From assembly GCF_030680395.1 (NCBI RefSeq), contig NZ_JAUXVR010000014.1:1-64000 (forward strand): DNA of 64,000 nt. The letters are read 5' to 3'. Within the stretch, counting starts at the first letter, position 1. Every line of letters starts with the position of its first letter. The notes under the pieces are model-generated. The model had not been told where the DNA came from and did not search any database. It worked only from the letters and a program-made list of their open reading frames with translations. Shown here piece after piece: positions 1 through 64,000 of this stretch. The translations under genes and the position numbers were made by a program. Source of the stretch: Methylobacter sp. (lineage in GTDB: Bacteria; Pseudomonadota; Gammaproteobacteria; Methylococcales; Methylomonadaceae).

Positions 1-1
1 C

Positions 2-664
2 GATTACATCCGCCGCTTTGCAACGCATTTGTCGCACGAATTCAAAACCCCGCTGACCTCGATGCAAGGCGCCCTGGAGTTGTTGCAGGATCATCTGGAC
101 ACGATGCCCGGCGAACAGCGGCAGCGCTTTATCGACAACCTGCTGGCCGATACCCAGCGCCTTAGGCAATTGGTTAACCGCCTGCTCGAACTCGCTCATG
201 CCGATGCGCTGGAGCCCAGCCGTCAGGAGAGCTCCTTGCCTGCTGTGCTTGCCGCGCTGCACAATCGTTATTTTGAACGCGGCTTGCAATTGCAATACAC
301 CGACCTGCCCGATACCGCGCTGGCAATTGCCCCGGATGCGCTGGAACGAGTGCTCATCAATCTGTTTGAAAACAGCCTGCAACACGGGGCAAACCGGATG
401 GAAATCAGCGCCGTGATTCAAGCCAGCACACTGCAACTAAACCTGCATGACAACGGCACCGGCGTATCACCGGCCAATCGCAACAAGATTTTCACACCGT
501 TTTTTACCACCCGTAGAAATACCGGCGGCACCGGTTTGGGACTGGAAATCACGCTGTCGTTGTTGAAAGCCTACGGCGGCAAGATTGAACTCGCTGACAG
601 CGGGGAAGGGGCCTTGTTTGTGGTGAGTTTGACGGTAAGCCGGTTGGGTAAAAGCGTGGGATGA
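2..664 (+). CDS. Sensor histidine kinase, C-terminal part (5' end outside window)
   Basis: The reading frame is open to the left edge, so this is the kinase core of a longer sensor protein; the TTG at 29 is not its true start. The phospho-acceptor H-box reads SHEFKTPLT. It is followed by the HATPase domain with N-box NLFENSLQHG, G1 box DNGTGV, F-box FTPFFTT and G2 box GGTGLGL. All boxes for autophosphorylation and ATP binding are therefore present. The sensor and HAMP or membrane portion would lie upstream. No response regulator follows on this strand, so any partner is probably upstream. The signal cannot be told from this part. Confidence 0.9.
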   Translation, partial: DYIRRFATHLSHEFKTPLTSMQGALELLQDHLDTMPGEQRQRFIDNLLADTQRLRQLVNRLLELAHADALEPSRQESSLPAVLAALHNRYFERGLQLQYTDLPDTALAIAPDALERVLINLFENSLQHGANRMEISAVIQASTLQLNLHDNGTGVSPANRNKIFTPFFTTRRNTGGTGLGLEITLSLLKAYGGKIELADSGEGALFVVSLTVSRLGKSVG

Positions 665-991
665 TTGGTGCGTACCCTGCGGTGCTACTGAGTTCGCTTT
701 ACTGTGTGAGATATTATGAAGCTTATTCGTTCAAAAACACTATCGTAATTAATGGAAACATAATGAATAGGGGGGCATAATCAACTTAGGAGCGTGCATG
801 AAATAACTTCGACAACTTGGTTCCCTCTCTCAGGCAGAGGGGAATCAAATGCTCAAGTTATTTAATTTTCATTCCTATGTACACAGGCATGGTGGATAAA
901 ATTAAAATATTCACGCCAAAATCTCATAGCCAAAGCGGCTGATCTTCCAGACTCCATTCCTTCAAATCGAAATAGCCCTTCGGGAAAAATC
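665..991. other. Intergenic region without recognisable gene
   Basis: This 327-base gap is AT-rich. I see no convincing reading frame, tRNA or strong terminator hairpin in it. It must hold the promoter of the membrane-protein gene that starts at 992. Confidence 0.5.
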
Positions 992-1969
992 ATGTCATCT
1001 ACCACTAAAACGACTTATGCTCTTGTCCCTTTTATTATCTTCGGCATTATTTTGATAACGGCTTTTTTCTTAAAATACTTTCAACCCATGTTGCCGGAGG
1101 TTCTTAGAAATTGGGCCGAGCATTTATCAATCGCGCTGATTGTTGCCGTGGTCATTGGATTAACCTATGAATACACGTCGCACCTCTTTCGTGAAGAGAT
1201 TCTGAAAAATCTTCTTCATGAAAGTCAGGAACAGGTCTACCAGGCACTGAGAGCCTATAGCGTTCTGACGCCGGACGAAGTATTTCGTCTCTTAAAGGAG
1301 ATAGCCAGCCAAATTAATCAGACGCCGACGCTGTTTTATCCGGCGCGACCGGAAGGGGGCGAATATACCTTTACCGAAAGCATGGATTTTTTCGACACGC
1401 TGGTCAAAATGCGGCCTAAAGAAATCGTCAAGATACTCGGTACATGGATAGAGCCCAAAAGCCATAAAAATCTCAAATATCTTGCCAGCGATTTTATCGG
1501 AAAATATCAGCTTGCTGAAATTGCCGAGGAACTTCGCCGTCAGGCGGAACCTGTGTTGCATTTGGGCAACCTTAGCGAGGAAGATAGAGGTTGGGTATTA
1601 AATTATATCTGGGCCTATTCCCGTTGCGAGAAACCCATGTACAAATTTCTAGGGGATGTGATGCGCACCACTTCAGATCATGCAATAGAAAAATGGATTC
1701 TTTTCCTCCCGGTGCAAATGCCTTCTGTGGAGTATGTCCAGATGATTAACGACTATCTGGAACGCGACACGCCCATCGCTGATGATAATTTATTGCTGGT
1801 GATTCATTCTGTCGCATCCTTACATCGCGCACAAGCGGTCGACGGTGTGGCGCTGTTAAAGAAGTTTCCGAACCGCTTCGGACCTCATCACCAGGAAGAT
1901 GTAGAACGTATTTGGAGGAATTACATGCTGGCCCCAGAAGAGTTGAAAGGTATTTTTTTGTCGGCGTGA
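992..1969 (+). CDS. Hypothetical membrane-anchored protein
   Basis: I do not recognise the family. The 325-residue protein has two hydrophobic segments near its N-terminus (about residues 10-30 and 46-65), separated by a short loop, then a soluble, mostly helical domain of about 250 residues with many charged residues. This suggests an inner-membrane protein with a large cytoplasmic C-terminal domain. The ATG is preceded by a purine-rich GGGAAAAATC. It stands alone between two gaps, so context gives no clue to function. Confidence 0.65.
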   Translation: MSSTTKTTYALVPFIIFGIILITAFFLKYFQPMLPEVLRNWAEHLSIALIVAVVIGLTYEYTSHLFREEILKNLLHESQEQVYQALRAYSVLTPDEVFRLLKEIASQINQTPTLFYPARPEGGEYTFTESMDFFDTLVKMRPKEIVKILGTWIEPKSHKNLKYLASDFIGKYQLAEIAEELRRQAEPVLHLGNLSEEDRGWVLNYIWAYSRCEKPMYKFLGDVMRTTSDHAIEKWILFLPVQMPSVEYVQMINDYLERDTPIADDNLLLVIHSVASLHRAQAVDGVALLKKFPNRFGPHHQEDVERIWRNYMLAPEELKGIFLSA

Positions 1970-2097
1970 TTTCGTCTCCTTGGAAAATCAATAACTGAAA
2001 CGGAAAGATCCCTGAGGGTGAGTAGACTGTCGCTTTATCATTTCCGCTGTCTGTATGTGCCTAAGAGTCTATAGTACGCTGCAATTGCATGGAAAGT

Positions 2098-2200
2098 CGT
2101 CATGTCGGCATGGATTGCCGACATCCAGAACACAGGGATGTGCTTGTAGCCATTGCCATTCGTGGCATCTGGATTCCGGCAATCCATGCCGGAATGACGT
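2098..2200. repeat. Imperfect inverted repeat, dispersed-element type
   Basis: Left arm (about 2099-2129) contains GGCATGGATTGCCG and ends in CATCCAGA. The right arm (about 2168-2199) is its near reverse complement, with TCTGGATTCCGGC and GCCGGAATGACG. The arms are about 31 bases with a few mismatches around a 38-base spacer. This resembles the short GTCATTCCGGC...TCCAGA palindromes common in Methylococcales intergenic DNA (recollection, not searched). It lies downstream of the gene ending at 1969 and beyond the 3' end of the minus-strand gene at 2256. Confidence 0.6.
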
Positions 2201-2255
2201 GCTTTTCCTTAAGTTAGCGCATCTTGGCTAATCCCGTTATCCCCACCCGCTTGGT

Positions 2256-3656
2256 TTACTTGGGTACCAGCGGATTATTGGAGATGGAGAACAAATGGCT
2301 GGTATCGGTGCTGGATGCGCCGTAATGACAGCCGAAACAGCCATTTGTGTCAGTCTGATGATAGGTTTCCATGGTGCTGTTGGCCAACAGTTTTGAGCCA
2401 ATTTGCTTGGCGGTATCGCTGCCGCTGCTGGGTATCGAGCCGTTTTGAGTCCACACCGCGCCGATTTCGAAATATTTCGCACGCACATCACCTAATATGC
2501 CTAAGAAGCCGCTGATGGTGTTGGTGAGCGTGAAAATTTGCGTGTTATTGTCTGCCGAGGCGGCGGTGGGTTGATTGCCCCACGGCATCGCGCGGTAAAC
2601 ATTGTTGGCTTGAATGGTATTACCGGCTGTTGCGCAGATTTGGCCTGTCTGACAGGAAGGGGTTGTTGTCGGGCCGACCACCATTTGCGATACCAATGCG
2701 CCTGCCTGCGCGCCGCCGTTGGTCATAAATGACCAGGTTCCCTTCGAATTGTAGGGGACTAACTGCTGTTTGCTGCTGCCGTCGGTTAGATAATACTCAT
2801 TGTTAGGTGCGTTGTCGCCGTGTTCGAAAGTCGCCCAAACCATTTCAGGATGACCTTGCACCGGGCCGACCACATGGACACCGACCAGCGCCAAGGTCTT
2901 CACCACCGTTGCCGGTGTGCCGATTTGCCAGAGCGTATCGCTGCTCTTGACATAGTTGGGTACAGCCGCCGAAATGGTCACATAATCCGCCACGTTTTTT
3001 ACCGTTGCTGCGTCGATCCAGGCCGTTTTCATCTCCATCGTCAGCGCATTGGCATCACCCAGCTTGACGTTGTTCTGATTGGCGTAATTGACAATACTGG
3101 TGAGCTCGGCCTGCGTCGTCGGGAACGGCGTAGTGGCCGGCAACACACCGTTGGTAACGGCGGTATTGAACCACGCATAGACATCGTTGGCATGCATCGC
3201 GAAATAAACCAAAGAGCCGTTCAAGGACAGCAAAGTATCGCCGCCGCCTGCCTGACCGCCCGGTTGAATATTTTCTTGTTTGGAACCGCGAAGGGCGAAT
3301 CTGTTGTTTTGAACGCCCGGCGTATTCGGAATATAAGTGGCTTGACCTTGATCGTTGACATTGACATCGAAGAATACCGGGGAGTCGATCAGGATGCTTC
3401 CGTTTATCGGCGAAGTAACCCATAAAAACATCTGATGCGCCCACTTGTAGAAGTCGCATGTGGTATTTTGAAGCGGAAAGCCAACACTGTTGGCGAAATT
3501 CACGATGCCTCCTTTGGAGGCTGTTCCTGAGGCGAACCAGGCGTCAAATTCCTGCGGAGAGAGGGTGCAGGTTGAGCTTGCAGTGTTGGATTGCGCTCCG
3601 ACGGCGCTGACAGCGCCCAGTGCAAAAAGGGTAGCCAAAATCTGTTTCTTTAGCAC
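2256..3656 (-). CDS. Secreted protein with one C-terminal CxxCH haem-binding motif
   Basis: The 466-residue protein begins with a clear Sec signal peptide (MLKKQILATLFALGAVSAVGA, probable cleavage after GA), so it is periplasmic or exported. Near the C-terminus, residues 440-444, CFGCH fits a covalent c-type haem site, followed by a short tail. No other CxxCH is visible, so it would be a monohaem protein whose first about 400 residues form an unrecognised domain rich in Asn, Thr and Gly. The start is GTG, well placed behind GGAGAAAAACC. A redox role in the periplasm is inferred from the motif only. Confidence 0.7.
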   Translation of the reverse strand: MLKKQILATLFALGAVSAVGAQSNTASSTCTLSPQEFDAWFASGTASKGGIVNFANSVGFPLQNTTCDFYKWAHQMFLWVTSPINGSILIDSPVFFDVNVNDQGQATYIPNTPGVQNNRFALRGSKQENIQPGGQAGGGDTLLSLNGSLVYFAMHANDVYAWFNTAVTNGVLPATTPFPTTQAELTSIVNYANQNNVKLGDANALTMEMKTAWIDAATVKNVADYVTISAAVPNYVKSSDTLWQIGTPATVVKTLALVGVHVVGPVQGHPEMVWATFEHGDNAPNNEYYLTDGSSKQQLVPYNSKGTWSFMTNGGAQAGALVSQMVVGPTTTPSCQTGQICATAGNTIQANNVYRAMPWGNQPTAASADNNTQIFTLTNTISGFLGILGDVRAKYFEIGAVWTQNGSIPSSGSDTAKQIGSKLLANSTMETYHQTDTNGCFGCHYGASSTDTSHLFSISNNPLVPK

Positions 3657-3755
3657 GGTTTTTCTCCAAAAAATTGTAAATAGGAAAGAATTGAATGCAG
3701 CAAAAGCGGTTAAACATTGAAGTATCTTATTTGGGTCGTTAGAGTGTTACAGGTC

Positions 3756-3920
3756 ATGCGTTACAATTGGGCCACCGGCAACGATTATACTGACGCTCTT
3801 GTACATGACATTAACCGCTACAAACGAGGTTGCGCCGACTGGGTTAAATGGACTCTCTTTGCCTGGCGTTTCCCCCAGATTCAGCAGGCGCCTGCACTGG
3901 CCGAAAAGCAACTGCAATAA
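3756..3920 (+). CDS. Possible small ORF or gene remnant
   Basis: A frame of 54 residues starts at ATG 3756 with a weak ACAGG upstream. Its C-terminal half is rich in Trp, Arg and Gln and has no motif I know. It lies at the edge of a degraded region, so it may equally be the tail of a decayed gene. Low confidence. Confidence 0.2.
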   Translation: MRYNWATGNDYTDALVHDINRYKRGCADWVKWTLFAWRFPQIQQAPALAEKQLQ

Positions 3921-4098
3921 ACAGCCGGACATACTTCAAATGGTCAAATTTTCAAATTTTGAACAGCCAGACAGTCAGAAAAAACTAGATTTCCAAGCAT
4001 TTGAAATAAGAAAAATTGACCCTTTTGAGTATAGTCCATGCCTGATAAGCGGCTGCCAGAAACAGCAAAAACTGTGACCTATTGCCAGATTCTATTGA

Positions 4099-4227
4099 AA
4101 TTTAGTCGGCCTGGGGCTTGTTGCAGCGGATGCGGAACAAGGGTTGCTTCCCGAATTTAAGCGTTTTGATGTTGCAGTTATCTTTGAGTCAACCGAAAAA
4201 CCTGATCGCGTTATTCCGACTGGGTGA
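4099..4227 (+). pseudogene. Fragment of an unidentified coding sequence
   Basis: Between in-frame stops lies a protein-like stretch of about 42 codons with no start codon (GLVAADAEQGLLPEF and on to DRVIPTG, then TGA at 4225-4227). Its composition looks like real protein, not a random frame, which suggests the 3' end of a decayed gene. The family is unknown. Confidence 0.3.
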
Positions 4228-4272
4228 CGGGCAATGGATAGCCTGATTGACTTAAAAGCTATTTGCAGGTTT

Positions 4273-4755
4273 TCACCCCGGCGGCAATCGGGTCAAAGCC
4301 GACAGGCCAAAAGTGGTTGCATCAAAACCACAGGCTTTAGCGTCAGTGAACTTGGTTTTGTTAATCCTCGCATTGGTATATAAGTTGCCATATAACTCCG
4401 CTTTGGACAAATCGACCCATCGCAGATCAGCATTTTTTAAATTTGCGTTGACTAACCGGGCTTCGATAAAGTTTGCACCTTGCAGATTGGCGTTGCTAAA
4501 GTCAGCGCCTTCTAGAACTGCCTTAGTAAAGTCGGTACGCTGGAGTTTTGCGCCAGAGAATTTTGTGCCGTAGGAAGTTTGTAACTGATGGAATGTTGCT
4601 TGGGTAAGGGTAGCGCCAGTGAAATCACAACCGGAGACATCCGTACCGGAAAAATCAGCATTACGTAAATCAGTGCGGGAGAAATTAACGCGAAAAAGCT
4701 TGGTGTTGCGAAAATTGGCTCCGCTAAGATTGCGGCCAATAAAATCACTTTGCCT
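4273..4755 (-). pseudogene. Pentapeptide-repeat protein, 5' end lost or frameshifted
   Basis: On the minus strand this frame encodes about 160 residues made of A(D/N)LxX pentapeptide repeats, such as LSGANF, LRNADF, FSGTDV, LEGADF, FSNANL, LQGANF, LVNANL and LKNADL. Proteins of this kind fold as a right-handed quadrilateral beta-helix. The frame is closed upstream by TAA (4756-4758), and no ATG, GTG or TTG precedes the repeats. The frame shifted by one base does continue upstream through MNLIFKGK. The simplest reading is a frameshift or truncation that has inactivated the gene. A sequencing error would restore it. Confidence 0.6.
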
Positions 4756-5340
4756 TTAAAAATTAAATTCATTTCGCGTATAAGCTCCTCCGGAGGAAAA
4801 GTCATACACATACTCGCTAACCCCAAAGATGGTTTGACCCCAAAAATTAACACCATTAACAGCATAGAAAACCGATTGGCTGAATATTGGTGCGTATTAG
4901 GCAATTGGCCGGGCTGTGCGTACATGGATAAGGCGGCAATAGGACCAAACTGCCAAAGTTTTTTCGTCAATGGTTGTCGATTAATAGTCATAAGGATGTT
5001 GAAAGCCGGTTGATTAAATGAGGGTGCAGCTTTTTGCTGGGTTTAGCATAGGTAATCACTATTGCCGTTAATATTAACTATAGTCTAATTACAAAATAAC
5101 TTATTCAAAGTAGCTACTCAGCCCCTACCCAATCCTTGGAAACATAATAAAACCAAAGCCTCGAACACGTTGAGGCCTTGTTTTGGCGGAAGGGACATGG
5201 CAGGGTAAAGCACATGCTGTCCACGCCCGATTTTTCGATGTTTCACTATGATAATTGTCTTATGATATAACATCGTCGTTCTATCATCGGACACCGAAAT
5301 TTTATTTCAAGATAACCCGCACCACTTGGAGGACAACCCA
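4756..5340. other. Degraded or intergenic region
   Basis: Short protein-like pieces occur in shifting frames; for example, the plus-strand stretch ending in DVESRLIK stops at TGA near 5018. None has a start and a stop in one frame. A hairpin with arms GCCTC/GAGGC, extended by CCAAA/TTTTGG, lies at about 5148-5186 and could end transcripts. The rest should hold the promoter of the gene at 5341. Confidence 0.35.
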
Positions 5341-5961
5341 ATGCCCAAAAAGCCTATAAAATCAAAAGAAAATACCGACAAGCCTGAAGATAAGGACGAT
5401 TTGCAAGGTGACAACCATGACTGGCGCGACGACAGCTTGGCGTTTTTTGAATCCGAAGAGATATCGGAAGGTTTGCATAACCAGTTCATGGACTACATAA
5501 CGGCCTTTGAGGAAGCGGAGTGGGTCACGACTTTTGATGTTTTGGTGCAGGGCGGAATGGAGTTGCCAAGGCCTGATGAATTGGATGACAAGCAACTGAG
5601 CGCAAAGCTGTGGGAAGTGATACGCGGGTTGGCGATGTTACGCATGTTTCTTTACAGCACCAACCATCTGAGTGATCGCGAGCTGTATGAGAAATTGTGC
5701 GATGATGTGTTGCAGGAGGAGGGTCCGCTGCTATTAGGCTGCGGGGATTCGGCCTGTCATATCGATCTGGTGAGCAGCGGCAGCGAGGAGGATAACGAGC
5801 TGTATCTGCGTTATTACGCCGATGAAGAAACCCGGCGCGATTGGCTCAAAGACTGGCCCGACGATATTATGCCCGCGCATGAGCAACCGCCGTTTGACCG
5901 TGACCGGCATTTGCCCTCCAGGGATCAGGCTCAATGGTGTCATGTCGGCAAGCCGTCCTGA
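5341..5961 (+). CDS. Acidic hypothetical protein
   Basis: The 206-residue cytoplasmic protein has no signal peptide or membrane segment. The first about 35 residues are charged and low in complexity (Lys, Glu and Asp rich), followed by an acidic helical domain. I do not recognise the family. I chose ATG 5341 because GGAGGA lies 8 bases upstream; an in-frame TTG at 5326 lacks such a site. It ends about 130 bases before the 3' end of tmRNA, which is on the opposite strand. Confidence 0.65.
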   Translation: MPKKPIKSKENTDKPEDKDDLQGDNHDWRDDSLAFFESEEISEGLHNQFMDYITAFEEAEWVTTFDVLVQGGMELPRPDELDDKQLSAKLWEVIRGLAMLRMFLYSTNHLSDRELYEKLCDDVLQEEGPLLLGCGDSACHIDLVSSGSEEDNELYLRYYADEETRRDWLKDWPDDIMPAHEQPPFDRDRHLPSRDQAQWCHVGKPS

Positions 5962-6028
5962 TACTGAATCTTTATGGCGAATTCGAAACGCTGGATGGCA
6001 GCGTCAGTTATTGGTTTTCGCCGGGCAT

Positions 6029-6060
6029 AAAAAAAGCCGTCGTTCCGTAGGGAAGGCAGC
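6029..6060 (-). terminator. Rho-independent terminator of tmRNA
   Basis: Read on the minus strand, GCTGCCTTCC - CTAC - GGAACGACGGC forms a stem with one bulge and one mismatch, followed by seven T. It starts about 30 bases beyond the CCA end of ssrA, as expected for its terminator. Confidence 0.65.
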
Positions 6061-6092
6061 TTATTTTTATATCTTAAGTTTTTTAAATCAGT

Positions 6093-6471
6093 TGGTGGAG
6101 GCGGGGGGAATTGAACCCCCGTCCGCAAGCACTCCGCCACAAGGTCTACATGCTTATCCCGGGCTTTTTGTTTAGCTAATGACAACCCGTCGGGCCAAGC
6201 TTATCATCAGCGATTCCGTAAGGTTTTAGCGCATCCACACCGGACAGATTTCAGCGCGATCTTATGTAAATGACCTCTGAACGTTCAGCGAACTGAACTC
6301 CACCCGCATAAGCACAGATGGTCAAAGGAATGGTGCTGTGTTTAAGCAGCTAAAGCCATTGAGTAGTTTTCGTCATTTGCGAATACTTTAGTTTCAGTAG
6401 ATTTTACGAGGTGTACTGTCCTCGGCATGCACTTAAGGTTTTGCTACCCACGTCGAAGCCATGTCGCCCCC
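6093..6471 (-). ncRNA. ssrA: tmRNA (transfer-messenger RNA)
   Basis: The minus strand gives a typical one-piece tmRNA of about 379 nucleotides. The 5' end is GGGGGCGACATGGCTTCGACG. The 3' end is the acceptor and T-arm sequence GGTTCAATTCCCCCCGCC, ending ACCA. The tag frame runs from 6380 to 6342 and encodes ANDENYSMALAA followed by TAA. Alanyl-tmRNA rescues stalled ribosomes and adds this tag, which targets the unfinished protein to ClpXP and related proteases. The tag keeps the ANDENY start and ALAA end, with two extra residues (SM) relative to the common ANDENYALAA. Confidence 0.95.
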
Positions 6472-6566
6472 GTGATGTGTATTCTAAATTAATTGGATAA
6501 AAATTGTACAATTATTTTTTTAGCCCAGGATTCATGCGGCTTTTAGGGTGATTACCGAGAGCTTTA

Positions 6567-6599
6567 CCGTTCGCCCTGAACTTGTCGAAGGGTGGACGG
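6567..6599. repeat. Short imperfect palindrome
   Basis: CCGTTCGCCCT and AGGGTGGACGG flank the core GAACTTGTCGA. This is a small stem-loop of a type often scattered in intergenic DNA. It lies between tmRNA and the end of the GTPase gene. Confidence 0.4.
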
Positions 6600-6762
6600 C
6601 AAAGCCTTAACTTGTAGTGCTTACATATCACAATCCGGTTTTTAATTCTCCTCGGCAATTGCTCCTGCATAACCCACAGGGATGCGGGGAATGCAGAGAA
6701 ATCACTGGATCATTTCTTGTCCATGCAGTCGTCCAACAGGAGAAGAGATAAAAGCGCCCGCT

Positions 6763-8412
6763 TTAATCAATAAGCATCCTGGACAAGGGACTGTTGCTGT
6801 CTATTGATGGTTGTCGGTCGGCGACACCGCAACGCTCAATAATCCCGTCTAGCTGCTTAATCTGCTCGGAATGTTGATTGCCGATGTTTTCTATCGCCAA
6901 CAAAACTTCGCCATCTATCATGTTAATGGCATTACTTAAACCCTTGTTTAACCCACTTAAGGCGCTTTTCTCCAACGACGGCTTTAATTTTTTCAGGATA
7001 AAAAATGGCGTCAGCCAGGTAATGGCTATTAACAGACTGCTGTGTACCGCAAAATCCACGCCCAGATACTCTACGTCGGTCATATTGCTGGTGTAATAGC
7101 CGATAAAGACCTGATAGCCGACCCAACAAATGGCCGCAAGCGGCAGGATTATTTCGCATAAGCGCATAAACTTTAAAAGGGCGCGATGCAACACATTGCC
7201 GGGATTCGCCAAGGCTTGTCTGGCGGCTAGTTCACTTTGTGCCTGGATAATTTTGGGGGCTTTTTCGCGTAGCGCGGACAATTGCTTTTTAAGCGGACTC
7301 ACCGGAACGCCAAGCTGATCGGCATTGATAACGAATTCATCCAGCGCATCGTCAAAGCGGGCTTCAGCCCAATCATCCCATAGCTTCAATTTAGCGCCGC
7401 TTGCTGCATATTTGGCAGCCGCCGGATTGCTTAATAAATCGGCGGCGTAGTCGGCATAGCGCCGCGCCAACTGCTGGATCGGCCATGCAAATCCTTGTTG
7501 CAACACTTGGGTTGTACGCTGCCATTGGTCCTGCCACAGCGTCGGCAATTGCTGAAACGCCACCTCGGAACCCAGTAACCGGCCAGTAGTCTGCAGGTTT
7601 TTCTTTAACTCGTCTTTTTTAATCCGGCAACTTCTTTGTTCGAGTTGCTCAACGATATGCCCGGTCGCCAACGAGCTGATGGTTGATTCCAATGCCGAAA
7701 ATTCATCGGTTTGCAAACTTTCGATGCAGGCAGTTTTGAAGATAATCGGCTCAGCAAATCCTGCTTTATGCAGTTGCTGTTTGAAATCTTCAAACTGCTC
7801 GGTTTGGCCTCTGTCCCATTGGTTCAGAACAAACAACCATGCGTGCCTGCCGCCTTCTGCAAGCAGTAAACGCCAGGCTTTTTCATCCCGATAGCGTTCC
7901 GGGCTGACCACATAGATCAGTACATCGATATGCGGCAGCCATTCCAACACCTGATGTTTGTTGCTTTGTTCGGTGCTGTCGAAATCGGGCATATCAATCC
8001 AGATGATATTTTTTCCGGACTCATTATCATGTTCGGCGATTTTGATTTGCGCCAGCGGCAGTTGCTCGGGCAAATGCGTTATCGCAACGCTATGGTGATG
8101 ATATAAGGTGACTTCCCGCGACGTGGGTCGCTCGACTCCGGCTCTGGCAATGGCTTTGCCTGCCAGTCGGTTGAGCAAGGAACTCTTGCCCACGCCGGTG
8201 CCGCCCATGAAGGCCACAATCAAAGGCCTGGAGCCGTTATGGTTAAACAAGGTGTCGGGTGTCCTGGTATCAACATCGCTTAACTGCTGCGCGGCTTCTG
8301 CATTAATCCAGCCGGCTGCCAGCGCCTGCTCAGCCCAACGTTTTGTTGTTTGTACCAAACTAGAGTAATCGTAAGCCATGGCGCTTTTCTGTGAGTTGAA
8401 GCTCTGCCGCAC
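6763..8412 (-). CDS. Dynamin-like GTPase with C-terminal membrane segments
   Basis: The 549-residue P-loop GTPase has G1 GGTGVGKSS (about residues 70-78), G3 DMPDF (about 140-144) and G4 NQWD (about 197-200), so nucleotide binding looks intact. A helical middle region follows. Two hydrophobic segments near residues 415-465 should anchor it in the inner membrane. It overlaps the upstream GTPase gene by 53 bases, or by 17 if the internal ATG at 8376 is the start, so the two are co-transcribed and probably act as a pair. Paired GTPases of this layout recall bacterial dynamin-like systems. The exact role, such as membrane remodelling, is inference. Confidence 0.75.
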   Translation of the reverse strand: MRQSFNSQKSAMAYDYSSLVQTTKRWAEQALAAGWINAEAAQQLSDVDTRTPDTLFNHNGSRPLIVAFMGGTGVGKSSLLNRLAGKAIARAGVERPTSREVTLYHHHSVAITHLPEQLPLAQIKIAEHDNESGKNIIWIDMPDFDSTEQSNKHQVLEWLPHIDVLIYVVSPERYRDEKAWRLLLAEGGRHAWLFVLNQWDRGQTEQFEDFKQQLHKAGFAEPIIFKTACIESLQTDEFSALESTISSLATGHIVEQLEQRSCRIKKDELKKNLQTTGRLLGSEVAFQQLPTLWQDQWQRTTQVLQQGFAWPIQQLARRYADYAADLLSNPAAAKYAASGAKLKLWDDWAEARFDDALDEFVINADQLGVPVSPLKKQLSALREKAPKIIQAQSELAARQALANPGNVLHRALLKFMRLCEIILPLAAICWVGYQVFIGYYTSNMTDVEYLGVDFAVHSSLLIAITWLTPFFILKKLKPSLEKSALSGLNKGLSNAINMIDGEVLLAIENIGNQHSEQIKQLDGIIERCGVADRQPSIDSNSPLSRMLID

Positions 8413-10090
8413 GCAGCTGGTCAGGAGATATATTAAAGTAAGTCGTCATCGATAATTGCTCGGGCAGCTGCACGAGTTTAAGGCGCAAGCTCTCGATAAA
8501 TAATGCCTGTTTTACGGTATTGAATTGATTTTGTTTTAACTCGGCTTCCACTTTGTGCATATAGCCGCCGACTGCACTTTCAGCCAACAACGAAGTGACG
8601 GTCAGCATCGCCGGAGCAATAACCAGATCATGCAGTCCTATGCCGCCCATATAGAAGCTGATTGCAATAACGGTGGCATCGGCAGTCGCTCTGGTTGCCC
8701 GCAAACTGTTTAAGACCATTGGCTGTTCTTGTAATTTGTAATACAAACGATGCGCGGCGCTTTCTACATCCTGCTGAAAAGACAGATGATAATTTTTTGC
8801 CGCTTGAGCAAAATCCTGTAACGCGTCCTGTCGCTGGCTGCGTAACACTCCGTTTAGCTGCCGCCACCATTGGTTTTTGTCGTCCTTATCCAGCAGTTTG
8901 TCCGCCAGTTGAATCAGCGTATGTTCGGCTATTTGATTTAATAAGGCTATTTCGTAACTGCTGTCTGAAATATGCAGTCTCTTGCGCCCCAGCTTCATAA
9001 TTTGCCTGACCGGCCAAGTCAATACTTGGCGGGTACCGGCCAGAATACGGGCTAATCCGGGGATTTCCATTAAATTCAGCAATTCAGTCATCGCAAGCTG
9101 AAAGGTTTCATAATGATGCGGATGATTCAGGTAATCGCGCTGATAGCTTTCCATCGCTTGCTTGATCATAAGATCAACTAATTCATGCCAATCATTTAAT
9201 GCCTGATGCTCGGCAAAAACCGGTTCCAACCAGGTTTGCCAGTGTCGCTTCAATAATTCCTGTTCAAAACGCGCGTGTTTTTCAGGCCTTACCTTATTTG
9301 CTAATTGCTTAAGCAGCTGTTGCCTGGACTCCGGCCAGACAGGCAGGCCTCCGGGTTTTTGGTAATACAGCGGAACGACCTCCGGAAATTCATCGGTTCT
9401 GGCTTGCTGCCACTTTTCTTGTAATGACTGGATAATGATCGACTCTGAGCCTTCAACCAATTTATTCAGGCAAATAATGGTCGGTTGATGCAGCTCTTCA
9501 AGAGCAGCCATGATGTCCCAGACCGATTGATCGGCATATTTTTCCTTGCTGACCACCAGAATCACCATATCCGCCAAGGCAATCGCCCTGATGACGCCTT
9601 CACGGTAAGTCGCTGAATCTATCGAATCGAAATCGGGCGTGTCCCATAAAACGCCATGCGGCAAAAGCTTTGAATCGGTGGTATTTTCGGTTAGCGAATA
9701 GCAATCATGCCGGTCTTTGCTTAGCTGCGCTTGTTGCAATTGTTGAAATCGGCCGAAGTAACGTTGCAGGCCGGTACAGTCAGCAAGATTGACGCCGTTG
9801 CAAAAACCTTGGGGATGAATGGTATAACCGGCCAAAGGACTGACTCCGGCAATATTACTATTTAATAACACGTTGACCAGCGAGCTTTTTCCGGCCTGAG
9901 TCGGTCCCACCACAGCCATGTGCAATAACGGTTCCTGCGACGCCTCAATTAGCTGACCCTTGCGTATAAAGGCTTCCGCCAAAATAAGCTGATCAATCCG
10001 CTGTTGATAGCTTGTTTTAACAGACTCATTGCCCTGTTGAGCCAAAACCGCCTGGTACCGTTGTTTTAATAATTGGATAAATTCCAGCAT
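8360..10090 (-). CDS. Dynamin-like GTPase, partner of the downstream GTPase
   Basis: The 576-residue protein has P-loop GPTQAGKSS (about residues 62-70) and G3 DTPDF (about 150-154). A weak G4 NKLV (about 209-212) lacks the usual Asp, so base specificity may be relaxed. It continues as a long helical region with one or two hydrophobic stretches near residues 480-515. It is the first gene of an overlapping pair with a second GTPase and is encoded divergently from a small lipoprotein. The matching architecture and the overlap suggest that the two GTPases form a hetero-oligomer, as known for some bacterial dynamin-like pairs. Confidence 0.75.
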   Translation of the reverse strand: MLEFIQLLKQRYQAVLAQQGNESVKTSYQQRIDQLILAEAFIRKGQLIEASQEPLLHMAVVGPTQAGKSSLVNVLLNSNIAGVSPLAGYTIHPQGFCNGVNLADCTGLQRYFGRFQQLQQAQLSKDRHDCYSLTENTTDSKLLPHGVLWDTPDFDSIDSATYREGVIRAIALADMVILVVSKEKYADQSVWDIMAALEELHQPTIICLNKLVEGSESIIIQSLQEKWQQARTDEFPEVVPLYYQKPGGLPVWPESRQQLLKQLANKVRPEKHARFEQELLKRHWQTWLEPVFAEHQALNDWHELVDLMIKQAMESYQRDYLNHPHHYETFQLAMTELLNLMEIPGLARILAGTRQVLTWPVRQIMKLGRKRLHISDSSYEIALLNQIAEHTLIQLADKLLDKDDKNQWWRQLNGVLRSQRQDALQDFAQAAKNYHLSFQQDVESAAHRLYYKLQEQPMVLNSLRATRATADATVIAISFYMGGIGLHDLVIAPAMLTVTSLLAESAVGGYMHKVEAELKQNQFNTVKQALFIESLRLKLVQLPEQLSMTTYFNISPDQLRAAELQLTEKRHGLRLL

Positions 10091-10219
10091 AAAAAGCTAG
10101 CTCAGGATTATAATGACTGACTATTTTACTTTGTTTGGCGATCCTGCGTTATATAATCACAATCGCAAACCATGTAAATAGCATGACATGCGTCCCTACT
10201 TAAACCTGAGGTTATCTTT

Positions 10220-10645
10220 ATGAAGAAAATACGTATTCTTCTGCTCATTCTCTTCTGCACATCTTTAATTGCGTGCAGTAAGGGGCAACAAATTAACGGT
10301 CATAATACCCGTACTGCCTATAGATCAGTAAAGGCATTAAAGAACCGTTTATCTCCCGATGCTCGTATTGAATTTGAAGTTTCTTTCTGGACGCTTCGCG
10401 ATTCCATTAAAAGTGAAAAAGAATTCCTTAACACTGTTGACGGTAAAAAACCCGAAGAAATTATTGCATTGGGCAAAGAACTTTATCAACAACGGAAAAA
10501 CTCCGGCTTTGCAGGTTACGAGAAATATGCCAGTTGGGAAGAAATGATTGCCAAATTCGGCAAGGAAAGAATCGATCAGGATAACCGTAAAGGTAAAAAA
10601 GAAGATCCTAAAGACAAAGCCAACGAAGTTTTGTACAAGCTCTAA
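10220..10645 (+). CDS. Small lipoprotein (possibly DUF6694-like)
   Basis: This 141-residue protein has a lipoprotein signal peptide with lipobox LIAC; the Cys would be lipidated at about residue 19. The mature part is charged and helical, with the C-terminal half rich in Lys and Glu. It resembles the DUF6694 lipoproteins as I remember them, but I could not check this. The ATG has GAGG upstream. It is divergent from the GTPase pair and ends two bases before the stop of the convergent coiled-coil gene. Confidence 0.65.
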   Translation: MKKIRILLLILFCTSLIACSKGQQINGHNTRTAYRSVKALKNRLSPDARIEFEVSFWTLRDSIKSEKEFLNTVDGKKPEEIIALGKELYQQRKNSGFAGYEKYASWEEMIAKFGKERIDQDNRKGKKEDPKDKANEVLYKL

Positions 10646-10647
10646 GG

Positions 10648-11340
10648 TTACCGGCTGGGCAAGGCTTTTTGATCAATTAGCACCGCAACAAATTGACTTG
10701 CCTCAGCGATCGTCTGCTCCATCGCCCGGATAAGCTGGGAAATATCAATGCCTATCTCAATAAATTCATGCCTTAATGCCGCGATCGCTTGAGCATTAAG
10801 GTTGTGCTTAAGATATAGCACCTGATCTTTAAATGCCGCCAATACCGGCTGAATTTTCGCTTCGGCTTTTTGCATAGACCTGATAAGCCGGGCGTAATTT
10901 TGTCTGGCCACCTTTAGCTGCTGCTTGCTGTGGGCGCGCAAGTTACGGTTAGTGTATTCACTAAGCTCATTTTCCCATTCTACAAACAGTGCTTCGCTAA
11001 CCTCTTCAATCGCCCTGATTCTGTCGCTTACCGCATCGGATTTAGCACAGCAAAACTGATACTGCCTGTTGAGCAGGTTGTATTTATGGTCCAGTGCCGT
11101 TTCATTGACGCAGACTAAAGTTTTAAAACGCTCCAGCGCATCTTCAAACTCGTTTCTAGTCTCCTGCAAATCCACGCAGACCTGTTCGACATGAGAAACA
11201 ACTATGTCGCGCTTATGCTCCCCAATGGACTCTCTGGCGCTGTAATAAACGGTACGGATTTTTTTTGAAAGAAAACTGCTGATTAAATTTAACGTTTTTT
11301 GTGCCATATCGTTTGCTGGCGGTTTGTTATGATCGGCCAT
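10648..11340 (-). CDS. Hypothetical coiled-coil protein
   Basis: The 230-residue protein has no signal peptide or membrane segment and is almost wholly helical, with long stretches of coiled-coil character and many Glu, Arg and Gln residues. The family is not recognised. It is on the same strand as the two GTPases but separated from them by the opposed lipoprotein gene. A functional link with the GTPases is possible and unproven. Its 3' end almost meets that of the lipoprotein, so the two genes are convergent. Confidence 0.55.
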   Translation of the reverse strand: MADHNKPPANDMAQKTLNLISSFLSKKIRTVYYSARESIGEHKRDIVVSHVEQVCVDLQETRNEFEDALERFKTLVCVNETALDHKYNLLNRQYQFCCAKSDAVSDRIRAIEEVSEALFVEWENELSEYTNRNLRAHSKQQLKVARQNYARLIRSMQKAEAKIQPVLAAFKDQVLYLKHNLNAQAIAALRHEFIEIGIDISQLIRAMEQTIAEASQFVAVLIDQKALPSR

Positions 11341-11409
11341 TGGAACCTTGGTTTATTTGCTTGAATTTTATCATTAGGGTTTGTAAGTCAATGGCTGCAC
11401 ACGAAATAG

Positions 11410-11535
11410 CTTTTTTATCTCGTTTCCAATCGTCGTTATACACATCTCGACGTAGTCAGCCATTCCAGCGTCCATGCCAAAATGAAGGTCTGAACAGACT
11501 TGTGTATAAAAACGAGCGCAGCGCGTGGAAATGAG
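11410..11535. repeat. Dispersed repeat family B, copy 1 (short)
   Basis: The ends are inverted: CGTTTCCAATCGTCGTTATACACATCTCGA at the left and TGTGTATAAAAACGAGCGCAGCGCGTGGAAA at the right (these are two separate arms with mismatches). Inside is CCATTCCAGCGTCCAT. The same blocks return at 28770-29070 and 43575-43940. No gene is inside, so it looks like a non-autonomous element. Confidence 0.6.
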
Positions 11536-11541
11536 ATGAAT

Positions 11542-12930
11542 CTATTCACGCCGCCAACTGGTTGTGCCGTCGGGAGAGTCTTCCAGAATCACGCCCAGCT
11601 CTTTCAGGTCGTTACGTATTTTATCGGCCAATGCCCAGTCTTTGGCTTTTTTTGCATCCAGTCGCGCCTGGATTTGTTGTTCGACTGTTTCCTCCTCAAG
11701 TACAGCAGCATCCCCGCTACCTTTAAGAAAAGCATCTGGATCATCCTGTAAAATCCCCAGCAAGCCGCTTAAATATTTCAACGTAGCCGCCAAGGCGCAA
11801 GCTTTCTGCTGATCGGTTTCTTTGGCTTTATTCAGGTCTCTGGCTAAATCAAATAACACTGCCAGTGCGACCGGCGTATTAAAGTCATCATCCATCGCCT
11901 GTTCAAAACGGGTTTTATAAGCTTCCTCAATCGCCGCCTCGGCTGTAGTTTCCACGCCTCGCAAGGCGGTATAAAGGCGCGTTAAAGCCGCTTTGGCATC
12001 ATTAAGCTGTTCATCGGAATAATTCAGCGGACTGCGGTAATGACTGGAAAGAATGAAAAAGCGGATAATCTCCGGTTTATACTGATTTAATACTTCGCGC
12101 ACGGTAAAAAAATTCCCCAATGACTTGGACATTTTTTCATCATCAACACGCACAAAACCGTTGTGCATCCACACATTGACGAATTTCTCGCCGGTCGCCC
12201 CCTCCGACTGGGCTATCTCATTTTCATGATGCGGAAACTGTAAATCCATACCGCCGCCGTGGATGTCGAAATGATTCCCAAGGCAACAGGTAGACATCGC
12301 CGAACATTCGATATGCCAGCCGGGACGGCCCAAACCCCACGGCGAATCCCAGGCGGGTTCATTGGCTTTAGCCATCTTCCACAACACAAAATCCATAGGG
12401 TTGCGCTTTGCAAGATCGACATCGACCCGCTCACCGGCCTGCAAATCGTCCAGGTTCTTACCCGATAACCGGCCGTAATCTTTAAACTTGGTCACCGCAT
12501 AAAACACATCGCCATTACTGCCGACATAAGCGAGATCTTTGTCCATCAAGGTTTTAATCATCGCAATAATATCGGTAATAGACTGCGTTGCCCTCGGCTC
12601 AAGATCAGGCGGCAAAACAGCCAGCGCTCGCTCGTCCTCGTGCATCGCATCGATAAACCGCTCAGTCAGCTTGGCGTATTCTTCGTTGTTTTCGATGGCC
12701 CGCTGAATAATTTTGTCATCAATATCGGTAATATTGCGCACATAGGTCAGCTCATAACCCTGATAGCGGAAATAACGCGCAACCGTATCAAACACCACCA
12801 TGACGCGCGCATGACCGATATGACAGTAATCATAAACCGTCATGCCGCAGACATACATGCCGACTTTACCCGCTACACGCGGCTGAAACGGTTCTTTCTT
12901 TCGGGTCAGGGTGTTATATATTTTCAGCAT
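11542..12930 (-). CDS. cysS: Cysteinyl-tRNA synthetase
   Basis: The 462-residue class I aminoacyl-tRNA synthetase attaches Cys to tRNA-Cys in the cytoplasm. The N-terminus [11 protein letters not shown] and the zinc-site Cys in YVCGMTVYD are typical. The HIGH motif appears as HIGHA at about residues 37-41, and the KMSKS loop is present as KMSKSLGNF near residue 268. Further zinc ligands sit in the HIECSAM and GGGMDL regions. Length and order match the family, and nothing is missing. It stands alone, divergent from the cyclophilin gene. Confidence 0.97.
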
Positions 12931-13078
12931 GTCATTAAATAATTCGGTTAGGCGATGTTTTCATTGCCGATCAGTCGAGGCAGGTTAAACAAAACGGTAC
13001 AATCTACCAAGCACATGCTTCTCTTTCAAGACAAAAACACTTAAAATCTGTTCTTTGCATCACTCTCTAAGGAAATCC

Positions 13079-13660
13079 ATGCGTACTTTCATTTTCTCCA
13101 TGATGCTGCTTTTAACCACAACACTCTCATTTGCAACGGAAAATAAAATGTCTGATACACCATCAAAAGTTAAATTAACAACCTCGCTGGGTGAAATTAT
13201 TATTCAGCTGAATCCTGAAAAAGCGCCTATTTCATCGGCAAATTTTTTGACTTACGTTAATGAAGGCTTTTACAACAACACCATTTTCCATCGCGTAATC
13301 CCCGGATTTATGGCGCAAGGCGGCGGCTTTGATACTGATTTTAATCAAAAAGCGGTTCACGATCCTATCAAAAACGAAGCCGATAACGGCTTGACAAACA
13401 AACGCGGTTCAATAGCCATGGCGCGCACCAATGTGCCGGATTCGGCAACAGCCCAATTTTTTATCAATTATAAAGATAACGCCTCGCTGAATCATACCAG
13501 TCCAACGCCAAGCGGCTGGGGCTATGCTGTATTTGGCGAAGTCATTGAAGGCATGGATGTTGTCGATGCCATGGCTAAACAACCTACCGGTAACCGCGGC
13601 GGACATCAGGACGTGCCTAAAACCGACATCATCGTCGAAAAAGCTGAAGTTATAGAGTAG
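13079..13660 (+). CDS. Periplasmic peptidyl-prolyl cis-trans isomerase (cyclophilin)
   Basis: Cyclophilin-type PPIase that speeds proline isomerisation during folding. The N-terminus [19 protein letters not shown] is a signal peptide, so this copy acts in the periplasm, like E. coli PpiA. The catalytic core is visible as [14 protein letters not shown] and later [11 protein letters not shown] start at ATG 13079, because AAGGA lies just upstream; an in-frame upstream ATG would put charged residues before the signal peptide. It is 193 residues long, normal for the family, and is followed after about 90 bases by lpxH on the same strand. Confidence 0.9.
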
Positions 13661-13707
13661 ACGAAAGGCGCAAGGCTAAAGGCGAAAGGTACCGACACGG
13701 CACCCGT

Positions 13708-13746
13708 CTTTAGCCCTTTAGCCCTTTAGCCCTTTAGCCCTTTGCC
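13708..13746 (+). repeat. Tandem 9-base repeat next to the lpxH start
   Basis: CTTTAGCCC is repeated four times, with a fifth partial copy (TTTGCC), and ends six bases before the TTG start codon of lpxH. Just upstream, AAGGCTAAAGGCGAAAGG carries similar words in inverted sense. A simple-sequence tract here could change in copy number and alter the spacing to the start. Confidence 0.8.
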
Positions 13747-13751
13747 TCCCC

Positions 13752-14477
13752 TTGAATCAAGAAATCCTGTTTATCTCAGACCTGCATATTTCCCTGGAAA
13801 AACCTGAAATCACCCGTCGGTTTCTTTCATTCTTGAGCGATAGAGCACCCAAAGCTGCCGCCGTTTATATACTGGGTGATCTTTTCGATGCCTGGATAGG
13901 CGACGACGACTTTACCCCACCTAATAATAAAATCCGAAAACAGCTTAAACAACTGACTAGTTCAGGTACAGCGGTTTATTTACAGCAAGGCAACCGCGAT
14001 TTTCTGCTGGGTAAACAATTTTCCGAGGATACCGGCATTACGCTTATCGATGAGTACGCAGTGATCGATTTGCATGGCACGCCGACGCTACTCACACACG
14101 GCGATTTACTGTGTACCGATGACCTGCCCTATCAGGCATTTCGCACCAAATCGCATACGCCTGAATGGCAACAAGCCGTGCTGTCCAAACCCTTATTTTT
14201 ACGTTTACTGGCGGCGCGCTGGTATCGTGTACGCAGCTATTTCCACAAACGCAAAAAATCCCAGGACATTATGGATGTTAATCAGGACACGGTGCTTAAC
14301 GTTATGCGTGAACGACACTGCTTGCGCTTGATCCACGGACATACGCACCGCCCTGCCATCCATAATTTTAAAATAGGCGATCAATCTGCCCAGCGTTTTG
14401 TACTTGCCGCATGGAGCAAGAATACAGCCGAAGTATTATGCTGGAACAGTAATGGTTATCAAATTGAAGCCCTTTAG
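13752..14477 (+). CDS. lpxH: UDP-2,3-diacylglucosamine diphosphatase
   Basis: Hydrolyses UDP-2,3-diacylglucosamine to lipid X in lipid A biosynthesis at the inner membrane. The calcineurin-like metallophosphatase motifs are all seen: DLHIS (residues 10-14), GDLFDAWIGDD (about 42-52), GNRDF (about 80-84), a THGD and the final HGHTHRP. The 241-residue length is normal. The start appears to be TTG, with no clear Shine-Dalgarno because a 9-base tandem repeat occupies the place. Upstream TTG or GTG alternatives are not better supported. Confidence 0.93.
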   Translation: MNQEILFISDLHISLEKPEITRRFLSFLSDRAPKAAAVYILGDLFDAWIGDDDFTPPNNKIRKQLKQLTSSGTAVYLQQGNRDFLLGKQFSEDTGITLIDEYAVIDLHGTPTLLTHGDLLCTDDLPYQAFRTKSHTPEWQQAVLSKPLFLRLLAARWYRVRSYFHKRKKSQDIMDVNQDTVLNVMRERHCLRLIHGHTHRPAIHNFKIGDQSAQRFVLAAWSKNTAEVLCWNSNGYQIEAL

Positions 14478-14969
14478 CCTATCCGTTCGTTTTATGGCAT
14501 CAACAATCGGTAATCCATACTCAACGCTTTCAGTTTAAGCAATATCGTAAAAAGCAATCTTTCGTCGAATACCCCTCTCCCCACGTCTGCCGCCAGCATT
14601 TAAAATTAATGGCATTTCAAACAGTCATCCGTAGCGGATTCTCTTGAAAAACTTAAAACCTTCGCAACGAATATAGATTTCTGCTCTATCCAAAATTGAC
14701 ATAACCCAGAGTGATGTGGGTTATGCAGGAGGTAGAGTAATGCAGGAGCAATTACCGGACACCCTGAGTTTTATCAAAACGTTACAGGAAATCGTTTTAC
14801 ACCAAAGCCTATAAAATTTGACTTTTGGGGCAAAATCATTAAATTTAGGCTCCTAGAGTGAAAATTTCCTGTATCTATGGAGCATGAAAACCACCCTAAA
14901 AACTAATATTAGTCATAAAAACATAATCACTATTCTGTCAAATTAACAGAATACCAGGAGAAATATAAT
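14478..14969. other. Long intergenic region upstream of xoxF
   Basis: This 492-base gap holds no credible gene. It contains a short hairpin at about 14699-14724 (CATAACCCA - TGTGGGTTATG), next to GGAGGTAGAGTAATGCAGGAGCAATTACCGG, words shared in inverted form with 51010-51090. The last 100 bases should contain the xoxF promoter and 5' leader. AGGAGAAAT just before 14970 is a strong ribosome-binding site. Confidence 0.5.
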
Positions 14970-16826
14970 ATGAAGAAGCCTTTGAAAAGTTGGCTGCTTG
15001 CTTCCAGTGTGGCTGCTTTATTAGCTGCACCAGCAGTTTCAACTGCTAACAGCGATCTTGAAAAACTCACCCAAAACCCAGCCAACTGGGCATCTTGGGG
15101 TGGTGATTACGCAGGTACTCGTTACAGCAAACTCAGTGAAATCAACGCTACTAACGTAAAAACACTGCAACCAGCCTGGTCTTTTTCTACAGGCGTCTTG
15201 CGTGGACACGAAGGCGGCCCATTGGTTGTTAATGATGTTCTTTACATTCACACACCTTTTCCTAACACCGTTTACGCAATCGATCAAAAAACCCAATCTG
15301 TAATCTGGGAATTCACGCCAACACAAGATGCTGACGTGACTATTCCGGTTATGTGTTGCGACACCGTCAACCGCGGTTTGGCTTACGGTGACGGCAAAAT
15401 CTTCTTGCAACAATCCGATACCGTTTTAACTGCGTTGGACGCTAAAACCGGTAAACGTGTCTGGAGCGTACAAAATGGCGACCCTAAACTGGGTATGACC
15501 AACACAAACGCGCCTTTAGTTGTTAAAGACAAAGTGCTAACCGGTATTTCCGGTGGTGAATTTGGTGTTCGCGGTTTCTTGGCGGCTTATGACATCAACA
15601 CTGGCGAGTTGGCTTGGAAAGGCTACAGCATTGGCCCAGATAAAGACACACTGATTGACCCCAAGAAAACAACTACCTGGAAAGATGGAAAAGTTACACC
15701 TGTCGGCGCTAACTCAAGCACAAGCACTTGGGAAGGCGACCAATGGAAAATCGGCGGCGGTACAACTTGGGGCTGGACCAGCTACGACCCTAAATTGAAT
15801 CTGATCTATTACGGATCAGGCAACCCATCCACATGGAACCCTGTACAACGTCCAGGCGACAACAAGTGGTCTATGTCATTGTGGGCTCGTGACGCAGACA
15901 CAGGTGAAGTTAAATGGGTTTACCAAATGACTCCACATGATGAATGGGATTTTGACGGTATCAACGAAACTGTCCTGGTTGACCAGGATGTTAAAGGCAA
16001 AATGCACAAAACCATCGTGCATTTCGACCGTAACGGTTTTGGCTATACTTTAGATCGTGAAACTGGCGAATTGCTTGTTGCTGAAAAATTCGACAAATCA
16101 GTTAACTGGGCAACTCATGTCGACATGAACACCGGTCGTCCACAAGTTGTATCCAAATACAGTACTGAGCAAAACGGCGAAGACGTTAACACAAAAGGCG
16201 TTTGCCCTGCTGCGTTAGGAAGTAAAAACCAACAACCGGTTTCTTACTCTCCACAAACCGGCTTGTTCTATATCTCCGGTAACCACTTGTGCATGGACTA
16301 CGAACCATTCGAAGTTTCATACACAGCCGGTCAACCTTACGTTGGCGCTACGTTAACCATGATGCCCGCTGGCGCGGATGTATTGACTGGTAAGCCGGAC
16401 GACTCAACCAATCTGGGTCAGTTCACAGCTTTCGACGCTAAAACCGGCAAAATCGCTTGGTCGAACAAAGAAACATTCTCTGTTTGGTCCGGTTCGGTTG
16501 CAACTGCAGGCGGCATAGTATTCTACGGTACTCTGGAAGGCTACTTGAAAGCGGTTGACGCTAAAACAGGTAAAGAACTGTACAAGTTCAAAACACCTTC
16601 CGGCATCATCGGCAACGTTAATACTTGGGAATATAACGGCAAGCAATATGTTGGCGTTCTTTCCGGTATCGGCGGTTGGGCTGGTATCGGTATCGCTGCC
16701 GGTCTTGACAGCGGTGAAGAAGGTTCAAACTCAGAAGGATTGGGAGCGGTTGGCGCATACAGAAGCCTAAGCTCTTACACTAAACTGGGCGGTACATTAA
16801 CTGTATTCGCATTACCCAGTAACTAA
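14970..16826 (+). CDS. xoxF: Lanthanide-dependent methanol dehydrogenase XoxF
   Basis: PQQ-dependent periplasmic methanol dehydrogenase, oxidising methanol to formaldehyde or formate. The 618-residue precursor has a signal peptide (about residues 1-26, cleaving near STA-NS). The vicinal disulfide Cys129-Cys130 stacks on PQQ. Metal ligands are expected at Glu197, Asn285 and Asp327, and the extra Asp329 in DEWDFDG marks the lanthanide XoxF type; the Ca-type MxaF has Ala there. Strong AGGAGAA ribosome-binding site, highly regular codon use and a strong terminator suggest high expression. xoxJ follows; xoxG is not adjacent. No mxaF is in the window. Confidence 0.96.
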
Positions 16827-16854
16827 ATCGATCTGATTTTTTAGATTGTATTAA

Positions 16855-16890
16855 AAGCCCTGGTTGATTTATCAACCAGGGCTTTTTTTT
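16855..16890 (+). terminator. Rho-independent terminator after xoxF
   Basis: AAGCCCTGGTTGAT and ATCAACCAGGGCTT form a perfect 14-base stem with a 2-base loop, ending in a run of T. It separates xoxF from xoxJ, so much of the xoxF transcript should stop here, with xoxJ read through or from its own promoter. Confidence 0.9.
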
Positions 16891-16947
16891 GCCTGCTTAT
16901 GCAGTAAACTATTACGCCTTATTGTTCGATACACCAAGGAGATATTA

Positions 16948-17817
16948 ATGAGGACCTTACCTCAAAGTACAACATACTTAACCATCCTACTTTTAGCCGC
17001 ATTCAGTTTTACTGTTTCAGCGGGAGAAAAATTCAAGGTCTGCGCCGACCCGTTGAACCCCCCCTATTCCACTAAAAGCAAAGACGGCTTTGAAAATAAA
17101 ATCGCCGAACTGTTTGCCAAAGAGCTTGGACAGACCATCGAGTACACATGGTTGCCGCAACGACTCGGTTTTATCCGCAACACCTTAAATGCGCCGTTAA
17201 AAGACACCGACGTGGAAAGCAACGAATATAAATGCGACGTCATTATGGGCGTTCCTGCCGGCTACGAGCTTACCTTAACAACCTTGCCGTACTACAACTC
17301 GACTTATGTTCTGTTAATCGCCAAAGGACGCGGTTGGGATGACATTACCGATGCCGCCCAATTAGCCGATCTGCCGTTGCAAAGACAGGGAGCATTAAAA
17401 ATTGCGATGTTCGACCGTGGCCCCGGCACGACCTGGATGCAAAAAAACGGGCTGCTCGATTTGGGCATCCCTTATCAATCGATGTCAGGCGACGCTGATA
17501 ATAATGTAGCGATGCAGATAGAAAAAGATCTTAAAGCGAAGAAAATTGATATGGTTATTTTGTGGGGACCTATGGCTGGCTATGTCGTTGGACAAAGCCA
17601 AAAAAACAGTTACTCAATGATTCCGATGAAATCAACTCCTGACATGAAATTTGATTTTGCTATGGCGATGGGCGTGCGTAATGGCGACAAAGTAAGAAAA
17701 GAGGCCCTTAACAAGCTGATAGCGGCCAAAGCAGACGAGATTCGATCCATTATGGCCGGTTATCATATTCCTTTACTGCCAATGCCTAAGCAAGCTACTC
17801 ATGAAGACAACGATTAA
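16948..17817 (+). CDS. xoxJ: XoxJ-type periplasmic substrate-binding protein
   Basis: Member of the quinoprotein-dehydrogenase-associated family related to ABC transporter solute-binding proteins (type 2 fold). In other methylotrophs it is encoded beside xoxF and is thought to help mature or activate the enzyme. The start chosen is ATG 16948, with AAGGA upstream and a signal peptide ending at VSA-GE. The mature protein opens with KFKVCADPLNPPYS, the family signature. Length is 289 residues. A frame from 16864 would begin inside the xoxF terminator and is rejected. Ends before convergent malQ. Confidence 0.88.
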   Translation: MRTLPQSTTYLTILLLAAFSFTVSAGEKFKVCADPLNPPYSTKSKDGFENKIAELFAKELGQTIEYTWLPQRLGFIRNTLNAPLKDTDVESNEYKCDVIMGVPAGYELTLTTLPYYNSTYVLLIAKGRGWDDITDAAQLADLPLQRQGALKIAMFDRGPGTTWMQKNGLLDLGIPYQSMSGDADNNVAMQIEKDLKAKKIDMVILWGPMAGYVVGQSQKNSYSMIPMKSTPDMKFDFAMAMGVRNGDKVRKEALNKLIAAKADEIRSIMAGYHIPLLPMPKQATHEDND

Positions 17818-17832
17818 TCTTAACTAGCCTTT

Positions 17833-17864
17833 ATGCAGGGGCGACATCCAGGTCGCCCCTGCAT
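17833..17864. terminator. Perfect hairpin between convergent xoxJ and malQ
   Basis: ATGCAGGGGCGAC and GTCGCCCCTGCAT form a 13-base perfect stem with a 6-base loop. It lies between two convergent genes and has no long T-run, so it could be a weak two-way terminator or a REP-like palindrome. A related hairpin sits at 63968-64000. Confidence 0.55.
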
Positions 17865-17868
17865 ACCA

Positions 17869-19338
17869 TTATTTACGATTAAACAATCCAACCAGATACG
17901 CAAATCTGACCGACCGCTCATGTGACAATTGATTCCACTGAAAGCGCCACTTCCAGTTACCCACCGTCGTACCTGGAGTATTCATTCGATGCTCGGAACC
18001 CAGCTCCAAAATATCCTGCATGGGAATTACCGCAAGATTTGCAACCGATGCCAACGCCGCATGAATCAGCGCACAATGCAATGGCATTGCCGGATTGCCG
18101 AGATAATTGTAAATGTAGTTTTTCTCATCATTGCTGATACTCTCCAACCAACCTAAAGTCGTGTCATTATCATGAGTCCCGGTATAAACAACGCAGTTTT
18201 TTTCATAATTGTCGGGCAAATAAGGATTATCAGGGCCGCCACCAAATGCAAACTGCAAAATCTTCATGCCGGGTAAATCGAACTCCTCTCTTAACGCCTC
18301 GACTTCGGGAGTAATAATACCCAAATCTTCAGCAATTAACGGAATCGACCCATGCTCTGCTTTTATTGCATTCAATAATGCCTTGCCTGGCGCCTTAACC
18401 CATAACCCATTAATTGCGGTGTCTTCATTTGCTGGTATCTCCCAAGCCGCTTCAAGCCCCCGAAAATGATCAATTCGAATAATATCAAACATCTCAAGTT
18501 GGGTTTTCATCCTTTCAACCCACCAATGAAATCCGGTTTTCTTCAGATAATTCCAGTTATAGTGCGGATTGCCCCAACGCTGTCCTGTTTCAGAAAAATA
18601 ATCAGGCGGCACTCCCGTCACGACAGACATTTCACCTGATTCATTGAGTTTAAAAACATCGCGATGAGCCCAGACATCAGAGCTGTCATAAGACACAAAA
18701 ATAGGGATATCCCCAAACAAAAACACGCCATGCCGGTTGGCATAAGCTTTTAATTCCAGCCATTGCTGAAAAAACACATATTGCTCAAATTTAATACGAT
18801 CAATTTGTGTTTTTAGCCGGCGACGCGCCTCTTTTATTGCTTTTTCGTCCCTTTCTTTAAAATGCTCAGGCCATTGATTCCAACATTGTTGATTAAATTC
18901 AACCCTAAGAGCTATAAACAAAGCAAAATCATCAAGCCAAAATGCTTTTTCCTGACAAAAGTGCGTAAAGCTATTCTGATCCTGTCGTTCGGCACGCTCC
19001 AAAAACCCATAATAGGCCTTTGTTACCAAACACCTAACAGCGCAGTCGCCGGCACATTCTTCACATTTATCAGAACCCTGCAGCCAACCTTGCTTCACCA
19101 ACCAATCAATATTAATTAATTCCGGATTACCGGCATGAGCGGACAAACACTGATAAGGCGAACCATCCGCATGGGTCATGCCTAAAGGCAAAACTTGCCA
19201 TACGCTAACCCCGGAATCATGCAGAAATTTTACAAAATTATAAGCTTCCCCCCCTAAATCGCCTTGCCTGCCCGCACCCGGTAACGATGTAATATGTAAC
19301 AAAATACCGGCTCGACGTTTATTTAAGATGTCATTCAC
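17869..19338 (-). CDS. malQ: 4-alpha-glucanotransferase (amylomaltase)
   Basis: GH77 enzyme that transfers alpha-1,4-glucan segments and disproportionates maltooligosaccharides, working with glycogen phosphorylase or debranching products in the cytoplasm. The 489-residue protein opens with RRAGILLHITSLPG. The nucleophile is in RIDHFRGLE, the acid/base in IAEDLG, and the third Asp in GTHDNDT. Start is GTG at 19338. It is the last gene of a minus-strand run glgC-GH57-malQ, with a 76-base gap after the GH57 gene. Confidence 0.95.
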   Translation of the reverse strand: MNDILNKRRAGILLHITSLPGAGRQGDLGGEAYNFVKFLHDSGVSVWQVLPLGMTHADGSPYQCLSAHAGNPELINIDWLVKQGWLQGSDKCEECAGDCAVRCLVTKAYYGFLERAERQDQNSFTHFCQEKAFWLDDFALFIALRVEFNQQCWNQWPEHFKERDEKAIKEARRRLKTQIDRIKFEQYVFFQQWLELKAYANRHGVFLFGDIPIFVSYDSSDVWAHRDVFKLNESGEMSVVTGVPPDYFSETGQRWGNPHYNWNYLKKTGFHWWVERMKTQLEMFDIIRIDHFRGLEAAWEIPANEDTAINGLWVKAPGKALLNAIKAEHGSIPLIAEDLGIITPEVEALREEFDLPGMKILQFAFGGGPDNPYLPDNYEKNCVVYTGTHDNDTTLGWLESISNDEKNYIYNYLGNPAMPLHCALIHAALASVANLAVIPMQDILELGSEHRMNTPGTTVGNWKWRFQWNQLSHERSVRFAYLVGLFNRK

Positions 19339-19414
19339 ACTTAGTGATCTCTCGTTTATGTTTTCAGTTGTTAGTTTTATTAAATGCGGAGGACTAAATA
19401 CTAATAACCATCAA

Positions 19415-21109
19415 TTATGTAAGCTCGACGCCTGGACGCATTGCCCCCCCCATAGCCGGAGTACCGGAACCTTGCGTAAATGACATCGCCAGATAAGCGG
19501 GCGGCTCTTCACCCAGCAATCTATATAAATTAGCCAAATTGAGCCGGAATTGTTTTTCAAAGTTACTGACCGCTTCGCCTGGATTATAATCGCCAAACCA
19601 CCAAAACCAGTCAGAACCTTCACAGACGGCCAGCTGAAACTCAGCCTGTTGCACTTGCTTATCCGTTAATGTGCCCGCTGAAATGACCTTGTCAAATGCC
19701 CATTTAACATCGCCCAGCATATCCCAACCCCGATTCTTGTCCGCATCACCTATCCAGGTCGAGAACGTACCGTAAACCCAACTGCCCGCAACCATTTTTA
19801 CCAGTGGTTTAATCTCAACCTTACTTTGCAAACATTCTGAAAAAGTAGTTAATTCAATATTTGGATGACCGGCCAATCGTTGATACAAGGCACTGAGAAA
19901 GTAATAGCCATTAGCAGGAAAATATTCCCATGCATTCTCCCCATCCATGATGATTGAAACCACTTTATCACCGGACTCATGTACAGCAATATTTTCGAGA
20001 TGATGAATCAAATCGCCAACTGCATCATCGGCATGCCATTTAGAATATTCAAAACCGATCAGGTCAGATAGGCCGTCATCACGAAAAAAACAGGCTATAT
20101 CGGTTTTCTGAAGCTTAAAAGGATGATGAATTCCTGATGTTTTGTCGTTTTCAGGAAGATTCAAACTATTATGCAGCACAGAACCACCGCTTGCAGTCCA
20201 GTCAAAGCCAAAATCACCCAATATTTTTAACGTCTGATCACTAACACTGCCTTCCGAAGGCCAGCATCCTTTAGGTTTAAAACCAAATAATCGCTTAAAG
20301 GTCTGCACACCCTTGTCAAGATGCCACCTTACGCGTTCTTCTCCGCCCGGATAGGTATCCAACTCCGGCAAAGGAGCATCAGGCATAGCTTCATGGGTAG
20401 ACTTCAAATCCAGTAAAAGCGGTATGATAGGATGTGCGTAAGGCGTCACAGAAAGCTCAACCTGCCCTTTTCTGGCTAATGCCTTATATCGACAGATAAT
20501 ACTGCTCAGTTGCTCGGCAATAACCTCTATAATTTCGATCCTGTCGTGTAGCGTATAGCCGGATCCTTTTTCTATCAGCCGCTTTATTCGACTATCGGTT
20601 AACTTTATTGTTTCTCCCATCCAAATCAGATGATACCAAGCCAGAACATCACTGATAAACTGAGAATTGACGTAAGTTAATGAATCATAATGATGTTCAA
20701 GCCAATCGGCCATCTCAATCAATCTTTTGAAAGTCGGGTAACGGTTTATTTGCCTTTCCCTGTTCGCTCGCATACAGTCTTTAACCAATCTCATGCGTTC
20801 TTCAGGATCTGCCGGGATACTAGGATCAACCAGTGCCGCCAATAAAGGATCGGTGATCGAAATACGATCATGCAAGTAGCCGTTGACCTGCTTGGCATAT
20901 TCCTCAATTTGTTCCAAAAGTATGGGCGCAAAATTCACTACCGCCTTGGCCTGCGGTACGGCTTCCAGATGCGCGACCATATCTACATAGTCTTTAATAA
21001 CATGCAGATACGTCCATGGCAGCTTAAATTCCCCCGATTGTAAGTCCCTATATTCCGGCTGATGCATGTGCCAGCACAAGACTAACTTCAATTTTTTTTT
21101 ATCTGACAT
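19415..21109 (-). CDS. GH57-family alpha-glucan glycosidase
   Basis: 564-residue glycoside hydrolase family 57 protein. It has the family region HMHQP near the N-terminus, a likely catalytic Glu in [11 protein letters not shown] and a catalytic Asp in MDGENAWE. Family members include alpha-amylases, amylopullulanases and 4-alpha-glucanotransferases; the exact activity cannot be told from the sequence alone. It overlaps glgC by 11 bases on the same strand and precedes malQ, so it belongs to the glycogen operon. There is no signal peptide, so its substrate is cytoplasmic glucan. Confidence 0.85.
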
Positions 21110-22379
21110 AATGTCTTTTTTGCCCCAGCATATCCGGCGTAACCAAAACGACTCCGCCAGGACTTACATGAAATTTCTTTTCGTCTTCCGCCCTGTTTTC
21201 ACCAATCACAGTACCTTCCGGAATTTCACAGCCTTTTTCTATAATCGCCTTGGTAATGCGGCAATGACGACCGATATTAACTTCCGGCAAAACGATAGTA
21301 TCTTGCAAAGTCGTGTACGAATTAACGCGGACATTGGAGAATAATAAAGAATGCCTGACTTTTGCCCCGGAAATAACACAGCCTCCTGAAACCATGGAGT
21401 CAACTGCCAGACCTCGTCTTTTGTCACTGTCAAAAACAAACTTGGCCGGTGGCGTTTGCGCCTGATAAGTCCATATAGGCCAGGTTTTATCATATAAATT
21501 TAAATCCGGCTTTACGCCAATCAATTCCATATTGGCAGACCAATATGCATCAATGGTACCTACATCGCGCCAGTAACTTTGCGCTCCACTTTGTAGATCC
21601 AAAAAAGGATAAGCATTAGCTACATATTTATCGATAACGGCAGGAATAATATCTTTACCGAAATCACGACTTGAGCCTTTGGTATCGGCATCTTTAAGTA
21701 ATTGTTCAAACAGAAAACCGGCATTAAAAATATAAATACCCATTGACGCCAACGCCGTATCGGTTCTGCCCGGCATAAGGGGTGGGTGCTCAGGCTTTTC
21801 CACAAAAGCCCTGACCCGCCGGTTTTCATCCACATCCATAACGCCGAAAGCCGTTGCATCCTGCAACGAAACTTCTATACAACCTATTGTTAAATCGGCA
21901 TTTTTTTCAACGTGATCGGCAAGCATCGCGCCGTAATCCATTTTATAAATATGATCGCCGGCCAGCACTAAAATATGTTCAGGATGACGACTACGCAGAA
22001 TATCAATATTCTGGAAAATAGCGTCAGCGGTTCCTTCATACCATGAGTTCTCATCATGCCGTTGTTGAGCGGGCATCAAGTCGACATATTCGCCAAATTC
22101 ACCACGTAAAAAACCCCAGCCCTGCTGAATATGCCTGATCAATGAATCCGACTTATATTGGGTCAAAACACCTATCTTGCGTATACCGGAATTCATGCAG
22201 TTCGATAATGGAAAATCAATAATTCGAAACTTGCCACCGAAGGGCACGGCTGGCTTAGCGCGCCAATCGGTCATATTCATTAATCGTGAACCGCGACCAC
22301 CCGCCAATATTAATGCAATGGTATTACGGGTTAAGTGACTGACATTATGATCATGCTTTTGCTTGCTTGACGCTGACAT
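21099..22379 (-). CDS. glgC: Glucose-1-phosphate adenylyltransferase (ADP-glucose pyrophosphorylase)
   Basis: Makes ADP-glucose from glucose-1-phosphate and ATP, the committed step of bacterial glycogen synthesis. The 426-residue protein has the nucleotide loop LAGGRGSRL, the [14 protein letters not shown] block and the FVEKP substrate site; the C-terminal half is the left-handed beta-helix ([13 protein letters not shown]). ATG follows GGAGATGAAAA. First gene of the minus-strand operon glgC-GH57-malQ and divergent from glgB, with 91 bases between for both promoters. Members are usually allosterically controlled by sugar phosphates. Confidence 0.96.
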
Positions 22380-22470
22380 TTTTCATCTCCATGTGGAATA
22401 GACTGACAACTCTTGATGTGTTTGGTAACATTCACCTAACTATTATTCCACTACGCCGAGGCTATTCATA

Positions 22471-24645
22471 GTGAAAAAGCAATCTAAAAACGCACTTGAT
22501 TCTGATGCTATAAAAATCATGGAAGCCAGACATCATGATCCTTTTTCAATTTTAGGTCGCCATCTCAAGAACAATCACATTCAAGTTAAGGTGTATCTGC
22601 CTTATGCAGAAACAGTATGCTTTAGCCACAACGGCGCTGTTTTAAACCGGCTACCCGATACGGACTTTTTCGAATATAACGCCGAACATAAACAATTGCC
22701 AGAACATTATCAATTGTCCTGGATCGACAAGGACGGTTACAGCCACGAAAACCATGACCCGTATGATTTTGGCACGCAATTGCCGGAGTTCGACCAGCAT
22801 TTATTCGGGGAAGGCAAACACTGGCACATTTACCAAAAAATGGGCGGACATCTGCATAACGCAGATGGTATTGACGGGGTTCTATTTACGGTCTGGGCAC
22901 CCAACGCCGGACGGGTCAGCGTGGTGGGCGATTTTAATCGCTGGGACGGACGCTGCAACCCAATGCGTAGCTTGGGCGGCAGCGGCATCTGGGAGCTGTT
23001 TATGCCGGATCTGCAAGCCGGCTGTTACTATAAATTTGAGATATTAAACCGCAATACCCATGAGATTCTGTTAAAAACCGACCCTTACGGCCAGCAGTTT
23101 GAGTTCCGTCCCAATACCTCATCCATTGTAATCCATGAACACAGCCATGCCTGGCAGGATCAGCAATGGATGAGTGATCGTGTCCGTCACAATTGGCTGC
23201 ATGAACCCATGTCTATCTACGAGGTTCATCTGGGCTCCTGGCGACGCGATCATCTGGGCAATTTCCTCAATTATCGTGAACTGGCCGTGCAGCTGGTTGA
23301 TTATGTCAAAGAGATGGGCTTTACCCATGTTGAATTATTGCCGGTGACCGAGCATCCGCTGGATGCCTCGTGGGGTTATCAAACCACCGGTTATTTTGCC
23401 CCGACCAGCCGTCACGGCACACCGGATGATTTTCGCTATTTTATCGACACCTGCCATCAAAACGGTATCGGCGTAATTCTGGACTGGGTGCCCGCGCATT
23501 TCCCCAAAGACAGCTTTGCTCTGGCTCGTTTTGACGGCAGCGCGCTTTATGAGCACGAAGACCCGCGCAAAGGCGAACACCGCGATTGGGGCACATTAAT
23601 CTATAACTACGGCCGCAATGAAGTTAAAAACTTTTTGCTGTCCAGCGCCATTTTCTGGCTGGAGGAATTTCATCTTGACGGCTTGCGTGTCGATGCCGTG
23701 GCCTCCATGCTGTATCTGGATTATTCCCGTAACGATAATGACTGGATTCCCAACATGTATGGCGGTAACGAAAATCTGGAAGCGATAGATTTTCTGAGAG
23801 AGCTGAATGCCGTCACCCATGACCAGCACCCCGGCACGGTGATGATGGCTGAAGAATCCACGTCCTGGCCACAGGTGACCCGCCCGACCTGGACCGGCGG
23901 ACTGGGTTTTTCGATGAAATGGAATATGGGTTGGATGCATGACACGCTAGCTTACATGAGCCAGGAGCCGATACACCGCAAATATCATCATGACCAACTC
24001 ACTTTCGGTATGCTCTATGCCTTTACCGAAAACTTCTGCCTACCTTTTTCGCACGATGAAGTGGTGCATGGCAAAGGCTCACTGGTCAGCAAAATGCCGG
24101 GGGATGAATGGCAGCGTTTCGCCAATCTTCGGCTGCTATACACCCTGATGTACACTTATCCCGGTAAAAAGCTGCTGTTTATGGGCTGTGAATTCGGACA
24201 AGGCACCGAATGGAATTTTAACAAGGCATTAGACTGGTATGTTCTGGACTATCCGCATCACCAAGGCGTGCAAGCGCTGGTAAAAGACCTGAATAGTCTT
24301 TATAAAAAACATCCGGCTTTATACCAGCATGATTTCGATCATCAGGGGTTTGACTGGATCGATTGCCATGATGTGCAACAATCCATCATCAGTTATCGGC
24401 GCAAGACCGAGTATGAAGATCTGATCATCGTGCTCAACTTTACACCGGTAGCTCGCGAGCAATATCGAATCGGCGTGCCTATGGCGGGCACCTATACGGA
24501 AATATTCAATTCCGACTCCGGTTACTACGACGGCAGCAATATCGGCAACGGCGCGGCATTGTCAGAACCGACGGCATGGATGAATCAGCCGCATTCGATC
24601 AGTCTGACCTTGCCGCCTTTGGGGGCCGTGATTTTGAAATTATAG
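22471..24645 (+). CDS. glgB: 1,4-alpha-glucan branching enzyme (GH13)
   Basis: Introduces alpha-1,6 branches into glycogen. The 724-residue protein has an N-terminal GlgB domain, then CBM48 ([16 protein letters not shown]), then the GH13 barrel. The nucleophile is in [11 protein letters not shown], the acid/base in MAEEST, and the transition-state Asp in [12 protein letters not shown]. It starts with GTG after GAGG. glgA follows 145 bases later, with a palindromic dispersed repeat between. A second, unrelated branching enzyme (GH57) lies near 31 kb. Confidence 0.97.
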
Positions 24646-24667
24646 TCCTTCAAAGTTTGCTTAAAGA

Positions 24668-24739
24668 ATTATCACCACGAAGGCACGAAGGACATGAAGA
24701 AACAAAAAACTTCGTGTCCTTCGTGCCTTCGTGGTGAAT
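24668..24739. repeat. Dispersed repeat family A, copy 1 (MITE-like palindrome)
   Basis: Two inverted arms: ATCACCACGAAGGCACGAAG at about 24670-24689, and its reverse complement with TTCGTGCCTTCGTGGTGAAT ending at 24739. Between the arms are about 20 bases. Further copies are at 44065-44158, 47764-47834, and a half copy at 47350-47376. It sits between glgB and glgA. Confidence 0.85.
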
Positions 24740-24790
24740 AAAAAAGATTTTTAAAGCCTATTTGCCAGTATTTAGCAAAAAAACAACACC

Positions 24791-26224
24791 ATGAAAAAAA
24801 TACTTTTTGTCACCAGCGAAGCCCATCCCCTGATTAAAACCGGAGGTTTGGCTGATGTTTCCGGCAGTCTGCCCAAGGCGTTATCGGAATTGGGTGAAGA
24901 TGTGCGCATTATCATGCCCAATTATCAGGCTATCAAAACGACCGAAGAAGTCCGTTACCTAAGCACAGTCTATGTAAACAATTACGCTGTGAATATTCTG
25001 GAAACCCGGCTACCGGGTACCGGCGTAATCGTGTTGCTGGTAGATTGTCCGGAATTTTTTAATTTTCCGGGCAATCCCTACGTTGATGAACACGGCAAGC
25101 CTTGGGCGAACAGCGCCGAACGTTTTGCCCTCTTTTGCCGCGTCACGGTAGAAGTTGCGATGAACCGGAGCTGGCTGGACTGGAAACCCGACATCGTTCA
25201 CTGCAACGATTGGCAAAGCGGGCTGGTACCAGCGCTGCTGTCACTCGAATACAGCCGTCCCGCTATCGTTTTCACCATACATAACATGGCTTATCAGGGC
25301 GTATTCCCAAGCTCGACTTATCTTTCTTTAAACTTGCCCGGCCAACTTTGGAATCCGAACGGCATAGAGTTTCATGACATGCTGTCATTCCTTAAAGGCG
25401 GCCTGATCTATTCCGATCGTATCACCACGGTAAGCCCGACCTATGCCAAGGAAATTCAAACCGCCGAGTTTGGCTATGGTCTGGAAGGCTTGTTAAGCCA
25501 CCGAAAAGACTTCCTGAGCGGTATTATCAATGGCATAGACACCGACCACTGGAATCCTGAAACCGACACCAGCATCAGCCAAACGTTTAATCGCTTAACG
25601 CTGAATAAAAAGCTGATCAATAAAGCAGCACTACAGGAACAATTAGCCCTACCTGTTGACAAAAATATTCCCGTGTTCGGACTTATCAGTCGTTTGGTGG
25701 AACAAAAAGGCATTGATCTGATACTGGAATGTCTTCCCGAAATGCTGACCCACCCGCTGCAATTTGTATTGCTCGGCAGCGGTAACAAAGGCTTTGAGCA
25801 GCGCTTGCATAATTTTGCCGAAAGTCACCCCGATAAAATATCGATCACTATCGGTTATGACGAAACACTGGCGCATCTGATTGAAGCCGGTGCGGATATT
25901 TTCCTGATGCCATCGCGCTTTGAACCCTGCGGCTTAAACCAGATATACAGTCAACGCTACGGCACCATCCCTGTAGTCAGAAAAACCGGAGGACTGGCCG
26001 ATACCGTTGTCGATACTCTCCCTGAAACGCTGAACAATAACACCGCAACGGGGCTCGTTTTCAATGAAGCAAGCGCCGGCACGCTAATGGAAGCCATTAA
26101 ACGCTCGCTTATCTTATACAGCCACCCTAAAACCTGGAAACAGCTACAAACCAATGGCATGAAAAAAGACTACTCATGGAGTAAAAGCGCCAAACAATAC
26201 ATGACTTTGTATAGCCATCTGTAG
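24791..26224 (+). CDS. glgA: Glycogen synthase (ADP-glucose type)
   Basis: GT5 enzyme that extends alpha-1,4-glucan chains from ADP-glucose. The 477-residue length is standard. The N-terminal KTGGLADVSGSLP is the ADP-glucose binding loop; the C-terminal nucleotide-binding domain has SRFEPCGLNQ and the repeat KTGGLADTV. Follows glgB on the same strand. The hairpin at 26264-26294 lies just downstream. Confidence 0.97.
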   Translation: MKKILFVTSEAHPLIKTGGLADVSGSLPKALSELGEDVRIIMPNYQAIKTTEEVRYLSTVYVNNYAVNILETRLPGTGVIVLLVDCPEFFNFPGNPYVDEHGKPWANSAERFALFCRVTVEVAMNRSWLDWKPDIVHCNDWQSGLVPALLSLEYSRPAIVFTIHNMAYQGVFPSSTYLSLNLPGQLWNPNGIEFHDMLSFLKGGLIYSDRITTVSPTYAKEIQTAEFGYGLEGLLSHRKDFLSGIINGIDTDHWNPETDTSISQTFNRLTLNKKLINKAALQEQLALPVDKNIPVFGLISRLVEQKGIDLILECLPEMLTHPLQFVLLGSGNKGFEQRLHNFAESHPDKISITIGYDETLAHLIEAGADIFLMPSRFEPCGLNQIYSQRYGTIPVVRKTGGLADTVVDTLPETLNNNTATGLVFNEASAGTLMEAIKRSLILYSHPKTWKQLQTNGMKKDYSWSKSAKQYMTLYSHL

Positions 26225-26263
26225 GGTAATTATCCCCTACCGCTCCGACACTCACGAAAAAAC

Positions 26264-26294
26264 CAAGGCTGTAATAATACAACTTACGGCCTTG
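26264..26294 (+). terminator. Possible terminator after glgA
   Basis: CAAGGCTGTAA and TTACGGCCTTG form an 11-base stem with one G-T pair and a 9-base loop, 40 bases after the glgA stop. The T-run behind it is poor (ATTTGTCCT). Confidence 0.5.
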
Positions 26295-26352
26295 ATTTGT
26301 CCTGTTAAGCCACGCTAATCCGCTCTACTTGCAAGATCAGCAAACATATTAA

Positions 26353-27123
26353 ATGACATTTAAATCAACCCGCAATAGCTTCATCATCGCCGTCATCGTT
26401 ATTGGTTTGTTACACCTATTTTTTGGAATCAGCCTAGGATGGCTGGTATTGCCAGGCACAGTTTATCTGGCATTAATCATTTACGGTTCGGCCATCATTC
26501 AATCCAACTTTCACGCCCACGCCTACTGCCATGCGAATGTTTCAGAAAAAGAAATTGCCCTGTCGTTTGACGATGGACCCAACCGGGAATACACCCCGCA
26601 GGTGCTGTCAACATTAGCGCAGCACAATGCACCGGCTACTTTTTTTGTCATCGGAAAAAATATCCAGGGCAATGAAAGCGTTTTGAAGCAAATGGATGCG
26701 GACGGCCACAGCATTGGCAACCACAGCTACACGCATTCTTCTTATGTGGATTTTAAAAGCCTGCAAGGCTTCAAGAATGAACTCAACCAGACCGCAGAGA
26801 GCGTCTTTAAAGTCATCGGCAAACGCATGAAATTATTCCGGCCGCCCTATGGAGTGACCACGCCCAATCTTGTAAAAGCCTCAAAGAGTTTGAATTACAA
26901 CATCATCGGCTGGACCATCCGCTCGCTCGATACAACCGCCGACAGCGCACAAATCATAGCCCGGCGCGTACAAACCCAAATAAAACCGGGGGCTATTATT
27001 CTGTTTCATGACACCTCGGATAAGACTATCCAGGTCTTAAAACAAACGCTTAATTTTGCGAAAGAAAATGGCTATAAGATTGTCAGTGTAGAACGGCTTT
27101 TGAAGATTAAAGCTTATGAATAA
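26353..27123 (+). CDS. Polysaccharide deacetylase family protein (NodB domain)
   Basis: 256-residue protein with two hydrophobic N-terminal segments (about residues 8-30 and 33-50) that anchor it in the membrane, then a NodB/CE4 domain. Its metal and catalytic motifs are SFDDGPN (Asp-Asp) and HSIGNHSYTH (metal His pair), with RPPYG after. Family members remove acetyl groups from N-acetylglucosamine polymers such as peptidoglycan or chitooligosaccharide. Its place behind glgA may be coincidence, since glycogen is not acetylated. It converges with the PLD gene, with two bases between the stops. Confidence 0.85.
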   Translation: MTFKSTRNSFIIAVIVIGLLHLFFGISLGWLVLPGTVYLALIIYGSAIIQSNFHAHAYCHANVSEKEIALSFDDGPNREYTPQVLSTLAQHNAPATFFVIGKNIQGNESVLKQMDADGHSIGNHSYTHSSYVDFKSLQGFKNELNQTAESVFKVIGKRMKLFRPPYGVTTPNLVKASKSLNYNIIGWTIRSLDTTADSAQIIARRVQTQIKPGAIILFHDTSDKTIQVLKQTLNFAKENGYKIVSVERLLKIKAYE

Positions 27124-27125
27124 TT

Positions 27126-28718
27126 TCAATAATACACTCTGAATGACCGCTGTATCTGCTCAAACTCATACAAATAAGGCTTTGCCACTTCGTAATTGGC
27201 GGCTACAACCAGCAAGTCATGGGAAAAAACCGAGGTGTTGTACCAGTTGAAACTGCCTTCTATGACGATATAATCATCAATAATGCAATATTTGGAATGA
27301 ATCGGCGAATACGGCACCGGATGATCGTCCTGTCCGTAAACCAGGCCGACCCCAACACCGGCATACCTTAGCCGGTCTACTGTCGGCAGCAATGGGCGGG
27401 CCAGTTCTTCCGCCATCGGCCGCTCTACACCGATACGCCCCTGTCTGGCCAGATGCCCGTTAAGCAAAATATGCACATTGACGCCCCTGTTCTTGGCATT
27501 GATCAACGCGTTGACCACGCTATCATGATGATCCCCCAACAAATCGCCGATCAGGAATAATGACACTTTGATCGAATATCGGGCGCGGTTAATTTCGGCC
27601 AATATGGCATGATGGGGGCGATAGGGCTTGCCGTTAAGCATGGTATGCCGGCCGAAAGTATAAAGCAGGTTGAAATGGCTCAACGGGTCGATGCCGTATT
27701 TTTGATTAACGCCGCCCCGCTGACTTTGGAAGATGTTATCCAGCAAACGGCAAATGCCTTTGGAATGAAAGGTCATCCCCGATTCCCAATTAGCCCACCA
27801 GCGATCGAAGGTGATATTGAACGAGCCTAATATGCTGTCTTCATCATTAAAAATGATAAATTTGGTGTGCATATCCGGCTCCACTTCAATCAGGTGATGC
27901 TTGGGACTGCAAAACACACCGATCAATTCAATCCCAGAACGCTTTAATCGCGCATAGTTTTGGCTGTTGGTCAGTGTCATTTTTCGCCAATCCACGATGC
28001 ATTGAACCAAAACCCCCTGATCGCTGGCGCTTAGCAAATGGGTAGTGAAATCATGGTCGTCAATGCAATCCACACTGACTTTTATGGTGCATAAGCGCTC
28101 AGGATTCTCGTGCTTGCAGCGGATAACCTTGTCGATAAGGTCGTGAATATAACGCTTGGGATGATAAGGGTGATATTGCTGCCCTTTGGTGAATTTGGGT
28201 ACCAGTTGCAATGCTTCGAAATGATGGTTATACCAATCCACATCGCTCTGCAATTCACCGGCAATCAGCTCATAGGTTCGATAGCTGTTGGCCGTCGCCC
28301 AATCGCCGGTAATCCTTCGATACTGCGGCTGGTCGCCCTGAAGTTGGTGCCAGTCCATAAAGATATATTCGTTTTGGGAGGCAATGGAGCGCTCATCCAG
28401 ATGCACAATAAAGGCGAACTTAATGCAGTTGATCTGGCCGAAGTTGCTGGAAAACGGGTGTATGTAAAAATCCCGCGTACAGCGCTTGTGCCGATCCCAC
28501 TGAATATCATAGGCATCGGTATCGACGATGTAGGTTTCGCAGATCGCATCGCGGTAGACTTTTAAGATAACCTTTACATTCGCCTGAACGCCGTAAAACA
28601 CATCGAAATCTATTTTTCCCCAGCGGATATAGAATTTGTCATTGAAATCATTCACTCTTTGAAAAGAGCCGCCCAGGTTTCCATGAGTCGGCGAGGCATA
28701 GTGTTCAGCTATCTGCAT
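27126..28718 (-). CDS. Phospholipase D-like protein with unknown N-terminal domain
   Basis: About 530 residues. Two HKD motifs of the PLD superfamily are present: HTKFIIFNDED in the middle and HSKYCIIDD near the C-terminus, each followed by GSFN. Both halves of the active site are therefore there. The family includes phospholipases, nucleases and phosphatidyl transferases; the target here is unknown. The N-terminal about 130 residues (FYIRWGKIDFDVFYG onward) look like a beta-sandwich. I chose ATG 28718 because GGAGATAAACCT precedes it; an in-frame start at 28778 lacks this. The next gene upstream on this strand is the EEP-CBM21 gene, about 450 bases away across a repeat region. Confidence 0.8.
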   Translation of the reverse strand: MQIAEHYASPTHGNLGGSFQRVNDFNDKFYIRWGKIDFDVFYGVQANVKVILKVYRDAICETYIVDTDAYDIQWDRHKRCTRDFYIHPFSSNFGQINCIKFAFIVHLDERSIASQNEYIFMDWHQLQGDQPQYRRITGDWATANSYRTYELIAGELQSDVDWYNHHFEALQLVPKFTKGQQYHPYHPKRYIHDLIDKVIRCKHENPERLCTIKVSVDCIDDHDFTTHLLSASDQGVLVQCIVDWRKMTLTNSQNYARLKRSGIELIGVFCSPKHHLIEVEPDMHTKFIIFNDEDSILGSFNITFDRWWANWESGMTFHSKGICRLLDNIFQSQRGGVNQKYGIDPLSHFNLLYTFGRHTMLNGKPYRPHHAILAEINRARYSIKVSLFLIGDLLGDHHDSVVNALINAKNRGVNVHILLNGHLARQGRIGVERPMAEELARPLLPTVDRLRYAGVGVGLVYGQDDHPVPYSPIHSKYCIIDDYIVIEGSFNWYNTSVFSHDLLVVAANYEVAKPYLYEFEQIQRSFRVYY

Positions 28719-28769
28719 AGGTTTATCTCCATGATAAAGACCGTGAATGTGTGAAGTATGGATTGGTAT

Positions 28770-29070
28770 CGTTCCCACGCGTTGCGCTCGTCTTTATACA
28801 CATCTCGAAGTAGACCGGAATAAGCTGGTTCGAGTGGCTGCGAGGTGGCCTTATTCCGGTCTACATCCATCCGAGTCCGCCATTCCAGCGTCCATATCGA
28901 AATGACGCTCTTCGATAGACTTGTGTATAAAGACGAGCGCGCTGCGTGGGAATGCGGTCAAGGCGCGAGTCACGACCAGCGTCTTCCGTTATACGGGACG
29001 CAGCGCGTCCGGCACTGCATTCCCACGCGGCGCGTGGGAACGAGGGTGTCTCGCAGACACTTGCGTATAA
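28770..29070. repeat. Dispersed repeat family B, copy 2 (long)
   Basis: Contains CGTTCCCACGCGTTGCGCTCGTCTTT at the left and GACGAGCGCGCTGCGTGGGAA inverted to it at about 28933-28953. An inner pair GTAGACCGGAATAAG and CTTATTCCGGTCTAC is at about 28811-28865. A second block TTCCCACGCGGCGCGTGGGAA lies near 29020-29040. It shares CCATTCCAGCGTCCATATCGAAATGACGCT with the copy at 43.9 kb. No gene is inside. Confidence 0.7.
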
Positions 29071-29120
29071 CGATGAGCACACTACGTGAAAACAGGGCAA
29101 TCGGCTACTCGCATGCAGGC

Positions 29121-29160
29121 TTTTGGCTTTTGGCTTTTGGCTTTTGCCTTTTGCCTTGTA
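29121..29160. repeat. Tandem 8-base repeat near the end of the EEP gene
   Basis: GGCTTTTGGCTTTTGGCTTTTG and on: about four copies of TTTTGGCT/C, ending in TTTTGCCTTTTGCC. It lies about 20 bases from the stop of the minus-strand gene ending at 29170. Confidence 0.7.
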
Positions 29161-29169
29161 TCTTTTACC

Positions 29170-30678
29170 TTATTCCTTAGGCTCAAAAGTCATAAAATAA
29201 CCGCAATGATCGGAAACCCTTCCATAATCCTGCTCGGTAAACAAAACTGTCGCTGAAACGACTTGCAGCTCGCTGGTTTTATTCAAGAAAACATAATCGA
29301 TACGATAATCATCGCTCAAATAATTTTGCCAGTACGGATCGTTAACCCTGAATATTTTTTCAAACACGCCCTGCGAATTAGCCGCTAAATACTGGTCGTC
29401 ATATTGGTGTCCATCGACTACCAGATGATACCCCGTTGATCCGGCGGCAATATTAAAATCGCCGCACAACAAGGTGGCGTTGATATGCGACGACTGTTTA
29501 GCTTCGGCCCACTCGCACAATCGTTGGAATTGCCCGGCGAACCCGTCTTCCCACCAGCTTAAATGCGCCGAAAAAACATTCACCCGTCCCATATAAGGCA
29601 CTTTGATTTGAGCCATGACCACTTTTCTGGAGTGAATACTGTGGACATCATGGCTGTCCGACACATACTTTGCGTCCTGTTTGAACAGCGGATATTTGCT
29701 TAAAATGGCAACGCCTTCGCGATACTTGGCAAAACCCAGATGCGACCAGTCGGTGTGGATATGATAGGGCGTAGCGAGGCGATCATTAATTATTTTGGCA
29801 GAATTCGACTCCCAGTCCCCTGCCCCGTCATTCCAAAGTTCTGCCACTTCCTGAAGACAAACGACGTCGATATTCAGTTCGTTAATCGCCCTGGCTATTT
29901 GGGAGAACTTATAATCCTGATTATCTTCCTGATAACAATGCAGATTAAGAATCAAAACTTTTAGCGGCTCGCGGCTAATCGAGTAATTTTTGCCGCTGTT
30001 ATTGTCCCAAAAAATCTCGCCGTTGCGTTCGACGGAGATGCTGTATTGCAAGCGGAACGCCTGACCGATCCTAAGCCAGCTTTTCCAGATTGCAACACCA
30101 TACTGATTGGGGTTTCTGGCATTACTGAGCGCCACTTTATTCCAGTAGTTTCTTTTGAAATGACAAGGGGTTTTATGCGTGTGCCGCCAATTATCGATTG
30201 TCCAGTGCACAGTCACTTTGTCGGCATCGTTAAATTTGTCGACCGCAACCGTGATCGGAACGTTTTTTTGTCCGTCGTCCAGCTTGTTTGCAAAGTCGAT
30301 GTTTAAAACCGGGACGGCACAAGCGATCTTGATGCCTGAATCGGCCTGACTGGAATAATTTGAGCCCTGATTGTTATCCCAGTACTCGGCAGTAGACGTC
30401 TGGTAGCACAACCCGAAGCGGATATTGCCGGGCAGCGACTTATCCGGGGTGAGCTGAAAATGTATCCGGGCCTGCCAGTACTCCTTATCGTGTTCCAACT
30501 TGCTGTGATAGCTTGCAGGTAGGGTTTGCCATACGCCGTCTTCACCCGACCAGACCACATCAATCCGTTTATCGTAACTGACGCTTTCCACCTGCATAAA
30601 AAAACTCAGCGTTTGCTGAGCGCCCGCTTTTTTTCGGGTAATCACATTTTCAACATACAGCAGCTGGATTTTGTTCAT
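29170..30678 (-). CDS. EEP-family phosphoesterase with two CBM21-like starch-binding modules
   Basis: 502-residue protein without signal peptide. Residues about 1-118 and 120-236 look like two CBM21-type modules, each ending in the marker YWDNNQGSNYS or FWDNNSGKNYS, known for starch and glycogen binding. Residues about 240-500 form an endonuclease/exonuclease/phosphatase (EEP) domain with all motifs: LNLHCY, LQEV, a catalytic His in SAHLSWW, GDFN, and final SDHCG. The EEP superfamily includes nucleases and inositol-phosphate phosphatases. ATG follows CGGAGACAACGG. Its place in a glycogen cluster suggests a phosphoester on or near glycogen as substrate (inference). Confidence 0.8.
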   Translation of the reverse strand: MNKIQLLYVENVITRKKAGAQQTLSFFMQVESVSYDKRIDVVWSGEDGVWQTLPASYHSKLEHDKEYWQARIHFQLTPDKSLPGNIRFGLCYQTSTAEYWDNNQGSNYSSQADSGIKIACAVPVLNIDFANKLDDGQKNVPITVAVDKFNDADKVTVHWTIDNWRHTHKTPCHFKRNYWNKVALSNARNPNQYGVAIWKSWLRIGQAFRLQYSISVERNGEIFWDNNSGKNYSISREPLKVLILNLHCYQEDNQDYKFSQIARAINELNIDVVCLQEVAELWNDGAGDWESNSAKIINDRLATPYHIHTDWSHLGFAKYREGVAILSKYPLFKQDAKYVSDSHDVHSIHSRKVVMAQIKVPYMGRVNVFSAHLSWWEDGFAGQFQRLCEWAEAKQSSHINATLLCGDFNIAAGSTGYHLVVDGHQYDDQYLAANSQGVFEKIFRVNDPYWQNYLSDDYRIDYVFLNKTSELQVVSATVLFTEQDYGRVSDHCGYFMTFEPKE

Positions 30679-30784
30679 CCGTTGTCTCCGGTGGTTGCTG
30701 CCCTGAAATACAGGTCAGAAAGAACGATAAATCATCTAACGCATTTACTCTCACTGTGTTCGGCGCATTCTGCCGAACTATATC

Positions 30785-32446
30785 CTAAAGCCGACCAGGT
30801 TTGAAACTCACCCCTAGGCTTGAAAGACTGTAATTCCGAAAATCAATATCCGGGAAAATGTTATCCATGATCTCCAGAGCGGTTAAATAGCGCTCATTGA
30901 TCCTGTTCTTGCGAATACTGTCGTGCAAATAGTTAAATCGGGCCAGATGATCGGTAACGCGCTTGTTCGCATAATCGATAGTTGTCCCCGATTTCAGGAT
31001 AAACGGCCAATCGGAGGCTTGGGCCAACAAAATCGATCTGGCCGCCTGATTCAAAGCTCGCGTCTGTAACGGGGTAAGCGTTAAGCCCCGAACATCCCGC
31101 GCCAATTTTTCCATCTCCTGTTCGGCCTTGTGCAGCAAGGGATAAATCCAGTCATTCGTTTCATTTATCCAATAACTGGAATAACCTTGATCGCCCCAGG
31201 TTGATGCGGCGGGCGTAGCGATTTGAGCCGGCGGCTGCTGTTTTAAATAATCGCCGCAACTGATCAGCTGAACGCCATTGGCATTTTCGCTCGCCAACCG
31301 CAGTACGCATTCCAGCCAGTGAGTTCCTTCAAACCACCAATGACCGAACAGTTCGGCATCGTAAGGCGCGACAATGATAGGAGGTCTGTCCACGGTAGCG
31401 CTAAGCCGATCAATTTGATGCTGCCGTTTGTCGATAAAATCCAGGGCATGTTCATAGGCCTTTGCCAATGCCTGCCTCGGATTATAAATTTCCTTGGGCA
31501 GGTTGTCGCCGGTCACGCGATGATACTTGATCCCGGTATTGATACGGGTTTTCCCGTCGAGAATATAGGGCGCGATATAATCCGGGTCCAGCTCAAAACC
31601 GATGTCGCTATAGTATTCGCGATAGTCGAAATCTCCCGGATAGCCTTCCTTTGCACTCCAGACCTGGTGCGACGACTCGGGATCGCGCGCAAACGCTGCG
31701 ACACCGTTGCCGCAATCGATCGGCGCATAAACGCCATTACGAGGCTGCTGACTTGCATCCATAACGCCGTGGGTATCGACAAAAAAATACTTAATCCCGG
31801 CATCGGCCAACACCGTCTCCAGACCGGGGTAATAGCCGCATTCAGGCAGCCAAAAACCGGTCGGCGTGCAACCGGTTGCGGATTTAAACGCCGCGATACC
31901 GGTATTGACCTGATTGCGGACTGCGGTTTCGCTGACATTGAGTAACGGTAAAAAACCGTGGGTCGCGGCGGTCGTTATCAATTCAAGCTTGCCGGTGGCT
32001 TGATGCTTTTTAAATGCCGCCAATAAATCGCTTTGGTAACGCTCTTGATAGGTGTTTAACGCGTTCAGAAAAAAACGGCGATACAGTCGCGCTAATTTTT
32101 GATAGTGCGGCTGCTTGCGGGTTCTGACGATTTCCTTTTCAGCCAATTCCAGCCGGCTATGCAGATATTTCAGATAACGCGTTTGTAACAAGTCGTCGCG
32201 CAGCATGGCTATCAGCGTCGGCGACAATGAAAGCGTCAACCGGTAGTCCACGTTATCGGCGTGTAATCTGTCAAGTACGCCGATCAGCGGCAGATAACAT
32301 TCGGTCATGGCTTCGAACAGCCAGTTCTCTTCAAAAAAACTGTCATGCTCAGGGTGCCGCACATAGGGAAGATGTGCGTGGAGAATAATACTCAGAAATC
32401 CTGGCTGACGAGATGCGTAATCAGTACGAGGTAAGCTTTTTGTCAT
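30785..32446 (-). CDS. GH57-type 1,4-alpha-glucan branching enzyme (DUF1957)
   Basis: About 553 residues. Motifs of the GH57 branching-enzyme group are present: HAHLPYVRHPE near the start, WLPECGYYPG with the nucleophile Glu, and APYDAELFGHWWFEG with the second catalytic Asp. The C-terminal helical domain belongs to the same family (formerly DUF1957). It probably adds alpha-1,6 branches to glucan, alongside GH13 glgB. I place the start at ATG 32446, six bases after the upstream DUF4912 stop; a TTG at 32494 would overlap that gene. Same strand and tight spacing suggest one operon with the DUF4912 gene. Confidence 0.88.
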   Translation of the reverse strand: MTKSLPRTDYASRQPGFLSIILHAHLPYVRHPEHDSFFEENWLFEAMTECYLPLIGVLDRLHADNVDYRLTLSLSPTLIAMLRDDLLQTRYLKYLHSRLELAEKEIVRTRKQPHYQKLARLYRRFFLNALNTYQERYQSDLLAAFKKHQATGKLELITTAATHGFLPLLNVSETAVRNQVNTGIAAFKSATGCTPTGFWLPECGYYPGLETVLADAGIKYFFVDTHGVMDASQQPRNGVYAPIDCGNGVAAFARDPESSHQVWSAKEGYPGDFDYREYYSDIGFELDPDYIAPYILDGKTRINTGIKYHRVTGDNLPKEIYNPRQALAKAYEHALDFIDKRQHQIDRLSATVDRPPIIVAPYDAELFGHWWFEGTHWLECVLRLASENANGVQLISCGDYLKQQPPAQIATPAASTWGDQGYSSYWINETNDWIYPLLHKAEQEMEKLARDVRGLTLTPLQTRALNQAARSILLAQASDWPFILKSGTTIDYANKRVTDHLARFNYLHDSIRKNRINERYLTALEIMDNIFPDIDFRNYSLSSLGVSFKPGRL

Positions 32447-32451
32447 CACGC

Positions 32452-33072
32452 TTATTTGCTGATTCCTTGGCCTGAAGCGTTTTTGCTCAGGCAACAGCTG
32501 GCGTTTTCATGATCTTGACGCCACGCCGTCCCTCCATGAGGGGCATGAATAAGGTTCGAGTGCGCAAAAGCGATAAAACTATCGTCTGCGTAACATTTGC
32601 CAATGGCTGCCGAATAAGCCGTTTCATCAACCGGACCGGGTAAGGACACTTGTTGCCGGGCATTGGAACTATTAACGGCAACGTCGAACCATGATGTTGT
32701 TTCGATGGCCGTCCGTTCTTCATCAGGTTGCGAATAAATCCTTAAAGTGAGTTGGTCCTTGCAAGCGGTGTCAGGCGTAGATATCTCCGGGGTTTCCCTA
32801 AGATTCCAATAGGCATAAAGGTGTCCGGGATCGACGGGTAAAAGAATGACTTCGGGGATATTGTAAGAGGGTTTGGGTGCAAAATTCCGGCCGATTTCCT
32901 CACCGATATCCAACAGTTCCTTTGGCGAAAGCCTGATTTTTTCAACAAGCTCCGGCATTCCACTTGAAAGACATGGCGTAAAATTTCGGCTAATTTCCTG
33001 ACTGATTTCAAGCATTTCTTTCGCCGATAGATTAATTTTGAAATTGTATCCTGAATGCAAAAACGTCATCAC
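32452..33072 (-). CDS. DUF4912 protein with internal repeat
   Basis: 206 residues. The C-terminal about 130 residues match DUF4912 (VILLPVDPGHLYAYWNLRE), a small domain often found beside GH57 branching enzymes; its exact role is not known to me. The N-terminal part contains a duplicated about 22-residue unit: LSAKEMLEISQEISRNFTP and LSPKELLDIGEEIGRNFAP, each likely a short helix. No signal peptide. Six bases before the GH57 gene, so probably co-translated with it. Confidence 0.8.
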   Translation of the reverse strand: MMTFLHSGYNFKINLSAKEMLEISQEISRNFTPCLSSGMPELVEKIRLSPKELLDIGEEIGRNFAPKPSYNIPEVILLPVDPGHLYAYWNLRETPEISTPDTACKDQLTLRIYSQPDEERTAIETTSWFDVAVNSSNARQQVSLPGPVDETAYSAAIGKCYADDSFIAFAHSNLIHAPHGGTAWRQDHENASCCLSKNASGQGISK

Positions 33073-33316
33073 CAGTCTTAAATGTTACGATTACCTTATC
33101 TAAAATCCTTCCATAGACCTAAAACCCTTATTTTTCTTAGGGTGTCAGCTAAAGATGACCTAAAAAGCAGGTCTATCCAAGTATACGTAGTAAATTCCGC
33201 AGGGTCTAGCTGCGGATTTAATTACCCATGAACACTCCGGCATTTTCCACAGCCGTCACATCCATATAGCTCGGTTGCTGCCAATGTAACAGTTCATAAC
33301 GAATGACAAAATCAAC
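33073..33316. other. Intergenic between glgX and the DUF4912 gene
   Basis: 244 bases. A hairpin CCGCAG - CTGCGG at about 33199-33217, and a second with CCCTAA/TTAGGG near 33127-33143, may end the glgX transcript or shape the leader of the DUF4912-GH57 unit. No gene seen. Confidence 0.4.
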
Positions 33317-35407
33317 TCAGCCATCCACATTCTCAAAAACCACGACAGTCCGGGTATTTACCGGATACCAGTTTTCGTGCATCGTTTTTTGGTCTTGTGG
33401 AGGCACGATATCCTGCGGCGATTTCAGTGACGTGTCTAAAGCCAGACACCATACACGACCGGAAATAACTGGCAATTCAATGGTAACCTGATGCTCCGAC
33501 ATATTCATTACAACATGCAGATCGGCCTCGTTGCTTTCAACGCCCGCCAGGGTAAAAGCCAAAACCGTCGCTTCATGATTATCCCATAGCGGCTTATTGA
33601 TTTCAGTGCCATGCCATTGAATTTCGGCTATGCCTCTGCCATTGGCGGGTTTTCCGGCCAAAAAACGCCGCCGCATGATGGATGAGTGCCTTTTGCGCAA
33701 CGCTATCATAAGTTGGGCAAAACGCAGCATATCGGCATTTTGCCGGGTCATATTCCAGTCTATCCAGGACATTTCATTATCCTGGCAGTAACAGTTATTA
33801 TTGCCGTGCTGGCTGTTTAATAACTCGTCGCCTGCCAGTAGCATGGGAACACCATGACTAAGCAACAACATCGCGAAAACATTTTTGACCTGTTTTCTAC
33901 GCAACGCCAAAATGCTTGAATCTTCGGTTTCCCCCTCAATGCCGCAATTGAAACTTAAATTATTACTGCAACCGTCCTGATTATATTCGCCGTTAGCATA
34001 ATTATGTTTTTCGTTGTAACTGAACAAATCGTACAGGGTAAAACCGTCGTGACAGGTGACGAAGTTGATGCTGTTAATCGGCAGCCGGCCTTTGTGCTCA
34101 TATAGATCGTTACTGCCGCAAAGGCGGGTTGCAAGCTCGTTGACCAGTCCCTTATCGCCGCGCACAAAACGCCGGATCACATCCCGGTATCTGCCGTTCC
34201 ATTCGGCCCAACGATAACCGGGAAAGCTGCCGACCTGATACAGCCCTGCCGCATCCCAGGCCTCGGCAATCAACTTGGTTTTGGCCAACTGCTCGGAAAG
34301 CTCGATACCCCAGAGCAAAGGCGGATCTTGCAGCACTTCGCCGCCCTCCCCTCGCGCCAACGCGCTGGCCAGGTCAAAGCGAAAACCATCGACATGCATT
34401 TCCCTAACCCAATATTCCAGACAGTTGATAATAAAGTTGGCTACCAGGGGATGATTGGCGTTTACCGTGTTGCCGCAGCCGGTATAGTCATGAAGAATGC
34501 TCTTGTCGAGCTTGTCATGATGATAAAAAATATCATCCCCTATGCCCCTGAAATTAATGATCGGGCCATCTGCGCCTGCCTCTGCGGTATGGTTGAACAC
34601 CACGTCCATAATGACGCCCATGCCCGCCTGATGCAGCGCTTTAACCAGATCGCGAAATTCATGTACATGCGTTCCCTGCTCCGGCGTAACACAGTAACCC
34701 GGATGCGGACTGAAAAAACTGTGGGTGCTGTACCCCCAGTAATTTTTCAAGCCCAAATCGGCAGTATGCCTGGGAACATCCTGCTCATCGAAAGCCATGA
34801 CCGGCAACAGTTCAACGTGAGTAATTCCGAGTTCTTGCAGGTAAGGAATTTTTTCAATCAAGCCGGCAAAAGTACCCGGATTGGCTACTTTTGAAGAGGG
34901 ATGCCGCGTAAAACCGCCTACATGCAGTTCGTAAACTATGGCTCTTTCGCTACGAATGCGTAGCGGCACATCGCCTTCCCAATCATAACGGTCGTCAACG
35001 ACAACGCAACGCATCGCGGTAAGCTTATTGTCGCCCGGCATACAAGCCGCCTTGCGACTCCATCGTTTATGGCTGACTGCGCGCACCCAAGGGTCGATCA
35101 GTTGCTTGTTCTTATCAAAATGCAATCCCGCTTCACGGACATGATTAGGCCCGTCCATCCGCCACGCATACCATATGCCGGCCGGCAATCCGATCACATA
35201 AACATGCCACGAAAAAAAAGTGCGATTAACATCTTCCTGTAACACTATGGTTTGAAAGGGTTCATCACAATCTGACGTGTCAAAAAGCAACAGTTCAACA
35301 TGCGTCGCATAACGACTGAAAATGGAAAAATTAACACCCTTTGTTTTAGCTCTGGAGCCGGAAGGATAAGGATTCCCCGGCCTTAACTGGTATTCTTTTT
35401 TGCGCAT
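33317..35407 (-). CDS. glgX: Glycogen debranching enzyme
   Basis: GH13 isoamylase-type enzyme that cleaves alpha-1,6 branches of glycogen or limit dextrin. The 696-residue protein starts with the CBM48 domain (LRPGNPYPSGSRA) and continues with the catalytic barrel. The nucleophile is in DGFRFDLAS, the acid/base in LIAEAWD, and the third acid in VTCHDGFTLYD. Length is normal. Same strand as the DUF4912-GH57 pair, with a 244-base gap. It completes the degradation side of the glycogen locus, with MalQ. Confidence 0.95.
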   Translation of the reverse strand: MRKKEYQLRPGNPYPSGSRAKTKGVNFSIFSRYATHVELLLFDTSDCDEPFQTIVLQEDVNRTFFSWHVYVIGLPAGIWYAWRMDGPNHVREAGLHFDKNKQLIDPWVRAVSHKRWSRKAACMPGDNKLTAMRCVVVDDRYDWEGDVPLRIRSERAIVYELHVGGFTRHPSSKVANPGTFAGLIEKIPYLQELGITHVELLPVMAFDEQDVPRHTADLGLKNYWGYSTHSFFSPHPGYCVTPEQGTHVHEFRDLVKALHQAGMGVIMDVVFNHTAEAGADGPIINFRGIGDDIFYHHDKLDKSILHDYTGCGNTVNANHPLVANFIINCLEYWVREMHVDGFRFDLASALARGEGGEVLQDPPLLWGIELSEQLAKTKLIAEAWDAAGLYQVGSFPGYRWAEWNGRYRDVIRRFVRGDKGLVNELATRLCGSNDLYEHKGRLPINSINFVTCHDGFTLYDLFSYNEKHNYANGEYNQDGCSNNLSFNCGIEGETEDSSILALRRKQVKNVFAMLLLSHGVPMLLAGDELLNSQHGNNNCYCQDNEMSWIDWNMTRQNADMLRFAQLMIALRKRHSSIMRRRFLAGKPANGRGIAEIQWHGTEINKPLWDNHEATVLAFTLAGVESNEADLHVVMNMSEHQVTIELPVISGRVWCLALDTSLKSPQDIVPPQDQKTMHENWYPVNTRTVVVFENVDG

Positions 35408-35662
35408 ATCCTCATCTCACGCTTTGTCATCACAAAGCCTAATTAAATAATTTGGGTTGTCTTCAATTGAAAACAGGAACTTATTAATAGCTATTATCCA
35501 CTGACTGCACGGCAAAGGAATTTAAAATTCATTCATATCACTATTATTGAAGGCATTACCGATTTCTAACTGTTTGAATTCATATAAATATAACACCTCT
35601 TAAAAAAAATGAGGGGACATGGTTTCCGTCCACTAAAACCAAGGAAGCGACCGACCGGAACT

Positions 35663-37033
35663 TTATATCTCTGAAAGAATATCCAACGCTTCGGAAAGCG
35701 TAGAAACTCCGTGAATCTCCAAACCCTCAATCGGTTTTTTAGGCGCATTGGCCTTGGGAATAACCGCCTTCTTGAAACCGTGTTTTGCCGCATCATTCAA
35801 CCGCGCATGACCGTTGGCGACCGGCCTGATTTCGCCGCTCAGACCGATTTCCCCGAAAAAAAATACATCATGCGGAATCACCTTATCCCTCAGACTGGAC
35901 ACCACACCCACCACAATAGCTAGATCGGAACTGGTTTCCGTTACTTTAATGCCGCCGACCACATTGGCATAAATTTCATCATTTGCGGTAAAAATGCCGC
36001 CGTGCCGTGACAGCACAGCAAGCAGCATCGCCAGGCGATTTTGATCGAAGCCCACCGCCAGCCGTCGGGGATTGCCATACTGACATTCGGTCACCAGCGC
36101 CTGAATTTCCACCAGCAACGGCCGCGTCCCTTCCCACAACACGGTAACCACGCTACCTGACGAGGGTTTGTCCGGCCGGTTTAAAAACATCGCCGAGGGA
36201 TTTTTAACCTCTTTAAGCCCCGTGCTGTCCATTGCAAAAAAGCCCAACTCGCCGACGCTGCCGAAGCGGTTTTTGTCCGCCCTTAATACCCTGAACCGGG
36301 CATCATCGGTTGAGCCCAACATCACCTGGGTATCGACAATGTGGCTCAAGGTCATCGGCCCCGCCAGCGATTGATCTTTGGTGACATGTCCCACCATAAA
36401 AATGGACACATCATGTTTTTTGGCATATTGGGTCAAATAGCTGGCAGATTCCCTGACCTGGGAAACCGATCCCGGCGCCGATTCCGTATCCTGGGTATGC
36501 ATCACCTGAATCGAGTCGATCACCAGAATTTGCGGTTTGACTTCATCCAACACATCGCAGATGCGTTGCACCGAGGTTTCGGCCAGCATCATGATTTTGT
36601 CCGCAGGCAACTTGAGCCGGTGCGCCCTTTCGGCAATCTGTTGCAGCGACTCCTCGCCGGAAACATACAGTACGCTGACGCCGCGCGCGGCAATATTGGC
36701 AATCGCCTGCAGCAACAGCGTACTCTTGCCCGCTCCAGGCGCCCCGCCGATCAACACCACACTGCCGCAGACAATCCCGCCGCCTAAAACGCGGTCGAAT
36801 TCGGAAATCCCGCTAAAAATTCGCTCCGCCTGGGAAAGATTAACATCCGACAGCAATTTGACCTCGGACCGGCTTCCGGCATAACCGGCCGAACTTTTAT
36901 TGCGTTCCGCCCCGCCCAGCCTGACTTCCTTGATGGTATTCCATTCGCCGCAACTGGTGCATTGCCCGCCCCAGCGGGGATAATCGGCTCCGCATTGATC
37001 GCAGACAAATGCGGTTTTTATTTTCTTACTCAT
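35663..37033 (-). CDS. radA: DNA repair protein RadA
   Basis: RecA-related branch-migration ATPase in recombination repair. The N-terminal zinc finger CDQCGADYPRWGGQCTSC, Walker A GAPGAGKST, the KNRFG motif (as DKNRFGSVGELG) and the C-terminal Lon-like domain are all seen. I start it at ATG 37033, one base after the TAA of the upstream gene, so the two are translationally coupled. Length is 456 residues, as usual. Confidence 0.97.
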   Translation of the reverse strand: MSKKIKTAFVCDQCGADYPRWGGQCTSCGEWNTIKEVRLGGAERNKSSAGYAGSRSEVKLLSDVNLSQAERIFSGISEFDRVLGGGIVCGSVVLIGGAPGAGKSTLLLQAIANIAARGVSVLYVSGEESLQQIAERAHRLKLPADKIMMLAETSVQRICDVLDEVKPQILVIDSIQVMHTQDTESAPGSVSQVRESASYLTQYAKKHDVSIFMVGHVTKDQSLAGPMTLSHIVDTQVMLGSTDDARFRVLRADKNRFGSVGELGFFAMDSTGLKEVKNPSAMFLNRPDKPSSGSVVTVLWEGTRPLLVEIQALVTECQYGNPRRLAVGFDQNRLAMLLAVLSRHGGIFTANDEIYANVVGGIKVTETSSDLAIVVGVVSSLRDKVIPHDVFFFGEIGLSGEIRPVANGHARLNDAAKHGFKKAVIPKANAPKKPIEGLEIHGVSTLSEALDILSEI

Positions 37034-37034
37034 G

Positions 37035-37547
37035 TTAATCAAAATGCCTTTCGACCATTAAATTGTCTGGAACTATACTCCTTTCCGGCGTCAGCAATCG
37101 CTGGTATTCATCCGCATCCGGCCGACCCTGCAAATACGATGCGCCGGGGTCGATGATAAACCGCGCATCCATCGCAGTACGCCCCAGCAACATACGAAAA
37201 CGCATCGTGTCCCGATTGGTCAGCGTCATTTCGGCCCTTATCGCCGACTGCCCCAGAACCAACTGCGTTTCTATCACATACCGACGCTGTTTGTGTCCCC
37301 CGGAATCCGTAACCATCCGCCTGTCTTTAACCGGCGCATGACATTCAATCGACACATCGCAACGTTGTTGCACCGGATGAATGGCAAACATCACCCAACG
37401 TTGTCCGCCTTGTCGATAAGGCTCGATAGCGAAGGCATGCAACGCCGATGATCGAGCCCCGGTATCGATTTTTGCTTTAATCCCTGCCAGCTTGAGTTCC
37501 GGCAGAGCCACCCATTCGCGCCAGCCCAACATTGGTTTGTGTATCAT
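37035..37547 (-). CDS. RimK/LysX-associated ATP-dependent zinc protease-type protein
   Basis: 170-residue member of the small retropepsin-like family (PF05618) often found beside rimK-type ATP-grasp ligases. The active-site motif IDTGARSSALHA and the second part TNRDTMRFRMLLGRTAM are seen. Family members are predicted proteases; no rimK is next to it here. It lies directly upstream of radA, with one base between stop and start, so the two form an operon. Confidence 0.85.
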   Translation of the reverse strand: MIHKPMLGWREWVALPELKLAGIKAKIDTGARSSALHAFAIEPYRQGGQRWVMFAIHPVQQRCDVSIECHAPVKDRRMVTDSGGHKQRRYVIETQLVLGQSAIRAEMTLTNRDTMRFRMLLGRTAMDARFIIDPGASYLQGRPDADEYQRLLTPERSIVPDNLMVERHFD

Positions 37548-37672
37548 CTGTGTAAAGCCTTAATCTAAAAGTTATACTTTGATCCCAACAACTGCCGGAG
37601 CACCTGTAAAATGTGCGCCATTATGCTTGAATACAGCAACCGGATAAAAATATTTATCAAAAGGGATCAACC

Positions 37673-38734
37673 ATGTCTGAATCACTGAGTTACGCTTCCG
37701 AAAAATCGGGCTTGCCGCCGGGCTCGCTGGTTCATGTCGGCGAAGTGCATAAACACGAACATAAAATCACCGTCATTGATTACAACAAATCCACGCTAAC
37801 CCGACACACCATCAAGAATATTGAAGAACTGTTACCCTACCAAACCACCGATACAGTCACTTGGGTGATTATCGACGGCCTGAAAGACGTTTCAATCATT
37901 GATGCGATCGGCCGGCATTTTAATATTCATGCGCTGATACTTGAAGATATCCTTAACACCCATCAACGCCCGAAATTCGAGGAATTTGATGATTATTTGT
38001 ATATTGTTATAAAAGCGCTGTCGCTGGCTGATGAATTTAATGTGGAATATGAACAAATCAGTTTATTACTGTTAAATAAATTTGTTTTCACTTTCAAAGA
38101 AAAGCCGGATGCGATATTTGAGCCCCTCTTCAATCGGCTTAACAACGATAAAAGTCATCTCAGGAATCTTGGCACGGATTACCTGACCTATATTATTATG
38201 GATACCATAGTCGACGAATATTTTGCCCTGCAAGATACTTTCGATGAATTGATTGAAGCCGTTGAAGATGAATTGCTGTCCAATCCCTCGGCGCAAACCC
38301 TGAACACCATCCAGAAAATCAAGCGTGAATTGATTTTTTTACGCCGAAGCGTATCGCCGCTACGGGAATTGCTGGCCGCCATTCAACGTAGCGAATCGCC
38401 GCTGCTCAGTGACAAAACCAAGCGCTATTTCGGCGATATTTACGATCACGTCATTCGCGTGAGTGAAGCGATGGAATCCTACCGGGACTTGATCGCCGGT
38501 ATGCTGGATATTTACTTATCCAGCGTCAGCAACAAAATGAACGAAACCATGAAAATACTCACCGTGTTTGCGTCCATTTTTATTCCATTGACCTTTATCG
38601 CCGGCGTCTACGGCATGAATTTCGAGTACATGCCGGAACTGAAATGGAGATGGGGCTACCCGGCGTTGTGGGCGGTATTTATCGGCGTGTCGGTACTTTT
38701 GCTCAGGTTTTTCAAAAAAAAGAACTGGCTTTAG
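37673..38734 (+). CDS. corA: CorA magnesium/cobalt transporter
   Basis: 353-residue inner-membrane divalent-cation channel. A long helical cytoplasmic domain leads to two C-terminal transmembrane segments; the GMN selectivity motif is seen as YGMNFEYMP between them, and the last segment ends in Lys-rich KKKNW. AAGGGATC before ATG is a good ribosome-binding site. Full length. It is divergent from the zinc-protease/radA operon. Confidence 0.95.
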   Translation: MSESLSYASEKSGLPPGSLVHVGEVHKHEHKITVIDYNKSTLTRHTIKNIEELLPYQTTDTVTWVIIDGLKDVSIIDAIGRHFNIHALILEDILNTHQRPKFEEFDDYLYIVIKALSLADEFNVEYEQISLLLLNKFVFTFKEKPDAIFEPLFNRLNNDKSHLRNLGTDYLTYIIMDTIVDEYFALQDTFDELIEAVEDELLSNPSAQTLNTIQKIKRELIFLRRSVSPLRELLAAIQRSESPLLSDKTKRYFGDIYDHVIRVSEAMESYRDLIAGMLDIYLSSVSNKMNETMKILTVFASIFIPLTFIAGVYGMNFEYMPELKWRWGYPALWAVFIGVSVLLLRFFKKKNWL

Positions 38735-38891
38735 CTAGGTAAAATTTACCGACATGTACCGATTCTAAATCTGTAGACTTAAAGTGGACCCTGTCCAATG
38801 TTTTGCTTTGTAATACGGGCAATCCCCGGCTTGATACGAACATCGCCGGAGCTCTTGCCAACTTTCGTTTTAACTTTGCAGGCACAGAAAC

Positions 38892-39767
38892 ATGAACGAA
38901 ATCTCAATTCAGCGCTTACGCGCACATGTCTATGAACTTGCCGGTAACATCGGCGAGCATAATGTTTTTCATCCGGATGCGCTCCATGCGGCGGAGGCTT
39001 ATATTTCGCAAGAATGGCGACAGCAAGGCTATGACGTCCGCAAACAAACCTATACTGCGCAAGGCGTTGAATGCGCCAATCTTGAAATCACCCGCGCCGG
39101 TAATGGCCGTAACAACGATGTCATCCTGATCGGCGCTCATTACGATTCGGTCTTCGGCAGTCCGGGCGCTAACGATAACGGCAGCGGCGTTGCAGCGTTG
39201 CTGGAGCTTTCGCGTCTGTTCAAGGATGTTGCGCCTGAAACCAGTCTGCGGTTTGTCGCGTTTGTGAATGAAGAACCGCCTTTTTTCTTCTGGCCCAGCA
39301 TGGGCAGTATGGTCTATGCCAAAGTCGCCAGACAACGTGGCGATCCGATACGTTTTATGATCTCGCTGGAGACCGTCGGCTATTATCGGAACCAGCAAGG
39401 CAGTCAAACTTATCCGCCTTTGCTGAAGCATTTTTATCCCGATACCGGTAATTTTATTGCTTTTGTTTCTAACTTGCGCTCCCGGCACATCTTGCGGGAC
39501 TGCGTTCGGGCGTTTTCCTCGGCGACGGATTTTCCGATGCAATCCATTGCTGCTCCCGCCATTGTGCCGGGAGTGTCCTTGAGCGATCAACTGGCGTTTT
39601 GGCGGCACGGTTACAAGGCTTTGATGATTACCGATACCGCTTTCTATCGTTACCCCTATTATCATACGGCTCAGGATACGCCGGATAAGCTCGATTATGA
39701 GCCGTTTACAGAAATGACTAACGGGCTGTTTTTAATGTTATGCCGGTTGGCGAATGCAATGCGATAA
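38892..39767 (+). CDS. M28-family metallopeptidase
   Basis: 291 residues, no signal peptide. The zinc sites of family M28 are seen: GAHYDS, GANDNGSG, and a Glu pair in FVNEEPPF; the last His lies in YPYYHTAQDT. Family members are aminopeptidases; some relatives are glutaminyl cyclases. The substrate is unknown. Single gene between intergenic stretches. Confidence 0.88.
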   Translation: MNEISIQRLRAHVYELAGNIGEHNVFHPDALHAAEAYISQEWRQQGYDVRKQTYTAQGVECANLEITRAGNGRNNDVILIGAHYDSVFGSPGANDNGSGVAALLELSRLFKDVAPETSLRFVAFVNEEPPFFFWPSMGSMVYAKVARQRGDPIRFMISLETVGYYRNQQGSQTYPPLLKHFYPDTGNFIAFVSNLRSRHILRDCVRAFSSATDFPMQSIAAPAIVPGVSLSDQLAFWRHGYKALMITDTAFYRYPYYHTAQDTPDKLDYEPFTEMTNGLFLMLCRLANAMR

Positions 39768-39835
39768 AGCCCGGAACCGTTCCGTTTAGCCTAAAAAGAT
39801 TAGTTGGAGCTCGTGCAATCCGTTCGTGCCGAGCC

Positions 39836-39913
39836 CCATTCGACAAGCTCATGACAGGCTTCGGCTACGTTCAGGAGAGCCCTGTCCAAGCCTGTCATGA
39901 GCTTGTCGAATGG
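39836..39913. repeat. Palindrome with 25-base perfect arms
   Basis: CCATTCGACAAGCTCATGAC starts the left arm (39836-39860) and its exact reverse complement forms the right arm (39889-39913), with a 28-base spacer. It lies between the M28 and HhH genes. The core TTCGACAAG also occurs at 6567-6599 in another palindrome. Confidence 0.9.
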
Positions 39914-39990
39914 CATGAGCGATTTTCGCACCCCCACCCATTTGGAATGCTCAACTGCGGTTTTTAGATCAACATGAGGTCTTGTACAAG

Positions 39991-40884
39991 ATGATAAGTA
40001 ATAAAGAAATCGCTGCAAAACTGCTCCAAATCGCCGACTTACTGGATGAGCAAAGAGCCAATCCTTTCCGGGTCAGCGCCTATCAGAATGCCGCCAAGAC
40101 CATCGAAACCATGAACGAAGCGGTCGAGGATTTACTGAGGCGCGAGGGTTTTTCGGCGTTGCTGGAACTGCCCGGAATCGGCGAAGGCATTGCCAGATCC
40201 ATTAACGAATATGTGATGACCGGACGCATGAGTCGTTTGGAAAGCTTGCAGTCAGGGCATGATCCCATCGCATTATTCGAACAGATACCGGGCATCGGCC
40301 CCAAGTCGGCGCACCGCATCATTGAAACGCTGCATATCGACACCCTGGAAGCCCTGGAACTGGCAGCGCACAACGGTCGCTTAAAAAAAGTACCCGGCTT
40401 CAGCGCCAAAAAAATCGCCCTGGTGCAAACCTGGCTTGCCCATGTCCTGGGTTATCGCAGGCCGCGTTTCGAACCGCAGCAAACCATAGCAGAGCCACCG
40501 GTCGCATTATTGTTGGAAATAGACGAACAGTACCGCAAAAAAGCGCACGCCGGAGAGCTGCCAACCATAGCGCCGAAACGCTTCAACCCGACTGGCGAAG
40601 CCTGGCTGCCCATCTTGCATGCGAGCCGGAAGGATTGGCACTTTACCGCGTTATATTCGAATACCGAGCGCGCTCACCAGCTGGATCGCGTCAAAGACTG
40701 GGTGGTGATTTATTTTTACGATGATAGTCACCACGAGGGCCAGCACACCGTTGTCACCGAAACGCGAGGCCCTGCAACCGGCCAGCGGGTGGTTCGGGGC
40801 CGCGAAAAAGAATGCAGCGAATATTACGCGGAACATGCGGCAAAAGGCGATGCCTCAAGGAGAGGTTCTAGCCACAGTAGTTAA
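39991..40884 (+). CDS. PolX-like helix-hairpin-helix DNA-binding protein without polymerase domain
   Basis: About 297 residues. The first about 160 residues match the N-terminal 8-kDa and HhH part of family X DNA polymerases: an NKEIAAKLLQIADLL start, then two HhH hairpins (ELPGIGEGIA and QIPGIGPKSA) and a third in VPGFSAKK. The nucleotidyltransferase palm (GS, DxD) and PHP domain are absent. The C-terminal about 120 residues look like a compact domain with WHFTALYSNTERAH. It could bind gaps or nicks in DNA; any catalysis is unknown. An in-frame TTG at 39982 is the alternative start. Confidence 0.75.
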   Translation: MISNKEIAAKLLQIADLLDEQRANPFRVSAYQNAAKTIETMNEAVEDLLRREGFSALLELPGIGEGIARSINEYVMTGRMSRLESLQSGHDPIALFEQIPGIGPKSAHRIIETLHIDTLEALELAAHNGRLKKVPGFSAKKIALVQTWLAHVLGYRRPRFEPQQTIAEPPVALLLEIDEQYRKKAHAGELPTIAPKRFNPTGEAWLPILHASRKDWHFTALYSNTERAHQLDRVKDWVVIYFYDDSHHEGQHTVVTETRGPATGQRVVRGREKECSEYYAEHAAKGDASRRGSSHSS

Positions 40885-41038
40885 ATATCGACTGGTAGAT
40901 TGTCTGCACCGAAGGGCGGTTTCCAGCCAACAAGCGACCTTGGCGAAGGTCTGCTTTGGAGTGTACAATTTTAAGTGGTGATGTTTGTGGACCTAACCGT
41001 CCTCCCCGTTTAGTACAAATAAATGACTAGGTAAAAAT

Positions 41039-41449
41039 ATGGAATCCCAAAGAACTCAAGCCGAAGAATCAGAAGACCGTATTGAAGAAACAAAAAAACG
41101 GACTACACAAGCAAAAGCCAGGGCCAAAGAAGCAATAGCACGAACTGAAGAATCAAAGGCGCTAACTGAAGAGTTAAAAGCAAATATTGAGGAATCAAAA
41201 GCACTAACTAACGAATCGGAAGCTCGAACTGAACAATCAGAAATACGTTCTGAGCAATCAAGGGTGCTAACTGAGGAGTCAATAAAACGAAATGGAGAAT
41301 TAAAAGCACAAACAGAACAAGCAATGGCACGCATTGAAGAGTCAGCAACAAAGATTGAATTATCAAAAGCTCGAATTGAAGCGTCAATGAAACGAGCTGA
41401 AGAGTCAAAAACACGAATGGAAGAATCAAAAGATCCAACTGAATATTAA
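41039..41449 (+). CDS. Low-complexity heptad-repeat protein
   Basis: 136 residues, almost all Glu, Ala, Arg, Lys, Ser and Thr, in about 17 units of seven residues such as EESKALT, EELKANI, EQSEIRS and ELSKARI. The 21-base DNA units are diverged, so the repeat is old or under protein-level selection. The pattern gives an extended charged helix or coiled coil; similar linkers occur between sensor and kinase domains in histidine kinases, but no such domain is attached. No signal or membrane segment. Whether it is made is uncertain; no strong ribosome-binding site. Confidence 0.5.
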   Translation: MESQRTQAEESEDRIEETKKRTTQAKARAKEAIARTEESKALTEELKANIEESKALTNESEARTEQSEIRSEQSRVLTEESIKRNGELKAQTEQAMARIEESATKIELSKARIEASMKRAEESKTRMEESKDPTEY

Positions 41450-41574
41450 AAATCAGAGTAACGAATGTCTCAAAAGGGTCGAGTTGAGCCTGTGAACGGT
41501 CCCGATTGTCATAATTGCCACTGACCTGAGTTTTCTGCGATAGTAGCAAACGATCCCCAGCACAGGTAGCCGCC

Positions 41575-43524
41575 ATGACCCATTCAGCGCCACTCCCGTT
41601 ATTGCCCTATTGCCCTACTAGCCTCGCCGAGCAACTACTGAGCGGCGAGCAAAGGATTTTACTGTTTGGCGAGACCGGTATCGGCAAATCCACGCTGACC
41701 GCCGAACTCGCGCGGATATTTTCCGAAAAAGGCCTAGCCTGCTTCTGCATCGCCGCCGATCCCGGATCGCCCGGCTTCGGTTTGCCCGGCACCGTATCGC
41801 TGGGACAGTGGCGGAAGTCCGGCTGGCAAGTGTCGGCATTTGAAGCGCTTTGCACGCTGGATGCAGGCCGTTTTCGCCTGCCGCTGCTGTCGGCTGTCAG
41901 CCGGTTAATGCAAAAGGCTCCCTTTGACTTGATGCTGATCGACGCCCCCGGCGTGGTCCGGGGCATTGCGGGTTCGGAATTGCTGACCGGCATGGTCGAG
42001 CTGTTGAAAATCGATACCGTGTTGGTGCTGAACCGCCAGTCGAAACCGCTGCCGTTAATGATCGAGCTGTTGTCGTTGGGCGTCCGCATCCTGCCGGTGC
42101 ATGCCCATCCTGAGGCCTGCCGTCCCGGCCAAAAGACCAGGGCGCACAAAAGAACCGGACAATGGCGGACTTACCTCGCCGTCAGCGACGAGATAACGCT
42201 CGATCTTGCCGATCTTCGCTTGGTCGGCTCGCCGCCGCCCATCGATGTGCCGGATGCCTGGACCGGCCGCCAATGCGCTTTTATCGATACCGAGCGAACC
42301 GTCAGCATCGGCGAAATCATCGCGCTGCAAAACGGCAAACTTCATATCCGGCTGCCTGCGGCAGCGGCAACGACCCGGACATTGCTGGTGCGCGATGCCC
42401 GTTGCGAAAAAAACGGCCTGCTGGTCAGCGCCGCGCCGTTTGCAAGCGGTAACCTGCAATTTTTGCCGCCGCCCGACGCGATGCCCTACCCGACGACGGA
42501 TTACAGCGGCGGACCCAGGCCTGCGGTCAAATTACGCGGCATGTACGCGACGATGGTCAACGGCGTGTTCGGCGACCCGCTGCTGCATCTTCGCCTGCAC
42601 CAGCAGCAACGCAGTCTGCTGTTCGACCTGGGCGACTCGGGCAGATTGTCCACCCGCATAGCCCATCAAGTCAGCGATGTGTTCATCAGCCATGCCCATA
42701 TCGATCATATCGGCGGCTTCTTGTGGCTGCTGCGCTCCCGTGTCGGCGATTTTCCAAGCTGCCGGATTTTCGGCCCGCCGGGTTTGATCGGCCATATTAA
42801 AGGCATGATCGACGGCGTCCTTTGGGACCGCATCGGGGATACCGGGCCGCGTTTCGAAATCGCCGAAATTCACGGCAACCGGCTGCAACGGGCAAGTATT
42901 AAGACGGGCTGCGGGGATTGCGTCGCTCTTCCCGAAATTCAGTTTGCCGAAGGATTGATCGTGGACGATCTGCAGTTCACTGTCCGCACGATCACGCTAG
43001 ATCACCACACGCCGGTGCAGGCCTATGCCTTCGAGAGCAAGGCCAAATTCAACGTCGATAATAATGTTCTTAAAACCTTGGGATTAGATGCCGGGCCCTG
43101 GCTGAACAAGCTGAAGCGGGTCATCGGCGCAGGCGATACTGCAGCTATGATCCGGCTGCCCGATAATAGCAGCCGGGAGGCGGGAGAACTGGGCGCCCTC
43201 CTCCTTACCGTCACGCCCGGCGAAAAACTGGTCTATGCAACCGATCTGGCCGAGACAAAAGCCAACCGCGCCGCACTGACCGCGTTGGCGCACAAGGCCG
43301 ACTTCTTTTTCTGCGAAGCTTCTTTTCTGGAAGACGACATCGACCAGGCACGGAGAACCGGCCATCTGACCGCGCGGGCCTGCGGCGAGATTGCAACCGC
43401 CGCCGATGTCAAACAACTGGTGCCGTTTCATTTCTCCAGGCGTTACGAAACAAGGCCTGAAGAGATTTACCTGGAATTAAGCGCCGCCTGTTCCCGCATC
43501 GTCATACCTACGAAAAGTCAGTAA
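41575..43524 (+). CDS. Clp1/Grc3-like polynucleotide kinase domain fused to RNase Z-type MBL domain
   Basis: 649 residues, two parts. Residues about 20-290 resemble Clp1/Grc3 RNA 5'-kinases: Walker A GETGIGKST (32-40), the clasp region DPGSPGFGLPGTVSLG (62-77), IDAPGVVRG (122-130) where Clp1 has NTCGWVKG, and an Arg-rich lid (RPGQKTRAHKR, 183-193). Residues about 320-645 are an MBL domain of RNase Z type: HAHIDH (373-378), His477/478, Asp557, GHLTA at 596-600 and FHFSRRY (618-624). One chain could cut RNA and phosphorylate an RNA end. Substrate and biological role unknown. Stands alone after the heptad-repeat gene. Confidence 0.8.
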   Translation: MTHSAPLPLLPYCPTSLAEQLLSGEQRILLFGETGIGKSTLTAELARIFSEKGLACFCIAADPGSPGFGLPGTVSLGQWRKSGWQVSAFEALCTLDAGRFRLPLLSAVSRLMQKAPFDLMLIDAPGVVRGIAGSELLTGMVELLKIDTVLVLNRQSKPLPLMIELLSLGVRILPVHAHPEACRPGQKTRAHKRTGQWRTYLAVSDEITLDLADLRLVGSPPPIDVPDAWTGRQCAFIDTERTVSIGEIIALQNGKLHIRLPAAAATTRTLLVRDARCEKNGLLVSAAPFASGNLQFLPPPDAMPYPTTDYSGGPRPAVKLRGMYATMVNGVFGDPLLHLRLHQQQRSLLFDLGDSGRLSTRIAHQVSDVFISHAHIDHIGGFLWLLRSRVGDFPSCRIFGPPGLIGHIKGMIDGVLWDRIGDTGPRFEIAEIHGNRLQRASIKTGCGDCVALPEIQFAEGLIVDDLQFTVRTITLDHHTPVQAYAFESKAKFNVDNNVLKTLGLDAGPWLNKLKRVIGAGDTAAMIRLPDNSSREAGELGALLLTVTPGEKLVYATDLAETKANRAALTALAHKADFFFCEASFLEDDIDQARRTGHLTARACGEIATAADVKQLVPFHFSRRYETRPEEIYLELSAACSRIVIPTKSQ

Positions 43525-43574
43525 TTACTTCCCGACGTGGATCGGATGAATTTTCGCTAGTTCCCAAGGTCAAA

Positions 43575-43940
43575 CTCTCGTCTTTATACATAAGTATTGA
43601 AAAACACGTCATCCAGGCTACATGGACGTACACAGCTCGCCATCCATGGCACTGGATACCCGCTTCCCGGCGGGTATGACGCGTTACTTAGATACTTGCG
43701 TATAACGACGAGCGCACTGCGTGGGAAATGCGGTCAAGGCGCGCTACGCCGTATACGGGGGACGCAGCTCGTCCTGCACTGCACATTCCCACGCGGCGCG
43801 TAGGATCAAGGGTACTCGCCGGAAACGCCGCCTCGCGCTACGCGCTTGGATGGCCTTATTCTGGCCTACATCCGAGTCCGCCATTCCAGCGTCCATATCG
43901 AAATGACGCTCTTCGATAGACTTGTGTATTAAAGACGAGA
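43575..43940. repeat. Dispersed repeat family B, copy 3
   Basis: Shares with 28770-29070 the ends CTCGTCTTTATACA and TGTGTAT-AAAGACGAG, the block GACGAGCGCACTGCGTGGGAA (about 43708-43728), TTCCCACGCGGCGCG (about 43786-43800) and CCATTCCAGCGTCCATATCG (about 43880-43899). An internal hairpin includes GGATACCCGCTTCCCGGCGGG. No gene. Confidence 0.7.
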
Positions 43941-44064
43941 GCTCAGGCTTGGAAATTCAGTTACGGAAGCTCCAGCTTCCCGTCTCGCGAAGCTGGAGCT
44001 TCGCATCCTGAGTTCCCAATCTGAAGAGACTGTGAAAGTATTATCAAAATTAGTTTAAGAACCT

Positions 44065-44158
44065 ATTCACCACGAAGGCACGAAGACCACGAAGGAACAA
44101 TAATTGTTGAAACTCAGAGTGTTGAAAACTTCGTGTCCTTCGTGCCTTCGTGGTGAAT
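44065..44158. repeat. Dispersed repeat family A, copy 2
   Basis: ATTCACCACGAAGGCACGAAG starts the left arm at 44065, and the reverse complement ends at 44158 with CTTCGTGCCTTCGTGGTGAAT; the 30-base arms carry a few mismatches around a 34-base centre. Same element as at 24668-24739. Confidence 0.85.
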
Positions 44159-44291
44159 GCTTCTGCTTTTGTTCTAAAACGAATACTTTCACAGCCTCTG
44201 AAGCTTGGGAACCCGCATACTGCTCCTGCGTGGATTTACATCCTTCATTCTTGTAGTCGCTCATGTCTTCGTGGTAAAAGTAGGCTACTAA

Positions 44292-46129
<1,838 letters not shown>

Positions 46130-46131
46130 TC

Positions 46132-46392
46132 ATGAGCAATCGAAAACAACTTAAAGACAAAATTGAAAACCAGATCAAACGCATCAAAAAAGCGGAACAC
46201 GATCAGGGCCCGAACCTGCCCTCTATCGGCACCTTGGGCTTGGTCATGATATTGCCTATCATCGCCGGCGTTTATTTAGGCCACTGGCTGGACGATAGGT
46301 TGGAAGGTTATTCGACGCACTGGACACTCAGTTTATTGTTCGCAGGCATAGTGATTGGGGTTTTTAATGTGTATTTTCTGATTAAGGATTAG
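46132..46392 (+). CDS. atpQ: AtpQ-like membrane protein (AtpI/AtpZ family)
   Basis: 86 residues with two transmembrane segments: about residues 30-50 with GVYLGHWLDDRL behind, and about 61-83. The GxxLGxxLD pattern is that of AtpI/AtpZ-like proteins, called AtpQ in N-ATPase operons. Starts two bases after the atpC stop. Probably helps in Fo assembly or ion transport. The usual next gene, atpR, is not between it and atpB. Confidence 0.8.
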   Translation: MSNRKQLKDKIENQIKRIKKAEHDQGPNLPSIGTLGLVMILPIIAGVYLGHWLDDRLEGYSTHWTLSLLFAGIVIGVFNVYFLIKD

Positions 46393-46400
46393 GCTAAATC

Positions 46401-47066
46401 ATGGAAAACGAATTTGTCTTTTCTATCGGACCGGTAGTGATAGCCACAGCCGTCATCACTACGTGGGGCATCATGTTGGTCATTAGCGTAATAGCCTGGC
46501 TTACAACACGCCATTTGGAGATGCTGCCGGGTAAGTTGCAGACCACTGTCGAAGGCATTGTGGCGGCTATTGATGAGGCCATTAGCGCTGTCGCACCTGA
46601 ACACGGACGACTCATCCTGCCTTTTATTGCGACCCTTTGGCTGTTCCTGATCATTGCCAACCTGATCGGTTTAATACCCGGCTTGCATTCGCCGACCCGC
46701 GATCTTTCAGTGACCTCGGCACTGGCAATACTGGTGTTCTTTTCGGTGCACTGGTTTGGCATAAAAACCCAGGGCCTGAAAAATTACCTGCACCATTACT
46801 TAAGCCCCAGCCCGATTTTGCTGCCTTTTCATATTATCAGCGAATTGACCCGCACCTTGGCGCTGGCTATCCGTTTATTCGGCAATATAATGAGTCTGGA
46901 AATGGCGGCTATGCTGGTATTGCTGGTGGCAGGGTTTCTCGCCCCTATTCCGATTTTAATGCTGCATATCATTGAAGCGCTGGTACAGGCTTATATCTTC
47001 GGTATGCTGGCGCTGATCTATGTGGCCGGAGCCATACAGTCCCAACACCTTAACCCACCGGAGTAA
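46401..47066 (+). CDS. atpB: N-type ATP synthase, subunit a
   Basis: 221-residue Fo stator channel subunit with about five to six membrane segments. The essential Arg is in LALAIRLFGNIMS. Eight bases separate it from the preceding gene. Together with the c ring it forms the ion path. Length is shorter than the main E. coli subunit a (271) but usual for N-type. Confidence 0.9.
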   Translation: MENEFVFSIGPVVIATAVITTWGIMLVISVIAWLTTRHLEMLPGKLQTTVEGIVAAIDEAISAVAPEHGRLILPFIATLWLFLIIANLIGLIPGLHSPTRDLSVTSALAILVFFSVHWFGIKTQGLKNYLHHYLSPSPILLPFHIISELTRTLALAIRLFGNIMSLEMAAMLVLLVAGFLAPIPILMLHIIEALVQAYIFGMLALIYVAGAIQSQHLNPPE

Positions 47067-47069
47067 CTT

Positions 47070-47336
47070 ATGTCAGACATAGCCTCGATTGTCCTTGGAT
47101 CCAGCATCGCCGCGATTATCGGCATCGCGTTGGGGGTGATGATTCCTGCTCTGGCCATGGGCAAAGCCATCGGCAGCGCCTTGGAAGCCTTATCGCGGCA
47201 GCCGGAGTCGGAGCGGTCGATTATGCGCACCTTGTTTATCGGCCTGGCGATGATCGAATCGCTGGCTATCTATTGCCTGGTTATTATTTTGATTGTGCTG
47301 TTTCGAAATCCGCTGCTTGAATACGTTCTTAAATGA
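47070..47336 (+). CDS. atpE: N-type ATP synthase, subunit c (atypical ion site)
   Basis: 88 residues, two transmembrane helices joined by the polar loop RQPE (43-46). The ion-binding Glu63 and the neighbours Ser64 and Tyr68 in IESLAIY match Na+-type c subunits. In the first helix, the position that carries Gln in Ilyobacter (Q32) or Glu in typical N-ATPases is Met30 (PALAMGKA). So the Na+ ligand set looks incomplete; protons may be the coupling ion. Starts three bases after atpB. Confidence 0.9.
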   Translation: MSDIASIVLGSSIAAIIGIALGVMIPALAMGKAIGSALEALSRQPESERSIMRTLFIGLAMIESLAIYCLVIILIVLFRNPLLEYVLK

Positions 47337-47378
47337 TTGGAAAAGAACTCACCACGAAGACACGAAGAGCACGAAGAT

Positions 47379-47750
47379 ATGGAATTTGACGATTTATTAA
47401 GGCGTGTCATTGGCTGTGCGATTGAAGTCCATAAATTTTTGGGAGCTGGGTTACTGGAATCCACTTATGAAAAATTTTTAGAGCATGAACTTCATCTAGC
47501 AGGTCTTTCTTATACAGTGCAACAACAATTGCCTGTTAACTATAAGGGGGTTGAGCTGGATTGTGGGTATCGGCTCGATCTGGTGGTGGAAAATAAACTG
47601 ATTGTGGAATTAAAAAGTGTCGAGAAATTGCAAAAAATTCATGAAGCACAAATACTTACTTACATGAAACTGACTGGCTTAAACGTAGGATTACTAATCA
47701 ACTTTAATGAGACCCTCTTGAAAAATGGTATCAAGCGTTTTGTACTTTAA
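47379..47750 (+). CDS. GxxExxY family protein (PD-(D/E)XK nuclease-like)
   Basis: 123 residues from ATG 47379. GLLESTY gives the family name motif, and LDCGYRLDLVVENK with VELKSVE matches a PD-(D/E)XK nuclease active site. The family is scattered among bacteria; its role is unknown to me. The frame extends upstream to TTG 47337, but that part is only the translation of the DNA repeat (SPRRHEEHED), so ATG 47379 is more likely. It has no relation to ATP synthase and splits atpE from atpF. Confidence 0.82.
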   Translation: MEFDDLLRRVIGCAIEVHKFLGAGLLESTYEKFLEHELHLAGLSYTVQQQLPVNYKGVELDCGYRLDLVVENKLIVELKSVEKLQKIHEAQILTYMKLTGLNVGLLINFNETLLKNGIKRFVL

Positions 47751-47763
47751 GACTTTGAAAGAA

Positions 47764-47834
47764 GTCACCACGAAGGCACGAAGATTTGATAATTTGCTCT
47801 AAAACTTCGTGTTCTTCGTGCCTTCGTGGTGAAT
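47764..47834. repeat. Dispersed repeat family A, copy 3
   Basis: TCACCACGAAGGCACGAAG at 47765-47783 and its reverse complement at about 47805-47834 (with GTTCTTCGTGCCTTCGTGGTG), with a 20-base centre. It lies 14 bases after the GxxExxY stop and 38 bases before the atpF start, so it is transcribed within the operon and would fold in the mRNA. Confidence 0.85.
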
Positions 47835-47872
47835 AATTTTTTTATCAAACACTTAAACCGGCAATAAAGCAT

Positions 47873-48622
47873 ATGGAATTCAACCTATCCACTTTTGTTT
47901 TTGAAATCATCAATTTCCTGATTCTGATCTGGATCTTGCAGCGGCTTTTTTACAAGCCTTTGCTGGAAGTGATTGCCAAGCGCAAGCGGTTTATAGATCA
48001 ATCGCTTAGTGAGGCTAAAAACCTGAAACTACAGGCAGAACAACAATGTAGCCTTTATGAAAACCGGCAAAAATTGTGGGACCAGGAAAAACAATCCGCT
48101 ATAACCGCCCTGCACCGGCAACTCGAAGCCGAAAGAAAAGCCCATCTGGAAAAGCTGAATGCCGACCTTGAGCAAGAACGGCAAAAAGCAAATGTGTTAC
48201 TGTTGAAACAGCAACGGGAGTTGCAACAACAATCCGAAAAACAGGCCTTGCTCAACGGCGCCAAATTTGCAGGAATGCTGTTGCAACAGTCCGCCGGACC
48301 TGAACTGGAAGCCCGTTTATTTACTATGCTGATGGACAATCTGGTCACCTTACCGGAAGCCTGCAAGCTGTGTCTGACCATGTTCGGAACGAAGAAATCG
48401 GTGCCGGTCAAAATAACCAGCGCCTATCCGCTACCCGTAGAAATGCGCCTGCAACTGGAACAAAAGCTGGATGCGTTAATCAACAGTCAAATCAATTTTC
48501 AATATCATCAGAATAACGCGTTGATTGCCGGTCTGCGTATGGACATCGGCGCTTGGGTGTTAAACGCCAACCTGCAACATGAACTGATCGGTTTTACCGA
48601 GATTGGCTATGAGTCTGATTAA
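47873..48622 (+). CDS. atpF: N-type ATP synthase, subunit b fused to delta-like domain
   Basis: 249 residues, against about 156 for an ordinary b. The N-terminus has one membrane helix ([14 protein letters not shown]), then a long coiled stalk to about residue 135. The last about 110 residues look like the delta subunit ([26 protein letters not shown]). A separate atpH is absent from the operon, as is usual for N-ATPases. ATG lies 122 bases after the GxxExxY stop, behind a palindrome. Confidence 0.88.
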
Positions 48623-50102
48623 ACCCGCACCCAACAGCTTGCTGGATAAACAGGCCGAGTGGCTGGCTGACTATCAGCCGGGGCTGCGTATTAGCGAACA
48701 AGGCACAGTAGTTTCAATCGGTGACGGCATTAGCTGGATCAAAGGCTTGCCCTCGGCGGCCATCGAAGACATTCTGGTTTTTGCCGATGGCAGTCGCGGC
48801 ATGGTCTTCGACCTTAACCGCGACCGAATCGGCGCAATTTTGCTGTATGAAACTGAAGCCCTGACGGCGGGCACCCGGGTTCATCTTTCCCGGCATTCGC
48901 TGAGCATACCGGTCGGCAACGATTTTTTAGGCCGGGTTATCGACCCATTAGGAGCACCGTTGGACGGACAAACAGCTCCATCTCACGCAGGGCGTGAAAG
49001 TATGGAAAAAAGCTCGCCCACCATTATTGCCCGCGATTTTGTCCATAAACCGCTCTATAGCGGCATAAAAATTATCGACACCCTGATTCCGATCGGCAAA
49101 GGGCAGCGGCAATTGATTGTGGGCGATGAAGGCCTGGGCAGAACGTCAATCGCCATTGACACCGTCATTAATCAAAAAGGCAAAAATGTGCTGTGTATTT
49201 ATGTGCTGATCGGCCAGAAACGCTCTGCCGTAGTCAGTACCCTGGAAACCCTGAAGAAGCATGGCGCGCTGGACTACACCGTGTGCGTGGTTGCCGAAGC
49301 CAGCGCCCTGCCCGGCTTGCAGTATATCGCCCCGTTTGCCGGTTGCGCAGTGGCCGAATACTGGATGGCGCAAGGCCGTGATACTTTGATTATCTATGAT
49401 GACCTGTCCACCCACGCCAGAACTTATCGGGAGCTATCTTTGTTACTGCGCAGGCCGCCCGGACGCGAAGCCTATCCGGGCGATATTTTCTTTGTTCATT
49501 CGCGCCTGCTGGAACGCTCGACTTGCCTGAATGCCGAAAACGGCGGCGGCAGCATGACCGCCTTGCCGATCATCGAAACCAAACAGGGGGAAATTGCCTC
49601 CTATATTCCGACCAACCTGATTTCCATTACCGACGGGCAAATCTATCTGGATAATGACTTGTTCGTGTCGGGATTTCGCCCGGCCATCGATATTACGCGT
49701 TCGGTATCGCGGATAGGCGGCAAAGCGCAGGACATGAGTATCCGCGACCAAGCCGGACAAATGAAACTGGATTACCTGCAATTTCTGGAGCTGGAAGCGT
49801 TTACTCGTTTCGGTCAACGCCTGGAAGCGTCAATGGAAGCGCGAATCAAACGGGGACGGCTGTTACGGGAAATATTAAAGCAGGACCGGTTGGTTCCGCA
49901 CAGCAATCTTTTTCAATTGGCCTGGCTGACTGCGTTTAATGCAGGACTGTTTAACCAGGCAGTTCCTGAAGATATTCCAAAGCTGCTGATTAACATTGAT
50001 AACGGCATTAAAACCACGTCGCTGAAATTGGAAAGCAGCCCCGAGCAATGGCAATTAGCCGTCGGCGAATGGCTTAATACGAACCCCGCACAATCGTTAT
50101 GA
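48609..50102 (+). CDS. atpA: N-type ATP synthase, alpha subunit (divergent P-loop)
   Basis: 497 residues. It aligns along its whole length with alpha subunits: [10 protein letters not shown], then [18 protein letters not shown]-like, and [30 protein letters not shown]. The P-loop is GDEGLGRTS, where ordinary alpha has GDRQTGKTA, so the Lys is Arg and the Gln-Thr is changed. The alpha site is non-catalytic, but nucleotide binding and regulation may differ. ATG 48609 overlaps the end of atpF by 14 bases. Confidence 0.9.
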
Positions 50103-50923
50103 GCCTAAGCCGCGAACTGCAACTGCATATCACTCAATTGAAGGAGATACGCAGCATTCTGAATTCCATGAAAATTCTGGCTTTCATGGAAACGCATAAA
50201 CTACAGCGCTTTAAGACCATGCAAAGTCAGGTGGTGGCTAATATTGAACGCGCGGCTTTGGATTTACTGGATTTTTATCCCGGCCTGGCAACGTCAGACC
50301 ACAACGTTGCGCAACTTTGCATTTTGCTGGGTGCGGAACGCGGTTTTTGCGGCGATTTTAACGAAAGCCTGATTAATGCCGTCGCAACCCAGGCTTATAC
50401 CGGCATTATTGCAATCGGCAGCCGACTGTGTAACCGACTGGAAAACGTAACGACCAAGGTCATCGCGACCCTCGAAGGCGCGAATGCCGCCGAAGAAGTG
50501 CCTACGATCATTAACCGTCTGATTGACACCATCAGCGCATTACACGGTGAATCTACCCCTACATTACAGCTGACCGTTGTTTATCACGATAACGCATCCA
50601 ATCAAATCCGCCAACGGCAGGTGTTCCCTCCTTTTACTCAACCAAGTGAGAGAACCTTTCATTATGGCAGTCCGCCCATGCTCAACCTGGAACCCGGCGA
50701 GTTTTTTGCAGACTTGATCGATCATTATTTATTTGCGGTATTGCATGAAGTTTTTTATCTCTCGCTGATGGCCGAAAACAATAGCCGCCTGCAACATCTG
50801 GATGGCGCTGTAAATCACCTGGACGATGAAACCGTAAAGCTGCAAAGAAAATCCCAGATTTATCGCCAGGAGGAAATTACCGAAGAGATTGAAGTCATAT
50901 TGTTAAATGCGGAGAATTTGTAG
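50099..50923 (+). CDS. atpG: N-type ATP synthase, gamma subunit
   Basis: 274-residue rotor shaft of F1. The start overlaps the atpA stop (ATGA, 50099-50102). The N-terminal helix [18 protein letters not shown] and the conserved ERGFCGDFN are seen; the C-terminal helix carries [12 protein letters not shown] and [17 protein letters not shown]. Last gene of the operon. Sequence is more divergent than for the main gamma, as usual in N-ATPases. Confidence 0.9.
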
Positions 50924-51009
50924 GATCTGCTAAACCCAGTGAAGTGCATCGCTATCAAATTGGGTGGGTAAAACTCATTCTTATCCCTCAGCTATGCGAT
51001 GGGTTTCGC

Positions 51010-51090
51010 TACGCTCTCGGCAACTGCTCCTGCGTTGCTCTACCTCCTGCATCCATGCAGTCGTCGGCAACTGCTCCTGCGTTGCAATCA
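51010..51090. repeat. Dispersed repeat family D with direct copies
   Basis: CGGCAACTGCTCCTGCGTTG is present twice (about 51019-51038 and 51065-51084), around CTACCTCCTGCATCCATGCAGTCGT. Related words are at 6654-6742 (GGCAATTGCTCCTGCAT, CCATGCAGTCGTCCAACAGGAG) and, inverted, at 14727-14760. Confidence 0.65.
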
Positions 51091-51212
51091 TACCCATCCT
51101 ATATACGTTCCCATAAAAAACGTTGTCTTCATGGCGAAATAAACTGATAATAGTTTCGTATCGCTATCTTTTTTCAGTCAACTTTCTTTTTCACGAGCCC
51201 GCAACAATGATC

Positions 51213-51500
51213 ATGAAAAGCATATTAACTTACCTGGCCGTATTAACCTTGTCGTTTAATGTTTTCGCTGTTGAAGTTCAGGATGATCCGCAGATTACTG
51301 CGCCCGACAAAATAGCGCTAAATCAGGAAAATTCACCAGACACTCATTTAGCTCCCCATATCGTTAGCAGCCATACGATTCCTCAAGCTTCAGCCGAGAA
51401 ATCCAGTGAATTTATAACGGCTCTCGGCGTGTATGTGCTCATCATCATTGTTTATTCAATTTACGGAATTAAAGCTACCTCAAAAAATGTCAGAAGCTGA
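51213..51500 (+). CDS. Small single-span membrane protein with signal-like N-terminus
   Basis: 95 residues: MKSILTYLAVLTLSFNVFA is a probable signal peptide, then about 50 polar residues, then one hydrophobic segment (about residues 71-87, GVYVLIIIVYSIYGI) and a basic end. It would sit in the inner membrane with a periplasmic domain. Family unknown. ATG 51213 (or 51207) is preferred; the frame upstream to 51123 is not hydrophobic in the right way. A terminator follows. Confidence 0.55.
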   Translation: MKSILTYLAVLTLSFNVFAVEVQDDPQITAPDKIALNQENSPDTHLAPHIVSSHTIPQASAEKSSEFITALGVYVLIIIVYSIYGIKATSKNVRS

Positions 51501-51551
51501 ATATTGATACATAGAGTCGATACGATCAAAACATAGCTATTTACAGGGGTT

Positions 51552-51588
51552 GACCTTCATCACTTAAAACGCGATGAAGGTCTTTTTT
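51552..51588 (+). terminator. Rho-independent terminator
   Basis: GACCTTCATC and GATGAAGGTC form a 10-base perfect stem with an 11-base loop, followed by six T. It ends the transcript of the small membrane protein before the convergent CBS gene. Confidence 0.85.
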
Positions 51589-51614
51589 AAACGCCTCGAT
51601 TTCATCGTTCCCTC

Positions 51615-52073
51615 TTACGTTAAATAAGCTCTTGTTTTGGCCTCTCGCTCCTGTTCGCGCGGAACGACCCTAGCTAATTCAGTCATCTCCTCAGCCAGAA
51701 GATCCAGAATATCGTCTGCCGACACAATCCCTACCAGCCCTCCTTCCTGATTAACCACTGGGATGCGGCGGATGCCCTTGGTGCGCATCAGTCGAATCGT
51801 TTCAAACACACCGTCTTTTTCCTGCACGCTGATCAACTGCGCCCCCATGATATCGCCTACGCTAAACTCTGCGATATCCAAGGATTGGGCAATAATTTCA
51901 ATGACTATATCGCGATCGGTAACAATGCCGACCGGCACCCGCTTTCCGTCAACGTCATCAACGACCACCAGATCGCCGACATGATATTCACGCATCAGTT
52001 GCGCCGCCTCCGGTAGACTCATGTCTCTGGTCGCGAACACCACTTCGCGATTGCAAAAGTCACTAATAGACAT
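51615..52073 (-). CDS. CBS-domain pair protein
   Basis: 152 residues made of two CBS domains (about 12-70 and 80-140). CBS pairs bind adenosine nucleotides and act as regulators. Typical parts are VVFATRDMSLPEAAQLM, GIVTDRDIVIE, and VVNQEGGLVGIVSADD. No other domain is attached. The start ATG 52073 has GGAGG about 8 bases upstream; a frame start at 52088 is less likely. Ends before the convergent small gene, with a terminator between. Confidence 0.85.
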   Translation of the reverse strand: MSISDFCNREVVFATRDMSLPEAAQLMREYHVGDLVVVDDVDGKRVPVGIVTDRDIVIEIIAQSLDIAEFSVGDIMGAQLISVQEKDGVFETIRLMRTKGIRRIPVVNQEGGLVGIVSADDILDLLAEEMTELARVVPREQEREAKTRAYLT

Positions 52074-52155
52074 CGCTATATCCTCCACTTAAATTAAGAT
52101 AGAACCTCGATTCGTTCGGACTGCCCCCTAACCTTTATGCTTCACTCGCATACAG

Positions 52156-52776
52156 TTATGGCTTTGGAATAGTCCATTGAAAAATGCCGGCAAATGCATC
52201 TATAACTAAATCTACTGACAGTGTGGCGAGAAATATTCCCATGATACGCTCCAGTATCGCAGCGCCGTTCTTCCCAATGATGCGCAGAAGATGCTCTGCG
52301 AGAAGCATTAACACGTAAGTAACTGCCAGGACACCAAGCATTACAACGGCAGTTATCGCCTGCGTGGTGACGGAGTAGAGATAATTGTCGGTGAGTAAAA
52401 TTACCACCATAATCGCTTCCGGCCCCACAATGGAAGGTATTGCCAGCGGAAACACCGCAATATCATGCCCGGCCTCAGACTGGCCGAAAGTGGTTGCCGC
52501 TCGGCCGAAAATCATCTGGAGGCCAAAAAGAAACAAAATGATACCGCCTGCAATTTGCAACGAAATAAGTTGAATGTGCATGGCAGCGAGAATAAGTTGT
52601 CCAACCAGAATTGCGCAAAGTAAAATGATAGCCGAATAAATAATCGCCATTGTTGCAGTTTTTCTACGTTCTGTCGGCGAAAGCCCGGAAGTCAATGCCG
52701 CAAAAAGCACAACAGTGCCAATCGGTTCAATGGTTACCCAAATCATAAGCGCGTCGTGGATTATCTTATTAAGCAC
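52156..52776 (-). CDS. MarC family integral membrane protein
   Basis: 206 residues with about six membrane segments, of the MarC/UPF0056 family; function not settled. The IEPIGTVVLFAALTSG start and the AIPSIVGPEAIMVVI region are characteristic. Start is GTG behind AGGAGAGCAT. It lies upstream of the CBS gene on the same strand, with 82 bases between. Confidence 0.9.
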   Translation of the reverse strand: MLNKIIHDALMIWVTIEPIGTVVLFAALTSGLSPTERRKTATMAIIYSAIILLCAILVGQLILAAMHIQLISLQIAGGIILFLFGLQMIFGRAATTFGQSEAGHDIAVFPLAIPSIVGPEAIMVVILLTDNYLYSVTTQAITAVVMLGVLAVTYVLMLLAEHLLRIIGKNGAAILERIMGIFLATLSVDLVIDAFAGIFQWTIPKP

Positions 52777-53050
52777 ATGCTCTCCTTTGTCGCCTCAACT
52801 TTCGAGTTTAAAAACGCTCCTGATCACTTATAAACCTTATTCTTTTCTCTTGATTGCGGTGCGAATCTATTCGCACCTATATGGCATATCAAATAGCCAA
52901 GTAAATGAACTACTGCGGCATGCATGCAAGTCATTCATACCGCCCCTGCTTCGGATTACATCGTTCTTTGTCTAATTACTTACAAGATATTCTATTTTAA
53001 AAATCGCGTTATCATAATCAGCAATTGTACTTATTTGGACAGGTTTTATT

Positions 53051-54595
53051 ATGGAATTACTTTGGGTTGGCGCTGCGTATATGGCAGGCTTGATAACCAG
53101 CCGATTATATTTACCCCCCTTGGTAGGCTACCTGATGGCGGGATATATTTTGAACGCTTTCGGCATTGAGGCCAACGAAACACTTAAGCATTTGGCCGAT
53201 ATCGGGATTGAATTGCTATTGTTTACAGTCGGCCTGAAATTGAAACCTTCCTCGCTGTTACGTCGCGAAGTGCTTAGCGTCGGCAGCCTGCACTTAATTA
53301 TCGTAACCTTGGCTTCTGCGCTGGTTTTCTTCGGCTTTAATGGGCAAGTTACCGGCGGCTTAGTGATAGGCGTAAGCTTGGCTTTTTCCAGCACCGTTCT
53401 CGCCATTAAAGTGCTGGAAGATAGCGGCGAACTTTCCACCCTATATGGACGGGATGTTCTAAGTATATTAATTTTACAAGACATTGTTGCCATCGGCCTG
53501 CTGGCTGTCGCTAATAACAAACAACCCTCGCCTTGGGCGCTTTGCCTTTTGCTGCTGCCTTTTCTTCGCCCTTTGGCATATCGGTTGCTGAATGCCAGCC
53601 GCGACGATGAATTGAAATTGTTATTGGGCGTAACCTTGGCGTTGGCAGGTGGCGTGTTGGCAGAAAGCGTCGGCATTTCCAGCGACATCGGCGCATTGCT
53701 GATGGGGGTTATGTTGGCTGGACATATCAACATAGACGATCTCGCCAATAAACTATGGGGCTTAAAGGAAACTTTGTTAGCCGCATTTTTCCTTCAAATC
53801 GGCTTGGCCGATTTGCCGGGTTATGACGAAATTGTGCAGGTGTTGGAGTTAATATCTCTGTTGCCATTGCAAGGCATACTTTTCTTTGTATTGTTTTTAC
53901 TGGTCGGGTTGCGTGCACGCACGGCTTTTGTTTCTTCGCTGGCGTTGATGACCTACAGTGAATTTGCATTAATCACCTCGAATGTCGTCGTCGAAGCGAA
54001 CCTGCTTCCACCCGCCTGGGAATCTGTCATTGGTCTGGCAGTAGCACTTTCCTTGGCTATTGCGGCACCCTTAAATCGATTTTCGCACCGTATATTTTCC
54101 TTTCTGGAACCGACCTTGGTTCGTTTTGAAAGGAAGGTCGAACACCTGGACAGGCTACCCAACAGTATCGGGGGTGCGGAATGGCTGGTGGTGGGCATGG
54201 GCCGTACCGGCATTTCTGCATATCTCGCTTTTAGCCAGCAAGATACGCGCGTATTGGGGTTGGACGCCGATCCTACCGTTCTGAAAAACTTACTTGCCGA
54301 GGGCCGAAGGGTGGTTTACGGTGATGCCGAAGATTCTGCGCTATGGGAGAAACTACCCTTGGAAAAAGTCAAAGGGATTATTCTTACCATGCCGGCATTC
54401 GAAGTAAGGTCATCGTCGATCAAGCAGTTGAAAAACAGGCAATTCGCCGGTTCTATCGGTACGGTTTGCTTTCATAACCATGAGGAAAGCAAACTTTATC
54501 GATTGGGAGCTACCTTTGTCATTCATCCCTTTATCGAAGCGGGTAAACAATTGACTGAACATATGCTGGGCTCAACCCGCAAGATGGATTTGTAA
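53051..54595 (+). CDS. Kef-type monovalent cation:proton antiporter with RCK/TrkA-N domain
   Basis: 514-residue CPA2-family exchanger. About 11-12 hydrophobic segments fill residues 1-350 (start LWVGAAYMAGLITSRLYLPPLVGYL), then a cytosolic Rossmann domain VVGMGRTGISAYLAFS that binds NAD(H) or other nucleotide, with GDAEDSALWEKL behind. Such systems let K+ or Na+ out in exchange for H+. No separate KefF or KefG partner is adjacent. Divergent from marC. Confidence 0.9.
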   Translation: MELLWVGAAYMAGLITSRLYLPPLVGYLMAGYILNAFGIEANETLKHLADIGIELLLFTVGLKLKPSSLLRREVLSVGSLHLIIVTLASALVFFGFNGQVTGGLVIGVSLAFSSTVLAIKVLEDSGELSTLYGRDVLSILILQDIVAIGLLAVANNKQPSPWALCLLLLPFLRPLAYRLLNASRDDELKLLLGVTLALAGGVLAESVGISSDIGALLMGVMLAGHINIDDLANKLWGLKETLLAAFFLQIGLADLPGYDEIVQVLELISLLPLQGILFFVLFLLVGLRARTAFVSSLALMTYSEFALITSNVVVEANLLPPAWESVIGLAVALSLAIAAPLNRFSHRIFSFLEPTLVRFERKVEHLDRLPNSIGGAEWLVVGMGRTGISAYLAFSQQDTRVLGLDADPTVLKNLLAEGRRVVYGDAEDSALWEKLPLEKVKGIILTMPAFEVRSSSIKQLKNRQFAGSIGTVCFHNHEESKLYRLGATFVIHPFIEAGKQLTEHMLGSTRKMDL

Positions 54596-54661
54596 AATTA
54601 ATCCTGAAACAGGCTTTTAAAATCAGTAACTCGCCTTACCTGTTGCCACCCGCTTCTCCGA

Positions 54662-55036
54662 CTATTTTGACCGGGAACTCCGCAATCGATAAACAAGCCC
54701 CCCGTATATCGCAACGTTGATGAATATTACCAAACCTGCCAGCCCAAATTGAATGTCTCTCGTAAGTCCGGCAGGATAGATAACAGGTAAAAGATAATGC
54801 TCAATAAAGCTAGTTGAATAACCGGCATCACCGGCAATGCGACGAAGTCCGACTTCCATCACCGTAAGCGGACACAGTCCTCCGGTCAATTCAATGAAAG
54901 CTCCCCAGCAGGCCGCCGGTATATGAGCCAGCACAATCCAGGGAGAGCGAAGCGCAAGCAGGCCACCAAAAATAACGAAGCCGATAAACAGGAGATGAAG
55001 AATAAGAACAGAGTCGGCCAGGAGTCGATAGATCAT
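54662..55036 (-). CDS. DUF2784 membrane protein
   Basis: 124 residues with about three to four membrane segments. It has the DUF2784 features: DSVLILHLLFIGFVIFGG, HIPAACWGAFIELTGGLCPLT, and a final EHYLLPVIYPAG. Function unknown. Single gene, convergent with the antiporter. Confidence 0.88.
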   Translation of the reverse strand: MIYRLLADSVLILHLLFIGFVIFGGLLALRSPWIVLAHIPAACWGAFIELTGGLCPLTVMEVGLRRIAGDAGYSTSFIEHYLLPVIYPAGLTRDIQFGLAGLVIFINVAIYGGLVYRLRSSRSK

Positions 55037-55166
55037 TTCATTTTCGCTACTTCCCTAGCCGGGACAATGAGATGGCTTGCGCATATTGGATTATGGCCCG
55101 CAGGTGAGTGAATCTGCGAATCCCTGCTTATTGCTGTTCAAATGACATAGCATTTGCCAACTCTAA

Positions 55167-55253
55167 TCATTTGTCTTTTTCCCGATCGGTTACTACGGCA
55201 TAGACGACATAAATGGCATAAATTACGGTTAAAATATAAATTATTGCTGACAT
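55167..55253 (-). CDS. Possible 28-residue single-span membrane peptide
   Basis: ATG 55253 to TGA 55167 encodes MSAIIYILTVIYAIYVVYAV and a short charged tail TDREKDK. The hydrophobic helix followed by charged residues is typical of small bacterial membrane proteins. The ribosome-binding site is weak (GTGG about 10 bases before ATG), so expression is uncertain. No known small-protein family is recognised. Confidence 0.4.
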   Translation of the reverse strand: MSAIIYILTVIYAIYVVYAVVTDREKDK

Positions 55254-55366
55254 AATTATTTACCACGTTAAATTAATTTTTTTATTTTTTGTCTAAGTGC
55301 CGGTTTAACTGAGCTTTTAGACAACCCGTACCGCTTTATTGAGAATATACCACAATGATCCAGATG

Positions 55367-57328
55367 CTATCTATCGGCATCGAAAACAAACGGTGGCAAG
55401 GGACAATGCAAGGTTGCGCATATTGCTCTTAGCAGTTCCGCTTCAGGAGAGGTGACTTTGCCGTCATGAGCGATTACCAACGCCAACGCGGAAACCAGGG
55501 CTTGTTTGTCTAGCATCTGTAGTCCGTCCAGCTGATTTAACGCAGTATCTGTGGCAGATATCCAATCCTGGGCTGGCGCATAACGGGGCCATTGCCCCGT
55601 ATCTATCAGCATTTTTATACGCTGCTCATAGCGCCCCAAGCATTCCATCCCTTTTTGGTAGGCTGCGCCGGTTTCGGTATGGCTTTGTTTTGCCATTACC
55701 GAAAATAACGCGCCGACAGCTTCCGGCAACTGGGTCAAACGCAGATTTTCATGTCGGCGTTGCGGGTGAGCGGCATCATTCAGGTGAGTTTTTAAAACGC
55801 GGGACAAGGCGAACTCAAACGTATCGACAACACCATCAACCTCAATCAACTGTTGTACCAAATCGGCTAAGCGTTCAAGCTGGTCCAGCGGCCGGTTTTT
55901 AATGAGGGGGAAAGCGATTTGTAATAAAGGCAGGCGAAACGCTGTGTCTAGTTTTTGTATCTCCAAATGCAAAGCTTCCGCGGCCATTGTTGTCGTTCCG
56001 CCCGATTGTTGGGCAATACAATCTAATTGCGTTCGACGCACGGCCTGGTTTGCATCAAGCAGCAACGCCAACACTAACGGCAAGGCATCAGTGCCGGAAT
56101 GAGCGGCGCGATAAAGATCTTCGGGTATCGACTGGCGCAGGCTTGAAGCAAACTGTATATGCTCTTCAGCAGGCAGGCCTATCGTTTCTGTCACTGCATC
56201 CGGCGTTACGGCAAAATGTTGCGGCGCAAAACCCTCAATCGATAAGCTTTCATCGGCGACTTCCGGGCCGCTTTGCGAGTGATCAGGCATTGCATCAGCA
56301 AGCCGGTCTATTTCAGACTCATCAAAATTCGGCTCCAATGCTTTGATACGCTGAATCAAAGGCGGATGCGTCGCCAGCAATGAGCTGAATGATGCGCTGG
56401 ACGCAAACAGCATGTGGCTGACTTCTTCGGCATCCACTGTGCGTAGTTCAGAGCCTTGCTGAACGGCGGCTATTTTTTTTAATGCGCCCGCAATGCCTTG
56501 GGTCTGACGGGTAAATTGTACCGCTGAGGCATCGGCCAGAAATTCACGTTGCCGGGACACCGCCGCTTTGATCAGCTGACCGAAAAAAACGCCGATATAG
56601 CCGATCAAAAACAGCCCTAAACCGGCCAGATAAATGGCGGCTGTACTGTCGCGGCGGGAATTATCGGAACGGATAGTGCCGTAGCGGGCGCTGTTCAAAA
56701 CCGCCCTACCGATCAGACCGATGACCAGAATGCCGAACAGAAGGCCCATCAACCGTGTGCTTAAACGCATATCGCCGTTGAGGATATGACTGAATTCATG
56801 GCCGATTACGCCTTGCAACTCGTCTCTGGTAAGCGTTTCCAGCATACCGCGGGTAACCGTCACTGCCGCGTCGCCGGTGGTAAATCCTGCCGCAAAGGCG
56901 TTAATGCCGGGCTCCTGTTCCAGCACATAAACTTCCGGCATCGGAATACCTGAAGCAATCGCCATTTCTTCAACAACGTTATACAAACGGCGGCGTAGCG
57001 GATCCTTACTCTCGGCGGTAATCAACGTGCCGCCAAGGCTGCGCGCGACTTTTCCGCCACCCGAGCTCAAGGACGCAATTTTATAAAGACTGGACAGGCT
57101 GATAAAGCCGATAGTGGACAGTGAAATACCCGCCACCAGCGACAGGTTATTGATGATCCAGTTAAAATCGGGCAGTGTCGCAGTTACCGTCTCATCACCC
57201 GAATTAATGATCAGCGCCGCTATCACCAGGTTGACCGCCGCGACGATCGCAATTACGGCCAGCATGAACATTACAATCAAGGAACGAGTTTTACGGAGGG
57301 CATCATCCTGGCTTTGAAAGAAATTCAT
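55367..57328 (-). CDS. M48-family membrane metalloprotease with C-terminal TerB-like region
   Basis: About 653 residues, twice the length of HtpX. Two membrane segments near residues 17-43 and 60-85 come first, then the M48 zinc site VIGHEFSHILNGDM at about 174-187, and two more membrane segments near 190-255. The long cytosolic C-terminal part ends in a TerB-like stretch (ALVIAHDGKVTSPEAELLRAI). It probably degrades membrane or misfolded proteins. ATG 57328 has AGGTGAAG in front; a GTG at 57337 is the alternative. LemA lies 20 bases upstream on the same strand. Confidence 0.88.
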   Translation of the reverse strand: MNFFQSQDDALRKTRSLIVMFMLAVIAIVAAVNLVIAALIINSGDETVTATLPDFNWIINNLSLVAGISLSTIGFISLSSLYKIASLSSGGGKVARSLGGTLITAESKDPLRRRLYNVVEEMAIASGIPMPEVYVLEQEPGINAFAAGFTTGDAAVTVTRGMLETLTRDELQGVIGHEFSHILNGDMRLSTRLMGLLFGILVIGLIGRAVLNSARYGTIRSDNSRRDSTAAIYLAGLGLFLIGYIGVFFGQLIKAAVSRQREFLADASAVQFTRQTQGIAGALKKIAAVQQGSELRTVDAEEVSHMLFASSASFSSLLATHPPLIQRIKALEPNFDESEIDRLADAMPDHSQSGPEVADESLSIEGFAPQHFAVTPDAVTETIGLPAEEHIQFASSLRQSIPEDLYRAAHSGTDALPLVLALLLDANQAVRRTQLDCIAQQSGGTTTMAAEALHLEIQKLDTAFRLPLLQIAFPLIKNRPLDQLERLADLVQQLIEVDGVVDTFEFALSRVLKTHLNDAAHPQRRHENLRLTQLPEAVGALFSVMAKQSHTETGAAYQKGMECLGRYEQRIKMLIDTGQWPRYAPAQDWISATDTALNQLDGLQMLDKQALVSALALVIAHDGKVTSPEAELLRAICATLHCPLPPFVFDADR

Positions 57329-57348
57329 CTTCTTCACCTATAAGGCGG

Positions 57349-57939
57349 TTAAGTAAAAGAAACTCTCGGTATCTGGCGTTTTTCCGGCGCTTCTATTTCC
57401 AGATGTTCGGCAGGATTGAAATTAAACATGCCGGCCAGGATATTGTTGGGAAAATTCTCCCGGCCGTTGTTATAGGTCATGACCGCATCATTAAAGGCCT
57501 GTCGGGCAAAAGCGACTTTGTTTTCGGTAGATGCCAGCTCTTCCTGAAACTGCATCATGTTCTGGTTGGCTTTGAGATCGGGATAGGCCTCGGCCAGTGC
57601 AAACATTTTGCCCAGACTACCCTGAAGCGTAGCCTCGGCGCTTGCCAACTGCCTGATCGCTTCGGGATCGGAAGGGTTTGCTCCGGCGGCCTTAAGCCCT
57701 GTCACTGCGGCATTCCTCGCGCTGATAACGGCATCCAGCGTCTCCTTCTCATGTTTCATATAACCCTTAACGGCTTCAACCAGATTGGGTATCAAATCGT
57801 AACGCCGGGTCAATTGAACATCTATCTGGGAGAAGGCATTTTTTACGCCGTTGCGCAAGTTGACAAGCCTGTTGTAAATACTGATAAAAAACAACGCAAC
57901 AACGATGATAATACCGATTAACGCGAGTAATATAGGCAT
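57349..57939 (-). CDS. lemA: LemA family protein
   Basis: 196 residues: one N-terminal membrane helix (ILLALIGIIIVVALFFISIY), then the helical LemA domain (VDVQLTRRYDLIPNLV pattern, here QIDVQLTRRYDLIPNLVEAV). The start ATG 57939 has GGAGAT upstream; a longer frame to 57978 lacks one. LemA-M48 pairs are common, and the role of LemA is not settled. It directly precedes the M48 gene. Confidence 0.93.
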   Translation of the reverse strand: MPILLALIGIIIVVALFFISIYNRLVNLRNGVKNAFSQIDVQLTRRYDLIPNLVEAVKGYMKHEKETLDAVISARNAAVTGLKAAGANPSDPEAIRQLASAEATLQGSLGKMFALAEAYPDLKANQNMMQFQEELASTENKVAFARQAFNDAVMTYNNGRENFPNNILAGMFNFNPAEHLEIEAPEKRQIPRVSFT

Positions 57940-58029
57940 GATAATATCTCCACGAAATACCAAGAGTGACCTAATCATACAAGAGCGATTACTATCTGTC
58001 CCTTGTTATTACCACCTAATTTATAGCTT

Positions 58030-58782
58030 ATGCTCGCCGATAATCGCCTGAAAATCATGTTGGCGATAATTGCCGCCGCAATTATCGCTATTTTTAGCGG
58101 CGACCCTATCGCCCAGGACCCGGCTTATCATAACTTCGCCGACCAACGCCGCATCTTCAACATAGCCAATTTTTTTAATGTGCTATCCAATTTACCGTTC
58201 GTCATTATCGGTATTATGGGAGTCAGGCTGGTCGCGTTACGTAAGGCAACCGGTGGATTGGCCGAATTACAGGCGATGTACTTGACGTTTTTTGTCGGGG
58301 TGTTTTTAACCGGCTTCGGTTCTGCGTACTACCATTACCAGCCCGACAATCAAACCCTGCTGTGGGACCGTCTGCCGATGACGATAATCTTCATGGCCCT
58401 GTTCAGCGCTATTGTTGGGGAATATATTTCGACTCGGCTGGCCTGGAAATTATTTATCCCGTTGCTGGTATTGGGCATTGCTTCTGTGATTTACTGGTAT
58501 GTGACAGAACTGAACGGTCACGGCGATTTGCGCGCTTACGCGCTGGTGCAGTTTCTACCGGTTTTACTGATGCCGCTGATCCTGTGGCTGTTTGACTCAA
58601 AGTTGGATAACGGCACGTATATCTGGGGCATCATCGGCGCTTATACGGCATCGAAACTCATGGAATTGTTCGATGCCGAACTTTACCGCATTATTGGTTT
58701 GCTCAGCGGGCACTCGCTAAAACATTTGGTCGCCGCGTTCGGGACGTTGATTTTTTATTGGTCATTGCGGAAGCGCCGTTGA
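58030..58782 (+). CDS. Ceramidase-like (CREST) membrane protein
   Basis: 250 residues with about seven membrane segments. Family signs are YHNFADQRRIFNIANFFNVLSN near residue 34 (Asp and Asn of the CREST superfamily), a His in GSAYYHYQPDN and the last His in SLKHLVAAFGT. Members include alkaline ceramidases and are zinc-dependent amide hydrolases. A bacterial substrate is not known here. Divergent from lemA. Confidence 0.85.
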   Translation: MLADNRLKIMLAIIAAAIIAIFSGDPIAQDPAYHNFADQRRIFNIANFFNVLSNLPFVIIGIMGVRLVALRKATGGLAELQAMYLTFFVGVFLTGFGSAYYHYQPDNQTLLWDRLPMTIIFMALFSAIVGEYISTRLAWKLFIPLLVLGIASVIYWYVTELNGHGDLRAYALVQFLPVLLMPLILWLFDSKLDNGTYIWGIIGAYTASKLMELFDAELYRIIGLLSGHSLKHLVAAFGTLIFYWSLRKRR

Positions 58783-58812
58783 TCTCAAAACGGGCGCTGG
58801 AAAAAGTAACGG

Positions 58813-58856
58813 GCACAAAAAAAGGTATGTCGAAATCGACACACCTTTTTTTGTGC
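58813..58856. terminator. Bidirectional rho-independent terminator
   Basis: GCACAAAAAAAGGT and ACCTTTTTTTGTGC, with inner ATGTCG/CGACAC, form a long hairpin with A-run on one side and T-run on the other. It lies between the convergent ceramidase-like and 108-residue genes and can serve both. Confidence 0.85.
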
Positions 58857-58871
58857 GAATAATCGAAAAAA

Positions 58872-59198
58872 CTAAGCTTTTACCGCATCGGCAATTTCAT
58901 TAAACGCTTCAACTCTGGCTTTACCTGTTTTAATCAGGTCAACTCCCGCATCGACCACCATCTTGCACAATCCTGGTGTTTTGTAGACCATCAAGCCTAA
59001 ATAACCAACAACAGGAATGGCGATAAAGGCCGCAATAAAACCGTTAATCCCAACAACTCCCATCAGTTTTATAAGCAATACAACAGCATCCAAAGGTAAT
59101 AAAACCATAGCGCCAAAATAGACTATTACCATGAATACGGACACCACAAAAACTACAAACTGAAGTAGCCTGACCAACGCAACGTTAACTTTTTTCAT
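58872..59198 (-). CDS. Small membrane protein, unknown
   Basis: 108 residues with two to three hydrophobic segments (about 10-35, 35-48 and 52-70) and a helical polar tail. No known family recognised. It ends just after the bidirectional terminator and starts 118 bases from the end of the rhomboid gene on the same strand. Confidence 0.6.
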   Translation of the reverse strand: MKKVNVALVRLLQFVVFVVSVFMVIVYFGAMVLLPLDAVVLLIKLMGVVGINGFIAAFIAIPVVGYLGLMVYKTPGLCKMVVDAGVDLIKTGKARVEAFNEIADAVKA

Positions 59199-59316
59199 AT
59201 TACTTTCAATTTCCCGATAGAATTTAAGGGGTCTTTTTAGTCAGAAAATGACTCCCGACCCTAGTGTGTTGTCAATAAAACTGCTTTTTTAAGCTGCAAA
59301 TTATACCTTAACACGG

Positions 59317-60009
59317 TCAAAATAATTCATTTTTTTCGGCTTGGTCTTCTTTACGAAGAAACAGCTTATATAAAACAGAGCCTGCAATAAAGCCGCCTAC
59401 ATGAGCCCACCATGCCATATCGACAGCCCCCCCCCCAAATAGCATTGCTGTTGTCGCGCTGTGTAATTGAATCAAAACCCACAAACCTAAAAAAGCAATC
59501 GCCGGAACATGAATGACGATGGGTAAAAACAATATAGGAACCCACACCACAACGCGTTCAAGCGGATATAGAAAAAAATAAGCTGCCAATACACCGGCTA
59601 TGGCACCTGATGCGCCGACAACCGGAATAGCAAGGTTTGGATCAAAAAGCCATTGTAAAAAAGTAGCCAAAAGACCACACGTTAAATAAAAAATTAAAAA
59701 GGACAGCCGCCCCATTCTATCCTCTACATTATCGCCAAATATCCACAAAAACCACATATTCATGATAAGGTGCGCCCAGTTTCCGTGCAGAAACAGGCTG
59801 GTCAGAAAAGACAAATAGCCATCAAAAGGCAACCCATAATACGGATTGGTATAGCGAATAGGCACCATGCCGTAAAGATTAATAAGCCGATAACTTAGCT
59901 GATCGGGCATCAATTTCATCGTCACGAAAACAATAATACAAACCGCCATTATCCCCCATGTGACTAAAGGCCTTGAATGGCAGGGTGCTGTGTCTCTAAT
60001 TGGTATCAT
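59317..60009 (-). CDS. Rhomboid-family intramembrane serine protease
   Basis: About 230 residues, six membrane segments. The catalytic Ser is in GASGAIAGV, the His in HVGGFIAG; the LFLHGNWAHLIMNMWFLW loop is typical. It cleaves within membrane helices of substrates; the substrate is unknown. ATG 60009 has AGGAAGAACG in front; an upstream frame start at 60036 would add nine residues. Divergent from the helicase gene. Confidence 0.93.
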   Translation of the reverse strand: MIPIRDTAPCHSRPLVTWGIMAVCIIVFVTMKLMPDQLSYRLINLYGMVPIRYTNPYYGLPFDGYLSFLTSLFLHGNWAHLIMNMWFLWIFGDNVEDRMGRLSFLIFYLTCGLLATFLQWLFDPNLAIPVVGASGAIAGVLAAYFFLYPLERVVVWVPILFLPIVIHVPAIAFLGLWVLIQLHSATTAMLFGGGAVDMAWWAHVGGFIAGSVLYKLFLRKEDQAEKNELF

Positions 60010-60190
60010 CGTTCTTCCTGATCTAGGTAGGCGCAAGGACGTTATCCCTGCTTTTAACCTAGCTTAAAAGCTAAAAAACCGATTTGCAATGAATAGTTAT
60101 TTAATCATAACCCTGACCGCAAAAAGTCTATAATACACGCAAAGATTGATTCCTATCATCCTTGCATTTTAGCAACCCACTTAAAGATTC

Positions 60191-61525
60191 ATGCATCCTA
60201 ATTCAATAGAAAAAACCCCATCGTTTTCAGGCCTATCGCTAGATGAACAACTGCTGTCGGCAGTTAAAAAGCTTGGTTTTGAGCAGCCTACACCCGTCCA
60301 ACTACAGTCGATTCCGCTTGCTCTGGAACACAAAGACCTGCTGGTTAGCGCCGAAACAGGCAGCGGAAAAACCGCTGCATTCTTGCTGCCTACACTGCAT
60401 CATCTGTTAACCCTGCCCCCTGGAAAATCCGGTGTGCGCGCCTTGATACTGACGCCGACCCGAGAGCTGGCTCAGCAGATTTTTAAGCACTGCCAACAAT
60501 TGACCGAATTTACCGACCTGAAAACCGGCCTGATTACCGGTGGCGATGATTTTAGGCTACAACAAAACATGCTCCGCAGAAACACGGAAATTGTTATTGC
60601 GACTCCAGGCAGGGTATTGGAGCTGATGGAGCAAGAGATTCCGGACTTTAGCAATCTGGAAGTGTTGATACTGGATGAAGCCGATCGCATGCTTGATATG
60701 GGCTTTAGCGAAGACGTGCTGACCATCGCCAATAGCTGTAACACACAACGACAAACCTTGCTGTTTTCAGCCACCTTGACCCATTTCGGCGTCATCAAAA
60801 TGGCTGACAAGGTGCTGACAAATCATGAAATCGTTGCCTTAAATACATTGCATGACGGACACCGTAACATTGAGCAGCAAATTGTGCTGGCTGACGACAA
60901 TGATCATAAACAAAAATTGTTGGCCTGGCTGTTGCTAAATGAAACCTATGACAAGGCGCTGGTCTTTACCAATAGCAGGATTCAGGCAGACGCTCTTCGC
61001 GGACCGCTTCGTGGACAAAAACTCCGTGTTGGTGTGTTGCATGGAGAAATGGATCAAAAAGATCGCAACCGGATGATGGAATTATTTCGCGAAGGTGAAG
61101 TCAAAGTCATGCTTGCTACCGACCTTGCCGCTCGTGGACTGGACATCAAAGGCATCAATCTGGTCATTAATTTTGATGTACCGAGAAATGGCATCAATTA
61201 CATCCATCGCATAGGCCGAACAGGCCGGGTCGATGAACTGGGCCTGACCATTGCACTGGTAAAACACACTGAATGGAACTTAATGTCCGGCATTGAGCGC
61301 TTTTTGAAACAGAAATTCAAACACCGCAATATCAAGGAGTTGGAGGGCAAGTATAAAGGCCCCAAAAAACTTAAAGCTTCCGGGAAGGCAACAGGCGGCA
61401 AAAAGAAAATAGAACCTAAAAAAGCTGCTGTCGAAAAAGTCAAAATACGTGATCGAGACAAGAAAAATGTCGGTAAAAGACGTGTGCCGACCAGTAAGCC
61501 GGACGTAGAAGTAAATCAGCCATAA
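60191..61525 (+). CDS. DEAD-box RNA helicase (SrmB/RhlE type)
   Basis: 444 residues with all helicase motifs: Q motif FEQPTPVQLQSIPL, AETGSGKT, PTRELAQQ, TPGR, DEADRMLDMGF, SAT, and HRIGRTGR. A basic Lys-rich tail (about residues 385-444) likely helps RNA binding, as in SrmB. Probable role is ribosome assembly or RNA unwinding. Good terminator right behind. Confidence 0.93.
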   Translation: MHPNSIEKTPSFSGLSLDEQLLSAVKKLGFEQPTPVQLQSIPLALEHKDLLVSAETGSGKTAAFLLPTLHHLLTLPPGKSGVRALILTPTRELAQQIFKHCQQLTEFTDLKTGLITGGDDFRLQQNMLRRNTEIVIATPGRVLELMEQEIPDFSNLEVLILDEADRMLDMGFSEDVLTIANSCNTQRQTLLFSATLTHFGVIKMADKVLTNHEIVALNTLHDGHRNIEQQIVLADDNDHKQKLLAWLLLNETYDKALVFTNSRIQADALRGPLRGQKLRVGVLHGEMDQKDRNRMMELFREGEVKVMLATDLAARGLDIKGINLVINFDVPRNGINYIHRIGRTGRVDELGLTIALVKHTEWNLMSGIERFLKQKFKHRNIKELEGKYKGPKKLKASGKATGGKKKIEPKKAAVEKVKIRDRDKKNVGKRRVPTSKPDVEVNQP

Positions 61526-61570
61526 AAAAGGCCCCATTCGCAATCTACTGTTGCGAATGGGGCCTTTTTG
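61525..61570 (+). terminator. Rho-independent terminator
   Basis: AAAAAGGCCCCATTCGCAA and TTGCGAATGGGGCCTTTTT make a perfect 19-base stem with a 7-base loop and a T-run. It separates the helicase from the convergent CheY-like gene. Confidence 0.93.
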
Positions 61571-61594
61571 TTTTTGGCAGCCTTATCTAACGTA

Positions 61595-61984
61595 TTAGGA
61601 AAGTTTGCCTACGACTTGTTTAACCAAGTTATCCGGCTTAAAGGGTTTTACAATATAGGACGTTATTCCCGCCATAATGGCTTCTTTTACCTTGTCTCCT
61701 TCAGATGAAGATGTCAGCATTATCCAGGGTGGCGTTTCTAATTTAGCATCGGCTTTTACAGCCTTAAACAAATCAAGACCGCTCATGCCCGGCATGTTCC
61801 AGTCGCATACCACGATATTAATCTTTACCTTCCTCATCATTAACATTGCTTCTTCCCCACCCGGCGCATCAAAAACATGGGTAAATCCGGCCTCTCGCAG
61901 AATAGCTTTGGTTAGTGTCCGCATTGAAGCTGCATCATCGACAATCAGAATTTTTTTCTGTAGCAATTCTTGTGATATTTCCAT
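61595..61984 (-). CDS. CheY-like response regulator (receiver only)
   Basis: 129 residues, a single receiver domain. The acid pocket is in VDDA, the phosphorylated Asp is in VCDWNMPGMSG, the Thr/Ser is in LTSSS, and the Lys is in VKPF. It is of the type used in chemotaxis or as a phosphorelay partner. No kinase is near. The start ATG is preceded by GGAACAAGA. Confidence 0.93.
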   Translation of the reverse strand: MEISQELLQKKILIVDDAASMRTLTKAILREAGFTHVFDAPGGEEAMLMMRKVKINIVVCDWNMPGMSGLDLFKAVKADAKLETPPWIMLTSSSEGDKVKEAIMAGITSYIVKPFKPDNLVKQVVGKLS

Positions 61985-62094
61985 TCTTGTTCCAAATTAC
62001 ACTTATTATGAGCACTGCAATACTTAATTAATATATTTTACAAGAACTCGAGGAGCCCGACAAATAGAATGTAAAAATAATGTTAAATAACTTA

Positions 62095-62196
62095 TTATTT
62101 ACGAAACCAGCTAACCAACCAGGGCGCATAACTAACAGCAAGCCCGATAACCACCAAAATAACGCCAATCGCCATCAGTAACTTTCCGAATGTCAT
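62095..62196 (-). CDS. Short membrane protein, DUF2905-like N-terminus
   Basis: 33 residues from ATG 62196 to TAA 62095: MTFGKLLMAIGVILVVIGLA and so on to WLVSWFRK. It recalls the first half of DUF2905 proteins (about 65 residues), but stops before the LPGDI part. It may be a real small protein or a truncated copy. GGGG lies about 9 bases before the start. Confidence 0.45.
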   Translation of the reverse strand: MTFGKLLMAIGVILVVIGLAVSYAPWLVSWFRK

Positions 62197-62342
62197 TTGT
62201 AGCCCCACTTTAAATGTACATCCATAATCATTATGCTCAGCTAACAAGAAAAGCCCTATTAAGGTAAAATAATAACCATTATTTTACACTGTCGCCAGCA
62301 AAACAGTCGGTTCTGTAACAGGAACCTATCGGAATACATTAC

Positions 62343-63941
62343 ATGTTGAGAATCACTGAACTTAAACTCCCCCTCAATCACCCGGAAAACATGCTCAAAA
62401 CCGCCATAATTGATCGGCTTGGCATCAGCACAGAGGAGCTCATCACTTATACAATATTCCGGCAAGGTTTCGATGCGCGAAAACGCAATGCGATCTTGCT
62501 TGTTTACACCGTTGATATTGAAACCGCAAACGAACAGACGCTTCTTAATCACTGGCAAAACGACCCTCATATTTCCTTAACGCCTGACAGCACTTATCGT
62601 TTTGTAACCCAAGCGCCAAAAGATTTGTCGTTACGTCCTGTTATCATAGGTACTGGGCCTTGCGGGCTGTTTGCCGGATTGATTCTGGCGCAAATGGGCT
62701 TTCGGCCAATCATTCTGGAACGCGGAAAAGAGGTGCGGGAACGTACCAAAGATACTTTCGGCCTTTGGCGCAAGGGCGTGTTTAATCCTGAATCCAATGT
62801 GCAGTTTGGCGAAGGCGGTGCAGGTACTTTTTCTGACGGTAAGTTGCACACCCAAATCAAGGATCCGAATCACTACGGACGCAAAGTACTCACTGAATTT
62901 GTCAAAGCCGGTGCGCCGCCTGAAATTCTCTATGTCAGCAAGCCTCATATCGGTACATTCAGACTGGTCACCGTAGTAGAGCAGATACGCGCCGCTATCG
63001 AATCACTAGGCGGCGAAATCCGTTTCCAAAGCAGGGTTGAGGACATCATTATTGATAAAGATCAGGTTCGCGGCGTGATACTGGCCGGCGGCGAAACCAT
63101 TAACACAAATCATGTATTGCTGGCAGTCGGGCATAGTGCGCGCGACACCTTTAAAATGCTCTATGAGCGAGGCGTTTACATTGAAGCCAAACCTTTTTCC
63201 ATCGGCTTTCGCATAGAACATCCGCAGTCATTGATCGATACTTGCAGGTTTGGCGGCAATGCCGGTCATCCGTTACTGGGCGCTGCCGATTACAAGCTGG
63301 TGCATCACTGTAGCAACGGCCGCTCTGTGTACAGCTTTTGCATGTGCCCCGGCGGCACCGTGGTAGCTGCCACCTCGGAGGCAGGGCATGTAGTCACCAA
63401 TGGCATGAGTCAATACTCGCGCAACGAACGTAACGCTAACAGCGGCATTGTCGTTGGCATTACGCCTGACGATTATCCCGGACATCCCTTGGCAGGCATC
63501 GACTTTCAACGCCGCCTGGAAGCGGGCGCCTTTAAGTTGGGCGGGGAAACCTATGAGGCGCCGGGACAGCTGGTTGGCGATTTTCTCGCTCAACGCCCCT
63601 CTTCGGCACTGGGTACGGTACAACCTTCTTATACTCCGGGGGTTCATTTATGCGATCTCAGCTCGGCTTTACCTGATTACGCTATCACTGCGATACGCGA
63701 AGCCATCCCCGCTTTTGATAAAAAGATAAAAGGCTTTGCCATGAAAGATGCGGTATTGACGGGTGTCGAAACCCGCACCTCATCGCCTATTCGTATCAAA
63801 CGCAACGAATATTATCAAAGCATGAATATCAAAGGGCTATATCCGGCAGGAGAAGGAGCGGGCTATGCGGGCGGGATTCTTTCTGCGGCTGTGGATGGCA
63901 TCAAAGTCGCCGAGGCATTGGCTTTGGATATGATCAAATAA
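62343..63941 (+). CDS. FAD-dependent oxidoreductase (NAD(P)/FAD family)
   Basis: 532 residues. An N-terminal domain of about 95 residues (LRITELKLPLNHPENML) precedes a Rossmann FAD site VIIGTGPCGLFAGLILAQMGF and ERGKEVRERTKD. A NPESNVQFGEGGAGTFSDGKL block is typical of a widespread conserved family of unknown substrate. Near the C-terminus LYPAGEGAGYAGGILSAAVDG closes the FAD site. Full length. Stands alone. Confidence 0.9.
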   Translation: MLRITELKLPLNHPENMLKTAIIDRLGISTEELITYTIFRQGFDARKRNAILLVYTVDIETANEQTLLNHWQNDPHISLTPDSTYRFVTQAPKDLSLRPVIIGTGPCGLFAGLILAQMGFRPIILERGKEVRERTKDTFGLWRKGVFNPESNVQFGEGGAGTFSDGKLHTQIKDPNHYGRKVLTEFVKAGAPPEILYVSKPHIGTFRLVTVVEQIRAAIESLGGEIRFQSRVEDIIIDKDQVRGVILAGGETINTNHVLLAVGHSARDTFKMLYERGVYIEAKPFSIGFRIEHPQSLIDTCRFGGNAGHPLLGAADYKLVHHCSNGRSVYSFCMCPGGTVVAATSEAGHVVTNGMSQYSRNERNANSGIVVGITPDDYPGHPLAGIDFQRRLEAGAFKLGGETYEAPGQLVGDFLAQRPSSALGTVQPSYTPGVHLCDLSSALPDYAITAIREAIPAFDKKIKGFAMKDAVLTGVETRTSSPIRIKRNEYYQSMNIKGLYPAGEGAGYAGGILSAAVDGIKVAEALALDMIK

Positions 63942-63967
63942 ACGCCGCGTATTTGCCATGAAGAATG

Positions 63968-64000
63968 TGCAGGAGCGACTTCACTAAAGTCGCTCCTGCA
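63968..64000. repeat. Palindrome at the right edge
   Basis: TGCAGGAGCGACTT and AAGTCGCTCCTGCA form a 14-base perfect stem with a 5-base loop, a close match in kind to the hairpin at 17833-17864. It may continue beyond the window. Confidence 0.7.

Follow-up and report, generated by a model that had tools for sequence, protein, structure and literature searches.

A Clp1-type kinase-like domain fused to an RNase Z-type nuclease domain in Methylobacter and its co-occurrence with archease-type RtcB

Analysis of a 64,000-nucleotide stretch of Methylobacter sp. DNA (contig NZ_JAUXVR010000014.1, positions 1 to 64,000; the window) revealed a single open reading frame on the forward strand that begins with ATG, is free of internal stops, and encodes a protein of 649 amino acids (Table 1). 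The source genome comprises 4.36 Mb in 49 contigs, and M. tundripaludum SV96 carries a copy at 94% identity. The first-pass annotation had placed a Clp1-type P-loop and an RNase Z-like metallo-beta-lactamase (MBL) domain in this one chain. A Pfam scan confirmed this arrangement, as both CLP1_P (4.6e-14; 53.1 bits, cut-off 26.6) and Lactamase_B_2 (9e-14; 52 bits, cut-off 27) were matched above cut-off in the intact frame. The motif residues that it had named, K38, HAHIDH (373 to 378), D557, GHLTA (596 to 600), and FHFSRRY (618 to 624), were all located. In comparisons of the fusion gene with six relatives, simple Nei-Gojobori estimates of dN/dS were 0.22 to 0.46 for the kinase half and 0.15 to 0.25 for the nuclease half, and in each of the six full-length comparisons the value was higher for the kinase half. 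Relative to these genes, purifying selection acts on both halves. Together with the occurrence of the architecture in 28 genomes, this result indicates that the fusion is not a chance product. An AlphaFold prediction of the full fusion protein from a four-row alignment gave a pLDDT of 34.6 and a pTM of 0.28.

Table 1. Positions in the window of the fusion gene and of its domains and motifs
Feature	Position	Strand	Basis
Clp1-like kinase / RNase Z-like fusion gene, 649 aa	41575..43524	+	ORF, profile matches, 28 full-length copies
Clp1-type P-loop kinase core, residues ~24-205	41644..42189	+	Pfam CLP1_P; hhalign to standalone bacterial Clp1
Walker A GETGIGKS, residues 32-39	41668..41691	+	G32, G35, G37, K38 invariant in 19 aligned fusions
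Walker B segment DPGSPGFGLPG, residues 62-72	41758..41790	+	D62-P-G invariant; Gln of Clp1 DxxQ replaced
Clasp position DAPGVVRG, residues 123-130, without TxGW	41941..41964	+	alignments including standalone Clp1
Lid, residues 189-198	42139..42168	+	R189, R193, T194, W197 invariant
Clp1-type C-terminal region, residues ~206-297	42190..42465	+	hhalign reaches kinase-profile column 264/308
RNase Z-type metallo-beta-lactamase domain, residues ~323-645	42541..43509	+	PRK02126, 267 bits; PDB RNase Z, ELAC1
Metal motif HAHIDH, residues 373-378	42691..42708	+	H373, H375, D377, H378 invariant
Metal ligand H477	43003..43005	+	invariant
Region matching RNase Z flexible arm (exosite)	43027..43209	+	1y44 alignment; invariant G507, W509, L513, K514
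Metal ligand D557	43243..43245	+	invariant
H597 of GHLTA	43363..43365	+	invariant; aligned with a 1y44 His
Metal ligand H619	43429..43431	+	invariant

Just upstream of the fusion gene (41039-41449, +) lies an open reading frame of 136 amino acids with repeated short E/S/K/A/T-rich units, which possibly forms a coiled coil. The gene at 39982-40884 (+) encodes an HHH-domain protein similar to the N-terminal portion of PolX-type polymerases; among 20 other fusion neighbourhoods, homologues of this protein lie near the fusion in L106 and L113. A PD-(D/E)XK-type gene (PF13366, 1.1e-42) is located at 47337-47750 (+) within what we take to be an N-type Na+-ATPase operon (44319-50923). A survey of the 20 fusion neighbourhoods and the window, in which several stretches were short contigs and the fusion was lost to longer frames in L103 and L105, revealed no recurrent neighbour; the commonest other cluster occurred in 4 of 21. 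A conserved operon partner was thus rejected.

The kinase half was compared by hhalign with nine standalone bacterial Clp1 proteins, which gave a probability of 99.1 over 245 columns with the C-terminal region included. Searching the Protein Data Bank (PDB) with these nine proteins (E <=0.001) returned eight distinct sequences, all of them Clp1, Nol9, Grc3, or "CLP1_P domain-containing" entries. The proposed Clp1-type identity of the N-terminal half is borne out by these results, which make it homologous lengthwise to the Clp1/Grc3/Nol9 kinases. The direct PDB comparison is weak on its own owing to the short CLPF-1 stretch, the higher rank of midasin, and the restriction of most other chains to the P-loop. 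With the fusion profile, Caenorhabditis elegans CLPF-1 was matched over profile positions 16-200 (6.6e-7), and midasin scored above it with an alignment limited to ~36 positions around Walker A. The kinase-only profile gave a shorter best stretch for CLPF-1 (positions 14-72, 5.6e-8), midasin ranked above CLPF-1 through repeated P-loops, and most other chains among the matches listed aligned around the P-loop only. A PADLOC scan yielded just one weak match, likewise around the P-loop (E 0.0099), and a role of the fusion in a defence system was rejected.

Alignment of 19 fusions revealed invariant residues in the kinase half: G32, G35, G37, K38, D62, R99, R101, D123, P125, G126, R129, R189, R193, T194, and W197. 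The Walker A pattern GxxxxGK[ST] is present as GETGIGKS. According to parts of a survey of Clp1 proteins (PMC6777427), the Walker B glutamine (DxxQ) and a TxGW clasp are signatures of this family. Instead of the Walker B pattern [DE]hhQ, the 28 fusions retain the aspartate and have S, N, T, M, or L in place of the glutamine. Instead of the clasp pattern [TSL]xGW, they have DxPG[VLM], and the nine standalone bacterial relatives have TxG[LI]; the latter keep the Walker B glutamine and lack the clasp tryptophan in 9/9 cases. The DPG...GLPGT element, originally labelled the clasp, is the Walker B segment, and alignment with standalone Clp1 places the clasp position at D123-A-P-G-V. The Arg-rich lid that had been predicted was found, with R189 and R193. 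In the Methylobacter protein, R193-TGQW-R198 fits the lid pattern RxxxxR, yet position 198 is variable in the fusions, where R189 and R193 (RxxxR) form the invariant pair, as in the standalone Clp1 proteins. Walker A, the Walker B aspartate, and the lid arginines are thus invariant and the glutamine and TxGW are replaced, so that, judged by these motifs, the kinase half is a diverged Clp1 relative with a retained ATP site and substrate-side motifs of its own.

The fusion resembles bacterial Clp1, as far as Ts-Clp1 of Thermus scotoductus is described in parts of PMC6777427 and as seen in the standalone genes studied here, in Walker A and the Walker B aspartate. With bacterial Clp1, including the standalone genes, it further shares the two lid arginines and the C-terminal region. 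It differs in being attached to a nuclease, in the change of DxxQ to DPG[SNTML] and in that of TxG to PG, and, relative to the standalone proteins, in the replacement of the GxVxPxxH segment by LDAGRFRL or a close form. Since the TxGW clasp and the Walker B glutamine are absent, the kinase substrate may be other than 5'-OH RNA.

In the nuclease half, NCBIfam PRK02126/NF002558 ("ribonuclease Z") was by far the top-scoring family (1.9e-79, 267 bits, residues 323-644), below its cut-off of 315 bits. The RNase Z equivalog TIGR02651 gave 107.7 bits against a cut-off of 292.95. Analysis of PDB revealed RNase Z chains 1y44 (9.7e-23) and 2cbn (9.3e-19) and ELAC1 (7.6e-18) as the best matches, together with 2fk6; 1y44, 2fk6, and 2cbn are RNase Z from Bacillus subtilis and Escherichia coli. 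HxHxDH and the remaining metal ligands are invariant in the 19 rows (H373, H375, D377, H378, H477, D557, and H619), which, with the PDB matches, substantiates the RNase Z-like MBL identity claimed initially; H597 is invariant as well. In the pair His477/478 given by the first-pass annotation, H477 is invariant in the aligned fusions and H478 varies. The arm between the third histidine and the aspartate (GPW..LK), the exosite arm, aligns with the RNase Z chain 1y44.

To the tRNA genes of the source genome there were 45 matches in all, and 34 distinct genes were read from 30 loci. CCA is encoded at the end of 33 of these 34 genes, and the remaining gene is truncated where its contig stops; it is therefore not obvious that the fusion serves as a housekeeping tRNase Z. 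No TIGR02651 match over the cut-off was found in any of 28 genomes tested, with the fusion present or absent, so replacement of a lost rnz gene in carriers only was rejected; in the control genomes, the cut-off was exceeded in 9 of 14. Weaker TIGR02651 matches were found in 27 of the 28 genomes, including a second MBL gene in the source genome (contig C42, 51.6 bits).

These data bear on an explanation in which the protein acts mainly as RNase Z and the P-loop domain, having lost Clp1 kinase activity, serves as a regulatory NTPase or an RNA-binding switch. The replacement of TxGW and of the Walker B glutamine in 28/28 fusions and the higher dN/dS of the kinase half in every full-length comparison are in line with it. 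The invariance of Walker A, the Walker B aspartate, and the two lid arginines speaks against it, the clasp tryptophan is absent from the standalone bacterial Clp1 proteins as well, and the encoded CCA ends leave the need for a housekeeping RNase Z not obvious. We consider this explanation unlikely.

The search for the same fusion in other genomes, which had been proposed as a check, returned 28 distinct full-length copies, from Gammaproteobacteria and one lineage outside that class. In the genus sample, any match was found in 8 of 23 genomes and a full-length fusion in 5; in the order sample, 35 of 201 genomes matched any part and 11 carried the full-length fusion. The class sample (369 genomes) gave matches in 37, with 14 full-length copies and, at contig ends or close to them, three partial ones. 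Two of the partial copies (G547 and G570) group with the fusions in the tree described below, and the third (G321) was assigned by similarity and position only, outside the tree. The phylum sample (349 genomes) added two copies outside the class, with one copy split across two contigs, and a PF16575 family search added one further fusion (G232). Identity among the 19 aligned fusions goes down to 46%. Within the genus the gene is patchy, with truncated copies in two genomes and a match of 24 residues in another. The truncated copies stop after residue 224 (G005, locus L007; dN/dS 0.56) and residue 217 (G013, locus L008; dN/dS 0.72). With these values, they were read as recent truncations and rejected as functional kinase-only genes. 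In G013, the truncated end is followed by an apparent remnant of an M28 peptidase gene, which in the window lies upstream.

A tree of the nuclease domain was built from 65 rows, of which 30 are fusion rows (the 28 full-length copies and two contig-edge rows) and 35 are standalone. Fusion and standalone rows were split with a support of 100/100, and this split was recovered in 100% of 200 bootstrap trees. The tree is unrooted, so that either side could be the older one. The position of all fused nuclease domains on one side of this branch makes a single fusion event the simplest reading and, as far as the tree can tell, a likely one. PRK02126 is the nearest NCBIfam family of the fusion nuclease, and the four standalone relatives scanned pass its cut-off with 384 to 462 bits; the fusion scores below this cut-off and occupies its own side of the branch. 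No fusion was found in 72,556 plasmid records (23 matched, in the nuclease half only) or in 50,697 phage records (3 matched, again in the nuclease half only), and mobile-element carriage of the fusion was rejected. A scan of viral contigs (query A1) revealed no relatives.

To study co-occurrence with the RNA ligase RtcB, the same 369 genomes of Gammaproteobacteria were scanned (E <=1e-30). RtcB was matched in 123 genomes, and 72 of these have a long type (>=540 bits); the other matches are shorter or contig-cut, and a few of them may be of the long type. Archease adjoins the long-type RtcB in 30 of the 30 best-scoring loci. Genomes with the fusion (17, of which three hold partial copies) and genomes with the standalone nuclease (17) were defined as carriers; a match under ~60 bits, as in G590, G529, and the decayed G421, placed a genome among the non-carriers. 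PRK02126-type genes, fused or standalone, co-occur with archease-type RtcB: long RtcB was found in 26 of 34 carriers and in 46 of 335 other genomes (Fisher p 3e-14; this and the following p values are uncorrected for phylogeny beyond even sampling). The association was seen for full-length and contig-edge fusions together (12/17 versus 60/352, p 3.7e-6), for full-length fusions alone (10/14 versus 62/355, p 2.4e-5), and for the standalone nuclease (14/17 versus 58/352, p 1.6e-8). In the control, genomes with other RtcB matches only made up 4 of 34 carriers and 47 of 335 non-carriers (p 0.72). Genome size was controlled only through this comparison. In the family of the source genome, long RtcB occurs in 11 of 12 fusion genomes and in 4 of 20 non-fusion genomes (p 1e-4), the latter being the first listed among the non-matches of the order sample.

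Eight of the 34 carriers are without long RtcB and 46 of the 335 non-carriers have it, so neither gene requires the other. Among the eight are G449, in which RtcB is split over two contigs and may be of the long type, and two genomes that are 75% and 78% complete (G594 and G569). Non-carriers with long RtcB also occur in at least six carrier families (f43, f44, f89, f90, f135, and f160), and part of the association may therefore be lineage-level. The co-occurrence hints that the fusion and RtcB share an RNA-repair pathway.

Physical linkage to RtcB is weaker than co-occurrence. In the source genome, the fusion lies on contig C34 and RtcB on contigs C1 and C18; in G311, 11 kb separate fusion and rtcB, and G421 holds a decayed remnant of the fusion kinase at a distance of ~1.1 kb from archease-rtcB, with both on one strand. 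In one genus (g32), the standalone nuclease gene lies within ~2-4 kb of archease and rtcB at 8 of 9 loci, the ninth being contig-cut. This linkage counts as one observation, as it comes from a single genus. Between the nuclease gene and archease-rtcB stand a gene for a calcineurin-like phosphoesterase and one on the opposite strand, and the cluster was rejected as an operon because the latter intervenes in all 8 loci (L191 to L193, L242 to L244, L246, and L247). The conserved g32 cluster of phosphoesterase, opposite-strand gene (CarS-like by eye), archease, and rtcB has the same four members in G025 (L237). In several genomes, a DUF72 gene (PF01904) is found near archease-type rtcB (L198 to L201, L203, L207, L208, and L240).

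Strong standalone Clp1 genes (>100 bits) were found in four genomes of the class sample (G430, G590, G380, and G494). A standalone PRK02126-type gene is present in three of these four and in 14 of the 365 others (Fisher p 3e-4), and in G430 the two genes adjoin on the same strand (L114, 1420-2358 and 2438-3493). Genus g32 has standalone Clp1 in five genomes (114-122 bits), four of which carry the standalone nuclease. Among the nuclease-only genomes, 14 of 17 in the class sample are without strong standalone Clp1, and no Clp1 match was found in any of 14 others of the order tested, five of them from g32. These counts speak against a tight bond between Clp1 and the nuclease.

The same data were weighed against the idea that the substrate of the kinase half is something other than RNA and that the link to RtcB reflects merely shared lineages. 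The long-RtcB non-carriers in at least six carrier families, a test that ignores phylogeny, and the motifs of the fused kinase that replace those of Clp1 (LDAGRFRL-like, DxPGVVRG-like) are compatible with this. On the other hand, the other RtcB matches are unassociated in the same genomes, and standalone Clp1 and nuclease occur together (3/4 versus 14/365) and are adjacent in G430. We regard this as the least probable of the explanations considered here.

RNase Z yields products with 3'-OH and 5'-phosphate ends. The first-pass annotation had suggested that the enzyme could cut an RNA and phosphorylate the new or another 5'-OH. Phosphorylation of the new end is unlikely because RNase Z should leave a 5'-phosphate there; the part that stands is another end, which the kinase should use. 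RtcB, as described in passages of PMC3973293, joins 2',3'-cyclic phosphate or 3'-phosphate to 5'-OH, and excerpts of PMC13247085 and PMC8935212 describe how phosphorylation by CLP1 takes away the substrate of RTCB. Both putative activities of the fusion would thus give ends that RtcB cannot use, and an editor or antagonist of RtcB on tRNA-like substrates is favoured. We tentatively propose, at somewhat less than an even chance, that the fusion combines two activities on RNA ends and works with the archease-RtcB ligation pathway as a counter-ligase or end editor. This proposal draws on the homology of both halves, their invariant catalytic residues, the purifying selection on each, and the co-occurrence and linkage with archease-RtcB; the kinase and nuclease activities, the tRNA substrates, and the direction of the effect on RtcB are inferred. 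The N-terminal domain would be a diverged Clp1-type, ATP-using 5'-OH RNA kinase, and the C-terminal domain a 3' endonuclease of RNase Z type that would recognise tRNA or tRNA-like acceptor ends. The fusion would convert 5'-OH to 5'-phosphate and leave 3'-OH, neither of which RtcB could join. It might in this way sort broken or mis-joined tRNA pieces into those repaired and those trimmed and passed to decay. Broken tRNAs trigger bacterial rtc operons, though of the rtcBA kind, according to parts of PMC7790460.

A single chain with two putative end-directed activities also resembles T4 Pnkp and bacterial Pnkp/Hen1, in that one polypeptide could act on either end at an RNA break. By analogy, the kinase would heal 5'-OH ends, the RNase Z-like domain would clear 2',3'-cyclic phosphate or damaged 3' nucleotides, and a classical 5'-P/3'-OH ligase would then seal. 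The two halves would in this case treat both ends made by metal-independent RNases, and ELAC1, a relative of RNase Z, reportedly repairs cleaved tRNAs. The 3'-end domain is unrelated to those of T4 Pnkp and Pnkp/Hen1, and the ligase that co-occurs with the fusion is RtcB, which joins unhealed ends directly. Such a healing role is quite improbable, and the counter-ligase or end-editor reading is preferred.

Las1-Grc3 combines a nuclease with a kinase of the Clp1 family; the nuclease, Las1, is of the HEPN type and leaves 5'-OH. The nuclease of the fusion differs in being of RNase Z type and joined to the kinase in one chain. The metazoan tRNA processing set offers a further parallel, as the CLP1, RTCB, archease, and RNase Z families are found together, and CLP1 competes with RTCB there. 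Two of these four proteins form one polypeptide in the fusion. A metazoan-like end-decision for tRNA in some bacteria can be envisaged, in which archease-RtcB would seal broken or spliced tRNAs and the fusion or its unfused parts would compete by 5'-OH phosphorylation and 3' recutting. We rate this wider scheme as rather doubtful.

No description of such a fusion was found in the literature by titles and the first lines of abstracts, and an earlier mention is possible. The main text of the Clp1 survey (PMC6777427) does not mention RNase Z, ribonuclease Z, metallo, lactamase, fusion, or fused. The initial rating of a bacterial Clp1-type/RNase Z fusion as noteworthy is upheld. By comparison of its copies, the fusion is widespread, probably of one origin, and has two Clp1 signature features replaced.

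If the metazoan-like scheme is true, the fusion would be, to our knowledge, the first case in bacteria of one polypeptide that antagonises or edits RtcB ligation. It has yet to be explained why animals retain a Clp1 kinase by which RtcB ligation is blocked, and the roles of CLP1 in splicing are still poorly understood, according to parts of PMC13247085. A chain of a kinase-like domain and RNase Z in bacteria prone to carry archease-RtcB would offer a small, genetically simple test system. It would also point to what might be done by a "ribonuclease Z" subfamily whose presence as a housekeeping enzyme is puzzling where the tRNA genes encode CCA.
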